Origin: Funiculus sociatus GB2-C1
GTDB taxonomy: Bacteria > Cyanobacteriota > Cyanobacteriia > Cyanobacteriales > FACHB-T130
Assembly (NCBI RefSeq): GCF_039962115.1
Contig: NZ_JAMPKJ010000009.1
Location: 62,001-126,000, forward strand
Direction of reading: 5' to 3'
DNA length: 64,000 nucleotides
Within the stretch, counting starts at the first letter, position 1; the number at the start of each line of letters is the position of its first letter. The notes beneath the pieces were generated by a model that searched no databases, was not told the DNA's origin, and was given only the letters and a program-made list of their open reading frames with translations. This document shows positions 1 to 64,000 of this stretch, in pieces. Position numbers and translations under genes: made by a program.

Positions 1-102
1 GGCAGAATCAAGCTCAGCCAGCAAGACCTCAACAACAGCAGCCAGCAAGACCTCAACAACAACAGCCAGCAAGACCTCAACAACCCAGACGTTGAGATAT
101 GA
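1..102 (+). CDS. 3' end of an upstream gene with octapeptide repeats (partial, frame uncertain)
   Basis: The window opens inside a low-complexity repeat: three copies of a 24-bp unit at about 15-38, 39-62 and 63-86. Two plus-strand frames stay open to the edge. The frame starting at base 3 gives a Gln/Pro/Arg-rich tail (QPARPQQQ repeated) and stops at 93-95. The frame starting at base 1 gives repeats of QQDLNN and stops at 100-102, overlapping the prmC start as ATGA. I favour the Gln/Pro-rich reading as a disordered tail, but the ATGA overlap would fit the other. Function cannot be told. Confidence 0.45.
   Translation, partial: GRIKLSQQDLNNSSQQDLNNNSQQDLNNPDVEI
15..86 (+). repeat. 3 x 24-bp tandem repeat
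   Basis: Three nearly identical 24-bp units (CAGCCAGCAAGACCTCAACA core) lie head to tail. The unit is a multiple of three, so it can expand or contract without frameshifting the protein it encodes. Confidence 0.85.
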
Positions 103-1016
103 ACGACCCGCAGTCGCCAACAGTTTCAGGTGGGGAACTCTTGTCTTGGCGCAACTGGGCAAGAGATGCGGCTAAGTCTGCTGATGTTGACCCAACTGAA
201 GTGGACTGGCTGCTTTTAGAAGTTGCCGATGTAAATCGGTTGGCGCTGCGGTTAGATTCTTTCCAAGGCAGAACCCAGATAAAGGTAAAGCTGCCGTTAT
301 CAGTGTTAACCGAGATGTGGCAACGGCGAATTTGCGATCGCTTGCCGATACAGTACATCGCTGGTGTTACACCTTGGCGTAATTTTTCTTTGGCGGTAAC
401 TCCGGCGGTGTTGATTCCCCGACCGGAGACAGAATATCTGATTGATTTGGCAGTTACTGCTGCTGAAAAAGGCCAAGTCACCCCAAGCTTAAAGCAAGGA
501 CACTGGGCAGATTTGGGAACAGGTAGTGGCGCGATCGCTCTTGGTTTAGCAGATGGGTTAAGACAGGCAACAATTCACGCCGTCGATTTTAGCCCTGAGG
601 CTCTTGCGATCGCCCAATACAATGCTCTTAATCTGGGTTTTGCCACTCGGATTCATTTTTATCAAGGTTCCTGGTGGGACCCTTTACATGCCCTCAAAGG
701 CAAACTCAGCGGCATGGTTTCCAACCCGCCGTACATTCCTAGCAGTCTGGTGCCTTCTCTACAACCGGAAGTGGCGAAGCACGAACCCCATCTCGCCCTT
801 GATGGGGGCAAGGATGGGCTTGATTGCATTCGCCACTTGGTAAAGAAAGCACCCGAATACCTGCATCCGGGCGGTATTTGGCTAATTGAAATGATGGCGG
901 GACAAGCCGATGCTGTTGTTCAATTGTTGCAAGAAGAAGGGCGTTACTGCGACATTTCAATTCATGCCGATTTCGCTGGAATTGAACGTTTTGCTCTTGC
1001 TTATATTAAAAATTAG
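99..1016 (+). CDS. prmC: Peptide chain release factor N5-glutamine methyltransferase PrmC (HemK)
   Basis: PrmC uses S-adenosylmethionine to methylate the glutamine of the GGQ motif of release factors RF1 and RF2, which aids translation termination. The 305-residue protein has the family layout: a helical N-terminal domain (about 1-95), the IPRPETE motif at 106-112, the SAM-binding motif DLGTGSGA near 138-145, and the catalytic NPPY motif at 209-212 that recognises the glutamine side chain. Length is normal. The ATG at 99 directly follows the stop of the preceding gene, which suggests translational coupling. The following 220 bp to tsaC is AT-rich and non-coding. Confidence 0.95.
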   Translation: MNDPQSPTVSGGELLSWRNWARDAAKSADVDPTEVDWLLLEVADVNRLALRLDSFQGRTQIKVKLPLSVLTEMWQRRICDRLPIQYIAGVTPWRNFSLAVTPAVLIPRPETEYLIDLAVTAAEKGQVTPSLKQGHWADLGTGSGAIALGLADGLRQATIHAVDFSPEALAIAQYNALNLGFATRIHFYQGSWWDPLHALKGKLSGMVSNPPYIPSSLVPSLQPEVAKHEPHLALDGGKDGLDCIRHLVKKAPEYLHPGGIWLIEMMAGQADAVVQLLQEEGRYCDISIHADFAGIERFALAYIKN

Positions 1017-1042
1017 GAATTTTCTTGAACTGCCTATTTTTA

Positions 1043-1151
1043 TATGGTATATTTAACTTTATAATAAGATTTTAAGTAGTTTTCTTCATACTAGAAATAT
1101 GTAAATCTTTCAAAAAAAAAGGACGGATTTCCATTATCTAAATATACCATA
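1043..1151. repeat. 109-bp segment bounded by perfect 13-bp inverted repeats
   Basis: TATGGTATATTTA at 1043-1055 is matched by its exact reverse complement at 1139-1151. The interior is AT-rich and has no open frame. It lies between prmC and tsaC. It could be a relic of a miniature inverted-repeat element or a long hairpin; no clear target duplication is visible. Confidence 0.5.
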
Positions 1152-1236
1152 AAAGGCCTATAGCGAAAAATAAAAAGTTAATAATAGTAAGTTAATTTTA
1201 AAGCAGAAAATCAAGATAAATTCAATCCAAAATCGA

Positions 1237-1836
1237 ATGGCACAAGTTTCAATCGATGCCCTGATAAAAGGCGCTCTTTCTGGGTGTTTGGTGAGCTTTC
1301 CCACAGATACAGTACCAGCATTGGCAGTACAGCCGGAACACTCAGAGCTAATTTTTGCGGCAAAACAGCGGAGTGGAGATAAACCGTTGATTTTGATGGG
1401 AGCAACGCCAGCAGATTTATGGACTTTTGTAACTGGAAGTGCGGCGGAATGGGAGATTTGGCAACAAGTTGCTTTGCAATATTGGCCGGGAGCGATAACG
1501 TTAGTATTGCCAGCTTCAGAGCGCGTCCCAAGAACCATGAACCCGACTGATCCCAGCACAATAGGAGTGAGAGTGCCAAATTGCGCGATCGCTCGTAAAA
1601 TTCTGGCGCAAACTGGCCCCTTAGCAACTACTAGCGCCAATCGTTCTGGGGAGCCACCCCTCGAAACAATGACCGAAATCGAAGCGCAGTTTCCCGATGT
1701 CTTAACTCTACTACCCTCGGAATTAAAGACTGAAGAATTGGCGCTTGGCGTTCCTTCCACCGTTGCCAAATGGACAGACAGTAAATGGGAAATTTTGCGG
1801 CAAGGAGCAGTTAAATTGGAAGGAACTGGGAATTAA
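1237..1836 (+). CDS. tsaC: L-threonylcarbamoyladenylate synthase (TsaC/Sua5/YrdC family)
   Basis: TsaC makes threonylcarbamoyl-AMP from threonine, bicarbonate and ATP. This is the first step of the t6A modification at position 37 of ANN-decoding tRNAs. The 199-residue protein is a single YrdC domain without the Sua5 C-terminal domain. It shows the basic KQRSGDKPLI motif near 45-54, the GVRVPN strand, and SANRSGEPP near the nucleotide site. The ATG at 1237 gives the usual N-terminus, with the conserved FPTDTVPAL motif about 20 residues in. A second gene of the pathway, tsaE, lies at 27.6 kb. Confidence 0.93.
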   Translation: MAQVSIDALIKGALSGCLVSFPTDTVPALAVQPEHSELIFAAKQRSGDKPLILMGATPADLWTFVTGSAAEWEIWQQVALQYWPGAITLVLPASERVPRTMNPTDPSTIGVRVPNCAIARKILAQTGPLATTSANRSGEPPLETMTEIEAQFPDVLTLLPSELKTEELALGVPSTVAKWTDSKWEILRQGAVKLEGTGN

Positions 1837-1935
1837 AGACCCTTGATTAGAGATATTTTCTGATGATTAATTTCTAATTCCCCCTACAGGGTAACTTTTA
1901 CCCAACCCTCAAAATCTAAAAACCGATATATTTTT

Positions 1936-2784
1936 ATGCCCCAAGACGCTAACTCAAACTTGGAAGCCATTTTAGAGGAACTCAAGCAAACCCAACTTGC
2001 TTGTAACATGGCAACAGAAATGGGCCAGTTTAAAGCGGGTTTTTTGGCGCGGACTTCTCATGAATTGCGATCGCCCTTGAACAGTTTAATCGGTCTACAT
2101 CAGCTAATTTTGTCAGATTTGTGTGACTCTCCAGAGGAAGAACGAGAGTTCATAGCCCAAGCTCAAGGCTCTGCACTTAAACTGGTAAAACTTTTAGACG
2201 AAATTATTGCCGTTGCCAAAACCCAACATGGCACCAATCGGCTAGAAATTCAGCCTGTACAGATAGCTAATGTTTTTGAGCAAGTCTATAACTTTACGTA
2301 CCTGCAAGCAGCTAATCGCAGCATTCGCTTGGAAGTATCGCCCCCCGATCCAGAAATTTACGTTTTGGCAGATCCGCGACGGTTACAACAAGTGGTGCTG
2401 AATTTAGTTGATAGCGCGATCGCTCGTATGGACGGAGGTAGCATTCGAGTTTCCGCTTCTCCCTCACCAGCATCTGATCATCTCCACATCTGGATTGACG
2501 TTCAAGGGGAGGTTCCCTCCCACCCTTGGAGCGAGCCTGTGGATTTGCTCAATACCGTGAAAAAGACAGAAGAACAGGTAAAAAATCCAGACAAGCAGCC
2601 TGTAAAAGAGCCACTGCTATCAGCAGGGATGAATCTGTTAATCAATCAAACTTTGCTGGAAGTCATGCAGGGACGACTAGAAGTGGTGGCGGGACAACCA
2701 GCCGACACCCCTGCTACTTCAGCACCAGAAAATCTTATCCGGCTTCAGCTTTCGATTCCCCTCGTGACACCAGAAACTATCTAA
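1936..2784 (+). CDS. Histidine-kinase-like protein with HisKA motif and degenerate ATPase domain
   Basis: The 282-residue soluble protein has a dimerisation/phosphoacceptor motif SHELRSPLN at 41-49 with the phosphorylatable His at 42. The following region keeps an N-box-like stretch (LQQVVLNLVDSAI, about 151-163), although the usual Asn-Ala pair reads Asp-Ser. The expected G1 motif (DxGxG) is replaced by DVQGEVP near 189-195, and no G2 glycine cluster is seen. The C-terminal part ends in a strand typical of these folds. It has no sensor or membrane segment. It may be a weak kinase, a phosphotransfer protein or a pseudokinase. Its 3' end overlaps the convergent GNAT gene by 8 bp. Confidence 0.75.
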   Translation: MPQDANSNLEAILEELKQTQLACNMATEMGQFKAGFLARTSHELRSPLNSLIGLHQLILSDLCDSPEEEREFIAQAQGSALKLVKLLDEIIAVAKTQHGTNRLEIQPVQIANVFEQVYNFTYLQAANRSIRLEVSPPDPEIYVLADPRRLQQVVLNLVDSAIARMDGGSIRVSASPSPASDHLHIWIDVQGEVPSHPWSEPVDLLNTVKKTEEQVKNPDKQPVKEPLLSAGMNLLINQTLLEVMQGRLEVVAGQPADTPATSAPENLIRLQLSIPLVTPETI

Positions 2785-3235
2785 CCTGGACAGCCATAGG
2801 CTCAGCTACCGGCTGGTTATTATACAGCACCATCGTTGTACTGGGATTGCTATATTCAAATCCAATACGGGCGTAAAAGCCTTGTTGATAGGTAGTCAAC
2901 AAGTAAACGCGCTCTACTCGGCTCAGGCGGGGATGGCTGATAAGTGTTTCCACTAACTTGCGTCCGAGTCCTGCACCTTGGTAGTCCGGGTGAATGATCA
3001 CATCCCAGATAGTGGCACGGTAGACACCATCGGAAGTGGCTCTGGCGAATCCGATCATGCGATCGCCATCCCAGACGCTGATCGCCGGCTCACTGTTAGC
3101 GATCGCCACTTCTAAATCCTCAATTTTTCGACTCTGCGCCCAGAAGGCTGCTATTTGAAACAACTCCAGCAGTTGTTTGAAGTCGATCTTTGATTTATTG
3201 TCACAAAACTGGATATGACGGCAATCCATCGTCAT
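2777..3235 (-). CDS. GNAT-family N-acetyltransferase
   Basis: This is a predicted acetyl-CoA-dependent acyltransferase of 152 residues, whose substrate cannot be read from the sequence. It has the GNAT signature: strand beta4 followed by the pyrophosphate-binding motif QGAGLGRKL (86-94), and a C-terminal FYARIGFEYSN segment typical of small-molecule or amino-acid acetylating members. The ATG at 3235 gives a compact domain with a 35-40 residue lead-in. It converges on the histidine-kinase-like gene with an 8-bp overlap of the two 3' ends. Confidence 0.85.
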   Translation of the reverse strand: MTMDCRHIQFCDNKSKIDFKQLLELFQIAAFWAQSRKIEDLEVAIANSEPAISVWDGDRMIGFARATSDGVYRATIWDVIIHPDYQGAGLGRKLVETLISHPRLSRVERVYLLTTYQQGFYARIGFEYSNPSTTMVLYNNQPVAEPMAVQVR

Positions 3236-3353
3236 CAGTAACCTAGATTTTCGTACTGGGTCATTTTACTAACCAGACAGCAGCCGATTGGTGTCCAACG
3301 TCACCGAAATTCAATTGATTTTCAGCTAATTTTGGCTTTACCTATTACCTAAA

Positions 3354-4331
3354 TTACAACCAACGAGCAGCATCTTTAGCGTGATAGGTGAGAATCAAAT
3401 CGGCACCAGACCGCTTAAAGCCAGTCAAAGTTTCCATCACCACTCGCTGTTCGTCAATCCAGCCATTTAAAGCAGCCGCTTTAACCATCGCGTATTCGCC
3501 AGAGACATTGTAGGCGGCTACTGGTAAATTGGTTGCTTCCTTCACCCGCCAGATAATATCCATATAAGCTAGGGCGGGTTTAACCATCAGCATATCTGCA
3601 CCTTCAGCGATGTCAAGTTCAATTTCTTTAATCGCTTCGCGGGCATTACCTGGGTCCATTTGGTAGGTTCTGCGATCGCCAAACTGAGGAGCAGAGTCAG
3701 CAGCATCCCGGAAAGGGCCATAGTAAGCTGAAGCATACTTCGCAGCATAGGAAAGAATCGGTATATCTTCATACCCTGCCGCATCCAATCCTTCCCGAAT
3801 CGCCTGTACAAAACCGTCCATCATCCCGGAAGGCGCAATGATATCAGCACCAGCCTTAGCTTGAGAAACTGCTGTTTTCTTTAGCAACTCCAGCGTCGGG
3901 TCATTCAAAACGCGACCAGACAAGTCGCCAACTTGTAAATAACCGCAGTGACCGTGACTGGTGTACTCGCACAGGCAAGTATCGGCAATCACAATCAAAT
4001 CCGGCACCGCTTCTTTCACCGCCGTTGCTGCTTTTTGCACAATTCCGCAATCGTGCCAAGCGCCAGTCGCATCTGTATCCTTATCTTCAGGAATGCCAAA
4101 TAGAATAATGCCTGGGATGCCGAGGTCATAAACTTCTTTCGCCTCTTCCACAATTTTGTCTACCGATAGTTGATAGACTCCCGGCATAGATTTCACTTCT
4201 TTAGCGATTCCCTGTCCTGGCACCGCAAACAGAGGATAGATTAAATCGCTTGTGGTAAGAACTGTCTCGCGCACCATCCGGCGTAGTTGGGGTGAAGTGC
4301 GAAGGCGGCGAGGGCGATGTATAGGGAACAT
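3354..4331 (-). CDS. hemB: Delta-aminolevulinic acid dehydratase (porphobilinogen synthase)
   Basis: HemB condenses two molecules of 5-aminolevulinate into porphobilinogen, the second dedicated step of heme, chlorophyll and bilin synthesis. The 325-residue length is normal. It carries the cysteine-type metal-site motif [14 protein letters not shown], which predicts the zinc form. The Schiff-base lysine segments are [15 protein letters not shown] and MVKPALAY. The N-terminus ([13 protein letters not shown]) matches bacterial enzymes, supporting the ATG at 4331. It is transcribed alone on the minus strand, downstream of the rpmA terminator, so it probably has its own promoter in the 4332-4570 spacer. 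Confidence 0.97.
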
Positions 4332-4571
4332 GGCGTTTGGTGTAGTTGTTAATTGTTAAAACTGTTTTTTGCTGGTTTAAAAAGTTTATCGTTTTGTTTC
4401 CTGTAGCAACTCTATTATTTCGTAAAGTTCTGTGACATCTAGTTACCAGGCTCAGCCTGATAGGGAAGGAGGGCAGGTTCTGTCTCCCCCTAATTTTGGC
4501 AAAGTATCCTTTTTGACATCTTGCCCAGTAGGAAATAGAGGCACCTCCTACTTTTGCCACATATCCTTTGA

Positions 4572-4598
4572 AATAAAAAGGCACCCCGCCGGGTGCCT
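4572..4598 (-). terminator. Rho-independent terminator of the rplU-rpmA operon
   Basis: On the minus strand an 8-bp GC-rich stem (AGGCACCC/GGGTGCCT, bases 4579-4598, 4-nt loop) is followed by a run of five Ts. It lies 20 bp after the rpmA stop codon. The opposite strand lacks a T tract, so it acts only on the minus strand. Confidence 0.92.
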
Positions 4599-4618
4599 CT
4601 AGATTACCGACAAAACAA

Positions 4619-4924
4619 TTAGGCTTGTGCGGTTGCCAGTTCTGCCTCAGCAGGTGCTTCAGCTGCTGCTGGCACTGGGTAAACGCTTACCTTCTTGCGG
4701 TATCTTTCCTTTCTTTCAAAGGTGACAACGCCATCGACTAGAGCAAACAAAGTATAGTCTTTGCCGACACCGACGTTTTGACCAGCGTGAAATGTAGTTC
4801 CCCGCTGACGCACCAAAATATTACCAGCCCTGACAACTTGACCGCCGAAGCGTTTAACGCCTAGACGTTGGGCATTAGAGTCACGACCGTTGCGCGTACT
4901 ACCTGTACCTTTCTTGTGAGCCAT
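4619..4924 (-). CDS. rpmA: 50S ribosomal protein L27
   Basis: L27 is a component of the large ribosomal subunit near the peptidyl-transferase centre. The 101-residue sequence starts [20 protein letters not shown] and keeps the [18 protein letters not shown] and [12 protein letters not shown] blocks diagnostic of L27. The N-terminus has no extra cleavable peptide before MAHKK. The last 20 residues (Ala/Glu/Pro-rich) are a lineage-specific tail. It lies 44 bp downstream of rplU in the conserved rplU-rpmA operon and ends in a strong terminator. Confidence 0.98.
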
Positions 4925-4968
4925 AGTTTCCTCAATTTTTCTTATCTATTTACTATTGTGCTGTAGTT

Positions 4969-5574
4969 TTATTCCTCAGTTGCCAGAGTTTCCACAGCTT
5001 CTTGAGCTTCATCTAGCGATGTGGTCAGAGTTTCCACTGGCGCAGACTCTTCAGCATCTGGGTTTTGCTCAACCAGCTCTCCAACAGCTTCTTGAGCTTC
5101 TTCTATCGCATGAGCTATGACTTCCACTGGCGCTGGTTCCTCAGCAACAGACTCCTCTACCGCCGGGGTTTCGGGGAGTTCTGATGGGTATGGCGCAGTA
5201 TCTGGATCTTCAAGCACTGGCGTTTGGGCTGATTCTTGCTGTGAGAATAGCACTGAGCCATTCATGCTGATGGAGTTAATCATCAGCTGGGTAATTTCTT
5301 GACGATGCCCTTTCTTCCTGCGGGTTTTCTTTTTGGGCTTCATCTTGTAGACGATGACTTTCTTGCCTCGGCGGTGTCTCATCACCGTTCCTTCTACAGT
5401 CGCGCCTTCGATGAAAGGTTGACCGATGGTGACATCGCCGTCGTTCTGAACGAACAACACCTTATCTATGGTGATATCCGTGTCTGGCTCGACGTGAAGC
5501 AGTTCGACATCGTAAAAGCGGCCTGGTTCGACTCTCAGCTGTTTGCCGCCAGTCTCAATAATTGCGTAACTCAT
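4969..5574 (-). CDS. rplU: 50S ribosomal protein L21 with long acidic repeat tail
   Basis: L21 binds 23S rRNA in the large ribosomal subunit. Residues 1 to about 100 form the complete L21 domain (MSYAIIETGGKQLRVEPG start; RRGKKVIVYKMKPKKKTRRKKGHRQ basic block near 67-90). The protein is 201 residues, roughly twice the usual bacterial length. The extra C-terminal half is strongly acidic. It contains two related units of about 30 residues, each with a (E/D)EAQEAV helix, which may come from a tandem duplication. The tail looks disordered to amphipathic-helical. The start is supported by AAGGA about 8 nt upstream. It is the first gene of the rplU-rpmA operon. Confidence 0.95.
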   Translation of the reverse strand: MSYAIIETGGKQLRVEPGRFYDVELLHVEPDTDITIDKVLFVQNDGDVTIGQPFIEGATVEGTVMRHRRGKKVIVYKMKPKKKTRRKKGHRQEITQLMINSISMNGSVLFSQQESAQTPVLEDPDTAPYPSELPETPAVEESVAEEPAPVEVIAHAIEEAQEAVGELVEQNPDAEESAPVETLTTSLDEAQEAVETLATEE

Positions 5575-5627
5575 GGGATAGTCCTTGGGGTTGCCGTACA
5601 GGTAGCTGGCTCATGTTTAGTAAATGA

Positions 5628-5681
5628 CACCCGCACCATGAAGGGTGGGGCTACACAAACTAAGCCTGACGAGAGCAGGCT
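5628..5681 (-). promoter_or_regulatory. Possible structured leader of the rplU-rpmA mRNA
   Basis: The 5' untranslated region of rplU (minus strand) contains two short hairpins: AGCCTG/CAGGCT at 5663-5681 and CACCC/GGGTG at 5628-5647. Leaders that control ribosomal-protein operons are common and some L21 leaders are described, but I cannot match this one to a named class. Confidence 0.3.
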
Positions 5682-5884
5682 ATGTCAGTGATGCCAGCTT
5701 TTGGAATGTCTCAACCTGATCCGAGCAGGAATAGACAGACAATCTACTATCATCGTTGATTTTTCTAGTTTTTGTCAAGAACGCGATCGCGCTTTCTCCA
5801 GAAAATATGAGAAGTATCCAACTGAGGGCAGATGCTTAGTAGTTGAGTTATCTTCGACTCATCAGGACGGAGAGTAGCGATCGC

Positions 5885-8800
5885 ATGATTACAATCAAGC
5901 AGATTTGGCAGTGGTTGAATACTGATATTCGGGAATTAGGGAAACCCGGAGATGTAGCTGAGACGGGGACAGAGATTACTAAATTTGCGCTGGAATTCGC
6001 AGTGGCTTTAGGTTTATTCTCTGCAACTGCAAGCCCTGCTGGAATTGCTATAGCGGGGCTATCAGGGGCGAAACTAGCGATCCAAGGCGTGAGGCTGTAC
6101 CGCAAAAAGAAGCGTCAAGAGCTATCCCTAGAGGAATGGGTAGCGATCGCATCTCCTCTCGCTTATCTAGAAAGCTTTAATGAATTGGTGCAAAGTAATG
6201 ACTTATTACAGCAAATCAATTTACAACCAGCCAATCTAGAGCCAGCAAGTACAACCTCTCCCGCAAATATCGCCCAACAGCAAAGCGTAAAACTGGGAGA
6301 ATTTCAACTAGATGAACATCTCGCTAGAAATGTTCTCACCTGCTTCCACGAATCGGAATTAGCCCAAGTTTTAAATCAGGTTTTGTCGAACCAACTGCAA
6401 CAAGCAGGGATAAATAAGTACGACGCTGAGGTTTTAACAGCTTGGGTAGCTTGGAAGACTCATCAACACCTGAAAAAAGCCTTAGAAGATGCTGATGATT
6501 CTGTCAGACAACGGGCGGAATTGTATCTAGCTGGAAGGCGACAAGAATCGGAAAAATACTACAGTATCAATACTTATTTAGATGAACAAATTGCGACTAA
6601 GCCCCTAGAGCCAGTATTTGATGAGACTTTCACTTTCAAAGATATTTACGTGCCGTTGAAGGTACAACCAGTGAATCTGAAGAAGGGAGAGATTGATAAG
6701 GATGCAGAACCAATTGAGCTCGAAAGCTGGGCAAAGGTGATGCTAGCAGATGCCCAGAAACAAGACAAGGTGATGTTTATCCAAGGGGGGCCGGGAAGAG
6801 GGAAAAGTGTTTTTTGTCGGATGTTTGCCGACTGGGCGCGGCAGCATTTACATCCAGTTTGGACACCAATCTTGATTCGGTTGCGGGCTATTAGGACATT
6901 TGAAAAGAGTTTTGAAAAAACTTTGCAAGCAGCAGTAGGTTGTAATTTTTCCGTAAAAGATGATGGCTGGTTAACCGATAGAAATACCCGATTTTTATTT
7001 CTGCTGGATGGATTTGATGAGTTAGTGATGGAAAGAGGAACCAGCCAGGAATTAAAGGATTTCCTCTGGCAAATAGAAAATTTCCAAGGTAGCTGCCAGC
7101 GAAATTCTGAAAAAGGACATCGGGTTATTATTACAGGCAGACTCTTGGCACTACAAGGTATCGAAGGAAGTATACCTCCCAACATGGAACGAGTGGAACT
7201 ACTGCCGATGGATGACGAACTCCAGCAGCAGTGGTTTACCAAATGGGAAACTCAAATTGGAGGTGATAAAACTTTAGCATTTCAGCAATTTTTGCAAGAT
7301 ACACGCTGTCCGGATCGGGTGCGGGAATTAGCAAAAGAACCGCTATTGCTATATCTATTGGCGGCGATGCACCGAGATGGCAAATTGACGGTGGAAATGT
7401 TTGAGGGTGCTAGCGGTGTCGGGGCAAAAATTCTGATTTACGAGCAATCTTTAGAGTGGGTACTGACCGAACAACGTAAAAAATGGCTGAATCGAGAGCT
7501 AACCGGACAGGAAACGGCAGGGCTGCGACGCATTTTGGCAGAGGCGGGATTGTGCGTCGTGCAGTCCGGTGGGGAATGTGCCGAGATGCAAACAATTGAG
7601 TCTCGTTTAACTGACGATGACAGTGCAATGAAGTTGATTCGCCAAGCTAGAGAACGACACGGAGAGGATGCGCTGAAAAATGCTTTGGCGGCTTTTTATC
7701 TCCAGCCTGCGGCAGCTGACAAAGGCGGTTCGGTGGAGTTTACCCACAAGAGTTTTGGGGAATTTTTGTGTGCGGAACGACTCAAAAAAAGTATAGAAGA
7801 CTGGACGCAACCGGGAAAAAAACCGCAGGAGTTTGAGATATCTATCGACAAAATGGACTGGGAAATCTACGATTTGTTTGGCTATGGTGGGCTGACACTA
7901 GAAATTGTGGAATATTTAATGGCTTTATTAGCTGCCAGTAAGGAGTTTCAGCCAGTAGAATTATTCAACCGATTAGAGGATTTTTATCTGCGTTGGTGCG
8001 ATGGTGAGTTTATCGATGCACCGCCAGAGAATCTGCCTCAGGAAAAGATGCGGAAAATGAAGGGGCAAACGCAAGATTCCAAGTTGATCGGGCAGCGACA
8101 GGTAGATGTTTATACAGGGCTGAATGTCACTATCTTGCTCTTAGAGTTACACCGCTATGCCCAGTTAAACGATGACTTAAAAGACAAAATTGCTTTCTTT
8201 CCCTGCGGTGAAAAAGATACTGATAGTTTTGATAAATATCGATTGCGTCGCAGCATCGGTTACAGCGAATGTATCGGTATTAGGGGCTTTATAGAAACAG
8301 TTTGGCGATTCCTCAGCAGCGCAAACCTCAGCGGCGCAAATCTCAGCGGCGCAGACCTGTGCGGCGCAGACCTGTGCGACGCAAATCTCAGCGGCGCAGA
8401 CCTGTGGGACGCAAGTCTCAGCGGCGCAGACCTGTGCGGCGCAGACCTGTGCGACGCATACCTCTGTAACGCAGAGGTATGCGAAGCAAATCTCAGGGGC
8501 GCAGACCTCAGGGGCGCAGACCTCAGCGGTGCCTACCTGTGCGACGCAAATCTCAGCGACGCAGACCTCAACGGCGCAGACCTCAACGGCGCAGACCTGT
8601 GCGGCGCAAACCTCAACGGCGCAGACCTCAACGGCGCAGACCTCAGCGGCGCAGACCTCAGCGGCGCAGACCTCAGCGACGCAAACCTCAGCGACGCAGA
8701 CCTGTGCGGCGCAGACCTGTGCGGCGCAAACCTCAGCGACGCAAACCTCAGCGACGCAAACCTCAGCGACGCAAACCTCAGCCGCACAAACCTCAGCCGC

Positions 8801-8914
8801 GCAAACCTCGAAAACATTTCTTGGGATAAGTATACGAAGTGGGAGAATATTCGGAATTTGGCAACAGCCAAGAATGTGCCAGAAGCTTTAAAGCAACAGC
8901 TAGGATTGAGTTAA
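5885..8914 (+). CDS. NACHT-domain NTPase with C-terminal pentapeptide repeats
   Basis: This 1009-residue protein (from the ATG at 5885) is a STAND-type signalling NTPase. Residues 20-60 contain a hydrophobic, glycine-rich stretch (ALGLFSATASPAGIAIAG) followed by a basic KKKRQE patch, a likely effector or membrane-active N-terminus. The NACHT core follows: Walker A GGPGRGKS at about 301-308, Walker B FLLDGFDEL at about 369-380, then a helical arm region with KEPLLLYLLAAMH. From about residue 810 to 980 it consists of tandem A(N/D)LSGADL-type pentapeptides forming a right-handed quadrilateral helix, the likely ligand sensor. NACHT proteins act in bacterial antiphage defence, and cyanobacteria carry many of them; a role here is inferred. 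A TTG at 5843 would add 14 residues, but the ATG has GGAG upstream. Confidence 0.9.
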   Translation: MITIKQIWQWLNTDIRELGKPGDVAETGTEITKFALEFAVALGLFSATASPAGIAIAGLSGAKLAIQGVRLYRKKKRQELSLEEWVAIASPLAYLESFNELVQSNDLLQQINLQPANLEPASTTSPANIAQQQSVKLGEFQLDEHLARNVLTCFHESELAQVLNQVLSNQLQQAGINKYDAEVLTAWVAWKTHQHLKKALEDADDSVRQRAELYLAGRRQESEKYYSINTYLDEQIATKPLEPVFDETFTFKDIYVPLKVQPVNLKKGEIDKDAEPIELESWAKVMLADAQKQDKVMFIQGGPGRGKSVFCRMFADWARQHLHPVWTPILIRLRAIRTFEKSFEKTLQAAVGCNFSVKDDGWLTDRNTRFLFLLDGFDELVMERGTSQELKDFLWQIENFQGSCQRNSEKGHRVIITGRLLALQGIEGSIPPNMERVELLPMDDELQQQWFTKWETQIGGDKTLAFQQFLQDTRCPDRVRELAKEPLLLYLLAAMHRDGKLTVEMFEGASGVGAKILIYEQSLEWVLTEQRKKWLNRELTGQETAGLRRILAEAGLCVVQSGGECAEMQTIESRLTDDDSAMKLIRQARERHGEDALKNALAAFYLQPAAADKGGSVEFTHKSFGEFLCAERLKKSIEDWTQPGKKPQEFEISIDKMDWEIYDLFGYGGLTLEIVEYLMALLAASKEFQPVELFNRLEDFYLRWCDGEFIDAPPENLPQEKMRKMKGQTQDSKLIGQRQVDVYTGLNVTILLLELHRYAQLNDDLKDKIAFFPCGEKDTDSFDKYRLRRSIGYSECIGIRGFIETVWRFLSSANLSGANLSGADLCGADLCDANLSGADLWDASLSGADLCGADLCDAYLCNAEVCEANLRGADLRGADLSGAYLCDANLSDADLNGADLNGADLCGANLNGADLNGADLSGADLSGADLSDANLSDADLCGADLCGANLSDANLSDANLSDANLSRTNLSRANLENISWDKYTKWENIRNLATAKNVPEALKQQLGLS
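8311..8811 (+). repeat. 15-bp repeat tract encoding pentapeptides
   Basis: Over about 500 bp nearly every 15-bp unit reads GC(A/G)GACCTCAGCGGC or GCAAACCTGTGCGAC with few changes, so the DNA itself is a tandem repeat. It encodes the pentapeptide solenoid of the NACHT protein and leaves other frames on both strands open by chance. Such tracts can gain or lose units by slippage. Confidence 0.9.
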
Positions 8915-8949
8915 AGTTATCAATCACCCTTATTTTTCGTGGTGGATAA

Positions 8950-8968
8950 GGTGAGTGATCGCCTCACC
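8950..8968. repeat. Short hairpin after the NACHT gene
   Basis: GGTGAG and CTCACC (6 bp each) flank a 7-nt loop 36 bp past the NACHT stop codon. There is no T tract, so it is only a weak terminator candidate. Confidence 0.3.
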
Positions 8969-8998
8969 TCATCTCACGAACGCGATCGCCTAGCGTTC

Positions 8999-9064
8999 GG
9001 GCGAAGCATTCGGGGTATTAATCTACCCTTTTCCGACAAACTAACTCACCCGAATGCTTCGCCC
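8999..9064. repeat. Perfect 16-bp inverted repeat
   Basis: GGGCGAAGCATTCGGG at 8999-9014 is exactly inverted at 9049-9064, with a 34-nt spacer. It lies immediately before the 86-bp tandem array and could form a long hairpin in RNA. It resembles mobile palindromic repeats of cyanobacterial genomes. Confidence 0.75.
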
Positions 9065-9065
9065 T

Positions 9066-9480
9066 TACATGGAGAATGCGATCGCCATCTCTTCCTCTGC
9101 ATCTCTGCCGTTTATCAAAACGCGATCCCCCGTAAGAAATGTTAAAGCCCTTCCCTTACATGGAGAATGCGATCGCTCTCTCTTCCTCTGCGTCTCTGGC
9201 GTTTATCAAAACGCGATCCCCGGTAAGAAATGCTAAAGCCCGTACATGGAGAATGCGATCGCTCTATCTTCCTCTGCATCTCTGCCGTTTATCAAAACGC
9301 GATCCCCCGGAAGAAATGCTAAAGCCTTTACATCGAGAATGCGATCGCTGTCTGTTCCTCTGCATCTCTGCCGTTTATCAAAACGCGATCCCCCGTAAGA
9401 AATGCTAAAGCCCTTACATGGAGAATTCGATCGCCCTCTCTTCCTCTGCATCTCTGCCGTTTATGAAAACGCGATCGCAT
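9066..9480. repeat. Tandem array of five units of about 86 bp containing HIP1
   Basis: The core TACATGGAGAATGCGATCGC recurs at 9066, 9157, 9243, 9329 (TACATCGAG) and 9415 (ending in TTCGATCGC), giving periods of 91, 86, 86 and 86 bp. Each unit also contains CTTCCTCTGCATCTCTG and ACGCGATCCCC. Since 86 is not a multiple of three, the frame shifts at each unit, and the open frames here are not genes. The array fills the space between the NACHT gene and the marC-family gene, and the fifth unit runs into the latter's stop codon. Confidence 0.9.
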
Positions 9481-9481
9481 C

Positions 9482-10075
9482 TTAAGTCAGAAACAATTCC
9501 CGAATTCCAGCACTGCCAATTTCCACCGCCAGTGCTGCTAGAAGAAAACCTAGAAGTTTAGTAATGATAACTGCCCCTTCTGGCCCGATCAAGTGGTCTA
9601 CGCGAGCAGACAGACGCACAATAAACCAAGTCACGAGCATAGCAGACACAATACCTACCACCACGCTTAGATGAGCATCAGGAGACTCAGACATCAACAG
9701 CATCACCGCAGTCAGCGTTCCTGGCCCCGCCAAAAGCGGAAAAGCTAGCGGAGTAATTGCCACATCCCGCGTTTCATCAACGACAGGTGTATCCAGTTCT
9801 CCCTGGAGCATTTGAAGGGCAATTAACAGCAACAACAGGCCCCCAGCTACCCGCAAAGACCCCATGCTGATTTCTAAATATTTTAGAATCCATTTACCGC
9901 CAAAGGCAAATAGCAGCAACACCCCCGTCGCCACAATACTTGCGCGGTTCACCACATTGTCTCTTTGCTCTGATTCCATGCCCTTAGTCAGGACTAGAAA
10001 TATCGGTGCATTGCCCAAAGCATCTGCCAAGACAAACACAGCAACAAAGGTTTTGACCAGAACAGAGATATCCAC
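9482..10075 (-). CDS. MarC-family integral membrane protein
   Basis: The 197-residue protein has six predicted membrane helices in the MarC/UPF0056 arrangement. The first is about residues 5-27, starting VLVKTFVAVFVLADALGNAP; a later conserved loop reads PLAFPLLAGPGTLTAVM. The family sits in the inner membrane; its transport function is not established, and the old link to multiple antibiotic resistance was not upheld. The gene is alone, with the 86-bp repeat array at its 3' end and a 344-bp HIP1-rich spacer upstream. Confidence 0.9.
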   Translation of the reverse strand: MDISVLVKTFVAVFVLADALGNAPIFLVLTKGMESEQRDNVVNRASIVATGVLLLFAFGGKWILKYLEISMGSLRVAGGLLLLLIALQMLQGELDTPVVDETRDVAITPLAFPLLAGPGTLTAVMLLMSESPDAHLSVVVGIVSAMLVTWFIVRLSARVDHLIGPEGAVIITKLLGFLLAALAVEIGSAGIRELFLT

Positions 10076-10419
10076 GATTGAAGTTTACGAAATGTTTCCT
10101 CAACCGTAATGCGATCGCTCTAAAATTTCCCCATTCCGAAGGTCGATCTAAAACTAACAAGTCAGCAGCCTCCAGCCCCGACTAGCGATCGCCTGTTTCT
10201 GATTTTTTTACCTTAGCCGCCCTGGATCTTCTTTCGCATCCCAGCGCGTCTACCTGCGGTTATATTTCTCTAATCTTTTCCTGAAGAAGCAGCCCAAACA
10301 ATCGCTTACCTCATCTCACAGAAGCGATCGCCCTGTTCTTCTCTCTTCCTCTTGCGCCTTGCAGCCTTTCTCTAAGACATCATCACTGGTCATTCTGGTG
10401 GGCGATCGCTACTCGCCAG
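10076..10419. other. HIP1-rich spacer without a gene
   Basis: This 344-bp spacer contains four HIP1 or near-HIP1 sites. One stretch (GCGATCGCCCTGTTCTTCTC onward, about 10325-10360) resembles the middle of the 86-bp units at 9.1-9.5 kb, as if it were a decayed copy. No open frame or RNA fold is convincing. Confidence 0.5.
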
Positions 10420-10632
10420 TCATACCAACGCTGCAAGACGCTTTGAGTGCAGCAATTCCCGCGACTCTTGCCGTACCCGACCTTCCATCGCCTCTTTCTG
10501 TAACGTAATAAAAGCCGTAAAGTCCTCGAAATCGTACTTTGTCTGTAAAAGTTGACGTAGCTGATCTTCTGCTTCCACGGTTAGATACCCAGTCGCTAAA
10601 GCTTGTTGAACAATTTTACGGATTAGACTCAT
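10420..10632 (-). CDS. Small conserved protein, paralogue of the product at 14768
   Basis: The 70-residue soluble protein starts MSLIRKIVQQALATGYLTVE. It aligns along most of its length with the 80-residue protein at 14768-15010 (pattern IR-x-VQ-x-A-x-x-TG-x-L-x-V, then RQ-x-L near 27, D-x-A near 38, and a basic G-R/Q-I/V-K/R stretch near 51), so the two are paralogues. The function is unknown to me. Upstream in-frame ATGs would lengthen it, but the paralogue alignment supports the ATG at 10632. A 9-bp inverted repeat lies 85-109 nt upstream. Confidence 0.7.
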   Translation of the reverse strand: MSLIRKIVQQALATGYLTVEAEDQLRQLLQTKYDFEDFTAFITLQKEAMEGRVRQESRELLHSKRLAALV

Positions 10633-10716
10633 AGTTATTCCCATCAGAACACGCGAATTTCCTATACAGCATTTTAACTGAAGACCAACCTTGCTTAAGA
10701 TTTGTTTCGCTTTTCC

Positions 10717-10741
10717 GGATAGATAGACCCTATATCTATCC
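10717..10741. promoter_or_regulatory. Inverted repeat upstream of the small gene, possible operator
   Basis: GGATAGATA at 10717-10725 and TATCTATCC at 10733-10741 form a perfect 9-bp inverted repeat with a 7-nt spacer. It lies upstream of the minus-strand small gene and downstream of nothing else transcribed toward it. Size and symmetry suit a dimeric regulator; none can be named. Confidence 0.35.
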
Positions 10742-10893
10742 AAAGGAGTAGGCTAAATATCTATATCTAAAAGCTAGATTGTCTGAACTATCACCTTATT
10801 ACTGGCCATAGAGGCGGCAAAGTAATAACATATATTTCTATGTTCCCAACATCACCAGCATTTAGGCTGATTTAAATAATCCACGAGAGCCAC

Positions 10894-11706
10894 ATGAAGT
10901 CCTATCTTGCCGCCGCCATACAAATGACTAGCTTGCCAGACCTGGAAAAAAACCTGGTACAGGCAGAAGAACTGATCGATCTTGCCGTGCGGCAGGGTGC
11001 CGAGTTAGTGAGCTTGCCAGAAAACTTTTCCTTCCTGGGAAAAGAGGAAGATAAGATTGCTCTTGGGGATGCGATCGCCACAAAGAGCGAAAAATTCCTC
11101 AAAACAATGGCACAGCGCTTTCAAATTACCATCTTAGGGGGCGGGTTCCCGGTTCCCGTTGACAGCCAAAAAGTCTATAACACCGCCCTGCTCATCGATC
11201 CTTCAGGGCAAGAACTCGCCCGTTACGAAAAAGTGCATCTATTTGATGTTAACTTGCCCGACGGCAACACCTACCGAGAATCTAGCACAGTTATGGCTGG
11301 CACTCGCATACCGCCAGTTTATCCCTCAAAGCACTTAGGTAATTTAGGACTCTCGGTGTGTTACGATGTCCGTTTTCCGGAACTTTATCGGCACTTGGCG
11401 CAGATGGGAGCCGACATTTTCTTTGTCCCAGCTGCCTTCACCGCCTACACTGGCGCATACCACTGGCAAGTATTACTCCAAGCCAGAGCAATTGAAAACA
11501 CCTGCTACATTATCGCCCCAGCCCAGACTGGGCAACACTATGCCTTGCGGCAGACTCACGGACACGCGATGATTATTGATCCTTGGGGTGTTATTTTAGC
11601 GGATGCGGGGGATGCACCGGGGGTAGCGATCGCAGAAATCAACCCCTCTCGCCTCGAACAAGTCCGCCGTCAGATGCCTTCCCTGCAACATCGAGTTTTC
11701 ATGTAA
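10894..11706 (+). CDS. Carbon-nitrogen hydrolase of the nitrilase superfamily (Nit1-like)
   Basis: The 270-residue protein is a single C-N hydrolase domain with the full Glu-Lys-Cys triad: E43 in LPENFSFL, K113 in RYEKVHLFD, and C156 in SVCYDVRFPELYR. The sequence most resembles the Nit1 branch, whose members hydrolyse deaminated glutathione as a metabolite-repair step. Omega-amidase or another amide substrate remains possible. It is cytoplasmic and of normal length. The ATG at 10894 starts the first strand (SYLAAAIQMTS) directly. It is monocistronic. Confidence 0.9.
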   Translation: MKSYLAAAIQMTSLPDLEKNLVQAEELIDLAVRQGAELVSLPENFSFLGKEEDKIALGDAIATKSEKFLKTMAQRFQITILGGGFPVPVDSQKVYNTALLIDPSGQELARYEKVHLFDVNLPDGNTYRESSTVMAGTRIPPVYPSKHLGNLGLSVCYDVRFPELYRHLAQMGADIFFVPAAFTAYTGAYHWQVLLQARAIENTCYIIAPAQTGQHYALRQTHGHAMIIDPWGVILADAGDAPGVAIAEINPSRLEQVRRQMPSLQHRVFM

Positions 11707-11808
11707 CTTCTCCTTAACAATACTGGCGATATGCGAATAAAGCTGCTTGCCGCCAGTATTGTTGAATGGAAAAAGTCCCGCGAAGTGTTAACACCCACAC
11801 TTTGCACC

Positions 11809-11928
11809 TTACTGACCAGGCTTTTTTGGCTTAGTAGTATTTTGGGTGCTAGTATTTTTCGGGGCGCTTCCCTGCCGTCTTGCGGGCTTGCCAATGTTAG
11901 AAGGCTGAAACTTTTTCTTAGTAGCCAT
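11809..11928 (-). CDS. Small basic protein of 39 residues (hypothetical)
   Basis: The frame from the ATG at 11928 encodes a Lys/Pro/Thr/Gln-rich peptide, beginning MATKKKFQPSNIGKPARRQG and ending KPKKPGQ. It has no membrane segment and is presumably disordered. It lies between the nitrilase-family gene and the aldolase gene. The frame continues upstream, but that part does not look like protein. Support comes from composition and a clean start only. I do not recognise a function. Confidence 0.4.
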   Translation of the reverse strand: MATKKKFQPSNIGKPARRQGSAPKNTSTQNTTKPKKPGQ

Positions 11929-12023
11929 AAAAATAACAAACTCTTGAAAAACAACGATATGCAGTTCTACAAGGTTGCTCTGGTTGGTTCCTGAAAGTTT
12001 GCCAAGCCACTCTTTTGATATAC

Positions 12024-12050
12024 AAAAACGGGTAGCTAAAAAGCTACCCG
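12024..12050 (-). terminator. Rho-independent terminator of the aldolase gene
   Basis: Minus strand: a 9-bp stem (CGGGTAGCT/AGCTACCCG, 12029-12050, 4-nt loop) is followed by five Ts. It lies 55 bp past the aldolase stop. Confidence 0.9.
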
Positions 12051-12104
12051 CCAAGGAAAATTTTCTATTTTAGATTGGCGATTAACCCAAAATCCAAAAT
12101 TTGC

Positions 12105-13184
12105 TTAGACAGTCAAAGCCTTCTTGGTGACAGCGCTCAACTCGCCTTTAGCATACTTAGCAGCGAAATCATCCAAAGACACCTGCTTAATTTTGGTGCC
12201 TTGACCAGCTGCGCCAAATTGCTGATAGCGATCGCCACAAACCTTCTGCATATACTTGATAGAAGGCTTGAGGAAGTGGCGGGGGTCAAACTCCTTAGTA
12301 TCTTTGGCAAGGGCTTCGCGCACTGCTGCTGTGATAGCCAAGCGGTTATCAGTGTCGATGTTCACTTTCCGAACACCGCTCTTGATACCCTTTTGAATTT
12401 CTTCTACAGGTACACCGTAGGTTTCTGGAATTGTACCGCCATACTGGTTAATCAGAGCCAGTAGGTCTTCCGGCACAGAGGAGGAACCGTGCATCACTAG
12501 GTGCGTGTTCGGCAGACGGCTGTGGATTTCTTCAATGCGGCTGATAGCCAGGATTTCCCCAGTCGGCTTGCGGGTAAACTTGTAAGCACCGTGGCTGGTA
12601 CCAATAGCAACCGCCAAAGCATCTACTTGAGTTTGTTCCACGAAGGCAACGGCTTCGTCTGGGTCAGTCAGCAGCTGGTCGTGAGAGAGAACTCCTTCCG
12701 CACCGTGACCATCTTCTTTGTCACCCATGCCAGTTTCCAGAGAACCCAAGCAACCCAGTTCGCCTTCGACGCTAACGCCGATGGAGTGTGCAACTTCTAC
12801 CACTTTCCGGGTGACTTCGACGTTGTACTCGAAGCTGGCTGGAGTCTTAGCATCTGCTTCTAAGGAGCCATCCATCATGACGCTGGTAAAACCGTGGCTC
12901 ATGGCAGAGTAGCAGGTAGATGGTGAATTACCATGATCTTGGTGCATGGCAATGGGGATGTGGGGGTAAGTTTCCACTGCCGCTAAAATCAGATGGCGCA
13001 GAAAGTTTTCTCCAGCATACTTGCGAGCGCCGCGAGAGGCTTGCAAAATCACGGGACTATTTGTTTCATGGGCAGCCTGCATAATTGCCTGGATCTGCTC
13101 CATGTTATTTACGTTATAAGCAGGGATGCCGTAATCGTTTTCGGCCGCGTGATCCAACATCAGCCGCATTGGTACGAGCGCCAT
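12105..13184 (-). CDS. fbaA: Fructose-bisphosphate aldolase, class II
   Basis: The enzyme reversibly cleaves fructose 1,6-bisphosphate, and in the Calvin cycle makes fructose and sedoheptulose bisphosphates. The 359-residue sequence is a class II, zinc-dependent aldolase: catalytic Asp and zinc-ligand His in AMHQDHGNS (about 80-87), the GSLEAD motif, the EGELGCLG block, AVAIGTSHG with a second zinc His, and VMHGSSSVP. It is the CbbA-type class II enzyme usual in cyanobacteria. An AGGAGG at 13195-13200 is spaced 10 nt from the ATG at 13184. It is monocistronic with a strong terminator. Confidence 0.97.
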
Positions 13185-13412
13185 AATATATGATCCTCCT
13201 AGTTAGTGGTCGTCAAGTTAATTTGTTCTAGACGAGCGAAATTATTACGATAATCTTAAGATAGTTTACCAGTCTCTAGGGAATTATCTTAGTCAATTCA
13301 TAGATTATCCCTAACTACAGCAACTATAAACTTGTTTTATATACCAAGCGCGAGAAAGTAGAAAATTCTTTTTTCTGCCTTTTGTCTTTTTATATTTGTT
13401 TTTATATTTATA

Positions 13413-13484
13413 TGGGTCGCCCGGGATTCGAACCCGGAACTATTCGGTTAAAAGCCGAGTACTCTACCGTTGAGTTAGCGACCC
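13413..13484 (-). tRNA. tRNA-Lys (anticodon UUU)
   Basis: On the minus strand a complete 72-nt cloverleaf is present: acceptor stem GGGTCGC/GCGACCC with discriminator A, anticodon arm with loop CTTTTAA (anticodon TTT), and a T arm ending GGTTCGAATCC. The CCA end is not encoded. It stands between the aldolase promoter region and the aldose-epimerase-like gene. Confidence 0.97.
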
Positions 13485-13551
13485 GAAGAAATTTGTGTTT
13501 TTCGCACCGTTCATAACGATAACACGAATTACTAGAAATGCAAAACTTTTT

Positions 13552-14421
13552 TCAGACAAAATTTATGGCTAGGCGCACAAGTGTCTCCAAACTGGCTCCT
13601 GGTTCCAGGTGAATTAGTTGCTCACCAGTATTTAGCGCATTGCGGGCCGCACTCCAAGGTTCTATGCAGTAAAAATCTTTGCCTTTGACCGTCCAGAAGA
13701 CAAAGGTGGAATAGTTGTTGTCCCAGTTGAGGGTCAGCTGTAAGTGACGAGCGCGATCGCTAACTGTGGCAGAATTCCCACTAAGCTGTCGAAAAGCAAC
13801 ATCAATTTCATCAGCGTCTAAGTCAAAGGCACCAGTAAACGAATGGGTTTGGTGGGTGCGCTGATCCAGGTATTCCGTACCGGGGATTTCAAAGCTTAGT
13901 TGAGTCTTTTCCGGTGTCCAGAAGTAAGGATGCAAACCTGTGGAAAAGGGCATCACTGTCCCTGAGTGATTGGTGTAGCGCTGTCGAATTTCTAGCGTAT
14001 TGCCCAACAGAACGTAGGTGAAGGCGAGTTGAAAGTCAAAAGGGTAAACGGCGCGTGTGGAGTCGTTGCTGTTTAGGATAAGGGTAAGGCTTGCTTTGTC
14101 TTGAGTCTCTTGGTCAGTGACTTCCCAAGGCTGTTCGCGGGCAAAGCCATGTTGCTTGAGATGGTATGACTGACCGTTGATAGTGTATGTATTTTCGGGT
14201 AAATTCCCGCAAATCGGAAAGAGAATCGGAATCCCACCTCTGACACTCAAGTCTGGATTGGCAAACCGCTCTGCATCTAGGTAGAGGATTTCCTGACCTT
14301 TGAGACGTAGGCTGGCGATAATGCCGCCTCGTTCGGGAACAACCTCTAGGTGAGATTGGGCGGCTTGGTCTGAGAGGACATAGGTTTTGTATTGCTGCTG
14401 CTTAATGGCGATCTCAAACAC
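13552..14421 (-). CDS. Aldose 1-epimerase family protein (galactose-mutarotase-like)
   Basis: The 289-residue protein matches the aldose-1-epimerase/YeaD-like beta-sandwich. It has GGIPILFPICGNLP near 60-74, a QHGFAREQPW motif with the general-acid His, FSTGLHPYFW with the second catalytic His, and a C-terminal FYCIEPWSAARNALNTGE segment. This set fits the glucose-6-phosphate 1-epimerase-like or broad hexose mutarotase group. It probably interconverts alpha and beta sugar anomers in the cytoplasm. It follows tRNA-Lys on the same strand with no terminator visible between them. Confidence 0.87.
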   Translation of the reverse strand: MFEIAIKQQQYKTYVLSDQAAQSHLEVVPERGGIIASLRLKGQEILYLDAERFANPDLSVRGGIPILFPICGNLPENTYTINGQSYHLKQHGFAREQPWEVTDQETQDKASLTLILNSNDSTRAVYPFDFQLAFTYVLLGNTLEIRQRYTNHSGTVMPFSTGLHPYFWTPEKTQLSFEIPGTEYLDQRTHQTHSFTGAFDLDADEIDVAFRQLSGNSATVSDRARHLQLTLNWDNNYSTFVFWTVKGKDFYCIEPWSAARNALNTGEQLIHLEPGASLETLVRLAINFV

Positions 14422-14767
14422 GGTTTTGTTTTCCCACTTATCGGGTGATCAGCTACCAGTCTCAAACTTTAACAAACTTTTATACCCATCCTCATTAAGT
14501 TTATGCCTTTTTAACAGTTGTTCTTCTAAGCTGTCACTAAGAGATGGGCAATATATTTTACTTCGGTCAAACGCTGGAGTCTCCATGCACAAATCAGCAA
14601 GAGCGAACAGTCAATCAGTAAACCCTCAAATAGCTCGCCTTAGCTGTGACGCAAATCACAGGTGAATACCGCCTAAAATCACACTTAATGACCGATTTCA
14701 ATCAATATCCACGTTTGAAAAGTATTAGATACTAAGAATACACACTCGAAGGATGCACGCCTACATC
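14422..14767 (+). other. Spacer upstream of the small gene
   Basis: This 346-bp non-coding spacer lies between the divergent aldose-epimerase-like gene and the small gene at 14768. It holds the CRP-type palindrome listed separately. An AT-rich stretch around 14713-14742 (TTGAAA near 14715 and TACTAAGAAT near 14730) could be a promoter. The open frames here are not protein-like. Confidence 0.45.
14645..14660. promoter_or_regulatory. CRP-type (cAMP receptor protein) binding palindrome
   Basis: TGTGACGCAAATCACA is a perfect TGTGA-N6-TCACA palindrome, the consensus recognised by CRP-family proteins including cyanobacterial SYCRP1. It lies about 108 nt upstream of the ATG at 14768, compatible with class I activation, and 224 nt upstream of the divergent gene. 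Binding is inferred from sequence only. Confidence 0.6.
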
Positions 14768-15010
14768 ATGATTCGCACACTTGTACAATCGGCTTTCCAA
14801 ACAGGTTGTCTCAGCGTTGCTTCAGAGGGATTGATTCGCCAGGTGCTGGTAAACAAATGCTACCAGTCATCGGATTTAGATGCTCTTCATGCCCTTTATG
14901 AGGCAGTGGATGCAGGTCAGATCAAAAGAGAGGCGGGTGCGGGTGTGGCAATGGTATCTTTAGGAGTCCTCGCTTTCAGACCCTTAGCAGAGGGCTGCAA
15001 AGCGTCTTGA
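14768..15010 (+). CDS. Small conserved protein, paralogue of the product at 10420
   Basis: The 80-residue soluble protein begins MIRTLVQSAFQTGCLSVASE. Its first 57 residues align with the small protein encoded at 10420-10632. It differs by a Gly/Ala-rich C-terminal end (GAGVAMVSLGVLAF). I chose the ATG at 14768 because it matches the paralogue's start and has AAGGA about 15 nt upstream; an ATG at 14753 would add MHAYI but leave no room for a ribosome site. A CRP-type site upstream suggests cAMP-dependent expression. The molecular function is unknown. Confidence 0.72.
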   Translation: MIRTLVQSAFQTGCLSVASEGLIRQVLVNKCYQSSDLDALHALYEAVDAGQIKREAGAGVAMVSLGVLAFRPLAEGCKAS

Positions 15011-15840
15011 TTAATTTATTCAGGGATGCCGCAATACCGGAAAGCTACATATATTGATATATTCATAAAAATTTCTCCGTTCTAGCCGCCGACTTTGCCC
15101 AAGAATTATTAGAATGATTAATAAGAACTACCAATTGCAGCTTAGATGCGCTTCTTGGAAAAAACGCGAGTAGTAATGTCAAAATTGATGGCTGCCGCAG
15201 CTTGACTTGTTTCCCGTCGGTGCTTTTCTCATCAGTAACCTTCCATCTACTCTACTCAAAGCGCTTGCGTGAGACCCGCAACTATCGTAATTCAAGTTTT
15301 TCTAGTCAGCCAATGACCTTGAACGAGGATGGAAGCGAGCTTTTAAGAGAAGCAACTTGGCGTCTAGGAGCTTGTAGCTGGGGAGTATTGTGAAATTACA
15401 ATCTTAAATACCACAGGATTCAAGCTAAACTTTGAGATTAAATCGGTAACATCATTTAGAACCCTCACTTTGAATTTTTGTCCTTACCCTCAATTCCCAC
15501 ATATTCCTAAAAATCGGCGCTGGGCAGACCAAAAGGCATCCTCGCCAGCCCAAAAACTGGATTTCCAGCCTGAACCTGGAAAGGAAATCCCACCTGCGAG
15601 ATTTTGGAGAGCGAGTTGGAGGAAAAATTCTTTTTCCCTCTCCCTGTCGGGGAAAAATCCATATCCTCAAATTTGCTTCAAGTTTCGAGAATTTGGGGAA
15701 AAGTGGGTAAAGATGAAAAGTGGAACTTGCCAGAAGTGGGGCAGTCAAATCGTATCAAGTTGGAAAGAAGTTGTGTACCCAAAAATTGGTTCACAGGTTT
15801 CTTACGGATTAAAAACTTATCAGCTCAGGAGAAGCAACCC
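15011..15840. other. 830-bp spacer with no supported gene
   Basis: Several short frames are open here, but none has a ribosome site, protein-like composition or recognisable motif. The stretch 15500-15780 contains local repeats of GGAAA/TTTCC and GGGGAAAA type. A regulatory RNA or the decayed remains of a gene cannot be excluded. The 3' end acts as the leader of the gene at 15841. Confidence 0.5.
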
Positions 15841-16152
15841 ATGCTACACCGCAAGATTTATCAACTCTGTTGCGATGGTCGTGAGGTCTGTATTTTCTTG
15901 CGGGACCAACAACGCTGGATAGAACGCGCTCGCATTCTTGACATTGAAGGAGATTTAGTAACACTCCGGTATGAAACCGAAGAAGAAGATGAAGTTTGTT
16001 CTTGGGAAGAAATGGTTCGCTTGGAAAGCATCGGTGCTGTAACTCAGAAGTTGGCTTCAGTACCGCGAGGGAATGTGGAACCTCTTGTATCTGACGATTG
16101 CCCAGAAGCTGAGCAGATTCGTCCGAGTTTCCCAGACTCGAATCCAGATTAA
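15841..16152 (+). CDS. Conserved cyanobacterial protein of 103 residues
   Basis: The protein begins MLHRKIYQLCCDGREVCIF. It has a compact beta-rich core with alternating acidic and hydrophobic residues (RWIERARILDIEGDLVTL, then YETEEEDEVCSWEEMV), followed by a disordered tail after about residue 75. I recall this core as a cyanobacteria-wide family of unknown function (possibly DUF6679, not verified). The ATG at 15841 is preceded by AGGAG at 15827-15831. The frame is open further upstream, but that part is not protein-like. A strong terminator follows 7 bp after the stop. Confidence 0.85.
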   Translation: MLHRKIYQLCCDGREVCIFLRDQQRWIERARILDIEGDLVTLRYETEEEDEVCSWEEMVRLESIGAVTQKLASVPRGNVEPLVSDDCPEAEQIRPSFPDSNPD

Positions 16153-16158
16153 ACAGTT

Positions 16159-16195
16159 AAAAAGGCAAAATTTAACTTTTCAATTTTGCCTTTTT
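16159..16195 (+). terminator. Rho-independent terminator, probably bidirectional
   Basis: AAAAAGGCAAAATT (16159-16172) and AATTTTGCCTTTTT (16182-16195) form a 14-bp stem with T runs on both strands. It lies after the 103-residue gene and in front of the end of the convergent hydrolase gene. Confidence 0.9.
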
Positions 16196-16252
16196 CACAA
16201 TGAAACTCGAAGCCACCACCATAATCAGTACTCGGACTTGGTGGTCGTTACT

Positions 16253-17932
16253 TCACTCTTCACGACTTTCTAAGTCGGTATCAGAGGGTGTAGCGGCGGG
16301 ATGCGCCGTTTCAAAAACTGGACAGTATCCCTCCGGTGTCACCTTAAAACCATAGAGGGGCGAGTCCTGGTTCCAACAGCGTTGCCCCCGTTGGTGCAGG
16401 CAATTGCCGCAGCATTCAATACTCAGGGGAACTTTGGCATCGCTGCTCTGACTAAGTAGTTCCCGTTGGGACAAGCCGCGCAATACCAGTTCTTCACCCT
16501 GCCATCGGGCTTCTACTAAACCAGTGTCAGAAAAGTTAGTAAAGCGGGGGTCTAGAGCGATCGCTTCTGGTAAAGTAATTGTCACCACAGCTCCCAATTC
16601 CGACAGTTCCCCTTCATAGCTGGTTTCTGGTGCCGCAGGTTGCACAAACGTCTCGCCTATCGGGAGTTCTACCAACGTTCCCGCGCCTGGAGAATGCAAG
16701 TGGTAGCGGTTGTGTAACTCCTCCAAACCAGTTAAATCAGCCAAATAAGTCGGGGAGCCGTGAACAAAAATTACGTGCTGCGGACGGAGATTATGGATCA
16801 ACTGGGTGGTTCCCAAACCATCCGAATGCTGGGCCAGTAAATAGTCCTGAGCAATCAGTGCTTCGCCGCCAGTAATGAGGCTGTAGGGATATGGCATTGC
16901 CATGTTCCTACGTTGCTGAGGTTGTAATAATACCCAAGGCCCGGTGCCTGGTTGACAGTATTCCCTTAAATCATGACTTTCATCGGTGAGGACGATACAG
17001 GGAGACTTTCCAATTGAGGAACGCTGTTCTGAAGGCAACCGGCGCACACGAGGGCGCACCCGCTCATCCCAAAATAAAGATTGATGTCGGGCAAAATTTT
17101 GTACTGATGATGGGAGAGAGGGTAGCAGTTCCAGATAGGCATCGCAGCCAGCTGCAACGTTGCCATCTACCCAAATGTCTAAATTTTGACCAGTGAATAG
17201 GTGGTGACTCCGCAACAGCATTAGGAGTTCTTGCCCTAGCCCTAAAGTCGGGACGGGCATTAAGACAGATTTCGCCCCAGCGATCGCTTGATTAATTCGC
17301 TCTGCAAGGATGTTTTCTTGGTTTCGTCTGTGGGGATGACGTGCTGTGCCATAACTGCCTTCCACAATTAGCACATCAGGCTCTAAGCCGCGCAGAGCTT
17401 CCAGGGGCAAACCTTCCACCAGCCGGGAATTGGAGAGAAAGAAGTCACCTGTGTAAAGTAGCGAGTAGGTGCGTTGTGGAGCAGTGTAGGTAAGCAATAT
17501 TGCTGCAGCGCCTGGTAAATGCCCGGCTGGGAACAATTCCGCCGCTAGTCCGGTTTGGAATTCCACAGGCGATCGCATCGGCAAAGCCTGACACAATTGT
17601 GGAATATCCTTAGTATCTACCTCTGGCCAATTCAGCGGCAGTAGTTGGGTTGTCACCTCACTGGCGTAAATTGGCAACTGTGGGAAAGCCTGACGTAACG
17701 CCAGTAACCCACGAGCATGATCCGAGTGTGCATGGCTGCACAGCACCAAATCTGCTGGAGGATTTCCTGCTTTCAAAAGCGGCGAAATATCCGCCAAACC
17801 ACAGTCTAAAAGAACGCGGTATGGGCCCAACCGCACCAGCAAACATACCCCTTCGTCGCTATGACCAACGCCATAGGGCAAATAGGCTAGATCATCGTAG
17901 CCGTGAGATGATGCCGGGGGAGCTTGACTCAT
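16253..17932 (-). CDS. MBL-fold hydrolase of the beta-CASP/RNA-processing type
   Basis: The 559-residue protein has the metallo-beta-lactamase motif HAHSDH at 67-72, a later GHLPGAAAI and YTGDF block, and SYGTARHPHR, which resembles the beta-CASP extension of CPSF-type nucleases. A HVIFVHGSPTYLADL segment corresponds to the RMMBL end. The C-terminus carries a Cys cluster (ECCGNCLHQRGQRCW, then YCPVF) that could bind zinc or a cluster. A role as an RNA-directed nuclease is inferred; the substrate is unknown. It is transcribed alone. The start at 17932 precedes the first core strand by about 15 residues. Confidence 0.85.
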   Translation of the reverse strand: MSQAPPASSHGYDDLAYLPYGVGHSDEGVCLLVRLGPYRVLLDCGLADISPLLKAGNPPADLVLCSHAHSDHARGLLALRQAFPQLPIYASEVTTQLLPLNWPEVDTKDIPQLCQALPMRSPVEFQTGLAAELFPAGHLPGAAAILLTYTAPQRTYSLLYTGDFFLSNSRLVEGLPLEALRGLEPDVLIVEGSYGTARHPHRRNQENILAERINQAIAGAKSVLMPVPTLGLGQELLMLLRSHHLFTGQNLDIWVDGNVAAGCDAYLELLPSLPSSVQNFARHQSLFWDERVRPRVRRLPSEQRSSIGKSPCIVLTDESHDLREYCQPGTGPWVLLQPQQRRNMAMPYPYSLITGGEALIAQDYLLAQHSDGLGTTQLIHNLRPQHVIFVHGSPTYLADLTGLEELHNRYHLHSPGAGTLVELPIGETFVQPAAPETSYEGELSELGAVVTITLPEAIALDPRFTNFSDTGLVEARWQGEELVLRGLSQRELLSQSSDAKVPLSIECCGNCLHQRGQRCWNQDSPLYGFKVTPEGYCPVFETAHPAATPSDTDLESREE

Positions 17933-18005
17933 TATTCGATTGATATTTGCAATTTAAAATTGTGGATTCCGACTCAATCCAAATCGGTTTAAAATCCAAA
18001 ATTAA

Positions 18006-18128
18006 TTAATGGGCAGAACCGTTTCCATGATAGTTGTCTGAATCGTAGAATCCATTCTTGGTGCCAAAAAACAGGCACGATACAGTAAAAAGAATTGTTA
18101 ATGCCACTAAAACCAGTTTCACATCCAT
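18006..18128 (-). CDS. 40-residue single-pass membrane protein, possible NDH-1 small subunit
   Basis: From the ATG at 18128 the frame encodes 40 residues: MDVK, a hydrophobic helix (about 5-22), then GTKNGFYDSDNYHGNGSAH. The helix plus short hydrophilic tail is typical of small thylakoid subunits. The conserved-looking GFYDSDNYHGNGSAH tail reminds me of NdhP-type proteins of the NDH-1 complex, but this is memory and not a search. An AGGGGA lies about 13 nt upstream. It is divergent from the glycosylase gene, with starts 42 bp apart. Confidence 0.7.
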   Translation of the reverse strand: MDVKLVLVALTILFTVSCLFFGTKNGFYDSDNYHGNGSAH

Positions 18129-18169
18129 TTGTTTTTATGTCCCCTAAGGCGTAATTAAGTATATTTACG

Positions 18170-18766
18170 ATGAATTGTATCAAAAATAATCAAGTTGTAG
18201 AACTTTCCTGGCTAGAACGTCCATCCACGGAAGTTGCACCCGACCTAATTGGCTGTACGCTGGTACGGCAAATGGCAGACGGAGAAATTATCCGGGGGCT
18301 GATAGTGGAAACTGAAGCTTACGGAGAAAACGATCCAGCGTGTCATGCCTATCGGCGGCGAACTGGGCGAAACTCGGTGATGTTTGGGGAGGCGGGACGA
18401 ACTTATGTTTATTTAATCTATGGGATGTATCATTGCCTCAACGTTGTGACAGACCGGGACGGCGTTCCTAGTGCAGTATTAATTCGGGCTTTGCAGCTAG
18501 AGTCATTACCCAGATGGATAAATGAGCGCGACCGAGTAAAACCATCACGAATTGCCGCTGGGCCCGGTAAACTCTGTCGCGCCTTGCAAATTGACAGCAC
18601 TCTCAATGCACAAGTTCTACAACCCGGTCAACCTCTGTGGTTAGAACATCGCTCCTCAGAATTTACACCCGAAATCGTCCAGACGACTCGGATTGGTTTA
18701 ACTCAGGGGATTGATTTGCCTTGGCGGTGGTATCTGGGAAACTGTCCGGCTGTTTCCAAACTCTAG
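18170..18766 (+). CDS. mpg: 3-methyladenine DNA glycosylase (AAG/MPG family)
   Basis: The enzyme excises alkylated and deaminated purines from DNA to start base-excision repair. The 198-residue protein has the AAG-family blocks: GCTLVRQMADGEIIRGLIVETEAYG with the catalytic Glu, CHAYRRRTGRNSVMFG, the YVYLIYGMYHCLNVV segment that carries the intercalating Tyr, and AAGPGKLCRAL. Length is normal for the bacterial form. The ATG at 18170 gives a short lead-in. Its 3' end overlaps the convergent lipoprotein gene by 4 bp. Confidence 0.93.
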   Translation: MNCIKNNQVVELSWLERPSTEVAPDLIGCTLVRQMADGEIIRGLIVETEAYGENDPACHAYRRRTGRNSVMFGEAGRTYVYLIYGMYHCLNVVTDRDGVPSAVLIRALQLESLPRWINERDRVKPSRIAAGPGKLCRALQIDSTLNAQVLQPGQPLWLEHRSSEFTPEIVQTTRIGLTQGIDLPWRWYLGNCPAVSKL

Positions 18767-19281
18767 AGATAAATTTCCTGTCCTTGGTCTGTGAAGCGGA
18801 CATCTTTAATCTTCCACGCTTGATTACTAATCAGCGTTTTTCGCAAACTGCCGAATAGAGCGAATTGTTCGCAAGTTGACAAAGAGACAAACTTCCGTTC
18901 TTGATTGGGTGCCAGTCGCAAATCAACAGTAGCAACGCCACTTTTTTGATTAACCTTGACGCGATACCCAGCTAAATTGAAGTCGGCTGTGTCCCTTTCT
19001 TCCAAAACTTTACCAACTGCTGCTGCTACTGAATTTTTATCTGAGACAGCTACTTTTTCTGGCACTAATTCCTGACACTGATTATCCGGTTGGTAGATGG
19101 TGACAGTGATGGTGGTTCTTGAGGTCGTGGTAGTAGTTGTGCTAGCAGCAGTATTTGAAATTGTTGTTGGATTAACTGCGTTGTCTGTTTTGCGGTTGGT
19201 AGGAGTAGTAGTACAGCTACTTAGGTTGAGAACGATTACTCCAGTTAAAAGCGGGGCGATAGATTTTTTTATAAGTTGCAT
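18763..19281 (-). CDS. Lipoprotein with GerMN-type domain
   Basis: The 172-residue protein starts with a lipoprotein signal peptide (MQLIKKSIAPLLTGVIVLNLSSC, lipidated Cys at 23). A Thr-rich linker of about 40 residues follows. The C-terminal domain (about 60-172) has the GerMN pattern: ITVTIYQPD, a helix AAAVGKVL, then GVATVDL, FGSLRKTL and a final RFTDQGQEIYL strand. It is anchored in the periplasm or outer envelope. GerMN domains occur in peptidoglycan-associated and germination proteins; the exact job here is unknown. Confidence 0.8.
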   Translation of the reverse strand: MQLIKKSIAPLLTGVIVLNLSSCTTTPTNRKTDNAVNPTTISNTAASTTTTTTSRTTITVTIYQPDNQCQELVPEKVAVSDKNSVAAAVGKVLEERDTADFNLAGYRVKVNQKSGVATVDLRLAPNQERKFVSLSTCEQFALFGSLRKTLISNQAWKIKDVRFTDQGQEIYL

Positions 19282-19469
19282 AATTTTTCAAACTTATATT
19301 TGGTATTTGGATAGATTGGTGCGATCGCGCCAATTGTGAAATGCACCTTGAGGGGATAGCATATATTTACTGGCATTGCTTAGCGATATCAGTGTAGATT
19401 TCTGCGGAATTTATGGACCGAAGTCCATTAGGTGACAGTAGTAAACTCCTCTAGCGTCTGGTGGGCGAT

Positions 19470-19499
19470 CTAGTCTTTGCCAGCGCGTGGGGAGACTAG
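19470..19499 (+). promoter_or_regulatory. Hairpin in the mgtE leader next to the ribosome site
   Basis: CTAGTCT (19470-19476) pairs with AGACTAG (19493-19499) and encloses an inner CCA/TGG pairing. AGGAAGGAAG and the mgtE ATG follow within 16 nt. A hairpin so close to the Shine-Dalgarno sequence could modulate translation, perhaps with magnesium. It does not match the M-box consensus beyond an upstream TTAGGTGA. Confidence 0.35.
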
Positions 19500-19514
19500 G
19501 AATAGGAAGGAAGA

Positions 19515-20867
19515 ATGCTCACTCAAGAAGGACGTGTTGCACTGGCGGATATTGGCGACTTAAATCAGCTAAAGTCGGAATTGAATGGTTTGCCAGCGGT
19601 AGATGTGGGGGATTACATTGTAGAATTGCCTCCAGAAAAGCGGGCGATCGCATTCCGATTACTGAAGAAAGATCCGGCTATTGATGTATTTGAATATCTG
19701 CCGCCAGAGGTGCAGGAAGAATTGATTAATTCGCTGCATGACAACCAGGTGGTGCAAATTGTCGAGGCGATGCGCCCTGATGACCGGGCAGAATTGTTTG
19801 ATGAGTTGCCAGCTGGAGTCGTAAGGCGGCTTTTGCAACAACTCAGCCCTTCGGAACGGCAAGCAACAGCGAGAATTCTGGGTTATCCAGAAGGTACTGC
19901 TGGGCGCGTGATGACTACAGAATATGTATGGTTGCGGGAAGGCTTAACGGTGGGAGAAGCCTTAAGCAAAATCCGTCTGAGTGACGAAGATAAGGAAACA
20001 ATTTATTACGCCTACGTCACAGACAACAACCGCAAACTGGTTCGGGTGGTGTCTTTGCGGCAGCTGTTATTTTCAATTCCCGATGCCCTGATCCGTGATA
20101 TTGCCAGCGATCGCGTTGTCAAAGCTACTACGGAAACGCCCCAGGAAGAAGTCGCGCAACTAATGAAGCGTTACGACCTGATTGCAGTACCTGTAGTTGA
20201 CCGCGAAGACCGATTGGTGGGGATTATTACCATTGACGACGTGGTGGACATTCTAGAGGAGGAAGCAACCGAAGACATTCAGAAACTCGCTGGGGTGAGT
20301 GGTGGTGATGAAGCCGCTTTGTCGCCTCCCCACGTTACGCTTCGCAAGCGACTGCCGTGGTTGTTGGGTAATATTGGTTTGTATATTGGTGCGGCGAGTG
20401 CGATCGCGCCCTTCCAAGGTGTAATTTCGGTTGTGCCAGTTCTTGCGGTCATCATGCCGATTTTGTCCAACACCAGTGGCAATGTCGCTATTCAAGCTTT
20501 ATCAGTGACAGTACGCGGACTCGGTGTAGGTGAAGTGACACCGGAAGATACGTTAAAAATTCTCCGCAAGGAAATCTTAGCGGGGTTGGGTACGGCTTTA
20601 GCTTTAAGTTTTGCCCTTGGCATCCTTTCGTTAATTTGGTCGCCGCCAAATGACCGATGGGTGGCTTTAGTTGCCGCAATGGTGATGGCTGTTAATGTTA
20701 TCGTAGCCGCGACTTTGGGAACTTTGCTGCCAATGGGTTTGAAGCGGGTTAACCTCGATCCAGCTCTAATTAGCGGCCCGTTATTAACTACAATGCTGGA
20801 TGCAGTGGGATTTTTGACCTTCTTATCGCTGATCTCGGTTGCTTTGAGGGTAGTAGCCCACAATTAA
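19515..20867 (+). CDS. mgtE: Magnesium transporter MgtE
   Basis: MgtE is a homodimeric Mg2+ channel of the cytoplasmic membrane, gated by cytosolic Mg2+. All parts are present in the 450-residue protein: an N-domain (about 20-130, with the ELPPEKRAIAFRLLKKDPA repeats), two CBS domains (about 135-255, with AVPVVDREDRLVGIITIDDVVDIL), the plug helix, and five membrane helices (about 285-450, with PILSNTSGNVAIQAL in the pore region). The start is supported by AGGAAGGAAG just upstream. A structured leader precedes it, and pyrB follows after an AT-rich inverted repeat. Confidence 0.96.
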   Translation: MLTQEGRVALADIGDLNQLKSELNGLPAVDVGDYIVELPPEKRAIAFRLLKKDPAIDVFEYLPPEVQEELINSLHDNQVVQIVEAMRPDDRAELFDELPAGVVRRLLQQLSPSERQATARILGYPEGTAGRVMTTEYVWLREGLTVGEALSKIRLSDEDKETIYYAYVTDNNRKLVRVVSLRQLLFSIPDALIRDIASDRVVKATTETPQEEVAQLMKRYDLIAVPVVDREDRLVGIITIDDVVDILEEEATEDIQKLAGVSGGDEAALSPPHVTLRKRLPWLLGNIGLYIGAASAIAPFQGVISVVPVLAVIMPILSNTSGNVAIQALSVTVRGLGVGEVTPEDTLKILRKEILAGLGTALALSFALGILSLIWSPPNDRWVALVAAMVMAVNVIVAATLGTLLPMGLKRVNLDPALISGPLLTTMLDAVGFLTFLSLISVALRVVAHN

Positions 20868-20873
20868 AAATGT

Positions 20874-20940
20874 AAAATTAAAAATTAAAAATGAAAGAAC
20901 ATATCTTGATTTTTTAATTTTTAATTTTTAATTATTTTTC
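20874..20940 (+). terminator. AT-rich inverted repeat between mgtE and pyrB
   Basis: Runs of AAAATTAAAAATTAAAAAT (20874-20892) face TTTTTAATTTTTAATTTTTAATT (about 20911-20933), followed by Ts. It can form a long AT stem and may act as a terminator for mgtE, but it is also a low-complexity repeat common in cyanobacterial spacers. Confidence 0.5.
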
Positions 20941-20942
20941 TG

Positions 20943-21974
20943 ATGCCTACTACCAATTGGACTCGTCACCACATTCTTTCCTTGGCAGATTTTACGCCAG
21001 ATGAATACGACACTGTGCTGCAAACTGCTGCCAGTTTTCAAGAGGTGCTTTCGCGGCGCACGAAGAAAGTACCAACGCTACAAGGTCAGGTAGTCGCTAA
21101 TTTGTTTTTTGAATCTTCTACCCGTACTCGCAGTAGTTTTGAACTGGCAGCAAAGCGCCTCTCTGCTGATACGCTGAATTTTGCAGCAGCAACGTCTTCT
21201 TTGACGAAGGGCGAGACAATTCTGGATACGGCGAAAACCTATCTGGCAATGGGTGCGGATATGATGGTGATTCGCCATCGGGAGGCGGGAGTGCCGCAAG
21301 CGATCGCCTTGGAAATGGATCGTTTGCGATCGCGGGTAGGTGTCCTCAATGCTGGTGATGGTCAGCACGAACACCCTTCCCAAGCACTCTTAGACTTGTT
21401 TACCATCTGCACTCTTTTAGACCCAGGCCACCCGCGACTCGAACTCCTCAAAGACAAAAAAATTGTCATTGTTGGCGATATTCTCCACTCGCGGGTAGCC
21501 AGATCGAATATCTGGAGTTTGACAGCGACAGGCGCAGAGGTTCATCTAGCTGGGCCACCCACTCTTTTACCCCAGCTTTTTGCTGCCTACGGTAGCCAGG
21601 GACTTGAGGGAGAGGCAATTCCCCAATCCCCAATCCCCAATCCCCAACGAAAGCTATTTCTCCACTGGGATTTAGAACCAGCTTTACAAAATGCCGATTT
21701 TGTGATGACGTTGCGGCTGCAAAAGGAACGCATGACTCAGCATTTGCTGCCTAGTCTGCGAGAATACCATCAACGGTATGGGATAACACGCGATCGCCTG
21801 AAACTCTGCCAACAGAACGTTAAAGTGCTGCATCCAGGGCCAGTTAATCGTGGCGTGGAAATTAGTTCTGACCTGATGGACGACCCCCAGTTCAGTTTAA
21901 TCTCCCAGCAGGTGACGAGCGGCGTTGCCGTTCGCATGGCACTACTTTACCTGATGGGCAGCGGTAAATCTTAA
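20943..21974 (+). CDS. pyrB: Aspartate carbamoyltransferase catalytic subunit
   Basis: PyrB joins carbamoyl phosphate and aspartate to N-carbamoyl-aspartate, the committed step of pyrimidine synthesis. The 343-residue sequence shows the carbamoyl-phosphate site [10 protein letters not shown] (58-67), the HPSQALLD motif, [22 protein letters not shown] and the C-terminal LHPGPVNRG. It is longer than the usual 305-335 residues because of a Pro/Gln/Asn-rich insert around 225-236, encoded by four CCCCAAT heptamers, in a surface loop of the aspartate domain. No regulatory subunit gene is nearby. The start is placed at the ATG after the AT-rich spacer; no clear Shine-Dalgarno sequence is seen. Confidence 0.95.
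21621..21648 (+). repeat. STRR heptamer tract CCCCAAT x4 inside pyrB
   Basis: Three perfect copies of CCCCAAT and a fourth ending in C lie in the reading frame of pyrB and encode residues 227-235. This is the same heptamer as in the P-type ATPase gene and in two spacers of this window. Confidence 0.92.
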
Positions 21975-22080
21975 TTTGTGGGTCAGCATCTTGCCATCCC
22001 CTCACTGTTAATATTTTCATAGGCTTAGGGCGCTGGATCGATCACAATAGATCCAGTTCCTTGCTCAGGATTTCAACTTG

Positions 22081-22575
22081 ATGAATGGTGTCACCAGTCT
22101 TTTAAACACTCCCACTCAACACCACAAAGGAGACAACTTTGCCATCTCCTTTGCTCCCTTGTCACTGGAAGAAGTTTATGCCTTAGGAGATGACCCAGGT
22201 AACGGTGCCATTGTGGTGATGAGTGGAATGGTTCGCAATCAAACCGATGGTAGACCAGTAGTTGCCTTGGAGTATCAAGCTTATGAGCCGATGGCTTTAC
22301 AAATCTTTAGACAAATTGCCGCTGATATCCGCCAAACATGGCAAGATGTCAATCGGGTTGTAATTCACCATCGCATCGGACGCTTAGAAATTGGTCAAAT
22401 CAGCGTGCTAGTAGCTGTGGGTTGTCCTCACCGTTCGGAAGCCTTTGAAGCCTGCCAATATGCGATTGATACCCTAAAGCACAACGCTCCAATTTGGAAA
22501 AAGGAACATTGGGCGGATGGTTCTAGTAGTTGGGTGAGTATTGGTGCTTGCGAAACTCAACAAGAGGGTTGCTAA
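22081..22575 (+). CDS. moaE: Molybdopterin synthase catalytic subunit MoaE
   Basis: MoaE, with MoaD, inserts sulfur into precursor Z (cPMP) to form molybdopterin. The 164-residue protein has the family blocks: AIVVMSGMVRN near 42-52, LEYQAYEPMA, RVVIHHRIGRLEIG, VAVGCPHRSEAFEACQYAID and the catalytic KEHWADGSSSWV near the C-terminus. The start is the ATG at 22081, with AGGA upstream; an in-frame TTG lies one codon before. MoaD is not adjacent. moaA, the first enzyme of the pathway, is at 41.2 kb. Confidence 0.95.
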   Translation: MNGVTSLLNTPTQHHKGDNFAISFAPLSLEEVYALGDDPGNGAIVVMSGMVRNQTDGRPVVALEYQAYEPMALQIFRQIAADIRQTWQDVNRVVIHHRIGRLEIGQISVLVAVGCPHRSEAFEACQYAIDTLKHNAPIWKKEHWADGSSSWVSIGACETQQEGC

Positions 22576-22715
22576 GTCGCTAATTGGCATTTGTTGCAAA
22601 ACTTTAAGTTTTCAGGTGTCGTAGGTTGCAGTTTGTAACTATTGCTTTATCTCCGGAAAATTATCCTTTAGACTGAGTTGCAATTCATAAATTTGAGATA
22701 AGCAGGGTTAGATAA

Positions 22716-23030
22716 ATGCCAAATCTGCACTGGCACGATTATTTACTTTTCGCTTCTTTAGTTGCTAGTATTGCGGGACTTTTTTTACTATCTGATGGCG
22801 ACTCAACTCAAGCTTCTGAGCTTGAGACAAGTGAGCAAATGCTGTTATCAATGAGCTTTTCTTACTGGATAGTACACTGCGTCATGGTAGGTATCCTGAA
22901 GCTTTGGCATCCTGAGTGGGAAATCTTATCAATTAATTTGAGGTTGACGGCTGCTTTTTCTTACTTGTTGACCTTTTCTTGCATACTGTCTCTCCCGCTA
23001 CACAGAATGTCAGTACGTCAAGTAGAGTAA
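22716..23030 (+). CDS. Hypothetical three-helix membrane protein
   Basis: The 104-residue protein has predicted membrane helices at about 8-27, 43-63 and 72-96, separated by short loops. The first loop is acidic (SDGDSTQASELETSEQ). Aromatic residues flank the helices. No known motif is visible and I do not recognise a family. It lies between moaE and a bidirectional terminator at 23132-23182, in its own short transcription unit. It could be a small integral membrane protein of unknown role. Confidence 0.6.
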   Translation: MPNLHWHDYLLFASLVASIAGLFLLSDGDSTQASELETSEQMLLSMSFSYWIVHCVMVGILKLWHPEWEILSINLRLTAAFSYLLTFSCILSLPLHRMSVRQVE

Positions 23031-23131
23031 TGTCAAGTTTGGATTTTCAATTGGTTCAAAGTATTAGGTTGTTAAGCGTGATTAACGCATTCTATAAATA
23101 GAAGGAAACAGCCACTCAATTGAATCTTGTC

Positions 23132-23182
23132 AAAAAAATCACCCCATTTCCAAGAAACTTGGTAAAAATATGGGGTGATTTT
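23132..23182. terminator. Bidirectional Rho-independent terminator
   Basis: AAAATCACCCCAT (23135-23147) and ATGGGGTGATTTT (23170-23182) form a 13-bp stem, with an inner CCAAG/CTTGG hairpin. On the minus strand seven Ts follow the stem, and on the plus strand four. It ends the SH3 gene and the small membrane-protein gene, which converge here. Confidence 0.9.
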
Positions 23183-23207
23183 AACTTAATGAGTTTAGGC
23201 TAAAATA

Positions 23208-23855
23208 CTACGGACAACGACCGACATTCAATGAGTTTGAACTAGGATAGCCGTAAGAAATCCATCCGGCAACCGGGGCGGTAATTTGTACCCAAGCACG
23301 GCGATCGCTATCGTAAGTTAAGTCTGGAGGACTCTTCGCGAGAGTAACGCGATCGCCAAGTCTGATTCCACCAACTCTGGTGCCAGTTTTGTTGGGGCCA
23401 CTACGAATAGCCAAACCCTCACTTCCTCTGTACGTAACTACGCGACAGAGGCTGGAAGGTTGAACAGGGGGAGGATTGTTTGCTCCAGTGCAGGGTTTAA
23501 GGTATTGTGCCTGTACGTAACCCGTAGCAGGCGCATTAATGGCAATCCAACCAGCACTACCATTATCTGCCAGAGTAACTGTTTCGTTGGGAGCTAAGGT
23601 TCTAATCGTTTGACTCGTGGTTGAACGCTGTGCGTAGACAAAAATCCGCTGATTAACGGCGCGGCACTGTCCCACAAGTCCCTGTGCTAGTAGCAACTCG
23701 CCCTGAGGCTGAATAGAATTTGGTTGTGATTCTTGAATAGAGCTATATGTGGTGCTGTTAGTGACCGCAGTGGCGGAGAGATTCAAGCCCCCCGCAGCGG
23801 TTAATCCGACAGCAAACAGGGTAACAGGCATTGCCCAGTGGCTCTTTGTTTTCAT
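23208..23855 (-). CDS. Secreted protein with two bacterial SH3 domains
   Basis: The 215-residue protein has a signal peptide of about 30 residues (KSHWAMPVTLFAVGLTAAGGLNLSATA). Two bacterial SH3 modules follow. The first is about 60-120 (RIFVYAQRSTTSQTIRTL, GWIAINAPATGYVQAQYLKPC). The second is about 133-212 (RVVTYRGSEGLAIRSGP, WVQITAPVAGWISYGY). A Pro-rich linker joins them. Such proteins act outside the cytoplasmic membrane and often bind cell-wall peptides. There is no catalytic domain. AGGAG lies about 8 nt before the ATG at 23855, and transcription ends at the bidirectional terminator. Confidence 0.85.
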   Translation of the reverse strand: MKTKSHWAMPVTLFAVGLTAAGGLNLSATAVTNSTTYSSIQESQPNSIQPQGELLLAQGLVGQCRAVNQRIFVYAQRSTTSQTIRTLAPNETVTLADNGSAGWIAINAPATGYVQAQYLKPCTGANNPPPVQPSSLCRVVTYRGSEGLAIRSGPNKTGTRVGGIRLGDRVTLAKSPPDLTYDSDRRAWVQITAPVAGWISYGYPSSNSLNVGRCP

Positions 23856-24279
23856 ACGCTACACTCCTCATCTCACCAAAACGTTTGTGTTAGAAGCTTC
23901 CACATCGAAAAGCATCCCCGCAGTCGAGACTTGTTTTTCATAATGGTTGACTGATTAGCTGGCGCATTTCTATCAACCCGTCCCTACATCACTAAGCAAT
24001 AGGATAGTTAAGTTCGCGGAAGCTTCTTAGTCAAATAGCATACAGAAAAATTAGTGTTAAATACATGAAAAAGGGGAATATTGTCAAGCGGTGTGCGGGA
24101 AGTGAAGTTATTGGGTAGGCTCGTGTGGAGCAGGCAAGATGCCCGCCCTACAGTAGTTCAGGGCTTACGCACGTCAACACACTGTAGGGGCATGGCATTG
24201 CCATGCCCCTACGACAGAATCAGCCATTCACTAATTAACTGCGTAAGTCCTGTAGTTCAAGACACATTTTTTCCCAACT
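23856..24279. other. Spacer containing a miniature inverted-repeat element
   Basis: The 424-bp spacer separates the SH3 gene from the protease gene. It holds the 94-bp element at 24159-24252 and, just before it, GCAAGATGCCCGCCCTACAG, which looks like a fragment of another interspersed repeat. No gene is supported. Confidence 0.6.
24159..24252. mobile_element. 94-bp miniature inverted-repeat element (MITE-like) with target duplication
   Basis: The 13-bp ends CAGGGCTTACGCA (24159-24171) and TGCGTAAGTCCTG (24240-24252) are inverted copies with one mismatch. They are flanked by an identical TAGTT on both sides (24154-24158 and 24253-24257), a 5-bp target duplication. The centre holds the palindrome GTAGGGGCATGGC/GCCATGCCCCTAC. 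There is no transposase, so it needs one in trans. Confidence 0.85.
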
Positions 24280-25230
24280 TCAAAAATTCACCCGGACATC
24301 AGCCAAACGGCGATTCCGTCCCACCGTGAGAATTGCCGAAGCTGGACGACGAGCTAAGAAAGTTTGCAAGTCTTGAACTCCCCTAAGACGACGACCATTA
24401 ATAGCAATGATTCTGTCTCCGGGTCTGATTCCGATATTCGCAGCAGGCGAGCCTGGCTGTACCCCCAAAACTACCAGTGTCCCTGTATCTACAGTCACAC
24501 CCAAGCCACGAGTTGAAGGCACAGACGGACTTTGAGCGGTAGTAATCGGGGGAGCGGTTCGGTTACGGTTTTGTTGAATAAAATTTCTGGCAACTGTAGC
24601 ACTGGTAGCGAACCCAATCCCCGTATTGCCTCCGCCACCGGGACTGAGAATGGCTTTGTTGACACCGATGAGTTCGCCCCGTGAGTTAAGCAAAGGTCCT
24701 CCGGAATTGCCCGGATTAAGTGCTGCATCCGTTTGTAAGTCGCCATTGCGACCAACACGGCTTAAGATACCTGTTGTCAACGTTCCCGACAATCCAAAGG
24801 GGCTGCCAATAGCAAAGACGCGCTGACCGACTTGAATGCTTGCGGGATTGGACAGCTTGACACTGGGGAAGCGATCGCTCGTATTCAATCTTACTAGCGC
24901 TAAGTCATTCGGTCGGTCAGTAGCAATTACTTGCCCGGTATAGCGCTTGCCTGTAGTGGTACTGACGCTCACCACACCACCTCTGGCGCTGCGAATAACG
25001 TGATCGTTAGTTAAAACCAGCCCTTCTGGACTAACAATAGTGCCAGAACCGGAACCTCTCCCGGTACTGATAGTGACTACCGCCGGACTGACAGTGCGAT
25101 AAACATCAATGCTAGTTTGTTCTTCACCTTGAGCTTGGGCAAGAATCGTGGGAACGGGAACACTGCTCACGGCAGGCGTATTGAGCAAACAAAGGGAAGC
25201 AGCACACAACAACCAGCGCTCAGGTTTCAT
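24280..25230 (-). CDS. Trypsin-like serine protease with PDZ domain (HhoA/DegP family)
   Basis: This 316-residue envelope protease degrades or refolds damaged periplasmic and lumenal proteins. It has a signal peptide (first 33 residues, MKPERWLLCAASLCLLNTPA onward), the catalytic triad H77 in LTNDHVI, D109 in PNDLALVRL and S176 in NPGNSGGPL, and one PDZ domain from about 225 to the end (GVQPGSPAANIGIRPGD). This is the cyanobacterial HhoA/HhoB/HtrA layout. The frame is open further upstream into ruvC, but the signal peptide sets the ATG at 25230. The sequence between the two genes is about 100 bp. Confidence 0.92.
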   Translation of the reverse strand: MKPERWLLCAASLCLLNTPAVSSVPVPTILAQAQGEEQTSIDVYRTVSPAVVTISTGRGSGSGTIVSPEGLVLTNDHVIRSARGGVVSVSTTTGKRYTGQVIATDRPNDLALVRLNTSDRFPSVKLSNPASIQVGQRVFAIGSPFGLSGTLTTGILSRVGRNGDLQTDAALNPGNSGGPLLNSRGELIGVNKAILSPGGGGNTGIGFATSATVARNFIQQNRNRTAPPITTAQSPSVPSTRGLGVTVDTGTLVVLGVQPGSPAANIGIRPGDRIIAINGRRLRGVQDLQTFLARRPASAILTVGRNRRLADVRVNF

Positions 25231-25333
25231 GACACTCAAAGGTAAGTAGCCGAATTTAAGAGGGATGACTCCATAAGATTGATGACGCAAATAGGCTGAG
25301 CGTGTTTCCTTTGTACGGATGTGTAGATTGCGG

Positions 25334-25864
25334 CTACTGCCCATACCACGCTGTCAGCGCCACCGCAAGGGCATCTGCGGCATCGTCTGGCTTGGGAATA
25401 TAGTCTAAATTTAATTCCCGCGCTACGGCTTGCTGCACTTCTGACTTATCAGCATTACCCATGCCAGTAAGCCCCTGCTTAATCTGTGCTGGCGTAAATT
25501 CAACATAGGGGATACCGTGCTGGGCCAACACTAACACCATTATCCCCCGCGCTTGAGCCACCAAAATTGTGTTCCCCATCCGATAGAAGAACAATTTCTC
25601 AATCGCCACCAAATCGGGTTCCCACTGATCCAGCAAAGTGTGCAAATCGTCGTAAATTGTGCGGAGTCGTTCTCCCATCTCCGTTTTGGCGGAGGTTTGG
25701 ATAACACCAAAATCCAGCAATGTTGCTACTTCTGGCGCGGTTTTTACTGGGCGCTTGGCAGCAGGAAGATTCGCCACAGCTAAGCAGTCAGGTGGTTTGC
25801 AGAGAATTACGCCAAATCCTAATGTGGCAAGTCCAGGGTCTAATCCTAAAATTCGCTTTTCCAT
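25334..25864 (-). CDS. ruvC: Crossover junction endodeoxyribonuclease RuvC
   Basis: RuvC resolves Holliday junctions in recombination and repair. The 176-residue protein has the four acidic catalytic residues in conserved places: D8 in [14 protein letters not shown], Glu in VAIEKLFF, and two Asp in [13 protein letters not shown]. The N-terminal third holds a lineage-specific insert after ILCKPPDC (about 25-45), making it slightly longer than many homologues. It is on the minus strand just upstream of the protease gene, without an obvious terminator, so the two may be co-transcribed. Confidence 0.95.
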
Positions 25865-26239
25865 TTAGCCAAGTTTACGGGATAAACCAAGCGAGCTGCC
25901 GCCTAAAATGGCGACTCAAGCTGACTTCTGATGCAATGTTTATATTAGCTCCCTCTAATTCCTGATTTTGCTGCTGAACGTCGCAAGCGTATCATAAGCT
26001 CAGTTAAAAATTTGGAGACAAACTTTATTAGTTTCGTATGTCACATCCCAAGAAGCTGCAAAAAATGTATTCTGATGGGCAAAGGCTCCCTGTTGCTCTT
26101 TAAAAGTGGCAACTTAGACACAAGTGTGCCAGTCCAATCAACTCGTAGAAGCGATTTATGGGAGCGTTCCTATTTCAGTGATTTTGCGCCCTTTCTCGTT
26201 AAAGTCGAATCTTGCCTTCGTGTTCCCCAGGAATCAGCA
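25865..26239 (+). other. Spacer between ruvC and the YvcK-like gene
   Basis: This 375-bp spacer carries the divergent promoters of ruvC and the YvcK-like gene. The YvcK frame is open back to 26012, but residues there are not protein-like and the ATG at 26240 has a better ribosome site. Confidence 0.45.
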
Positions 26240-27643
26240 ATGTCAAACGCTATTTTTAAACAAGCCTTACGCACCCTGAGACAAGAGTCGCACATCCCGT
26301 GGGGTTTGAACTCCAGAACTCCCCACCGAGTCAATAGCTGGTTTAAATGGTTGGCTCCCGGATTGTTGGTAAAACGTTGGTTGGTGATTAGTGCGGGTGG
26401 TGTGCTGCTAACCACTTTGGGTTTGGCAATTTGGGTGAAGCTGACACCGATTTTTTGGTTGATTCAGTTCATTGGGGAGCTACTGGAAACGATTACCACC
26501 ATCCTTCCTAACTATGTGTCTGGCCCGATTGCGATCGCTTTCGGGGTGTTTTTGATTTTTTTGGGGCAAACTCGCTCTATGGGAGCGATTACCTCGGTGC
26601 TGAAGCCCTCATCAGATGAACAACTGATTGATGTGCTGTTAGCTCATCGTAAACTGAACCGAGGTCCAAAAATTGTCGCAATTGGCGGCGGTACGGGGCT
26701 TTCTACTTTGCTTAGAGGATTGAAGCACTACAGCGCCAATATTACGGCTATTGTCACTGTGGCAGATGATGGCGGCTCTAGCGGTCGTCTGCGGCGGGAA
26801 ATTGGGGTGCTACCTCCTGGGGATATTCGCAACTGTATAGCGGCTTTGGCAGACCAGGAGAAGTTATTAACAGAACTGTTTCAATACCGCTTTAAGGCTG
26901 GGGATGGTTTAGTAGGTCACAGTTTTGGTAACTTGTTCTTAACGGCGATGAGCGATATTACTGGAGATTTGGAGAGAGCGATCGCTGCTAGTTCCCAAGT
27001 TTTAGCTGTGCGGGGACGGGTGTTACCAGCAACATTGAGTGATGTTCGTCTCTGGGCAGAATTAGAAGATGGGCGGCGGATTGAAGGAGAGTCCAGCATC
27101 ACGGAAGCGGGGGGTAAAATTAAAAAAATTGGTTGCATTCCCAGCAATCCCCCAGCCTTGCCCAAAGCTTTACAGGCAATTCATGAAGCCGATTATATTA
27201 TCATTGGCCCTGGTAGCCTTTATACCAGCGTGATCCCGAATTTGTTAGTACCGGAAATTGCCGCAGCGATCGCTCAAAAACAAGTTCCGATCATTTACGT
27301 CTGTAACATTATGACCCAGCCAGGGGAAACCCAAAGCTACACTGTCTCAGACCACATCCGCGCCATTGACGCTGCTTGCGGTCAACAATTATTTAACGCC
27401 GTCCTGGTACATAAAAAAGTTCCCTCTGCTCATACTCTGATTCGATATGCTCAGGAAAGTTCTCATCCGGTTTTTTTAGACAGAGAAGCTGTAGGAGAGT
27501 TGGGGCGAAGAATTGTTCTGGCGAATGTGATGGATGAGGATGAAGAAACAGGTTATGTAAGGCACGATCCTCAACGTCTAGCTAGGATTTTGCTGAGGTG
27601 GTATAGTCGCGCTCAAGGGATAGAGTTAGGAGTTGGAAGTTAG
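26240..27643 (+). CDS. YvcK/CofD-like gluconeogenesis factor with N-terminal membrane anchor
   Basis: The 467-residue protein begins with about 120 residues containing two hydrophobic helices ([20 protein letters not shown] and [14 protein letters not shown]). The YvcK-type domain follows: [51 protein letters not shown] and [12 protein letters not shown]. Family members bind UDP-GlcNAc-type sugars and affect cell shape and carbon flow; the membrane-anchored N-terminus is usual in cyanobacteria. The start is the ATG at 26240 with AGGA 7 nt upstream. The stop is 3 bp before tsaE, so the two genes form an operon. Confidence 0.9.
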
Positions 27644-27646
27644 GAA

Positions 27647-28102
27647 TTGCAAGTAATTTCTCTACTAGATGCAACAGCTACGCGATCGCTGGGCGTAAAT
27701 CTTGGGCGATCGCTAAGTGCTGGTAGTACGATTTTGCTAGAAGGAGACTTGGGTGCTGGCAAAACTACTCTCGTTCAAGGCATTGGTGAAGGCTTGGGCA
27801 TTATCGATCCAATTGTTAGTCCCACCTTCACCTTAATTAACGAGTATCGAGAAGGACGCATTCCTCTGTATCACCTGGATTTATACCGCTTAGAACCTAC
27901 CGAAGTGACAGCGTTAAACTTGGAAACTTACTGGGAAGGCATTGAAGTCCCTTTGGGCATTGTCGCCATTGAATGGGCGGAACGTTTGCAGTATAAACCG
28001 TTAAACTTCTTGAGCATCCACTTAACTTATTCAGCTGATAATGGTCGTCAAGCTGAACTTGTCCCAGCAGGTGCATTTAATTTGGGGTCATTAAAGATTT
28101 AA
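27647..28102 (+). CDS. tsaE: tRNA threonylcarbamoyladenosine biosynthesis ATPase TsaE
   Basis: TsaE is the ATPase that supports the TsaB-TsaD complex during t6A formation on tRNA. The 151-residue protein has the P-loop LEGDLGAGKTTLVQG (about 32-46), SPTFTLINEY, LYHLDLYRL with the Walker B Asp, and IEWAERL. It appears to start at TTG 27647, as no ATG lies near and the N-terminus aligns with the family. The 3-bp gap to the YvcK-like gene suggests coupled translation. tsaC, another enzyme of the pathway, is at 1.2 kb. It is followed by inverted repeats. Confidence 0.92.
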   Translation: MQVISLLDATATRSLGVNLGRSLSAGSTILLEGDLGAGKTTLVQGIGEGLGIIDPIVSPTFTLINEYREGRIPLYHLDLYRLEPTEVTALNLETYWEGIEVPLGIVAIEWAERLQYKPLNFLSIHLTYSADNGRQAELVPAGAFNLGSLKI

Positions 28103-28120
28103 ACGCTCTAGGTAGCAAAG

Positions 28121-28156
28121 GTAAACGCAAAGAACTTTGCCTACCTTTGCGTTTAC
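28121..28156. terminator. Inverted repeat after tsaE, possible terminator
   Basis: GTAAACGCAAAG (28121-28132) and CTTTGCGTTTAC (28145-28156) are perfect 12-bp inverted copies, 19 bp past the tsaE stop. A T-rich stretch follows at 28159-28175, but not a clean T run. It could also be an interspersed repeat. Confidence 0.5.
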
Positions 28157-28176
28157 ATCTTGCCTTTTAAAAAATT

Positions 28177-28203
28177 ACACGGTAGGCATGATGCCTACCG
28201 TGT
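28177..28203. repeat. Perfect 27-bp palindrome
   Basis: ACACGGTAGGCAT, a single G, and the reverse complement of the arm form a palindrome with 13-bp arms. A second, 9-bp inverted repeat (AACTCTTGT/ACAAGAGTT, 28205-28245) follows. Both lie between tsaE and the dihydroorotase pseudogene. Confidence 0.7.
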
Positions 28204-28293
28204 CAACTCTTGTTGGATTATTATTTAACTATAATTACAAGAGTTTGTCAAGCCGTTTCTGCGAAAAAGATTGACTAATTTAAAAGTTAGAAA

Positions 28294-29618
28294 TTAGCAA
28301 AAACATAAAGCTTGACCGCGGACTTCTGTATTAAGTTTTCCTCGGTCGTAAACAACCTGACCGCCGACAATAGTCACACCAGTCCAGGCAGTGAGGTTCC
28401 ACCCTTACAAGGGGTTCCAACCACATTTGGTAAGTAATTCCTCGAGCAAAACAGGACGGTAACTGTTCAAATCAACAAAGATTAAATCGGCATCATAACC
28501 AGGAGAGATCGCGCCTTTTTTTTTGGGAATATTATAAGCTTGGGCTACAGCCGCAGACATCCAGTTAGAAACTTGGACAACACTACAACGTCCCTGCATA
28601 GCAGAAGTTAACATCAGCGGTAGAGATGTTTCAACACCAGGCATTCTCGAAGGAGTATTGGGGTAGACTTGGGCTTTTTCTTCCAAAGTCTGGAAAGCAT
28701 GATCGGTAGCGATAAAATCAATTACACCATTGAGAAGAGCTTGCCAGAGAACTTCGTTGTCATGAAGCGATCGCAAAGGCGGATTCACCTGCGCCAGTGT
28801 GCCAATTTTTTCATAAGCGCTAGTGTTTAGCAGCAAATGTTGCGGTGTTACTTCCGCAGTCACCCAACTCGGTTTATCCTGACGCAGTAACTGGGCTTCC
28901 TCAGCTGTAGACATATGCAAAATATGTAACCTTCGCTGGTATTTTTTAGAAAGATTTAACGCCAGTTGCGTAGCATTAAGGGCAGCTTGATTATCCTGAA
29001 TTTGGGAGTGGATTGCCGGATTGTTGATCCCGGCAAATTCCTGACGACGTTGATTAATTCGGGCTTGATCTTCAGCGTGAACCGCAATTAAGCGATCGCC
29101 TTGTGCAAAAATGGACTCCAGCGCCGTATCCTGTTCTACCAACAACTGACCGTGCATCGATCCCATAAAAATTGTAATTCCAGGAGTCGGATGCGCCTCT
29201 AAAAGATCCAGCAAAATTTCCGCCGTTGCCCCAATAAAAAAGCCATAATTAACTAAGCACTTTTCTTGCGCCCGCCGCAGCTTGTCATCCAAAGCCGCCT
29301 GCGTAGTTGTCAGAGGGCGAGTATTAGGCATCTCCAGAAATGACGTTACCCCTCCTGGGCACAAGTGCAACTCGCAGTAAACAAGTCTTCTTTGTGTTCC
29401 AACCCCGGTTCCCGGAAATGTACCTGCGGATCAAGAACTCCCGGCAACAAAGTCAGACCCGAACCGTCTATTTCTTTACCAGAGTCATCTCTTGGGATTT
29501 CTGACGCAACCTGGACAATTTCCCCGCCACGAGTTTCGACATCCCCAATTAAAAACTCACCATTGGGCAGAAGAATGTTAGCGTTGCGGATAAACAGAGG
29601 AGCATGGCAATCAGTGGT
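28294..29618 (-). pseudogene. Dihydroorotase (DHOase) pseudogene
   Basis: On the minus strand the sequence codes for a nearly complete dihydroorotase, the enzyme that closes carbamoyl-aspartate to dihydroorotate. It is broken in several places. Residues LFIRNANILLP and DPQVHFREPGLEHKEDL are read to about 29353, where a one-base loss shifts the frame into GGVTSFLEMPNTRP. Further on, a TAA (28405) sits where the family reads Phe-Glu-Gly-Trp, yet the frame continues to 28294 with a normal C-terminus. No ATG, GTG or TTG is in frame before LFIRNAN. The expected carboxylated Lys of KIFMGS is Thr (TIFMGS). The four lesions together argue for a true pseudogene rather than a sequencing error. Confidence 0.85.
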
Positions 29619-29859
29619 TTATGCAATCGTCAAGTGAGCGCGAAAAGTGTATGCTGTGCTTAGACTTTAGCGCAATAAGGCATTTTTTTACTGGAGCCGA
29701 GGAAATTACGGTAAACACGCCAGCCAAATATTTTTAATGATGGCAGGATGTATTTAGGCAAAATTTAGACAAAATATAGGTAGAAACATTGTTTTCCTTG
29801 ATATAAATCATTAGATGGGTAATCCGTTATATCCCTTTGCTTTGAGTGATTAACCGTTT

Positions 29860-30456
29860 ATGACTGACGTGCAGAATCAAGAACCAGACAGCAAAACCCA
29901 ACAACAAGTTGAAAATCCCTTTATAGAGGGAATTAAAACGATTGGGCTTAGCGCCATTTTAGCCTTTGGAATTCGCTCTTTTGTAGCAGAAGCACGCTAC
30001 ATCCCTTCCGGATCGATGCTACCAACGCTACAAATCAATGACCGTCTGATTATAGACAAGGTTAGTTACAAGTTTACCTCTCCAGAACGGGGAGACATTG
30101 TAGTATTTAATCCCACCGAAGCCCTAGAAAAGCAAAATTTCCACGATGCCTTCATTAAGCGGGTGATTGGTATACCGGGAGACAAGGTAGAGGTGAAAGG
30201 GGGACGAGTTTATGTCAACGATCAAGCCTTGCGGGAAAAATATATAGACGAACAGCCTAATTACCGTTATGGCCCAGTGAAGGTGCCACCTAACGCTTAT
30301 TTGGTACTTGGTGATAATCGCAACAACAGCTATGATAGCCATTACTGGGGTTTTGTCCCCCGCGACAAGATAATTGGTCGGGCGATAGTACGTTTCTGGC
30401 CTTTGAATCGCGCCGGAGAAGTGGATCAGTCTCCAGTTGATTCCTCGGATAAGTGA
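29860..30456 (+). CDS. lepB: Signal peptidase I
   Basis: LepB removes signal peptides from exported proteins at the membrane. The 198-residue protein has one N-terminal membrane helix ([16 protein letters not shown], about 28-43), the catalytic Ser52 in [11 protein letters not shown], and the general-base Lys100 in [11 protein letters not shown]. Box E ([19 protein letters not shown]) with conserved Gly-Asp-Asn lies near 150-160. The length matches the single-helix bacterial and plastid type. The ATG at 29860 follows an AT-rich promoter region; the gene runs against the dihydroorotase pseudogene. An array of short palindromes follows its stop. Confidence 0.95.
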
Positions 30457-30483
30457 AAGGGCTAATGGCTAATGGCAAAAGTC

Positions 30484-30600
30484 AGCCCTGAACTTTAGTT
30501 CGGGCTAATAGCTAAAGTCATTTAATGACTGGGTAAATGTTTCAACCCGTTAAAACGGGTTTAAGTTTTAAGCCTAAAATTTATTTAAGGCTTTTGCCAG
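30484..30600. repeat. Cluster of short palindromes
   Basis: After lepB come AGCCCTGAACTTTAGTTCGGGCT (30484-30506), GTCATTTAATGAC (30517-30529) and AACCCGTT-AA-AACGGGTT (30544-30561), then TAAGCCTAAAATTTATTTAAGGCTTT. Each is self-complementary. Related AACCCGTTTTAA and GCTTTAAGCC pieces recur at 32110-32175, which marks an interspersed repeat family. Confidence 0.7.
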
Positions 30601-30638
30601 AAGCCTGAGGGCTAATTGTTCATTTATATTAGCTGTGA

Positions 30639-31901
30639 TTAGCCGTGACTCCAATTTTGGACGACGCGACCCTGCAACTGTTGACCTAGCCAGGGAGTGT
30701 TGAGTGAGAGGGATTTGAGGTTTTGCCTCTCGACTTTCCAAGTTAGTTGGGGGTCAAATAAAATAATTTCAGCGAGTTGACCAGCTGCGATCGCAGCTGG
30801 TTTTTGTTGTAAACACTGGGCGGGACGGGTACTCAAAACCCGCCACAGTTCTAAAGAACTCCAGTCGCCATTCTCGACCAGGATGTGCCAAAGTAGCGGC
30901 AAAGCTAACTCTAAACCAATCGCGCCTGCTGGTGCTTCGGCGAAGGCGACGGTTTTTTCTTCGTAAGTGTAGGGAGTGTGGTCAATAGCGATCGCATCAA
31001 GTACCCCACTCCGCACACCCTCAATTAATGCTGCTTGGTCAGATGGGTTGCCCAGAGGTGGTTCCAGACGTAAAGAAGGATTATAACTCCCCACATCCTC
31101 AGCATTCAGCAGCAAGTGCATCCAAGTGGTACTCGCCGTTATTGGCAAACCCCGCGCCTTAGCATCCTGAATTAGCTTAACGCTGCGACCTGTAGAAACG
31201 CGCATGATGTGGACGGTCGTGCCAGTGGATTCTACCACTTCCAACAAAGCAGCCAGAGCAGATGTTTCCGCGATCGCGGGATTTCCTGGCAAACCAAAAC
31301 GAATTGAAGCCGCACCTTCTCGCATCACCCCATTGGTAGAAAGATGGCGATCGCAAGCCCACAAAGCCACTGGTTTTCCTAGAGGCTGAAGATATTCCAA
31401 AATTCTTCGCAGCAGCGCCAAATTCGATATCGGCTTACCATCAGCAAAACCCACCACTCCAGCCGCTGCAAGTTCTGCCAACTCTGTCATTTGCTGGCCT
31501 TGCACACCCAAAGTTAAAGCACCCCAAAATCCAATTTTCGATTGTGGATTTCGGATTGTGGATTGTTGAAGATAAGCTAAACCAGCTGGGTTATCGATAG
31601 CTGGCAATGTGTCCGGCAAAATTGTCAACCGGGTAAAGCCTCCAGCCGCCCCCGCGGAAACAAGCGTTACTAAGGTTTCCCGTTCTTCAAACCCAGGTTC
31701 ACCGGAGTGGCTGTATAAATCCACCAGTCCTGGCCCCAGCACCAATCCACGACAATCCCGCACCGATGTTTCTGCGGGATTTGCAGAAATTTGAGTTTCG
31801 ATTGCTTTTATGTAACCATCCGCAATCAGAACATCGGCAATCTGGTCAGTTCCAGAAACAGGATCTATTACCCTTACTTGTTGAAGTAGTTCACTATTCA
31901 T
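30639..31901 (-). CDS. Dihydroorotase-like amidohydrolase with altered metal site
   Basis: The 420-residue protein aligns along its length with dihydroorotases, which act after PyrB in pyrimidine synthesis. The first metal-binding motif, normally D-x-H-x-H-x-R, reads DLYSHSGEP, so one His and the Arg are absent. Other parts of the barrel are kept: PIDNPAGLAYL, HIMRVSTGRSV, ITASTTWMHLLL and AIAIDHTPYTYEEK. This form may be catalytically impaired or act as a partner of PyrB; I recall similar forms in other cyanobacteria. A repeat-derived STIRNPQSKIG stretch (about residues 112-122) is inserted. The start at 31901 gives a typical N-terminus. Confidence 0.85.
   Translation of the reverse strand: MNSELLQQVRVIDPVSGTDQIADVLIADGYIKAIETQISANPAETSVRDCRGLVLGPGLVDLYSHSGEPGFEERETLVTLVSAGAAGGFTRLTILPDTLPAIDNPAGLAYLQQSTIRNPQSKIGFWGALTLGVQGQQMTELAELAAAGVVGFADGKPISNLALLRRILEYLQPLGKPVALWACDRHLSTNGVMREGAASIRFGLPGNPAIAETSALAALLEVVESTGTTVHIMRVSTGRSVKLIQDAKARGLPITASTTWMHLLLNAEDVGSYNPSLRLEPPLGNPSDQAALIEGVRSGVLDAIAIDHTPYTYEEKTVAFAEAPAGAIGLELALPLLWHILVENGDWSSLELWRVLSTRPAQCLQQKPAAIAAGQLAEIILFDPQLTWKVERQNLKSLSLNTPWLGQQLQGRVVQNWSHG
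31526..31567 (-). repeat. Repeat-like GGATT tract inside the dihydroorotase-like gene
   Basis: GGATTTCGGATTGTGGATTG and its neighbours form repeats of 7 to 10 bp. They encode the Ser-Thr-Ile-Arg-Asn-Pro-Gln-Ser segment and resemble the ATCCAAAATCC repeats seen in spacers of this window (for example 12090 and 17990). Confidence 0.7.
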
Positions 31902-32331
31902 ATATGAGTACCGAGGGCTAAGGACTGAGGACGTTGTTAATTCTGTTTGTTCTCAGCCCTCAGTCCTGAACTTCTCAGTTGTTTACAAACCACATCTTGC
32001 ACCAGTTGCAATAACCCGCCAGAGATTTTTCTGGCTAATAGCGAAAGTTTTCTTAAGACGAATGGCATTGACTTATGCCCTGAACTAAATCGGCAGACCC
32101 AAAGCTTGTAACCCGTTTTAAAGAGTTGAAAGACTTATTCAGTAAGCTTTCGCTTACTTTAGCTTTAAGCCGGAGATAAATTTCCTGGCTCAATTAAGCA
32201 CCATTCCTCTTAAGACGACTAAAGGCTTACCAGATAAAGATTTCAGTCTATTTTAATAGACTTTCGCGATTAGCCAGAAAATTTATTTTTAGGCTGGTTT
32301 TGAGGCTTATTGAGAATGGTGCAAGATTCAA
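31902..32331. repeat. Repeat-filled spacer with element 31994-32327
   Basis: Within this 430-bp spacer ATCTTGCACCA (31994-32004) and TGGTGCAAGAT (32317-32327) form perfect 11-bp inverted ends. Inside, TTTTCTGGCTAATAGCGAAAG (32027-32047) faces its inverted copy at 32261-32281 with one mismatch. A small hairpin AGTAAGC/GCTTACT lies at 32141-32158. At 31910-31970 the words AGGACTGAGG and CCTCAGTCC pair. No gene is present. Confidence 0.7.
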
Positions 32332-33675
32332 TTACAACGCACCAGCAGCCGTTTTATCCAGAACACCTCCCCCTAAGTGAGTTGTGATATTCATCGCTTG
32401 CAGCACTGGTATACCATCCGGGCCTTGGGGATAATCGATTACGGTGACTGCCCCATTACCCTGCTTAATGCTCCAGAAATTTTCTGGCTTTAAACCTAAA
32501 ATGTGACAAAGCAAAACTTTGTTAGTGGCATCGTGAGCCACCACTAAACCAGTTTTTGGCTGATCTCCAGAATAAGATGCGATCGCCATTTGCCAAGCGG
32601 CTACGCTGCGTTCCCACACCTGCTGCAAATTTTCTCCCTCTGGCATCTGCACGGTCTGGGGGTAATCTCGCCACTGTTCCAACATACCTGGGTACGTTAG
32701 CTCAATTTCTTCCTCAAATTTCCCTTCCCACAGTCCGTGACTGATTTCCGCCAAAGGTGGCTGTAGTTCAATCTGGACATGGGGATGATATTTGAGAATA
32801 ATTTCCGCTGTTTCCTTGGGACGCAGCAGTGGACTACTAACAGCAAAGTCAATTTGCACATCTTTGAGAAATTCAGCCGCTTTTTCGGCTTGTTCTCGCC
32901 CATTGTCGTTAAGCGGGACATCAATTTGTCCCTGAAAGCGTTTCTGACGATTCCACTCAGTTTCGCCGTGGCGTACCAGCAACAAACGTAACCCCTTATG
33001 TCCCGGACGAAAACTAGGCAGAGTTTCGCCCACATGAGCAGTCAAATTCATCGACTCTAATTGAGCAGGTTTGCCCCAGCCATCAGCAAAATTTAGTACG
33101 CTGATGCCACAGTTCGACTGCTGAATCGAATGGTAACGCTCAGGTGACATAGCGATCGCATTCGCAATCAAAGCTCGATTGATGCCGTTATGCCCCACCA
33201 ATAAAATAGTTCCCCCCGCATGGCGCGGGAGAATTTCCTGCCAAAACTGTCGCGCTTGCGCGTAAAGAGCTAAAACTGGAAAATGTTCCCTCACGCCCTC
33301 CGCTTCCTGTATCATCATTCGCAGTTCGTGGGGACGTTCCTGCCAGCAGCGATAATCTTCGGAAAATTTCTCCTTCACCTCAGAAGAAAGCATTTTCTCC
33401 CAAGCAGGCAAATCGATTTCCATCAGCTTATCTGACGCTTGTAAGGGCGCAGGTGTCGCCAAACAGGATACGATTACCTCTGCTGTCTGTTTTGCTCTTT
33501 GTAAGGGACTGGTATAGATTGCATCAAATTTTATGCCACCTAGAGCAGCACCAAGTTGACCAGCAGTGACACGACCTTTTTCGGTCAAAATTGATTCATC
33601 ACAGCGGCCCTGAATTCTACGCTCAGTGTTATAGCTGCTCTGACCATGACGCACGAGAATGACACGAGTATTCAG
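32332..33675 (-). CDS. Tandem phosphoglycerate-mutase-like (histidine phosphatase) protein
   Basis: Two histidine-phosphatase domains lie in tandem: RVILVRHGQSSYN near the start (first domain about 1-215) and LLLVRHGETEWN in the second (about 225-440). Each has the catalytic His in RHG and a later GHNGINR or VAHDATN His. Such proteins dephosphorylate small phosphoesters or act as mutases; the substrate is unknown. The 447-residue length assumes the CTG at 33675 as start, which has GGAGG (33684-33688) 8 nt upstream; the frame is open to 33891 but there it runs through an interspersed repeat (CCCCCTTGATAAGGGGG). Cyanobacterial relatives usually start near this point. Confidence 0.85.
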   Translation of the reverse strand: MNTRVILVRHGQSSYNTERRIQGRCDESILTEKGRVTAGQLGAALGGIKFDAIYTSPLQRAKQTAEVIVSCLATPAPLQASDKLMEIDLPAWEKMLSSEVKEKFSEDYRCWQERPHELRMMIQEAEGVREHFPVLALYAQARQFWQEILPRHAGGTILLVGHNGINRALIANAIAMSPERYHSIQQSNCGISVLNFADGWGKPAQLESMNLTAHVGETLPSFRPGHKGLRLLLVRHGETEWNRQKRFQGQIDVPLNDNGREQAEKAAEFLKDVQIDFAVSSPLLRPKETAEIILKYHPHVQIELQPPLAEISHGLWEGKFEEEIELTYPGMLEQWRDYPQTVQMPEGENLQQVWERSVAAWQMAIASYSGDQPKTGLVVAHDATNKVLLCHILGLKPENFWSIKQGNGAVTVIDYPQGPDGIPVLQAMNITTHLGGGVLDKTAAGAL

Positions 33676-33683
33676 GGTAATAT

Positions 33684-33688
33684 CCTCC
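33684..33688 (-). promoter_or_regulatory. Perfect Shine-Dalgarno GGAGG before a probable CTG start
   Basis: On the minus strand GGAGG ends 8 nt before CTG-AAT-ACT (33675). No ATG, GTG or TTG lies between it and the first conserved strand of the domain, so the position decides the start of the tandem phosphatase gene. Confidence 0.6.
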
Positions 33689-33719
33689 GCGAATCGATTG
33701 TAGATTTTAGATTTTAGAC

Positions 33720-33748
33720 ACCCCCCTTGATAAGGGGGTAGGGGGGAT
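33720..33748. repeat. CCCCCTTGATAAGGGGG palindromic repeat
   Basis: A stem of Cs and Gs around TTGATA, followed by a second GGGGGG run. This motif is a common interspersed element of cyanobacterial spacers and is translated only if the tandem phosphatase gene starts far upstream. Confidence 0.6.
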
Positions 33749-33917
33749 CGGATGCAAGGATTTCTCGTTTTTGGGCTGCTGCCTGAGAACGAGTTGAGCA
33801 AGGCTGCTGCCTCAATCAGTGAACAAAAAAGGTTCAGGAGAATTTTAACCTGTTCGGGACACGTCGCTAAGATATTCTCCAGAGGCGACACGATACTAAA
33901 TGTTTATAGGAGAACGC

Positions 33918-35432
33918 ATGACAATTAAGCGGTTGATTTTGGGGTTGCTGACAATTTTGGCTATTGTCCAAGTTGCCCTGTCCTTGCAAGGCAGCTGGAG
34001 TCAGCCTCAGATTCAAAGTCGTTTGGAATTGTACCAAACGAATCTGTTGCTGCACGCAACCGAGTGGCAGCCGGAAAATTCCGGTGGCTCAAATTTGACG
34101 ACCGCCCGTAACGCCATCTTGGGTGACGAACCCTTAAAAGCTGCCCAAAAGCAGTATCAGGATGCACTTTCGGAGGATAAAAATACCCTCGCAAAGCTCC
34201 AAGGGCAACTGAAAAAGCTGCAAGTTGAAGCTGATACAGATCCAAATAAATTGGATCTGCAGCAATTACTTTTGTCAATAGACAAGTTAAAAAAAGTGAT
34301 TGATGAGCTGTACTTGCGAGTGGGAATCTTACAGGTGCCAGGAGAAACGGATGCAGCGATCGCAACCTGGAAAGAGACGGGTGAGCGATCGCGCTCTCAA
34401 ACGGCTAATGTTTTGATCGGGCTTTGGAGCAATCCCCCGCGCCTGTTGCCAAATGCCCAGGAGCAAATTGAACAGCATTTAGACGGTTGGTTCCGCTATC
34501 GCGCTTTAAGCAAGCTGTACGAATTACAGGAGCGAACAGAGGCGCTTTCGGCTCTCAAAGCACAAGAACAGGAAATAGCCGAACAAGCAGTTTTTAAATT
34601 AGCAATGGTCGCTACAGTGCCGCTTTTCGGGGTAATTGTCGGCATAGGATTGCTAATTTTTCTGTTAGCTGGACGATTGATTAAGGGAAAAGAATCCCTT
34701 CTGGCTCACAATGGCGATGTTAAATGGACAACACCCTGGAATGGGGAAACTATCTGGCAAGTGTTTGTTGTCGGCTTTTTCTTTATCGGTCAATTTCTGC
34801 TGCCGATCTTTTTCAGCTTACTGCCGCTAAACCGAGCCAGCTTCGATAGTCGGACGCAAGCTTTGTTCGTTCTAGCTACTTACCTATTTTTGGCAATTCC
34901 GTGTCTTTTAGTGCTGTATTTCTCCATAAAACCATTTTTTCCGCTGCCTGAAGGTTGGTTTCGCTTTGATTGGCGGGGAAACTGGATTTTGTGGGGATTG
35001 GGAGGCTACTTGGTAGCGCTACCGCTGGTGATCATAGTGTCGCTGATTAACCAAAAACTATGGCAGGGACAAGGCGGGAGTAATCCGATTCTCCCAATTG
35101 CCCTAGAGGGACGGGATAGCGTGGCACTGACGATATTTTTCTTGACGGCGGCTGTGGCGGCACCGCTGTTTGAGGAATTTTTGTTTCGCGGGTTTCTGTT
35201 GCCGTCTTTGACTCGTTACATGCCAGTGTGGGGCGCGATCGCGGTCTCTAGCTTACTATTTGCTGTTGTTCACCTCCACCTCTCGGAAATCCTGCCTTTG
35301 GCGACTTTGGGGTTTGTTTTGGGTACAGTTTACACGCGATCGCGCAACCTCCTCGCCCCCATGCTCCTCCACTCTCTCTGGAATAGCGCCACCCTTGTGA
35401 GTCTCTTCATCTTAGGCAGTGGCTCTACATGA
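33918..35432 (+). CDS. CPBP-family intramembrane glutamic protease
   Basis: The 504-residue membrane protein ends in a CPBP (Abi/CAAX protease) domain: EE motif in LFEEFLFRGFLLPSL, FAVVHLHLSE and LLHSLWNS, the catalytic Glu/His residues of this family. The N-terminal third is soluble and helical (coiled coil about 75-130 with KLQGQLKKLQVEADTD) behind a first membrane helix at about 5-22. About eight further membrane helices follow. Relatives process prenylated proteins or act in bacteriocin tolerance; the target here is unknown. AGGAG at 33908-33912 sets the ATG at 33918; an ATG at 33900 would lack a ribosome site. Confidence 0.87.
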   Translation: MTIKRLILGLLTILAIVQVALSLQGSWSQPQIQSRLELYQTNLLLHATEWQPENSGGSNLTTARNAILGDEPLKAAQKQYQDALSEDKNTLAKLQGQLKKLQVEADTDPNKLDLQQLLLSIDKLKKVIDELYLRVGILQVPGETDAAIATWKETGERSRSQTANVLIGLWSNPPRLLPNAQEQIEQHLDGWFRYRALSKLYELQERTEALSALKAQEQEIAEQAVFKLAMVATVPLFGVIVGIGLLIFLLAGRLIKGKESLLAHNGDVKWTTPWNGETIWQVFVVGFFFIGQFLLPIFFSLLPLNRASFDSRTQALFVLATYLFLAIPCLLVLYFSIKPFFPLPEGWFRFDWRGNWILWGLGGYLVALPLVIIVSLINQKLWQGQGGSNPILPIALEGRDSVALTIFFLTAAVAAPLFEEFLFRGFLLPSLTRYMPVWGAIAVSSLLFAVVHLHLSEILPLATLGFVLGTVYTRSRNLLAPMLLHSLWNSATLVSLFILGSGST

Positions 35433-35597
35433 TGCTTTGTGCTTTATCTGCGCTGGGCGAATCGTTGACCCAACCAGGGGCAAGTAACTTAAAAAAAATT
35501 CACAATTTTTGCTCCAAGACGCGGACTTTCGCCTAACCTCAAAATAGAGGCGCTAGATTAATCTGGCACTCTTGGTGTCGCGGTAAGTCCCAAATCT

Positions 35598-38045
35598 ATG
35601 CAAGTTTCGACCAAATCTGTAGTTGCTACCCCCGAATCGTCGGTAGAGACTATTACCCTCGACGTGGGGGGAATGAGATGTGCAGGCTGCGTGAAGGTTG
35701 TAGAAAAGCAGCTCAAAGAGCATCCAGGTGTCATTTCCGCCTGCGTCAATCTGGTGACAGAAGTGGCTGTCGTAGAATGCGAATCTGGCGCAGTAGATCC
35801 AACAGCTTTGGCAAAGCAGGTGAGTGACGCTGGATTTCCCACCCAGTCTCGCGTAGCTACTACAGGCGATGGAAAAGAGGCTTTGAGTCCAGCCCAGCGA
35901 CACGCCGAGGAAAATCGTAAGCAAATGTGGCGCTTGGTAGTTGCGGGTGTGCTGATTCTCTTCTCCGGAATTGGTCATCTTGGGCAACACTCTTTACTTT
36001 TGCCGCAGTTGTTACTGCTGACAAATATTTGGTTTCACTGGGGATTAGCAACAGCGGCGTTGCTGTTACCAGGGCGCGAAATATTACTAGATGGCTGGCG
36101 AGGTTTGCGGCGAAATGCTCCCAATATGAACACGCTGGTGGGATTGGGAACCCTGACGGCATACACAGCAAGTTGTGTGGCGCTGTTCTTCCCCCAGCTG
36201 GGTTGGGAGTGTTTCTTTGATGAGCCTGTAATGCTATTGGGATTTATCTTACTGGGGCGCACTTTGGAGCAACGGGCAAGAGGTCGTGCGGCTGCGGCGT
36301 TTGAGGCATTATTAGCATTACAGCCAAAAGTAGCTCGTTTGATTGCCAATCCAACTAATTTGGGCAGAGGAGCAGGAGAGAAAGGCAGAGGAGCAGATTT
36401 ATCAATCCCCAATCCCCAATCCCCAATCCCCAATCCCCAATCAGAAGTAGAAATCCCAGTCGATCAAGTCCGTGTGGGCGAGTGGTTGCGGGTGTTACCA
36501 GGTGAGCAGATCCCAGTCGATGGAGAAGTGGTAGCTGGGCAGACGACCGTGAATGAGTCGATGCTGACGGGGGAGCCTGTACCAGTAATGAAGCAGCCAG
36601 GGGACGCGGTGGCTGCGGGGACGCTCAATCAGTCGGGAGCGATCGCTATTAAGGCAACTCGTACTGGCAAGGACACGACTTTAGCTCAAATCGTGGCATT
36701 GGTGGAAGCAGCCCAAACCCGTAAAGCACCAGTACAACAGTTGGCGGATACGGTGGCGGGTTACTTCACCTATGGGGTTCTAGCAGCTGCGGCTTTAACG
36801 TTCCTATTCTGGTACTTTGTCGGCTCTCAACTTTGGCCTGATGTCTCCATATTGCGGGTTGTTGGCATTGATAACCATGCCACAATGCACCACGCTCTCA
36901 GCAACCACTCACCAATGTTATTAAGTTTGAAGCTGGCGATTTCTGTCTCGGTCATCGCCTGTCCCTGCGCTTTGGGCTTGGCGACACCCACAGCAATTCT
37001 AGTAGGGACTGGTCTTGGGGCAGAACGCGGGCTGTTGATCAAAGGTGGGGACGTGCTGGAACGGGTACACCATCTGAATACAGTGGTATTTGATAAGACG
37101 GGAACGCTAACGACTGGTCATCCTACGGTGACAGATTGCTTGCCAATAGGAATCACCCCAGAAACTCTTCTCCTACTAGCGGCGGCGGCAGAAAGTGGCA
37201 CGACACATCCTCTAGCAAAGGCAATTTTGGAGGAAGCACATCGGCAAGAATTAGCAATTCCCCCGGCTGTGGAGTTTTATACGGAACCGGGGTTGGGGGT
37301 ATCGGCTTTAGTAGATAATTCGCGGGTTTTCTTGGGTAACGCTGACTGGCTAACTAAGCAGGGGATTGCGATTAGCGATACAGCGACGGATCGCACTTTA
37401 TCGCTATTTGCTGCCGGGAAAACGGTGGTTTATGTGGCAGTGGACGGTAATTTAGCTGGGTTGATTGCTGTAACCGATACCCTGAGACCGGATGCGAAAG
37501 CTACGGTGGAGCGATTGCGTTCAATGGGATTGCGGGTGATGCTGCTGACTGGGGATAGGATGGAAGCTGCTGTCGCGATCGCATCTCAACTAGAACTGCA
37601 CCCTGATGACGTTTTGGCAAACGTCCGCCCAGAGGCTAAAGCCACCGCAGTGCAACAGTTGCAAACTTTAGGACAACGAGTGGCAATGGTTGGCGATGGC
37701 ATCAACGATGCTCCGGCGTTAGCACAAGCCGATGTTGGAATTTCTCTCCAAGGTGGGACAGATGTTGCTATTGAAACTGCCCAAATTGTTTTAATACGCG
37801 ATCGCTTATCTGACGTGGTGCAGTCAATCCAACTCTCCCGTGCCACCTTCAACAAAATTCGTCAAAATCTCTTCTGGGCTTTTGCCTACAATACACTCTC
37901 ATTGCCCGTTGCTGCTGGCATCTTACTACCAAGTTTCGGCATTGTTTTAGGCCCATCTGCCGCCGGAGCATTGATGGCATTTAGCTCTGTAAGCGTCGTC
38001 ACCAATTCGTTGTTACTCCGTCAAAGCCTGAAAAATCAGGATTGA
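35598..38045 (+). CDS. Copper-type P1B ATPase (CtaA/PacS family)
   Basis: This ATPase moves copper across a membrane at the cost of ATP. The 815-residue protein has an N-terminal heavy-metal domain with CAGC (C28, C31), about eight membrane helices, the transmembrane CPC motif in [11 protein letters not shown] near 455, the phosphorylation motif DKTGTLTTG near 500, the nucleotide-binding HP signature (THPLAKAI), and [14 protein letters not shown]. In cyanobacteria such pumps feed copper to plastocyanin and cytochrome oxidase; the CtaA type is my first guess. A 26-residue insert at about 256-282 comes from interspersed repeats. The ATG at 35598 gives a normal N-terminus. Confidence 0.92.
36364..36441 (+). 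repeat. Two-part repeat insert inside the P-type ATPase gene
   Basis: Bases 36364-36396 carry two copies of GCAGAGGAGCAG-like purine repeat. Bases 36407-36441 carry five perfect CCCCAAT heptamers. Both are in frame and encode a Gly/Arg/Glu stretch then [12 protein letters not shown]. Confidence 0.92.
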
Positions 38046-38374
38046 AGTTTGTCCGGAGTTTGTAGGTTATCGGTTGTAGTCATTACGGGATCTCTAATAA
38101 CTACAATATGATAGGGGGAACATTGTAACCCAAAAGCACTATCATGCCTGCTGCAACTTGACAATACTGGCTTCAAAGGTGTAGAGGGTGTTACGCTGGA
38201 GTCCGGACAACATCAGCCATAGCTACTCTTGTTTTCCTCAAGATAATATCTGGTTGCTGGTTGTCAATCCGGGTGCAGGCACAGGCGCTTACCCCGCCAG
38301 TTGAAGATGGTGCCATTGTTAGTTGAAGTAACTGTTTTTTCCCAACCAACCGCTCTCTCTAAACTATTTTTTCA
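38046..38374. other. Spacer between the P-type ATPase and FHA genes
   Basis: The 329-bp spacer has no convincing open frame or RNA. It contains GTCCGGAGTTTGTAGG near the start and GAGTCCGGACAACATC near 38200 (shared TCCGGA words), but no clear element boundary. The FHA promoter probably lies near its 3' end. Confidence 0.4.
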
Positions 38375-38794
38375 ATGCCTTCAAAACTGCATCTGAACCA
38401 TTTATTGATTATTGAGGATGATCAGGGACGCAAGGAGTTTACCTTAGAAAAGCCTGAATATTGCGTTGGCAGAGACCAAAAATGCGATATTCGGCTATAC
38501 TCACAGTTTGTATCCCGTAGGCACGCAACTTTAGTGCAAAAAATGCGTGGGGATGGCTCCTATTACTACAGGATTGTCGATGGCGACAAAGGCAAGCCTA
38601 GTGCCAACGGACTGTTGATTAACGGGCGTAAACTTCAATCCCACGATCTTGAAGATGAGGACGAGATTGTTTTTGGGCCGCAAGTACGGGCGAGATATTT
38701 CCACTTGAAGAAAGAATCAATCCCGACGGGGCCTCCCGATGAGTGGGACATCACTCTGATTAGCCCCAACATGGTAGGCGAAGACGAAACTTAA
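38375..38794 (+). CDS. FHA-domain protein
   Basis: The 139-residue protein is almost entirely one FHA (forkhead-associated) domain, which binds phosphothreonine peptides. Expected motifs are present: GRD near 28, QFVSRRHATLV with the Ser-Arg-Arg-His phosphopeptide site, SANGLLING, and the DEDEIVFGPQVRARY strand. The C-terminal 25 residues are polar. It probably acts as an adaptor downstream of Ser/Thr kinases, none of which is visible in this window. The ATG at 38375 begins the first strand directly; no strong Shine-Dalgarno sequence is seen. Confidence 0.88.
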   Translation: MPSKLHLNHLLIIEDDQGRKEFTLEKPEYCVGRDQKCDIRLYSQFVSRRHATLVQKMRGDGSYYYRIVDGDKGKPSANGLLINGRKLQSHDLEDEDEIVFGPQVRARYFHLKKESIPTGPPDEWDITLISPNMVGEDET

Positions 38795-38844
38795 GCTCTT
38801 CACATCGAAAGCTCAACCTCCGGCTCCCAAAAGTGAGCGATCGC

Positions 38845-39192
38845 CTATCCGGCTACGCTTTCAACCAGTTGCCAATGGCGATTTTGGGCGATCGCCTGCT
38901 GCACCTGGTGGAACATTTGATGACAGTGGTTGTCAACCTGGAGGGGCAATTCTTCGTTTTTAATCACAAAATTCATCCGCACTTCTTGCTCTGTGGCGGT
39001 AGATTTATCAATCAGCACCTCGACCGTCACCAGCTTGGCAAAGGAGACGTGGCCTGGTATTTCCCTCGCCATCAGGTAGTCTCCAGTGTTGTAGATAATA
39101 TCGAAATTGCAGGACTCCAAAACTTCTATGAGCACCTGTTGGAGACGCTCAAGGGGAACTGCAATGATAAATGAACAGGTATAGCGAGCCAT
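38845..39192 (-). CDS. Conserved cyanobacterial protein of 115 residues
   Basis: The protein begins MARYTCSFIIAVPLERLQQV and continues with alternating strand-helix patterns (EVLESCNFDIIYNTGDYLMA, FAKLVTVEVLIDKST). It is soluble, without signal peptide. I do not recognise a named family; the pattern resembles a small SRPBCC- or ferredoxin-like fold, a guess only. It is chosen over a similarly long plus-strand frame across the same bases because its hydrophobic periodicity and composition look like a folded protein. A G-run lies upstream of the ATG at 39192. Confidence 0.7.
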   Translation of the reverse strand: MARYTCSFIIAVPLERLQQVLIEVLESCNFDIIYNTGDYLMAREIPGHVSFAKLVTVEVLIDKSTATEQEVRMNFVIKNEELPLQVDNHCHQMFHQVQQAIAQNRHWQLVESVAG

Positions 39193-39403
39193 TAAATAAA
39201 CCCCCGAGTCATATCCCTAGACCCTCTCATCATACCGAACCTTAGTTTAGGGTCATAATAAGTATGCTTTCTTCTAAGGCTAGAGCCATTAATAAAGCTT
39301 TTATCAGCTTCTAGCATACCAGTCATCTCTCCGGAAAGAACCAGAATAGGACGGAGGGCTGAATGTAAAAGGAAAAAAGTGCTGTGATGATGAGAATTGG
39401 GTA

Positions 39404-40051
39404 ATGCAGGGCAAGCTGATTGTGTTTGAGGGAGTCGAAGGTAGCGGTAAAACCACCCAGATACAGCGATCGCGCCATTGGCTTCTGGAAAGGATGAATC
39501 AAAAGCCATCCAACGTTGTAGTAACCAGGGAACCGGGAGGGACAACATTAGGCAGTCGTTTGCGCCAATTGTTGCTGCAAGGACACCAGCACCCAATCCA
39601 AGACAGGACTGAACTACTAATTTTTGCAGCAGATCGCGCTCAACACGTTGAGGAAGTTATTAACCCGACTCTCTTGGCGGGAGGAATTATTTTGTGCGAT
39701 CGCTTCACAGATTCCACAATTGCCTATCAAGGTTATGGTCGCGGCCTTAGCCTAGAATTAATCGAGAATATCTGCCAGGTAGCGACCGATGGTAGGACAA
39801 GTGACCTCACCCTGTGGCTGGATGTTGATGTCGAAGTTGGTTTAGCACGAGCCAAGGCTCGTGGAACTGCTGACCGGATGGAGCAAGCAGACTTAGCGTT
39901 TCATCGACGGGTACAGCAAGGCTTCACCGCATTGGCAGCAGCCCATCCGCATCGGATTGTACGGGTGGATGCCAGTCGCAGCGAGGCAGAAGTACAAGAG
40001 CAAATTCAGATGATTTTGACTCAGAAATTTGCCCAATGGTATCCAGACTAA
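39404..40051 (+). CDS. tmk: Thymidylate kinase
   Basis: Tmk phosphorylates dTMP to dTDP with ATP, an essential step of DNA precursor supply. The 215-residue protein has the P-loop FEGVEGSGKTTQ (8-19), the DR(F/Y/S) motif in LCDRFTDSTIAYQGYGRGL, REPGGT near 46, and a Leu-Asp-Val-Asp (LWLDVDVEVG) strand. The lid segment ARGTADRME is typical of bacterial TMPK. It starts at the ATG 39404 and is followed 68 bp later by holB, a common arrangement in bacteria. Confidence 0.96.
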   Translation: MQGKLIVFEGVEGSGKTTQIQRSRHWLLERMNQKPSNVVVTREPGGTTLGSRLRQLLLQGHQHPIQDRTELLIFAADRAQHVEEVINPTLLAGGIILCDRFTDSTIAYQGYGRGLSLELIENICQVATDGRTSDLTLWLDVDVEVGLARAKARGTADRMEQADLAFHRRVQQGFTALAAAHPHRIVRVDASRSEAEVQEQIQMILTQKFAQWYPD

Positions 40052-40119
40052 TCCTGGGAACGAGAAAATAGATAATCTGTCTCTATTTGCTCCTTTCCCT
40101 GCCTTTATCCACCAGTTTA

Positions 40120-41109
40120 ATGAACTTTTTTGCACCACTTGTAGGACAAAATCGAGCCGTTGAGTTACTAACCCAGGCAGTTGCCCAAAACCGGGTTGCA
40201 CCTGCCTACCTGTTTACTGGGCCAGAAGGTGTTGGCAGAAGTATAGCGGCCCGGTGCTTTGTGGAGCTTCTATTCTGCACCCATCTGGCAAAACTAAATT
40301 CCAATACGCTTGCTGACGAGGCAAACATAAAACATGGTTTCGCGTTACAAAAACGCTTGGCTGCTGGCAACCATCCAGATTTGCTGTGGGTGCAGCCGAC
40401 TTATCTCCACCAGGGGGAAAGATTATCTGCCGCCCAAGCAGCCGAGAAAGGTGTGAAGCGCAAGGCCCCGCCACAAATACGGCTGGAGCAAATTCGGGAA
40501 ATCGGTCAGTTTTTGGGACGTTATCCTCTGGAGGCACCAAGGAATGTGGTGGTGCTGGAGGCCGCGGAAACAATGGCAGAGGCGGCGGCGAATGGCTTAC
40601 TCAAAACGCTGGAAGAACCGGGACAGGCAACACTGATTTTGATGGCACCATCAGAGTCCTCGTTGTTACCGACGCTGGTATCGCGTTGTCAGCGGATTCC
40701 TTTTTACGGTTTAGATAAGGCGGCGATGAAGCAAGTGCTGCTGCAAACGGGTCACGAAGAGATTTTGAAGCATCCACCAGTGTTAGCGATCGCGCAAGGC
40801 AGTCCGGGAAATGCGATCGCATCCTTCACGCAACTCGCCACCATTCCCCCAGACTTACTCCAAGACATTACCCAGTTGCCCAAATCTCATCGCAATGCTC
40901 TCCAACTCGCCAAAAAAATTGATAAAACTCTAGATACAGAAGCCCAACTGTGGTTGGTTGATTATTTACAGCACAGTTACTGGCAGCAATTCTTAGACAG
41001 AAAAATTTCTAAATTGCCCTTACAGCATCTAGAAAAAGCCCGCGAATATCTCCGGGGCTATGCTCAGCCGCGGCTGGTCTGGGAAGTGACTCTATTAAAC
41101 ATGATTTAA
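40120..41109 (+). CDS. holB: DNA polymerase III delta-prime subunit
   Basis: HolB belongs to the clamp loader that places the sliding clamp on DNA. The 329-residue protein begins MNFFAPLVGQNRAVELLTQ, then has YLFTGPEGVGRSIAARC (P-loop-like), the LLKTLEEPGQATLILMAPSESSLLPTLVSRCQ sensor 1 region with the SRC motif, and a helical collar. It lies next to tmk. A longer frame exists from TTG 40087, but the ATG at 40120 matches the family N-terminus. The order tmk-holB occurs in other bacteria and supports the assignment. Confidence 0.93.
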   Translation: MNFFAPLVGQNRAVELLTQAVAQNRVAPAYLFTGPEGVGRSIAARCFVELLFCTHLAKLNSNTLADEANIKHGFALQKRLAAGNHPDLLWVQPTYLHQGERLSAAQAAEKGVKRKAPPQIRLEQIREIGQFLGRYPLEAPRNVVVLEAAETMAEAAANGLLKTLEEPGQATLILMAPSESSLLPTLVSRCQRIPFYGLDKAAMKQVLLQTGHEEILKHPPVLAIAQGSPGNAIASFTQLATIPPDLLQDITQLPKSHRNALQLAKKIDKTLDTEAQLWLVDYLQHSYWQQFLDRKISKLPLQHLEKAREYLRGYAQPRLVWEVTLLNMI

Positions 41110-41238
41110 GCCCCAAAGGTTGTCAACGACTGTATCAGGTAAGCTTTCCTCTGGAGCAGTCTTTAGTATGGTGAATATACCCCAGTGTTCCCAGTAGTGG
41201 TGATTAACAACAAAACTGGGTAAGGGTCAGCAAATCTT

Positions 41239-42225
41239 ATGAACCAAGTAGATTATCTCCGTATCAGCTTAATTGACCGCTGCAATTTTCGGTGTCAATA
41301 CTGTATGCCGGAGGGGGCTGAACTTGACTATATTTTGCAGCAGGAGCTGTTAACTAATCAGGAACTGCTTACCCTGCTTAAAGAGGTGTTTATCCCTGTG
41401 GGATTTAGTCGGTTTCGCCTGACTGGTGGCGAACCTTTGCTGCGTCCGCGGGTGGTGGAATTGGTAAGCGCGATCGCATCCCTAAGAGAAACCCAAGACC
41501 TCTCGATGACCACTAACGCCTTTTTACTTTCCCCGATAGCGCAAGACCTCTACAATGCTGGTTTGCGACGGCTCAATATCAGTCTCGACTCTCTCGATCC
41601 AGATACATTTGCCCAAATTAGTGGTAATCGCGGCCGTTCCCGCTGGCAAGAAGTCTGGGATGGAATCCAAGCTGCTCATCGCGTCGGTTTTGATCCCCTG
41701 AAACTCAATGTAGTAGTGATTCCTGGTGTCAACGACCACGAAGTTTTAGATTTAGCCGCCCTGACACTTGAGCGACAATGGCACGTCCGGTTTATTGAAT
41801 TCATGCCCATTGGCAACGACCAGCTTTTTGCGGGAAAGGGTTGGGTGTCCTCTGCGGATTTGCGGCAACGCATTCGCGACGTTTTTGGCTTGACAGAATC
41901 TTCCGTCCGTGGTAACGGGCCTGCGGATGTTTTCCAGATCCCCGGAGCCAAAGGTACGCTGGGATTTATCAGTCAGATGTCAGAATGTTTTTGCGATCGC
42001 TGTAACCGGATGCGTCTTTCAGCAGACGGCTGGTTGCGCCCCTGTCTGCTCAATGAAACTGGTCAAATTGACCTGAAAACTGCCCTCCGCACTGGCATGG
42101 AAATGGCTGAACTACGCGAGAAAGTGCGGCAGTTGCTCTTTCTGAAACCAGAAATTAACTTCAAGCAGCGAGATTCAGGAACGACTGGTGCGTATAGCCG
42201 CACCATGTCGCAAATTGGTGGGTAA
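41239..42225 (+). CDS. moaA: GTP 3',8-cyclase MoaA
   Basis: MoaA is a radical-SAM enzyme that turns GTP into 3',8-cyclo-GTP, the first step of molybdenum cofactor synthesis. The 328-residue protein has the N-terminal cluster motif CNFRCQYC (C15, C19, C22), the [11 protein letters not shown]-binding motif, and the second cluster motif [20 protein letters not shown]. It ends with the short SQIGG tail typical of active enzymes. The ATG at 41239 is 15 residues before the first Cys. moaE lies at 22 kb. The 3' spacer to rpsD is filled with STRR repeats. Confidence 0.96.
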
Positions 42226-42312
42226 TGGGGGATTGGGAATTGGGGATTGGGGATTGGGGAGAATCTTATCCAGTCCCCAGTCCCTGTCCCTATCCGCCAG
42301 TCCCCAGCCCCT
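42226..42312. repeat. STRR tract between moaA and rpsD
   Basis: The GGGGATT heptamer (inverse of CCCCAAT) is repeated three to four times, then CCCCAGT/CCAGTCCC words run to 42312. It separates two convergent genes and is a typical STRR-bearing spacer. Confidence 0.85.
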
Positions 42313-42315
42313 TGC

Positions 42316-42924
42316 TTACGCTTGCCGTGAGTAGTATTCAACCACCAGCAGTTCGTTGATTTGCAGCGCGATCCATTCGCGCTCAATAACGCCATTCACC
42401 TTACCAGCCAGCTTGGTTTTGTCAAACTCCAAATGGCTTGGCATATTTGCCAAACCTGGATATTCCAGGTTTGCTTGCACTAAACGACGGGATGCGTCAT
42501 TGTCGCGGACACCAATCGCCTCTCCAGCGCGACACTGATAGCTAGGAATATTGACTATGCGACCATTAACCGTCACATGACCGTGATTCACTAACTGACG
42601 CGCCGCAGGGATCGTGGGAGCCATCCCCAAGCGGAAGACGGTGTTATCCAGACGCATCTCCAACAATTGCAGCAATGCTTGACCCGTTGAACCCGTGGCG
42701 CGACGTGCCTTACGCACGTAACGCAGCAGCTGCTTTTCACTCAACCCATAGTTAAAGCGGAGTTTTTGCTTTTCCTCAAGTCGGATAGCATACTCTGAAC
42801 GCTTTTTGCGGGCTTGCCCGTGCTGACCGGGCGGATATGCGCGACGCGGCGACTTGCGGCTTAAACCAGGCAGTTCACCCAAACGACGCACAACTCTGAG
42901 GCGTGGGCCTCTATATCGGGACAT
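42316..42924 (-). CDS. rpsD: 30S ribosomal protein S4
   Basis: S4 is a primary 16S rRNA binder in assembly of the small subunit. The 202-residue protein has the usual start [20 protein letters not shown], the [17 protein letters not shown] segment, the S4 RNA-binding domain ([29 protein letters not shown], about 93-120) and a C-terminal YYSRQA. No zinc-binding Cys quartet is present, as in the C-minus type of S4. It stands alone, not in a ribosomal operon, as usual in cyanobacteria. GAGGAAGG before the ATG at 42924 supports the start. Confidence 0.97.
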
Positions 42925-43241
42925 ATACCTTCCTCTTGGCTATTCTGCTTTAACTTTGCAAAACTTTCATTATACACTCATAAAGAAACTCTAAACCAAA
43001 AAATTTTTTGTGCGTTCCCAGACTGAGCGTGGAAACGCTGATAAGCGAGGCTCTGCCTCGGAAATCTGTTTTAGATGAATTTCAGGTTGATTTATGAAAA
43101 TTTTTCTAATAAGTAAAATAATCTTTCTGTTTCCCGTGCCGGGAAAATATCTAGTTGTAGGGAATCGGAGCCACCCCTTTGCTGTGTTAATAACGCCCTC
43201 GGTGCGTGGCGTTTGAGAAACCTCACCCAAGAAATTAGCTA
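42925..43241. repeat. Spacer with TGCGTTCCCAG palindromic repeat
   Basis: From 43010 to 43070 the words TGCGTTCCCAG, GCGTGGAAACGC and GAGGCTCTGCCTC (palindrome) lie together. TTTGTGCGTTCCCAG also occurs inverted at 63750-63765. These are members of an interspersed repeat family. The minus-strand frame here is not a gene. Confidence 0.6.
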
Positions 43242-43685
43242 CTAGTTAGCTGGTGGCAATTTGACTATGGTCAGCCAGAAGTCTTTTATTGACTGTACCA
43301 CTTGCAGGAACTGTTCAAGGTCAAGAGGCTTGCTGATGAAACAGTTAGCATGGAAATTGTAGCTGTTGAGAATATCTTGCTCGGCTTGCGAGGAGGTGAG
43401 AACTACCACAGGAATATGTTTTAGTTCGTTGTCGCGCTTAATTTCTTCTAGCACTTCAATACCGCTTCGCTTGGGTAAGTTGAGGTCAAGCAAGATAATA
43501 CCGGGACGAATGGCATTTGTATACTTACCTTCTCTTCGTAGGAAAGCTAGCGCCTCAGCACCATCCCTGACAACATTCATGTGATTCCAAACCATACTTT
43601 CTCTAAACGCTTCTTTAGTGAGACGAATATCACCCTCGTTATCTTCAACTAGTAGAATTTCCACTGGTATATCACCCGAATTCAC
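43242..43685 (-). CDS. Response regulator, CheY-like (Rcp1 type)
   Basis: The 147-residue protein is a lone receiver domain with acidic pocket at about 14-15 (EILLVEDNEGD), phosphoacceptor D67 in ILLDLNLPKRSG, Thr/Ser at VVVLTSS, and Lys119 in FISKPL. Extra C-terminal helix residues suggest the Rcp1 type that dimerises and acts with phytochrome-like kinases. Its ATG (43685) is 3 bp downstream of the stop of the multi-PAS kinase, so it is almost surely co-transcribed and translated with it and is the probable phosphate receiver. There is no output domain. Confidence 0.93.
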   Translation of the reverse strand: MNSGDIPVEILLVEDNEGDIRLTKEAFRESMVWNHMNVVRDGAEALAFLRREGKYTNAIRPGIILLDLNLPKRSGIEVLEEIKRDNELKHIPVVVLTSSQAEQDILNSYNFHANCFISKPLDLEQFLQVVQSIKDFWLTIVKLPPAN

Positions 43686-43687
43686 CT

Positions 43688-46600
43688 TTAATGCACTCCT
43701 GTTCGGGGAATTGTAAAGTAAAATACACTTCCCTGCCCCACTTGAGACTCTACCCAGATTTGTCCGCCGTGCCGTTCAACGATTTTTTTGCAGATAGCTA
43801 AACCAATCCCTGTTCCGGGATAAGCTTCGCGAGCGTGTAAGCGTTGAAAAATGACAAAGATGCGATCGCACTCTTGGGGATTTAGACCAATGCCGTTATC
43901 GCGAACTGAGAAGATCCATTCATTCTCTGTTGGCTGGACACCAATGTGAATCCGAGGGGGAGTATCTTGGCGAAACTTGATAGCATTGCCGATCAAGTTC
44001 TGTAACAGTTGACCGAGTTGCGTACTATCTCCCCTAACCGTGGGTAACGGATCGTAAGTGATGATGGCGTTACTTTCATCAATAGCGAATTCCAGATTAG
44101 CGATCGCTTCGTGTAACACATCCTCGCACTCGACGGGATCAAACTCGTTGCCTCGCGTTCCCACTCGCGAATACTCCAGCAAATCTTTAATCAACCTTTG
44201 CATCCGGTTGGCACCATCTACCGCGAATGTAATAAATTCGTCGGCATCTTCATCTAGTTTCCCTTTGTAACGCCGAGACAAAAGCTGGGTATAGCTGGCA
44301 ACCATTCGCAACGGCTCCTGCAAGTCGTGGGAAGCGACATAAGCAAATTCTTCCAGTTCAGCATTGGAGCGGGCTAGTTCTTGTGCCTGTTTAGAAAGTG
44401 TCTCCTCCATCTGCTTACGCTCGGTAATATCGATGATATAGCACACACCTTGATATTCATTTCCTTCGAGAAGAGCGCCACCAATCAGAACCGGGACGCG
44501 CCTGCCATCAGCGCGAATGAATTCCTTCTCGAAAGGTGTACAAATTCCGGTAGCTGCTACCTCTTGGAGTTTTTGCTCATCCAGCGCTTTGTATTCCAGA
44601 GGTGTCATGTCTTTCCAAAGCACTTTCCCGGAAAGCAAATCCTCCCGCGTGTAGCCGATCATCCCCAAAAAAGCATCGTTGGCTTCGGTAACGTTGCCGA
44701 AAACATCCCAGAAGTTGATGCCAATCATGTTGGAATCAACAACCCGCCTAAACCGCGTCTCACTTTCTCGCAGGGCCGACTCCATCTGCTTGCGATCGTG
44801 GATATCTGTAGAAGTTCCGAGCCACTTGACAATCTGCCCATCCTGGTCATGCAGAGGCACTATCCGATTCAGGTGCCAGCGATATTGTCCATCAAGCGAT
44901 CGCTTCAGGCGATGTTCGCCTTCGTAACTTATGCCCCTGCCAACAGCGTGATACCAGTCGCGGCGAATTTGCTGTCGATCATCCGGATGCACCGCAGATA
45001 CCCATTTGTAGCCCAGACTTTCTTGTAGAGTTAAACCAGTATAATCAACCCAGCGCTGATTGAAGTAATCGCAACTACCATCTGGCTGTGCAGAAAACAC
45101 GATCTGTGGCATCGCTTCGGCTAAAGAACGATAGCGTTGCTCGTTTGCCTGAGCCAACTCACGAGCAGCCTGTTCCCGCAACAAAAGGTGGGCGCGTTCT
45201 TCTTCTGAGAGCTTGCGTTCGGTAATGTCCCACCAAGAACCGACAACTTCTATCGGGTTGCCAGCTTCATCCCGCACCAGTTTTAATTCGTCGTGCATCC
45301 AGCGATAGGTACCATCCGGACGTAGGAAGCGGTATTCATGATTATGATGCCCGCGCTCAAATAGGTTTGACAGCCCAGCAAGAATATCCGGTCTATCCTC
45401 CGGGTGAATATGGTTCATCCAGAAGCCGGAATCCTCGATAAATTCCCGCGCTTCATAGCCAAGTTGCGAGATGACGTTCTCGCTAATGAAGGTGGCACCG
45501 TAATCATTTGAAGCCTTGCAGCTATAGATTACAGCTGGGCTAGAAGTGAGTAGATGTTGTAGTCGCTCCTCGGCTATCTGGCGCTCAAGGATTTCAATTT
45601 TTAAGTGTTCATTAGCCAGCGTTAGCTCAGATGTACGCTCTTTTACTCTGCTCTCAAGCTCTGCATTCAGTTTTTGTAAAGCTTCCTCGGCTTGTTTGCG
45701 CTGGGTGATGTCGGTGGAAATGCCACAAACGGCATAAGGGACACCACTAGAGTCATAAAGGGGAAATTTGATGGAAAGATAAGTGTGTATCCCGTCGTCA
45801 AGAGGAACACTTTCTTCAATCTCTAAAGAAGTTGTGGCTTGAAGTACATTCAAGTTATTTTCGGCAAATCTATCGGCTATCTCCAATGGCCAAATGTCGT
45901 ACAGGCTTTTACCTACAATCTGCTCTTTAGGAACCCGGAACAATTCTTCATACCTGCGATTGACCAACTGGTATTTATTCTGAGTATCAGTTAAGTAAAT
46001 GAACGCTGGGGAGTTATCTAAAATTGCCTGTAGGCGCTGTTGGCTTTCTCTCAGTTCCTCCTGAGCCTTTTTACTCTCAGTGATGTCGCTGCCAATTCCC
46101 AGAAACCCGGTGATGTTCCCCTCTGCGTCGTGTAAAGCTGTCACCGACAGCAGCATTCTAGAACGGCGGCCATCTTTACAGATATAAGTCCACTCCTGCT
46201 CGTCTGTTTCTCCGAGACGAGCTTTGGCAATAAGAACCTCGAATAATGGGAACTGCTCCGCTTGTTCCCCAAGCAAGAGCGATCGCTGCTTTAATTCCTC
46301 TGTATCATGAAATATGGCGGGGGTTGTTTTCCCCACTACTTCTTCGGCAGCATATCCTAATAAGGCTTCAGCCGCTCGATTAAAGGTAAGAATTGTGCCA
46401 TCTACTGAAGTAGAAATAATTGTGTAATTGGCACCATCTAAAATTGCCCGTTGCAGGCTGGTTGTCCTTTGCAAAGCCGCTTCCGCTGCTTTACGTTCTT
46501 GTATTTGCTCTTGCAAATCTGCATTAGCTAATGCTAGTTCTGCCGTTCTTTCTTGAACGCGAATTTCTAATTCTTCGGTGGCTTTTCGCAACGCTGACTC

Positions 46601-48028
46601 TACTTGTTGGCGATCGCTAATATCTTCGGCAATGCCGACAATACGGTAAACTTGCCCTTGGGCATTACGAATGGGGAAAGCGCGATCGCGTATCCAGCAT
46701 TGTTGACCGTTTGGCTGAATAATCCGGTATTGTTCATCATACTCGCCTGAAGCTTGTTTGGCGAAATCAGCGAGGATGCGATCGCGATCTTCCTCATGGA
46801 TAGCATCCACAAAAGATTTAGGTTGCTCGTAAAGACTCTCTCGCGTGCGTCCCCAAATTTCTTCGTATGCAGGATTAATGTAGATTATCTTGTTCTTATC
46901 CGGGTCACTCATCCAGAATACTTCCCGGATATTATTAGTAATCTGACGGAAGCGTTCTTCACTCTCCTGTAGCGCCACTAAAGCTTGTTGACGTTCGACG
47001 ATTTCACTTGCTAATTGTTCGTTAGAGCGTTTCAATTCTGTCATGTTATGCTCGATTCGCTCCTCCAGTTCTGCATTGAGTTGGCGAAGTTCCTCTTCTG
47101 CTTTTTGCCGCTGCTCGTCTATAGTATTTAATGATTTGGCATTTCCCCAAATCAAAATACTAAAAATCACCAGATTCATCACTCCAATTACTGTAAATCC
47201 TTCTTCGGCATTAACCTTATCGTGACGATAACCGACGAGGATAAACCACGATAAGATTGGCGGAATCAGAATTACAGCTAAAGATAAACGCCTCGCCATC
47301 ATGCCGCCAGCGTTATTGCTGGTGATGACCGCCATCAATCCTTTGTCCGGACAAGCAAATAAAATCCCGATACTCAACAGCATGAACGCGATCGCACTGT
47401 GCAGCGCTATTTTGGTGTAGACACTAATTCCGTAAAATGAGGAAATGCCATATAAATACCCCAAAAAAGCCAGCCATCCGACTAAAAAAGCCGCGATGCT
47501 CAACATCTGAGCAAAATGATAATTGGGACGTTTTCTTAATAGTAATATCTGGGAAACGCCAAGAATGAGAAAATTTAGAGCTGTATTAAATGCCATCCTG
47601 CCTGGAGGGAAACTGTGAATGGCATTAATTGAGTCTTTTATCAGTAATTTATCGATACCGAAGTCTACGCTAAACCCATATTGTATCAACGTCAATAAAC
47701 CAATTAAAGCAACGATAAAAGGTAAAACTAAATGATAAATCGGGACTCTTGAATCTTGACTATTAACTTTTGAAAATTCGCCAATTTCCAGTTTATTCAT
47801 TTTTACCTTTCGCCTCTTGCCTTCTTTATACAGGGAAGCACCTGCGAGGATAAACAAAAGTGCTGCGTTGGCTTTCATTGTCACAAATCCCGGAAAAACG
47901 CTCTTGAGGATGGTAATGTCAAAAATCCATCCGATTATGACAAGACAGCCAATTGCAAATACAATAATACTGGCAGATTGAGAGATTGATTGCAGGTATT
48001 TGCTCAGACGCAAGTTAGTTTGCTGCAT
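43688..48028 (-). CDS. Giant multi-PAS sensor histidine kinase
   Basis: The 1446-residue membrane kinase starts with about eight membrane helices (residues 15-310; LKSVFPGFVTMKANAALLFIL lies in the first part), then coiled coils and six PAS/PAC repeats between about 350 and 1190 (each with ITERK-type PAC ends such as DISDRQQVE, DITESKKAQ and DITERKLSE). The kinase core is at the end: phosphoacceptor His in ASHDLQEPLRMVASY at about 1230, N-box LIGNAIKF, G1 VRDNGIGLNP and G2 GTGIGLAI. This is the HWE-independent type typical of Cph1-like kinases. A response regulator follows 3 bp later. The signal sensed is unknown. Confidence 0.92.
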   Translation of the reverse strand: MQQTNLRLSKYLQSISQSASIIVFAIGCLVIIGWIFDITILKSVFPGFVTMKANAALLFILAGASLYKEGKRRKVKMNKLEIGEFSKVNSQDSRVPIYHLVLPFIVALIGLLTLIQYGFSVDFGIDKLLIKDSINAIHSFPPGRMAFNTALNFLILGVSQILLLRKRPNYHFAQMLSIAAFLVGWLAFLGYLYGISSFYGISVYTKIALHSAIAFMLLSIGILFACPDKGLMAVITSNNAGGMMARRLSLAVILIPPILSWFILVGYRHDKVNAEEGFTVIGVMNLVIFSILIWGNAKSLNTIDEQRQKAEEELRQLNAELEERIEHNMTELKRSNEQLASEIVERQQALVALQESEERFRQITNNIREVFWMSDPDKNKIIYINPAYEEIWGRTRESLYEQPKSFVDAIHEEDRDRILADFAKQASGEYDEQYRIIQPNGQQCWIRDRAFPIRNAQGQVYRIVGIAEDISDRQQVESALRKATEELEIRVQERTAELALANADLQEQIQERKAAEAALQRTTSLQRAILDGANYTIISTSVDGTILTFNRAAEALLGYAAEEVVGKTTPAIFHDTEELKQRSLLLGEQAEQFPLFEVLIAKARLGETDEQEWTYICKDGRRSRMLLSVTALHDAEGNITGFLGIGSDITESKKAQEELRESQQRLQAILDNSPAFIYLTDTQNKYQLVNRRYEELFRVPKEQIVGKSLYDIWPLEIADRFAENNLNVLQATTSLEIEESVPLDDGIHTYLSIKFPLYDSSGVPYAVCGISTDITQRKQAEEALQKLNAELESRVKERTSELTLANEHLKIEILERQIAEERLQHLLTSSPAVIYSCKASNDYGATFISENVISQLGYEAREFIEDSGFWMNHIHPEDRPDILAGLSNLFERGHHNHEYRFLRPDGTYRWMHDELKLVRDEAGNPIEVVGSWWDITERKLSEEERAHLLLREQAARELAQANEQRYRSLAEAMPQIVFSAQPDGSCDYFNQRWVDYTGLTLQESLGYKWVSAVHPDDRQQIRRDWYHAVGRGISYEGEHRLKRSLDGQYRWHLNRIVPLHDQDGQIVKWLGTSTDIHDRKQMESALRESETRFRRVVDSNMIGINFWDVFGNVTEANDAFLGMIGYTREDLLSGKVLWKDMTPLEYKALDEQKLQEVAATGICTPFEKEFIRADGRRVPVLIGGALLEGNEYQGVCYIIDITERKQMEETLSKQAQELARSNAELEEFAYVASHDLQEPLRMVASYTQLLSRRYKGKLDEDADEFITFAVDGANRMQRLIKDLLEYSRVGTRGNEFDPVECEDVLHEAIANLEFAIDESNAIITYDPLPTVRGDSTQLGQLLQNLIGNAIKFRQDTPPRIHIGVQPTENEWIFSVRDNGIGLNPQECDRIFVIFQRLHAREAYPGTGIGLAICKKIVERHGGQIWVESQVGQGSVFYFTIPRTGVH

Positions 48029-48376
48029 AATTTTGGGTTGGCTTTGATAGTGTATGTTGTTAGTTTTAAGTTGTTATAGAAATGCTTGCCGGAGTTGGAG
48101 AAAATAATGAACCGCAAAGAACGCAAAGAGCGCCAAGGAAGAGAAAGAAGAGAGACAGACGATTTTATGGAGGATTTAGGATTGTTATAAGTAGATGGAT
48201 ATAATTATTATGGGTACGACGCGAGCGTTACCTATCAAACCCCAGTCAATGTTGGGTTTCGTTCCTCAAGCATTCCCTATATCAGATGTTTAGTTTAATT
48301 ATGTCTACATACTTAGTTATTTTTCTAATAAGAAGTGATCCTAATCACTGACAATTGATGAATTGACTAAAAAATA
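48029..48376. other. Spacer upstream of the giant kinase and BtuF-like genes
   Basis: This 348-bp spacer carries the promoters of two divergent genes. Near 48108-48160 lies AACCGCAAAGAACGCAAAG and purine-rich words common in cyanobacterial interspersed repeats. No riboswitch consensus (cobalamin or other) was recognised before the BtuF-like gene. Confidence 0.45.
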
Positions 48377-49303
48377 ATGAAACAAAAAGAATTGAAACTT
48401 GTCTCTCTTATTCCGAGTGCTACCGAAATTTTAGCGATATTGGGGCTGACTGATGCTATTGTTGGGCGATCGCATGAATGCGACTATCCAAGAGAAATCC
48501 AAAATCTACCTGTCTGTACTCAGCCTAAATTTAATCCTGAAGGCAGCAGTCCAGAAATTCACGATCGCGTTACGGATTTGTTGCAATCGGCTCTGAGTGT
48601 CTATAAAGTTGAAACCGACATTCTAGAACAGCTGCAACCTACGCACATTGTTACTCAAGCTCAATGTGAAGTGTGTGCTGTTAGTCTGGCAGAAGTTGAG
48701 AAAGCTGTTGCCAGTCTTACCCATAGTCAGGCGCAAATTATTTCGTTACAGCCCAATTTCTTGAGCGATGTCTGGGATGATATTGCCAGAGTTGCTGCGG
48801 CTTTGGGGGTGGAATCGCAACCAGTTCTGACTGGGTTACAATCTCGGATTGATGGTTGTGTGGAAAAGACGCGATCGCTATCCTTAACAACTCGTCCCAC
48901 TGTTGCTTGTATCGAGTGGATCGATCCATTGATGGCGGCGGGAAATTGGATTCCAGAATTAGTCAAAATGGCGGGAGGAGAATCGCTGTTTGGTGTTGCG
49001 GGAGAGCATTCTCCGTGGTTGAAGTGGGAAGAGATGGCGATCGCAAACCCTGCCATAATTATCTTCATGCCCTGTGGTTTCGACTTAAGCCGCACCCGTT
49101 CTGAAGCAATTGAGGTAATTCAGCGTCCCGAATGGCAAAGCTTGCAAGCTGTACAAACTGGCAGAATCTATCTTACCGATGGCAACGCCTACTTCAACCG
49201 TCCCGGCCCTAGATTAGTAGACTCTTTGGAGATATTAGCCGAAATTATCCATCCAGACATCTTCCACTTCGGATATCAAGGCACTGGATGGGAGTTTTTG
49301 TAA
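48377..49303 (+). CDS. BtuF-like cobalamin-binding protein without signal peptide
   Basis: The 308-residue protein has the helical-backbone substrate-binding fold of class III binding proteins (FepB/BtuF): VSLIPSATEILAILG at the start, GRSHECDYP, VTQAQCEVCAVSL, and later LVKMAGGESLFG and RPGPRLVDSLEILAEIIHP. It resembles BtuF, the cobalamin-binding partner of BtuCD. Yet there is no signal peptide or lipobox, so it appears cytoplasmic. No ABC transporter genes flank it. It may bind corrinoids or act in another task. A strong terminator follows. Confidence 0.85.
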   Translation: MKQKELKLVSLIPSATEILAILGLTDAIVGRSHECDYPREIQNLPVCTQPKFNPEGSSPEIHDRVTDLLQSALSVYKVETDILEQLQPTHIVTQAQCEVCAVSLAEVEKAVASLTHSQAQIISLQPNFLSDVWDDIARVAAALGVESQPVLTGLQSRIDGCVEKTRSLSLTTRPTVACIEWIDPLMAAGNWIPELVKMAGGESLFGVAGEHSPWLKWEEMAIANPAIIIFMPCGFDLSRTRSEAIEVIQRPEWQSLQAVQTGRIYLTDGNAYFNRPGPRLVDSLEILAEIIHPDIFHFGYQGTGWEFL

Positions 49304-49742
49304 CCTTTTTAATCTTCTTGAGAATCCCCGAAATAGCATTTCGGGGATTTTTCGTTTACGAAGCCGACTTGAATGTGTAGATTTTCTCGCTACACATTCG
49401 ATTCATTGGGAAATTGAATGCGATCGCACAGCCATAAAACAACTTTGTGGGATTAAAAGATTTCTGGTAAGTTCTAGCTTTGTGGATAGCCTGCTTTAAT
49501 AATTCATATAAAAAATTCTGTATCTAAATATACAATTTTTATTTAAATCATGACATCTATCAAGTTATCCTGACATTAACAAATAGCTTCTACACCTGCA
49601 AAACTTGTGAGTTCTAGAGTTGGGAAGGCATTCCAAGCTTTCACCAGGCTATTGCCTTTGGTTGCTGGCGTTGGCACTCCAGCTAAGTTCTCAGATTTTA
49701 GTCGTCTGTGAAATGTGATGTGAGTTGAAATCTCCCAAATCA
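49304..49742 (+). other. Spacer between the BtuF-like gene and the MFS gene
   Basis: Apart from the terminator at 49323-49352, this 439-bp spacer is AT-rich and holds no supported gene. AATTTTTATTTAAATCATGACATC around 49535 might be promoter-like; I cannot place a start site. Confidence 0.4.
49323..49352 (+). terminator. Rho-independent terminator after the BtuF-like gene
   Basis: AATCCCCGAAAT (49323-49334) and ATTTCGGGGATT (49338-49349) form a 12-bp stem with a 3-nt loop, followed by Ts. It lies 20 bp past the stop. Confidence 0.93.
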
Positions 49743-50993
49743 ATGCCGAAATCCAAAGAATCTTTTAATCACTTACCCCATACCGAATCAGCCGATCTCG
49801 GGATTCGCCTAAAGCAGCATAAAGACCTGTTTTTATTGCTTTCAATCGCGGCGGGGCTAATTTTTCTACAGGGGTACATGATTGCTCCCCTGATTCCACG
49901 TTTGGCTGAAGTTTTTAATGTTCCGGTTCAGGAAATCGGCTTTATCGTTCCAGCCTATATGCTGTCCTATGCACTGATGGCATTATTCTTCGGCCTCCTG
50001 TCCGATCGCTTTGGTCGATGGTCTATTATTCGCATCTCGCTTGCTCTTTTTGTCATTTGCACTGCTTTAACTGCCACCGCTCAAACTGCTTCGCAGATGG
50101 CAACCTGGCGGCTATTAACCGGGATTGGAGCAAGTGGTGTGATTCCTCTTACCTTCGCCTTAATTGGCGATTTATTCCCGTTTAATCAGCGAGGTGGCAA
50201 GCTAGGATTGGTGTTTGCAGCAATGGAAGGGGGAATGGCAGCAGGCTCTGCGGGGGGAGCGATTCTTGAGCCATTTGTCGGTTGGCGATCGCTCTTTATA
50301 GGTACTGCTGTGCTTGCTGCTGTTGTCCTTTGGCGGCTTCATCCTTACGGCTCTTTATTTGATACACCAAAAGTCACGAAATTACCGACTATTCGCCAAA
50401 TATTTAGGGGATACAGCCAGATATTAGCCACCTTTCGGGGAAAACGTACATATATTTATGTTCTGTGGAATGGTATTTACCACTCTGGGGTATATACATG
50501 GCTAGGGTTGTATTTATCGCAACGGTACAACATGGATGCCTTGAGCATTGGTTTAAACATTCTTGGGTACGGCATTCCCGGATTATTGCTGAGTTCTCTA
50601 ATTGGTCAAGCCGTGGATCGGTGGGGACGGCGTTGGCTAGTTCCAGCCGGGTTGGTCATGGCTGCTCTGGCTGGGATTGGAATGATTTTTGAGATTCCGC
50701 CAATCGGAACGACGATCGCAGTTCTTATTTTGTCTTTAGGGTATGACCTGACTCAACCGTTGTTTGTCGGAATTGTGACCGATCTCGGAGATGACAACAA
50801 TTTGGGGCAAACGATGGGACTGAAGGTATTTACTCTCTTTACTGGATTTGGTGTAGGCAGTTTCATATTTGGAGAGCTACTGCGCTTTGGATTTGGGCCT
50901 TCTCTTGCGATCTTTGGTGGCATTCAGTTGATAGCTGGTTTGATCGCAGTCCCACTATTCTGGCAGGAAGTCCCCTCTCGATTACGGGGTTAG
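49743..50993 (+). CDS. Major facilitator superfamily transporter
   Basis: The 416-residue protein has twelve predicted membrane helices after a soluble N-terminal stretch of about 28 residues. MFS hallmarks are present: FFGLLSDRFGRWSIIRISLA (motif A, loop 2-3) and the related GQAVDRWGRRWL in the second half. The inner cavity residues fit drug or sugar-type exporters (DHA1-like), but the substrate cannot be told. The start is taken at the ATG 49743; a TTG at 49725 would add six residues. No regulator gene is adjacent. A MITE-like element lies just downstream. Confidence 0.85.
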   Translation: MPKSKESFNHLPHTESADLGIRLKQHKDLFLLLSIAAGLIFLQGYMIAPLIPRLAEVFNVPVQEIGFIVPAYMLSYALMALFFGLLSDRFGRWSIIRISLALFVICTALTATAQTASQMATWRLLTGIGASGVIPLTFALIGDLFPFNQRGGKLGLVFAAMEGGMAAGSAGGAILEPFVGWRSLFIGTAVLAAVVLWRLHPYGSLFDTPKVTKLPTIRQIFRGYSQILATFRGKRTYIYVLWNGIYHSGVYTWLGLYLSQRYNMDALSIGLNILGYGIPGLLLSSLIGQAVDRWGRRWLVPAGLVMAALAGIGMIFEIPPIGTTIAVLILSLGYDLTQPLFVGIVTDLGDDNNLGQTMGLKVFTLFTGFGVGSFIFGELLRFGFGPSLAIFGGIQLIAGLIAVPLFWQEVPSRLRG

Positions 50994-51060
50994 CCACTGT
51001 TGCCCAAACCAATGTTGCCTACATCAATACTGCTCAAATCAATGCGATTAGTGCTGGTAA

Positions 51061-51177
51061 GAGGATGTCTGAAAAGTCATAATCGAGACGCTTAGAGGGT
51101 GGAGATTCCCTTAAATCCCTCTGAACAAAGGGTGCTGGGGGGATCAAGCTAATTTTTGACACTTCTCAGACATCCTC
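51061..51177. mobile_element. 117-bp MITE-like element with 17-bp terminal inverted repeats
   Basis: GAGGATGTCTGAAAAGT (51061-51077) and ACTTCTCAGACATCCTC (51161-51177) are inverted ends with one mismatch. Both sides are flanked by TAA (51058-51060 and 51178-51180), a possible 3-bp target duplication as seen with some IS5-type elements. The interior is non-coding and contains CCCTTAAATCCCTC. No transposase is present. Confidence 0.8.
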
Positions 51178-51212
51178 TAAGATTTTAGTATGTTTGAGGA
51201 AAGGGAGGGAGT

Positions 51213-51839
51213 GTGGAACAACACGAGCATCTGACAATTGCGGAGTACCAGGCGACGGCGGAATCTTTCCGGGATGGAACTTGGGATCACGATGTCTCTC
51301 AAAATCGCGATGCTCTGGTAGCGGCTATGCCTAAGATACCTGGTAAGATACTCGACTTAGGCTGTGGGCCTGGGCGTGACTTGGTTGCTTTTAAGCGTCA
51401 GGGGCATACGGTGATTGGTTTGGATGCCACACCAGCGTTTGTGGAGATGGCGCAACAGGCGGCAGATTGTGAGGTTTGGCAACAGTCGTTTCTCCGGCTT
51501 GAGTTACCTCCAGAAACTTTTGATGGCATTTTTGCCAATGCTTCTTTGCTTCACGTTCCCCGTGCGGAAATGGTTAGGGTGTTGAAAGATTTGCATCAAA
51601 CACTTGTTCCTGGCGGCGCAATTGTTATTTCTATTTGTCGCGGCGATGATGAGGGTTATAGCGTTCGTCCAACTGGTTATCGTTATGTTGTTGGTTGGGA
51701 ATATGAAACTTTAACTGCTTGTCTAGAAAAAGCTGATTTTGAAATTTTGCACCACTACTATCGTCCGCCTGGTTTGCCCTGCGAGGCTCAATCTTGGCTG
51801 GTGATGGTGGCAAGAAGAAAAGTTTTGAGTTGTTTGTAG
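51213..51839 (+). CDS. Class I SAM-dependent methyltransferase
   Basis: The 208-residue protein has the Rossmann-like methyltransferase motifs: motif I ILDLGCGPGRDLVAF (about 43-57), a GLDATPAFVEMAQQA strand with the acidic residue that holds SAM, FDGIFANASLLHV (motif II region) and LVPGGAIVISICRG. It acts on a small molecule of unknown nature. The start is GTG 51213, with GGAGGG upstream. The stop is 10 bp before the next gene's ATG, so the two form a small operon with an NAD(P)-binding protein. Confidence 0.88.
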   Translation: MEQHEHLTIAEYQATAESFRDGTWDHDVSQNRDALVAAMPKIPGKILDLGCGPGRDLVAFKRQGHTVIGLDATPAFVEMAQQAADCEVWQQSFLRLELPPETFDGIFANASLLHVPRAEMVRVLKDLHQTLVPGGAIVISICRGDDEGYSVRPTGYRYVVGWEYETLTACLEKADFEILHHYYRPPGLPCEAQSWLVMVARRKVLSCL

Positions 51840-51849
51840 GAATTTGCAG

Positions 51850-52524
51850 ATGATGGCTGAATCATACATTTTTATAGGTGGGGCAAGTCGGGGTGTAGGT
51901 AGAGAAATTGCCAATTACTTAACAGGGGAAAATCAAAAGGTAAAGGCAATGTTGCGCTCCGATCAGTCTCGCGCTGATTTGGAAGGGATTGGAATTAAAG
52001 TAGTAATGGGAGATGCCCTAAATGTTGCCTCTGTGGAGCAGGCAATGCTGGGAGAATCGATTCATGCTGTAATTAGTACCATTGGCGGTTTACCTAAAGA
52101 CGGCGAAAGGGCTGATTATTTGGGCAACAAAAATCTCATAGATGCGGCGGTGAAAGCGGGGGTGAAAAAGTTTATCTTAGTTTCTTCTATTGGCAGTGGC
52201 AATAGTGTTGTTGCTTTGCCGCCGCAAGCTTTAGAAACTCTAAAACCAGTTTTAATAGAAAAAGAGAAAGCTGAGCAATATTTGATTGAAAGCGGACTTA
52301 TTTACACAATTATTCGCCCTGGTGGGCTGAAGTCTGAACCTGCAACTGGTAACGGAGTTTTAACGGAAGATCCGCGAGTTGCGGGAACAATTCATCGGGC
52401 TGATGTGGCGCAATTGGTTTGTCGATGTCTTGAGTCTGATACTGCTAATAATAAAGTTTTGTCAGCTGTTGACAGAAATATGATGTATGGGCAAGCTGAG
52501 TTTGAGGAGTTTAGCTTGACTTGA
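51850..52524 (+). CDS. NAD(P)-binding Rossmann-fold protein (atypical SDR/NmrA type)
   Basis: The 224-residue protein has the nucleotide-binding motif GGASRGVGREIANYL near the N-terminus, the VMGDAL step at about 55, SSIGSGNSV, and a YLIESGLIYTIIRPGGL segment typical of atypical short-chain dehydrogenases and the NmrA/HSCARG group. A canonical YxxxK catalytic pair is not evident, so it may bind NAD(P)H without classic dehydrogenase activity. The start is at one of two tandem ATGs (51850 or 51853), after AGGAA. Its 3' end overlaps the convergent membrane-protein gene by 14 bp. Confidence 0.85.
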   Translation: MMAESYIFIGGASRGVGREIANYLTGENQKVKAMLRSDQSRADLEGIGIKVVMGDALNVASVEQAMLGESIHAVISTIGGLPKDGERADYLGNKNLIDAAVKAGVKKFILVSSIGSGNSVVALPPQALETLKPVLIEKEKAEQYLIESGLIYTIIRPGGLKSEPATGNGVLTEDPRVAGTIHRADVAQLVCRCLESDTANNKVLSAVDRNMMYGQAEFEEFSLT

Positions 52525-52930
52525 AGGGTTTTAGCCAGCTGCGATAAATTGCTAAGTCGAGGGTGAAACGAGCGATCGCAAACAGCAAGATACTCTCAAC
52601 TCCCAGTAGAGCATACAACCAGAAGGTATCGGGGAAATTTAGCCCAACCTCTATTTGCCCTAACCCTCGCACCAACCCAAAGGCAAACACAGCGCCAGTT
52701 TTGAGATGCGAGTTGCGGTCTTCCCGAATAATATAGCGGTAGGTGACACCAAAGAGAAAACCGCTCAAAAGAGCGATCGCTATCTTCACCAGTAAATTAA
52801 AACCGGTCGCGATCTGTATCTGTGACAGTAAATTATTGCCCAGCGTGACAATACTATAAGTCAGGAAAACGGACACTGCCGCTAGGGTTCCTGCTTTGAT
52901 AGACTCAATTCGCTCTTTTGGATCAAACAT
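52511..52930 (-). CDS. Conserved hypothetical membrane protein
   Basis: The 139-residue protein has four predicted membrane helices: about 15-33, 43-62, 78-92 and 103-125. Charged stretches (KERIESIKAG at the N-terminus, YIIREDRNSH in the loop) flank them. No enzyme motif is visible. The composition and the loop RNSHLKTGAVFAFGLVRGLG look like a conserved cyanobacterial family, but I cannot name it. It converges with the NAD(P)-binding gene. STRR repeats lie just upstream of its start. Confidence 0.7.
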   Translation of the reverse strand: MFDPKERIESIKAGTLAAVSVFLTYSIVTLGNNLLSQIQIATGFNLLVKIAIALLSGFLFGVTYRYIIREDRNSHLKTGAVFAFGLVRGLGQIEVGLNFPDTFWLYALLGVESILLFAIARFTLDLAIYRSWLKPFKSS

Positions 52931-52932
52931 AA

Positions 52933-53043
52933 TGGGGACTGGGGGCTGGGGGCTGGGTACTAGGGACTAGGAACTGGGGGCTGGGTACTAGGGACTAGGG
53001 ACTAGGGGCTGAGTAAAATTCTTCCCAATCCCCAATCCCCAAT
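52933..53043. repeat. STRR tract (GGGACTA/GGGGCTG/CCCCAAT heptamers)
   Basis: Multiple copies of GGGGACT, GGGGCTG, GGGTACT and AGGGACT, then three CCCAATC units, run over 111 bp. Heptamer-type tandem repeats of this kind are known in cyanobacteria as STRR sequences. It separates the membrane-protein gene from petN. Confidence 0.9.
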
Positions 53044-53118
53044 AAAGTGCCATAGAAGTCTCAGATTGAATTATCATATGGCTTGGAGACATTTCGTAAT
53101 GGTTTTTACTATATAGCT

Positions 53119-53208
53119 ATGGATATTTTGTCGTTGGGTTGGGTGACGGTTCTGGTTCTGTTTACGTGGTCGATTGCAATGGTAGTTTGGGGTCGTAACG
53201 GCTTCTAA
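53119..53208 (+). CDS. petN: Cytochrome b6f complex subunit PetN (29 residues)
   Basis: PetN is the small single-helix subunit VIII of the cytochrome b6f complex in the thylakoid membrane. The 29-residue frame from the ATG at 53119 reads [15 protein letters not shown] and ends in [12 protein letters not shown], matching PetN of plants and cyanobacteria closely. One membrane helix spans about 4-23. It was missed by ordinary length cut-offs. Spacing of 7 bp to the next start (GTG 53216) suggests co-transcription with the small membrane protein downstream. Confidence 0.97.
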
Positions 53209-53215
53209 AAGCATC

Positions 53216-53464
53216 GTGGAAACTTCTGTCGTTAGTGTTTTAGGTCTTGTTACCTTTGCGTTGCTGTTTATAGTCAGTGGCGGTGTCGTTTATCTGACGC
53301 TGGCGGAGTGGCGCGATCGCCGTCGTCAGGAGAAAGAAAAACGAGAAAATAAGTTGCCCGGCGCTGGTCGTCGTCAGGAGAAAGAAAAACGAGTGGAAAA
53401 GGTGCGCGATCGCCGTCAGGAGAAAGAAAAACGAGTGGAAAAGGTGCGCGATCGCCGTCGCTAG
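53216..53464 (+). CDS. Small membrane protein with repetitive charged tail, next to petN
   Basis: From GTG 53216 the 82-residue protein has one membrane helix (about 5-27, VLGLVTFALLFIVSGGVVYL) and a highly charged cytoplasmic or stromal tail of Arg/Glu/Lys. The tail consists of repeated RRQEKEKR blocks; RQEKEKRVEKVRDR is duplicated, encoded by three copies of CGTCAGGAGAAAGAAAAACG (53324, 53372, 53414). No Shine-Dalgarno sequence is clear. The position 7 bp after petN suggests a link to the b6f complex or the thylakoid. I do not recognise it by name. Confidence 0.65.
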   Translation: METSVVSVLGLVTFALLFIVSGGVVYLTLAEWRDRRRQEKEKRENKLPGAGRRQEKEKRVEKVRDRRQEKEKRVEKVRDRRR

Positions 53465-53551
53465 ACTGTGGCTAAAGGCGAAACTCCAAGGGAACCCCAC
53501 CTCCAGCCCTCTCTCCGCAAGCGGAGATGGGGTTAGGGTAGGGTTCTTTTT

Positions 53552-55003
53552 TCAATTGCAATTATCGCAGTGTCCGCATCGCCACCCAGCCGCCTCTTTT
53601 GCAAAGCCAAAAGCTTGTAACAAAAACTGCCAACGGCATTCTCGTGTAGTAAGATATTGCGTCATTTGAGACTGAAACTGCTGCTGCTGCGCGTTCAATT
53701 CGCCAAAGGAGCAAGATTTTCCTGATTGATGGCGAATATAATGAAACGGGCTTTGCCATTCTAATTGTCCGGCGCTGTGGAGTAGGGAGAGAGCAATTGC
53801 ACCGTCGCGAAACTGCTTCGCCACCGTTGCTACTTCGCCTTGAGTTGGTAGTTTGGAAGCAATAGCTTGAGCTTCTTGGTATTGCGATCGCATCTTTCCC
53901 GCAAAAAATTCCCGTCTCTGCTTATCCTCCGGGTTCAGCCACCCCGTAGCCTCGCTAACTAATGTTAAAGCTTCCGCAGGCTTCCCATCTCGTCCAGCTC
54001 TCCCAACTTCCTGCACGTACTCGGAAAGCAGCAAAGGCGAATGGTAGTGAATTACCCAGCGGACATCAGGCTTATTGATGCCCATACCAAAGGCACAAGT
54101 ACAGACGACAAAAGGCATTTTACCACCCAGCCAACTCGCTTCTATTTCGCGACGTTCCTCCGGACTCAACCCTGCATGATAAGCTGCTGTTGCATAACCT
54201 TTTTGCCGTAGCAATTCGGTTAATTCTTCGCTATCTCGCCGTGTGCGGACGTAAACTAAGCCTGCTTGGTTTGGTCTTGCCTGAATAAACTTTAACATCC
54301 CTTGGCGGCGACCTCTGGGTGTCCAAATAGTTTGAACTTTAAGGTGCAGATTTTGCCGATAAGGACTTATTTGGAAAGCAGCGGGTTTTTGTAGTTGTAA
54401 GACTTGCTGGATGGTTGCTCTAGCTTTTGGATCGGCTGTGGCGGTGAAGGCTGCGATCGCTATTTTGGTACCAGCTGGCTTTGATTTTAACAGAGCTGGA
54501 CGCACTGCACCCAATCTTCTATAAGCTGGGCGAAAAGTTTCTCCCCACTGCACCAAGCAATGCGCCTCATCCAAAATTAATCCATTAATTTCTAGCTGCG
54601 GTTGACACAACTTTTCCCACACTGGCGCACTCAGCAAAGTTTCTGGCGACAAATACAATAGCCGTAACTTTTCCAAATTTTGCAGAGTTTTCTTGCGTTC
54701 CCAAGTGGGTAATTCACTATGCAAAAGAGCAGCTGGCAACTTGCGATCGCGCAATTCTTGCACTTGATTTTCCATCAGCGCCACCAAAGGCGAAATCACC
54801 AACGTTAACCCATATTGAAGTAAAGCTGGAAGTTGAAAACAAATAGATTTCCCGCCGCCAGTTGGCATCACAATTAAAGCATCACGCTTTTCTAATAAAC
54901 TGCGAATAATTTCTCCCTGTGGCGGACGAAAATCATCGTATCCCCAGATTCTTTTGAAAGCTGCGCGAACCTCTTGCCAAGATGTTGTATCAGAATTATA
55001 CAT
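53552..55003 (-). CDS. recQ: ATP-dependent DNA helicase RecQ family, short form
   Basis: RecQ helicases unwind DNA 3' to 5' in recombination and repair. The 483-residue protein has helicase motif I TGGGKS (48-53), motif II DEAH in LILDEAHCLVQWG, motif III AFTATAD, motif V/VI YHSPLLLSEYVQEVGRAGRDG. The RecQ Zn region is reduced to a few Cys at the extreme end (CGHCDNC), and winged-helix and HRDC domains are missing, so it is a short RecQ. It is divergent from the Uma2 gene, with starts only about 30 bp apart. Confidence 0.9.
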   Translation of the reverse strand: MYNSDTTSWQEVRAAFKRIWGYDDFRPPQGEIIRSLLEKRDALIVMPTGGGKSICFQLPALLQYGLTLVISPLVALMENQVQELRDRKLPAALLHSELPTWERKKTLQNLEKLRLLYLSPETLLSAPVWEKLCQPQLEINGLILDEAHCLVQWGETFRPAYRRLGAVRPALLKSKPAGTKIAIAAFTATADPKARATIQQVLQLQKPAAFQISPYRQNLHLKVQTIWTPRGRRQGMLKFIQARPNQAGLVYVRTRRDSEELTELLRQKGYATAAYHAGLSPEERREIEASWLGGKMPFVVCTCAFGMGINKPDVRWVIHYHSPLLLSEYVQEVGRAGRDGKPAEALTLVSEATGWLNPEDKQRREFFAGKMRSQYQEAQAIASKLPTQGEVATVAKQFRDGAIALSLLHSAGQLEWQSPFHYIRHQSGKSCSFGELNAQQQQFQSQMTQYLTTRECRWQFLLQAFGFAKEAAGWRCGHCDNCN

Positions 55004-55034
55004 AATGGTAGTAGATGCCGAAAATAGTAAATTT

Positions 55035-55616
55035 ATGAATACCCTAATTTTGAATATACCTTCTGCTGTTAAGCTGACAGATGAACAATTTTATCAAATT
55101 TGTCTGGCAAATCCAGATTTAAGACTGGAACTAACTGCACAAGGAGAACTGATAGTTATGCCACCAACTGGCGGAGAAACTGGTAGACGTAACTTTAGCT
55201 TAAACGGTCAGCTTTGGCTATGGAATCGCCAAACAAATCAGGGTGTTGCTTTCGACTCCTCAACTGGTTTTAAATTACCCAATGGTGCAACTCGTTCTCC
55301 TGATATCAGTTGGGTAAAGCAAGAACGCTGGGATGCTTTAACTGCTGAACAAAAAGCAGAATTTCCACCCCTTTGTCCTGACTTTGTGCTGGAATTGCGT
55401 TCTGCAAGTGATTCTCTGTCTAAAGCAAGAGAGAAAATGCAAGAATACCTTGACAATGGCTGTCGTTTGGGGTGGTTAATTGATCCACAAAATCAACGTG
55501 TGGAGATTTATCGACAAGATCGGGAAGTAGAAATTATCGAGTCTCCTACAACTTTATCTGGTGAAGAAGTGCTATCTGGATTTGTACTAGATTTAACGCA
55601 AATTTTCAGTATTTGA
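55035..55616 (+). CDS. Uma2-family (DUF820) putative endonuclease
   Basis: The 193-residue protein has the PD-(D/E)xK-like Uma2 pattern: LTDEQFYQICLANPDLRLEL at the start, VMPPTGGETGRRN, GATRSPDISWV with the catalytic Asp, and DFVLELRSASDSL with Glu (ELRS). A YxxNG segment (YLDNGCRLGWLID) follows. Uma2 proteins are abundant in cyanobacteria; their targets are mostly unknown. The start at the ATG 55035 fits the family; further starts upstream overlap the recQ promoter. The gene is alone. Confidence 0.88.
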   Translation: MNTLILNIPSAVKLTDEQFYQICLANPDLRLELTAQGELIVMPPTGGETGRRNFSLNGQLWLWNRQTNQGVAFDSSTGFKLPNGATRSPDISWVKQERWDALTAEQKAEFPPLCPDFVLELRSASDSLSKAREKMQEYLDNGCRLGWLIDPQNQRVEIYRQDREVEIIESPTTLSGEEVLSGFVLDLTQIFSI

Positions 55617-55645
55617 AAGCGCGATCGCGTCCTCTACCGTTAAAT

Positions 55646-56446
55646 TTATTTCGTCGCCACCACAGCCAAATTCCAAGCAAAACGCTTCATTAAAGGAATA
55701 TTTTTTACTACACTATCTAGCGTTTCTAATCGCTGATATGTCGGCTTTAATCTTTCCTGTTCAATAATAATTTTCTTCCAGTAACGCTCCTTATTTGGAT
55801 CGACTTTTTCAATCAAATAGAAGCGCAAGAAAATCCACAGGGTCGCTAGCCAAAACGTATCATAAGACGTTTCTGAAAACTCGGATTTGACAAAATTGAC
55901 AATATTAATATCCAGGGGTGTTTCATCTTCAGTTCGCACCTTAGTAGCCATCCGCCGATAAACATTAATAACTGGATTGTGCTTCAAAGGGTCCCAAAAA
56001 CAAGCTTTTCCACCAGGCTTGAGAACCCGGTGCATTTCCCTAATAGCGAGTTTCGGATTAGGCAAATGGTGCAGCAAATTCGAGGCGTAGACGATATCAA
56101 AACTATTATCAGGGCAATCGAGAGCGATCGCATTCATAGTTCGCCCCTCAATCTCCACCCCATTAGCAGCTGCCAGTTGCAGTGCCACTTCCACCATACC
56201 CGGAGAATAATCAGATGCTAAGCATAGGGCCCCTTTCCTGGCAAAATAGACGCTATTTTCACCAGCACCACACCCTAAATCTAAAAGTCGCTTACCTCTA
56301 ATATCCCCTAATTGCTTGAGGATAAATCGATTTTCTGGCGCGGTACAAGCTTCAAAGTAATCTTTAACTTTAATTCCTTCTACATCTATAGTAGATGCCC
56401 ATTGATCGTGAAATTTTTTCTCTTTGTCAAAAATATCTTCTTTCAT
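55646..56446 (-). CDS. Class I SAM-dependent methyltransferase
   Basis: The 266-residue protein has motif I LLDLGCGAGENSVYF (about 53-67), an acidic post-I region (LASDYSPGMVEVALQLA), DIVYASNLLHHLPN and RVLKPGGKACFWDPL, typical of UbiE/Coq5-like or small-molecule methyltransferases. The C-terminal half is helical with aromatic residues (FWLATLWIFLRFYLIE) and may bind a hydrophobic substrate. No neighbour indicates the pathway. The ATG at 56446 gives an N-terminal lead-in of about 15 residues. Confidence 0.85.
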   Translation of the reverse strand: MKEDIFDKEKKFHDQWASTIDVEGIKVKDYFEACTAPENRFILKQLGDIRGKRLLDLGCGAGENSVYFARKGALCLASDYSPGMVEVALQLAAANGVEIEGRTMNAIALDCPDNSFDIVYASNLLHHLPNPKLAIREMHRVLKPGGKACFWDPLKHNPVINVYRRMATKVRTEDETPLDINIVNFVKSEFSETSYDTFWLATLWIFLRFYLIEKVDPNKERYWKKIIIEQERLKPTYQRLETLDSVVKNIPLMKRFAWNLAVVATK

Positions 56447-56529
56447 GGTTGGTATTAAGAAATAAAAGCAAAGGTACGCAAAGGATTTTCTTACTCTGCG
56501 TACCTTTGTGTCAAGCTCTGCGCCTACGT

Positions 56530-58140
56530 TTACAATTTCTGATAAGTCACGGGTTCCCGTCCTTCCTGAGCTTGTAAAGCTGAGTAAAGGCGATTCAAGG
56601 CGTTGAGATAAGCTTGGGCGGAGGCAACGATGATATCGGTGTTCGCCGCATGACCGGAAAATACCCGTTCTCCGTGCTTCAGGCGAATGGTTACTTCCCC
56701 GATAGCATCAATTCCGGCAGTTACAGATTGAACGGAAAACTCAATCAGTTGGTTGGGTACGTTCACCACACGGTTGATTGCCTTATACACGGCATCTACT
56801 GGCCCCGTACCAATAGCGGCATCAGTTAGTTCTTCACCTGCGGGAGTGCGGAGTGTTACTGTGGCTGTGGGCTGGGAGTTGCTGCCGCAGGATACCTGCA
56901 CCAATTCTAAGCGGAAAATTTCGGGAGCTTGTTGGGTTTCGTCGTTAGCGATCGCTTCCAAATCCCAGTCGGTGATTTCTTTCTTTTTATCCGCCAATTC
57001 TTTGAACTTCAGAAATGCTTTATTTAACTCGCTATCAGTTAGTTCAAAGCCCAATTCTTTAAGTCTGGCGCTGAAGGCATGGCGGCCAGAATGTTTGCCT
57101 AATACAATCTGATTATCTGTTAATCCGATGGATTGGGCATCCATGATTTCATAAGTCAGTTTGTTTTTTAGAACCCCATCCTGGTGAATTCCTGACTCGT
57201 GAGCAAAGGCATTCGCGCCGACAATTGCTTTATTTGGCTGCACCAACATCCCAGTCAAATTAGAAACTAATCGGGATGTCTTGTAAATTTGGCGCGTATC
57301 AATATTTGTCAGCGGTTCTTCTGAATCTTCTGAACGTCCCAAAAATGGATTGTAATATTGCCGACGCACATGGAGAGCCATCACCAATTCTTCTAAAGAA
57401 GCATTTCCAGCACGTTCGCCAATGCCGTTAATAGTACATTCCAGCTGACGCGCTCCATTTTTCACAGCTTCCAAGAAGTTAGCTACAGCCAAACCTAGAT
57501 CGTTGTGACCGTGAACTGAAATAATTGCTTGGTCAATGTTGGGAACGTTTTCTTTAATTCCCCGAATTAAATCCCCAAATTCGCTGGGAGTCATGTAACC
57601 CACAGTATCGGGAATGTTAACAGTTTTCGCACCAGCAGCAATTGTTCTTTCTAGCACTTGGTAAAGAAACTCTGGGTCAGAACGTGCTGCATCCATTGGA
57701 GAGAATTCTACATCGTCCATGAAGGATTTGGCATAAGCGACCATTTCTTCTGCGATCGCTAACACTTCAGCCCTAGATTTTCTTAGCTGATACTCCAAGT
57801 GAATATCTGATGTCGAAATAAACGTGTGAATTCTACCCTTCGCCGCTGGTTTTAGCGCTTCGGCTGCTGCTTCGATATCCGCTTTAATTGCTCTTGCCAA
57901 ACTACAGATAACTGGGCCATCTTCTGTCCCTACTGTTTTAGCAATTTTCTGCACAGCCTCAAAATCCCCAGGGCTTGCATAAGCAAAACCCGCTTCAATT
58001 ACATCCACGCCTAAACGCGCCAGTTGTCGCGCAATGCTCAACTTTTCGTCTACATTTAGGGTGGCTCCGGGACACTGTTCGCCATCCCGAAGAGTGGTAT
58101 CGAAAATTACGATTCTGCCTTGGTTTGATTGATTTTCCAT
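56530..58140 (-). CDS. leuA: 2-isopropylmalate synthase
   Basis: LeuA condenses 2-oxoisovalerate with acetyl-CoA, the first committed step of leucine synthesis. The 536-residue protein has the start [16 protein letters not shown] with the DTTLRDGEQ catalytic motif, the metal-binding HGHNDLG near 205-211, [14 protein letters not shown], and the C-terminal regulatory (allosteric Leu) domain, with [15 protein letters not shown] near 455. Length is full. It is monocistronic. No leu leader peptide was searched for in detail; none was obvious. Confidence 0.97.
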
Positions 58141-58219
58141 AGTAATTGGTCAGTTGTCAGTTGTTCTCGATCAATTTCTAATACCTAATTGGTAATTTTT
58201 CATCCCCATTAGTCATTAG

Positions 58220-58729
58220 CTAATATTCAGTCTTCTCAATATGATCCCGAATATCATTTAAGTCTATGTAACGATCTGTAGCGTTTCGCAGCTCTCTAGC
58301 TATCATTCCTTCTGTAGAAACCACTGTGATATGAGTATTTTTGGAACGTAATAGTTCGATGGCTCTTTCAAAATCGCCATCCCCACTAAATAAAACTACC
58401 CTGTCGTACTGCTCTACTGTATTAAACATATCTACGACAATTTCAATATCTAAATTTGCTTTCTGGGAATAGCGCCCAGATGTATCATCGTAGTATTCTT
58501 TGAGAATTTTAGTGCGAACGGTATACCCTAAACTAATTAGTGCGTCTCGAAATCCCCGCTGATCCTGCGGATCTTTAAGCCCTGTGTACCAGAAGGCATT
58601 GATGAGTGTTGTTTCTGGCTGTTCTTTTTTGAAATATTCCAACACCCTTCTAGGATCAAAAAACCAACCATTTTTTTGTTGAGCGTAGAACATATTGTTC
58701 CCGTCTACAAAAATAGAAAGACGGTTCAT
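58220..58729 (-). CDS. LabA-like NYN-domain protein
   Basis: The 169-residue protein is a NYN (PIN-like) domain with MNRLSIFVDGNNMFYAQQ at the start (Asp and Asn-Asn), ANLDIEIVVDMF (second Asp), LFSGDGDFE (Asp pair) and a C-terminal DLNDIRDH. It is highly similar to LabA of cyanobacteria, which modulates circadian amplitude; NYN domains are RNA-active nucleases or binders. The start at ATG 58729 matches LabA; an ATG at 58741 would add four residues. Gene symbol not assigned because several paralogues exist in cyanobacteria. Confidence 0.88.
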   Translation of the reverse strand: MNRLSIFVDGNNMFYAQQKNGWFFDPRRVLEYFKKEQPETTLINAFWYTGLKDPQDQRGFRDALISLGYTVRTKILKEYYDDTSGRYSQKANLDIEIVVDMFNTVEQYDRVVLFSGDGDFERAIELLRSKNTHITVVSTEGMIARELRNATDRYIDLNDIRDHIEKTEY

Positions 58730-58741
58730 TAAGCAAGCCAT

Positions 58742-59078
58742 AGAAGCTAAGACCTAAAATTTGTAGAAAAGAATTTAATCGGAATGATTTATTCTAGCAA
58801 TTTGTTAGTATAACAGTTTATTTATACTTACTCTAGCGTCAATATACTATATCTGTTTCTCTGTAACTGTATGCCCAAAGACCGACAGTGGCATTCAGGC
58901 GGACTTTAGAGGTGTCTTGGGGGAGGAAAATCGGAAAATTGACGCTGCACACCAAGATCGCTCTGACAATTACTGCTTATTTAAACTCTACCTTAGTTCA
59001 GGAATTTGTAAATGTCCTACTTGTCACCAGAATGAATATTTAGGACAAGCTATTAGCCACTACTGCCCCTGTAACATC
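58742..59078. other. Spacer with an uncertain Cys-rich frame
   Basis: The 337-bp spacer separates the LabA-like and rhodanese genes. On the plus strand a frame from 58917 encodes CKCPTCHQN then YCPC, which looks zinc-ribbon-like, but it starts at TTG, lacks a ribosome site and runs into the rhodanese gene. An ATG at 58871 gives MPKDRQWHSGGL then stops. A decayed small gene is possible. Confidence 0.3.
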
Positions 59079-59900
59079 TTAGAGGTAGGAACACCAATCG
59101 CTCCAGCTGCCAGCATAAAGCTTGCCTGTGTGAATGCCAGCTATTTCAAGAGATAATAGATTGACGCAAGCAGTGACACCAGAACCGCAATAGACCAAAA
59201 TTTCTTCAGCTTGCTCTAAACCCTTCCATCGTTGGCGTTGTTCTGTCATCAGTCGTAGGTAAGATTGAGTGTTAGAGACATCTTGCCAAGGGTAGTTAAG
59301 TGCGCCGGGAATATGACCTGCAATCGGGTCAATTGGTTCTCGTTCGCCTCGGTAGCGATCGCCTTCTCGCGAATCTACAAGCATAACTTGCGGCAAGTCT
59401 TTCTTTGCTTTCACTGTTTCAATATCCACCACTAAATCTTCTTGCAACTGCACCACAAAATTACCTGTATTTGGTATCGGTAGAACATCTGTAACTGGAT
59501 GCCCCCCAGCTACCCATCCCGCAAACCCTCCATCCAAGACGACTTGACGATTATGCCCCAGGTAGCGCAGCAGCCACCAGAGACGGGACGCAAAAGCGAA
59601 TCTGGAATCATCGTAAGCAACAACCAGGGTTTCTTGAGAATTTACCCCGATAGCTGCTAACTTATTAGCTAACTCTTCTGGGCTGGGTAAAGGATGTCTT
59701 CCACCATGCTTTTCAACATTACCCGAAAGGTCTTTATTTAAATCAAGATAGTAAGCACCCGGTATGTGACTGGTGAGGTACTGTTTGTGTCCTAATTCTG
59801 GATCTGTCAGGGAAAAGCGACAATCTATAATAACGACTGGAGGATCGTTAAGGTGTTCGCCTAGCCATTGGGCGGAAACTATAAAGTTGTTATCAGTCAT
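59079..59900 (-). CDS. Sulfurtransferase with two rhodanese domains (SseA type)
   Basis: The 273-residue protein transfers a sulfane sulfur to cyanide or thiol acceptors. It has two rhodanese modules: an inactive first one (about 1-135, with PVVIIDCRFSL and HIPGAYYLDLN) and an active second one (about 145-273) with the catalytic loop CGSGVTA in ILVYCGSGVTACVN. The CGSGVTA loop suggests the 3-mercaptopyruvate sulfurtransferase group rather than thiosulfate rhodanese. It starts at the ATG 59900; a TTG at 59915 lies five codons before. It is monocistronic. Confidence 0.9.
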   Translation of the reverse strand: MTDNNFIVSAQWLGEHLNDPPVVIIDCRFSLTDPELGHKQYLTSHIPGAYYLDLNKDLSGNVEKHGGRHPLPSPEELANKLAAIGVNSQETLVVAYDDSRFAFASRLWWLLRYLGHNRQVVLDGGFAGWVAGGHPVTDVLPIPNTGNFVVQLQEDLVVDIETVKAKKDLPQVMLVDSREGDRYRGEREPIDPIAGHIPGALNYPWQDVSNTQSYLRLMTEQRQRWKGLEQAEEILVYCGSGVTACVNLLSLEIAGIHTGKLYAGSWSDWCSYL

Positions 59901-60124
59901 AACTTGAAAAGTCAATCTAAAATACCAAATAATTGAGATTCGCTTTGTATTGAGTAATGGCTATAAAAAAATATGATTAGTGTAATTATGAGTAACAATA
60001 TCTTTACAATTTCCTTATAGGCACAGAGTAATCTTACCAAAAATGATGTTTTTTGTATTGCTCTAGGTTGTTTCCTTGGTACAAACTAACTACTATAAGC
60101 ACTTCAGAACACTCAAGGGTAGAG

Positions 60125-61048
60125 ATGCTTACAACGTCTCTACAACCTAAGCATCAATTAAGAATAATGGATAATGGCGGCATCTTCACACCACAACTTA
60201 CAGATGATGGCTCATTCACCTTCTTCTCACAAGAGTTTTGCGAAGCTTTTCACAGTCAGCATGGTGCTAAGCAGGAAGCCGAACTTAAGTTTGTGAATCC
60301 TCTCCAACTCAAGGAGAAAGCGCAGCAACCAACATTGCATCTATTGGATGTTTGTTATGGTCTTGGCTACAATACAGCAGCAGCGTTGGAGACGATTTGG
60401 GCAGTAAATCCAGATTGTCGCGTTGAGTGGGTAGGCTTGGAATTAGACGCATCTGTAGCACCAGCTGCGATCGCGCACAATCTCCTCAATAGCTGGAACC
60501 CCGAATACATCCAAATTCTCGCTAAACTAGCAATATCTGGACAAGTTAAGACAGAACGTTTACAAGCAAATCTACTCATCGGTGATGCTAGGGAAACAAT
60601 TAGGCAAGTATATCTCTCCGGCTTTAGAGCAGATGCAATTTTTCTCGATCCCTTTTCACCCTTGCACTGTCCCCAACTGTGGACAGTGGAATTTCTGGAC
60701 ATGGTTGCCAAATGCTTAAAACCTTCAGGGAGACTTGCTACCTATTCCTGTGCGGCGGCGGTGCGGACAGCACTTTTAGCAGCCCAGTTACAAATTGGTG
60801 CGACACCACCAGTAGGGAGACGATCGCCGGGAACCGTCGCCGCGCAAAAACCCCGATTACCGCCACTATCATTACAAGAACAGGAGCATTTGCAAACCAA
60901 AGCCGCCATTCCCTACCGCGATCCGAATCTGAGCGATCCAGCCGATGTAATTTTGCAACGGCGTACAATAGAACAGCAAACCAGCTCTCTAGAGCCATCC
61001 TCTCATTGGAAAAGGCGCTGGTGTCAAAAGCAAGATACAAAATCTTAA
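60125..61048 (+). CDS. MnmC-like tRNA methyltransferase domain protein
   Basis: The 307-residue protein has the DUF752/MnmC2 pattern: TDDGSFTFFSQEFCEAFHS at the start, LHLLDVCYGLGYNTAAALE (SAM site), VEWVGLELD, DAIFLDPFSPLHCPQLWT (catalytic region) and LKPSGRLATYSCAAAVRTAL. MnmC finishes the mnm5U34 wobble modification of tRNA. The oxidase domain of full MnmC is absent. The start is put at the ATG 60125. The C-terminal 40 residues are less conserved. Confidence 0.83.
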   Translation: MLTTSLQPKHQLRIMDNGGIFTPQLTDDGSFTFFSQEFCEAFHSQHGAKQEAELKFVNPLQLKEKAQQPTLHLLDVCYGLGYNTAAALETIWAVNPDCRVEWVGLELDASVAPAAIAHNLLNSWNPEYIQILAKLAISGQVKTERLQANLLIGDARETIRQVYLSGFRADAIFLDPFSPLHCPQLWTVEFLDMVAKCLKPSGRLATYSCAAAVRTALLAAQLQIGATPPVGRRSPGTVAAQKPRLPPLSLQEQEHLQTKAAIPYRDPNLSDPADVILQRRTIEQQTSSLEPSSHWKRRWCQKQDTKS

Positions 61049-61229
61049 ATTTAGGTCTTAAAATTTATCACAACTATTGCAACAAAACTTTGCATAATCG
61101 CTCTAAAATATCCGTGAAAAGCCTGATTTTATAATTGAGCGATTCGCTCATACTAAAAACAAATTTCTGGGATAGGCGATTTTAAATTTATTAAATGCTT
61201 CTGCTTTTTCGCAAATAAGGTGTTCTTCA

Positions 61230-62240
61230 GTGAGCTTTATCGATTCTGAATTGCCCAAAGTTCTAGTTGTTGACGATCATCCCTCCAGTCGGATGACAGC
61301 AGTAGCACTCCTGTCGGTGGAAGGCTACGAAGTATTAGAAGCCGACAGTGGCCCAGTAGCATTAGAACGAGTGCTGGAAAGCAATCCGGACTTGATTTTG
61401 CTGGATGTAATGATGCCGGGAATGGATGGATTTGAGGTGTGTCGCCGCCTGAAGGAGAACGAACACACGCGCTTGATTCCGGTAGTGTTCATCACCGCAT
61501 TAAATGACAGGCGATCGCGTATCATGGGCATAGAAGCTGGTGGTGATGACTTTCTCACCAAACCCTTCGACCGCTTGGAATTATCTGCTAGGGTGCGATC
61601 GCTCGTTCAGCAAAAGCGCTTAAATGAAGACCTGGATCACGCTGAACAAGTTCTTTTCTCAATTGCCCGTACCGTCGAAAGTCGCGACCCTGTAACTGGC
61701 GACCACTGCGAACGGCTGGTAACAATGGGCAAAACTTTCGGAGAGTTTATCAATCTTGGACGCAATGAAGTTCGGGATTTAGTCTGGGGAGGCTATCTCC
61801 ATGATATCGGTAAGGTAGGGATTCCCGACTCCGTGCTGCTCAAAAAAGGAAAACTCACTCCCGAAGAGTGGGACATTATGAAACAGCATGTCACTATCGG
61901 GGAGAAAATTTGCAAACCCCTGCGAACCATGCGGGGTGTCATTCCCATTATTCGCTATCATCACGAACGCTGGGACGGTACTGGCTATCCGGATGGACTC
62001 GTAGGCGATGAAATTCCAATTCTTGCTCAGGTGTTTCAAATTATTGATATTTACGATGCCCTAACCAGTGAACGCCCATATAAACCGGCTTTCACCCCAG
62101 CCGAAGCTTTAGAAATCATGAACGAGGAAGCCTCAAAAGGTTGGCGCAATCCCCAACTTGTGCAGCAATTTGCTGAATTTATTCAATCTACTCAGCAACC
62201 TGAAAGCCTGAGTCGGGAGGAAGCGTTTGCTCAAAAATGA
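61230..62240 (+). CDS. Response regulator with HD-GYP phosphodiesterase domain
   Basis: The 336-residue protein has a receiver domain (about 10-125; phosphoacceptor D59 in LILLDVMMPGMDGFE; Lys in FLTKPFD) and an HD-GYP domain (about 145-320) with HDIGKVGIPD, YHHERWDGTGYPDG and IDIYDALTSERPYKP. HD-GYP domains hydrolyse cyclic di-GMP. This RpfG-like layout couples a phosphorelay to c-di-GMP breakdown, for example for motility or biofilm. The partner kinase is unknown. It starts at GTG 61230. Its gene precedes glmU by about 100 bp. Confidence 0.93.
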   Translation: MSFIDSELPKVLVVDDHPSSRMTAVALLSVEGYEVLEADSGPVALERVLESNPDLILLDVMMPGMDGFEVCRRLKENEHTRLIPVVFITALNDRRSRIMGIEAGGDDFLTKPFDRLELSARVRSLVQQKRLNEDLDHAEQVLFSIARTVESRDPVTGDHCERLVTMGKTFGEFINLGRNEVRDLVWGGYLHDIGKVGIPDSVLLKKGKLTPEEWDIMKQHVTIGEKICKPLRTMRGVIPIIRYHHERWDGTGYPDGLVGDEIPILAQVFQIIDIYDALTSERPYKPAFTPAEALEIMNEEASKGWRNPQLVQQFAEFIQSTQQPESLSREEAFAQK

Positions 62241-62344
62241 CTCAGATGATGGGAAAGCTTTTCCTCAAGTATGAAATTCAATTTTGAAGGTTCACCCTTC
62301 ATCCTTTATCCTTTTAGCTGGTAGCTGAAGGCTGATAGCTAAAC

Positions 62345-63721
62345 ATGGTAGCAGTAGCAATTCTTGCAGCAGGACGTGGAACGCGGATGAAATCGGATCT
62401 GCCCAAGGTTTTACACTCTTTGGGAGGGCGATCGCTCGTCGAACGGGTTCTGCATAGTCTGTCCGAAATCAATCCATCTCGGTGTCTTGTCATTGTCGGG
62501 TATCAGGGCGATCGCGTCAAAGACTCTCTTGCGGGGGTTATTGATCATTTGCCCCCAATTGGAAGTTTAGAGTTTGTCGAACAAACAGAACAGTTGGGTA
62601 CAGGCCACGCCGTCCAGCAATTACTTCCCCACCTAGAGGGCTTCGCTGACGATTTGCTGGTTTTAAATGGGGATGTTCCCCTCTTGCGACCGCAAACCAT
62701 CCAAAATCTGTTGCAGACTCATAAAACAAATCAAAACGCCGCTACCCTTCTCACCGCCCATCTCCCCAATCCTAAAGGCTACGGGCGGGTTTTTTGTAAC
62801 GGTCAAAATCTGGTAAAAGAAATTGTGGAAGACCGGGACTGCACACCCGCTCAAAAGCAAAATCGTCGGATTAATGCAGGTGTTTACTGCTTCAAGTGGT
62901 CGCAACTGGAAAAGGTGCTACCGCAACTGGTGGCGAACAATGACCAGCAGGAATACTATCTCACCGATGCGGTAAAATTCATGGCACCTGTGATGGCTGT
63001 GGATGTGGAGGATTATCAGGAAATTCTCGGCATCAATGATCGCAAGCAGATGGCTTCGGCTTACGAAATATTACAAGAGCGGGTGAAAGATTCTTGGATG
63101 GCTGCTGGTGTCACTCTGATTCACCCAGACACGATTACGATTGACGACACGGTGCAGCTTTCTCCCGATGTGGTCGTTGAACCCCAAACTCATCTGCGCG
63201 GACAAACGGTAATTGGTGCAGGTAGTCGCATTGGCCCCGGTAGCTTGATTGAAAATAGCTCTATTGGGGAAAATGTGACAGTGCTTTATTCCGTGGTGAC
63301 GGACAGCGCTGTTAAAAACGGCAGCCGAATTGGCCCCTACGCCCATCTCCGCGGTCATGTAGAGGTTGGGGAATCTTGCCGCGTCGGGAATTTTGTGGAA
63401 TTGAAAAATAGCACTTTGGGCGATCGCACAAATGTCGCTCACCTATCTTATTTAGGAGATGCCACACTGGGTAATAAAGTTAACATTGGTGCTGGGACAA
63501 TTACGGCAAACTACGACGGGGTGAAAAAGCATCCGACAACCATAGGCGATCGCACGAAAACTGGTTCTAACAGTGTTCTTGTCGCTCCGCTAACATTGGG
63601 AGAAGATGTGACAGTTGCTGCTGGGAGCGTAGTTACAGAAGATGTGCCAGATGATTCTCTGGTAATTGCGCGATCGCATCAAGTAATTAAACCCGGTTGG
63701 CGCTTAAACCCAGAAAAATAA
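62345..63721 (+). CDS. glmU: Bifunctional GlmU (GlcNAc-1-P uridyltransferase / GlcN-1-P acetyltransferase)
   Basis: GlmU makes UDP-N-acetylglucosamine, the precursor of peptidoglycan and lipopolysaccharide. The 458-residue protein has the pyrophosphorylase half (about 1-230; [18 protein letters not shown] at the start and VLNGDVPLL) and the left-handed beta-helix acetyltransferase half (about 255-458) with repeats such as [16 protein letters not shown] and the [18 protein letters not shown] region, which contains the catalytic His. Length and order match the bacterial enzyme. The ATG at 62345 gives a minimal N-terminus. Confidence 0.97.
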
Positions 63722-63734
63722 CTTTACCCGTCTT

Positions 63735-63763
63735 TGCGTTCCCAGTCTCAGACTGGGAACGCA
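63735..63763. repeat. Perfect palindrome after glmU, possible terminator
   Basis: TGCGTTCCCAGTCT (63735-63748), one base, and its exact reverse complement (63750-63763) lie 13 bp past the glmU stop. There is no T tract. The same TGCGTTCCCAG word occurs at 43014, so it belongs to an interspersed repeat family rather than being a dedicated terminator. Confidence 0.7.
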
Positions 63764-63797
63764 CAAATCGAGGCTGCTTGGGAAATGCCATCTACTT

Positions 63798-64000
63798 TTA
63801 AGCTACAAAGCCTGTGAGGGTGTCTCCAGTCCATTCCAGAGTGTCGCCCATCTTTTCGCCAGTGTGAAAAGCAGAAAGGAGGACTTCACTGGTTTTGCCA
63901 AAAGCGATCGCGCCTGTCGCATCAATTCCAATCGCCCCAAAATCTCGGCGGTGGTTATAAGCTTCGCCAAACGAACGCTCAAACGCTTGGGCAAGAGATA
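63798..64000 (-). CDS. C-terminal end of a probable isoaspartyl peptidase/asparaginase-type gene (partial)
   Basis: The window ends inside this minus-strand gene. The last 67 residues read QAFERSFGEAYNHRRDFG, GAIGIDATGAIAFGKTS, and end DTLEWTGDTLTGFVA. They resemble the C-terminus of Ntn-type isoaspartyl peptidases/L-asparaginases (a GAIGID strand and a GKTSEVLL segment). The catalytic Thr would lie upstream, outside the window. The assignment rests on memory of the family and is moderate. The stop is at 63798. Confidence 0.6.
   Translation of the reverse strand, partial: SLAQAFERSFGEAYNHRRDFGAIGIDATGAIAFGKTSEVLLSAFHTGEKMGDTLEWTGDTLTGFVA

Follow-up and report, generated by a model that had tools for sequence, protein, structure and literature searches.

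A decayed PRK07575-type dihydroorotase gene in Funiculus sociatus and its probable replacement by a mobile class II enzyme

Dihydroorotase is essential for de novo pyrimidine synthesis. In Funiculus sociatus GB2-C1 (G000), the stretch of DNA analyzed here (64,000 nucleotides, hereafter the window) carries a heavily damaged dihydroorotase gene on the minus strand at 28294–29605, which raises the question of what replaces it and how it became dispensable. An earlier note, made from the letters of the window, held that several lesions disable the gene and expected another enzyme elsewhere in the genome. Both statements were borne out, the first by the sequence itself and by a sister genome in which the gene is also broken, the second by an intact class II dihydroorotase gene on another contig.

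The remnant belongs to the PRK07575 type, the ancestral cyanobacterial pyrC. It scores 620.7 bits with the family model NF005751 against a cut-off of 529, which rules out chance by far, but the match is split over two frames and contains an internal TAA. Homology to the enzyme is full-length, with approximately 79% identity to the intact protein of a relative (G006). The lesions were placed by alignment with relatives and with the sister genome (G001). In the start region (29602–29605) the conserved N-terminus, LFIRNANILLPNGE, has no in-frame start codon, as the earlier note had observed; an ATG does exist at 29605–29603, in another frame, with an extra C directly behind it. This extra C is common to both strains, while an 11-bp deletion in the same region is private to G000. 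A one-base frameshift, previously put near 29353, lies at about 29356–29355, where G000 reads CCCAGGAGGGG and the sister genome CCAAGGGAGGG; the missing base is private to G000. Also private is the TAA already reported at 28405 (28407–28405), which stands for GAA (Glu; relatives read FEGW) and behind which the reading frame continues through the C-terminus until another stop, at 28296–28294. Together, the out-of-frame ATG, the frameshift and the internal TAA mean that no single open frame runs from an in-frame start codon through to the C-terminus, and the longest remaining frame has 321 codons (28405–29370).

Catalytic motifs are lost as well. The conserved lysine of GIKIFMGS is threonine (ACA, 29175–29173), in agreement with the earlier note, and TTC CAG (Phe-Gln) at 28695–28690 in place of Pro-His turns DHAPHT into DHAFQT. 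The lysine and DHAPHT are both missing from G000 and both present in G001. SGMPG has additionally become SRMPG in G000. Intact PRK07575 proteins (e.g. L095) have glutamine for the first histidine of the metal motif, reading DPQVHFRE against HVH in class I enzymes such as 3MPG; the relative 2GWN likewise has glutamine at this place.

The search for an intact dihydroorotase in the rest of the genome led to contig C102 (G000:C102:129–1181), which encodes a class II (E. coli-type) protein of 350 amino acids. It scores 525.9 bits with the TIGR00856 HMM (cut-off 292.95), keeps the metal-ligand motifs of the family (HxH, Lys and a DSAPH-type motif), and aligns over its whole length with class II enzymes of solved structure, including 4LFY and the E. 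coli PyrC entries (1J79, 1XGE) over 340 residues. It differs from the solved enzymes in that the cyanobacterial version travels as a mobile single-gene block. The same gene and neighbors occur in G001, so C102 is not contamination. The protein is predicted to be a working dihydroorotase; functional statements here rest on family membership and distribution. Two other candidates in the genome were rejected: a 447-amino acid relative on C21 was classified as a dihydropyrimidinase (TIGR02033, 570 bits), the match on C85 as nagA-like.

The distribution of the two types was surveyed in 292 genomes of the phylum, PRK07575 being called at E≤1e-80. The class II gene is present in 57 genomes and PRK07575 in 83, and the two exclude each other. 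Only three genomes, from three different families, have both (G000, G198 and G252), and PRK07575 is broken in each; in G285 the class II gene is accompanied by a shredded PRK07575 remnant. A recognizable PRK07575 was found in four class II genomes from three families, always broken, and an intact one in none of the 57. Fisher's test puts p for the exclusivity at about 1e-35; with family f26 removed, to which 35 of the 57 class II genomes belong, it is 1e-19. Because genomes are not independent, these values serve only to illustrate it. Three genera (g5, g12 and g40) each include species with only the one type and species with only the other. The rule has unexplained gaps, since three nearly complete genomes possess no intact dihydroorotase of either type: G132 and G246 (L100 and L102) have neither gene, and G186 (L091) lacks the class II gene and has its PRK07575 broken. 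The remaining amidohydrolases found in these genomes comprise urease, deaminases, nagA and a PRK07369 protein without the motifs, and no other one is a dihydroorotase by family. An assembly gap, auxotrophy or an unknown dihydroorotase may account for these genomes.

A decayed PRK07575 gene, an intact mobile class II gene and their mutual exclusivity point to a xenologous replacement caught in mid-decay. It is highly probable that the class II enzyme replaced PRK07575. Somewhat more broadly, and still very probably, the best explanation of the data is that PRK07575 was left as a wreck and replaced after horizontal gain of a class II gene, whose block moved as cassette or plasmid cargo. The class II gene now on C102 would first have been gained by horizontal transfer. 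A frameshift just behind the PRK07575 start codon would next have been fixed before the two strains split, and independent neutral decay would have followed in each. PRK07575 would have become dispensable because the lineage had acquired a class II dihydroorotase, whose arrival would have preceded the loss. The vehicle would be a single-gene block of approximately 1.1 kb, an integron-type cassette in some cyanobacteria and carried by plasmids in others. A recurrent, phylum-wide replacement by way of a mobile gene block lay beyond what the earlier note could see.

Mobility of the class II gene is evident from its divergence. Between G000 and G063, which belong to different families, class II dS is 0.20, and between G000 and G198 it is 0.29, compared with 0.265 between G000 and G001 of one species. 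PRK07369, a gene next to the remnant, is saturated between families and has a dS of 0.10 within the species. Class II proteins are approximately 96% identical across families whose PRK07369 proteins share 63–71%. The shared DNA is limited to about 1.05–1.15 kb around the gene, and the flanks are mostly unrelated. Outside the cyanobacteria, the nearest relatives of the protein are in Burkholderiales (66–70% identity). The gene lies on plasmids in three Nostoc strains, one of the plasmids being typed as conjugative. In G252 it is found beside transposases on a 58.9-kb contig (G252:C3) with a tyrosine recombinase and an actin-like segregation-type gene, suggesting that this contig is a plasmid. 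No class II gene was found in viral contigs, and viral carriage was rejected. With very little doubt, the class II gene has moved by horizontal transfer. The class II pyrC is present twice, on separate contigs, in two genomes, Nostoc foliaceum FACHB-393 (NZ_JACJTD010000047.1 and NZ_JACJTD010000082.1; L138, L143) and Kaiparowitsia implicata (L125, L130).

Cyanobacteria are known to contain integrons and attC sites (PMC2426708, PMC8352920, PMC8618304); attC models have been described (PMC8352920) and integron gene cassettes reviewed (PMC8618304). An attC-like site lies directly upstream of the class II gene in G000. The first covariance model (R1) included this site and is circular for it; a leave-one-out model (R2) recovers it with 43.7 bits (E 2e-8). 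With R1, three sites were found in the whole 6.47-Mb genome, the best two on C102. Sites of this kind also flank the class II gene, on one side or on both, at L119, L121, L122, L124, L125 and L130. L119 has four of them in one orientation, with pyrC among the cassettes, and at one of its sites the bottom strand folds (z −3.2) into R and L stems, with a central spacer and bulges on one side only. The bottom strand of the G000 site folds no better than shuffles (z +0.4). At L119, L125 and L130 one attC-like site ends at most about 40 bases from the ATG and a second attC-like sequence lies behind the gene, and at L114 and L124 the conserved upstream sequence starts at the TTAGC core. Downstream of the gene in G000, no attC was recognized in the 128 bases remaining on the contig. 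A complete IntI exceeds the cut-off in G295 and G297, both of which carry the class II gene, and integron-type integrase relics lie near it in G000, G001, G009 and G063; relics are all that was found in the two strains of this species, with no complete IntI in G000.

The class II block resembles integron cassettes in its single gene with an attC-like site, in the L119 array, and in the integrases or relics of the host genomes. It differs from the usual cassettes in that the cargo is an essential housekeeping enzyme displacing a chromosomal version, and in that G000 has no complete IntI. An integron cassette is likely to be one vehicle of the gene, and IntI may have mediated its insertion. Since most class II loci outside a handful show no attC, cassettes may be just one among several means of delivery. 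The strongest competing explanation accepts the replacement but has plasmids, transposons or homologous recombination move the gene past attC-like sites that are bystanders. It agrees with the plasmid locations, the flanking transposases and the many loci without attC, but we consider it unlikely because at L119 the gene sits within a regular same-strand attC array, because at L119, L125 and L130 one site ends so near the ATG and another comes after the gene, and because conservation at L114 and L124 begins at the core. Delivery of the class II gene by cassette or plasmid is well supported but not proven. Many relatives have a TATAAT-like box about ten bases before the class II ATG, which might allow the block to be expressed on its own; this is a suggestion only, as the promoter scan did not flag the box at its threshold.

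The related-strain check proposed in the earlier note gave an intact PRK07575 in G006 and an orthologue broken at other positions in G001, the only other genome of the species compared, which was independently assembled. G001 carries a different frameshift, near codon 140, as well as two CAA-to-TAA changes, and its catalytic motifs are intact. The extra base after the ATG is the only disabling lesion common to both strains, and from this division into shared and private lesions an ancestral frameshift followed by independent decay in each strain may be inferred. Between the strains PRK07575 has 50 nonsynonymous and 24 synonymous differences (dN/dS 0.645), compared with a dN/dS of 0.123 for PRK07369, 0.031 for a signal peptidase-like gene and 0.067 for the class II gene. 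The 50:24 ratio differs from that of the neighbors (p=1.6e-6) and not clearly from neutrality (p=0.07). Codon conservation relative to G006 is still high, so the decay is recent. Lesions that differ between related strains and the loss of purifying selection make it virtually certain that 28294–29605 is a true pseudogene, and in comparison with functional PRK07575 enzymes the gene is a pseudogene in both strains, with the lysine and DHAPHT gone in G000.

It is very improbable that translation of the remnant continues, through frameshifting or to give a shortened protein, in the service of a new non-catalytic role. A 321-codon frame persists in G000, and over the long term silent divergence from relatives much exceeds amino acid divergence, but the recent dN/dS is near neutral. 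Furthermore, the frame of G001 is interrupted elsewhere, by its two TAA codons and its frameshift, so the two strains have no product in common.

The surroundings of the pseudogene preserve the ancestral locus, which is marked by an intact gene for a PRK07369-type pseudo-dihydroorotase (30639–31901, minus strand; NF005614, 678 bits). A signal peptidase I-like gene under purifying selection (29860–30456, plus strand; dN/dS 0.03) lies between it and PRK07575 in the ancestral order, the same order as in G006. In G198 the PRK07575 remnant likewise adjoins PRK07369, in the ancestral position, as does the intact gene of G006. Because PRK07369 is a dihydroorotase by family annotation and is located next door, the activity might be sought in this protein rather than in class II PyrC. 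This is highly improbable. In all cyanobacterial sequences examined its metal-ligand motifs are lost (QVHFRE has become LYSHSGE, VHAED has become ACDR and similar, and HMST has become RVST). Moreover, PRK07369 is present in 118 of the 292 genomes, irrespective of their dihydroorotase type, and therefore cannot account for the loss of PRK07575 in just those genomes that have class II. Proteobacteria have multiple PyrC paralogues, including PyrC' and Zur-regulated ones, some without zinc ligands (PMC2770081); in work cited there, PyrC' of Pseudomonas is a structural partner of aspartate transcarbamoylase. PRK07369 is like PyrC' in missing the zinc ligands. The proteobacterial paralogues are kept together, whereas the two catalytic types described here exclude each other and one decays. 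A zinc-sparing paralogue of the Zur type (PMC2770081) was rejected as the main explanation, as the class II protein keeps its metal-ligand motifs and replaces another enzyme.

The remaining two explanations deny either the transfer or the lesions. Both enzymes might be ancestral and differentially lost by vertical descent with no recent transfer, as their wide occurrence in the phylum would allow, but this has hardly any probability given a class II dS that is lower between families than within the species while PRK07369 shows the reverse, the mixture of types among species of g5, g12 and g40, and computed trees that already point to incongruence between class II and species phylogenies. Sequencing or assembly errors in an intact gene, for which the proximity of two lesions to homopolymers (GGAGGGG, and the TTTGAA to TTGTAA region) might speak, are the least credible and are rejected because a second, independent assembly is broken by different lesions, the motif substitutions and raised dN/dS are unlike error patterns, and the genes next door are clean; corrected reads that restore the frame are very unlikely.

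Non-orthologous displacement is a known process. What the present case would add is an essential enzyme that travels in cassettes or on plasmids and takes the place of a chromosomal gene whose wreckage can still be seen. A literature search, which mostly lay outside subscription journals and is weak evidence, returned no description of this replacement or of a cyanobacterial dihydroorotase cassette. Replacement of an essential gene by one of another class is usually seen only afterwards. Here a single phylum displays all stages: the old gene only, the new gene with a freshly broken old one, the new gene with a shredded remnant, and the new gene only. We lean toward the view that an essential housekeeping enzyme circulates among cyanobacteria in integron cassettes and on plasmids and has repeatedly ousted the resident dihydroorotase of another class, and that a plasmid-borne copy, apparently that of G252, makes its plasmid indispensable once the chromosomal gene is lost. 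This suggests that core biosynthetic enzymes, and not accessory and resistance genes alone, can travel on integron cassettes and plasmids, and that such a replacement can render a plasmid essential. For annotation, cyanobacterial PRK07575 and class II PyrC should be treated as alternative dihydroorotases, and PRK07369 as a dihydroorotase by family that is without the metal-ligand motifs.

Several minor observations concern the surroundings of the two genes. The sole Rfam match in the window is a tRNA gene at 13413–13484 on the minus strand. In both strains (L086:3221–3456 on G000:C102, and the corresponding site on G001:C19) an N-terminal integron-type integrase relic is fused to a 71-bp piece of the class II gene (approximately 91% identical), with the intact class II gene 2 kb away. 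Between the strains (L086 and L088) the class II block is 93% identical and a neighboring block 97%. Beside the class II gene G000 has a LuxR-type gene (L086:1237–2002), which is truncated in the sister strain, where a methyltransferase-like gene is found instead (L088:3722–4696). Cassettes may possibly have been exchanged between the strains at this place.
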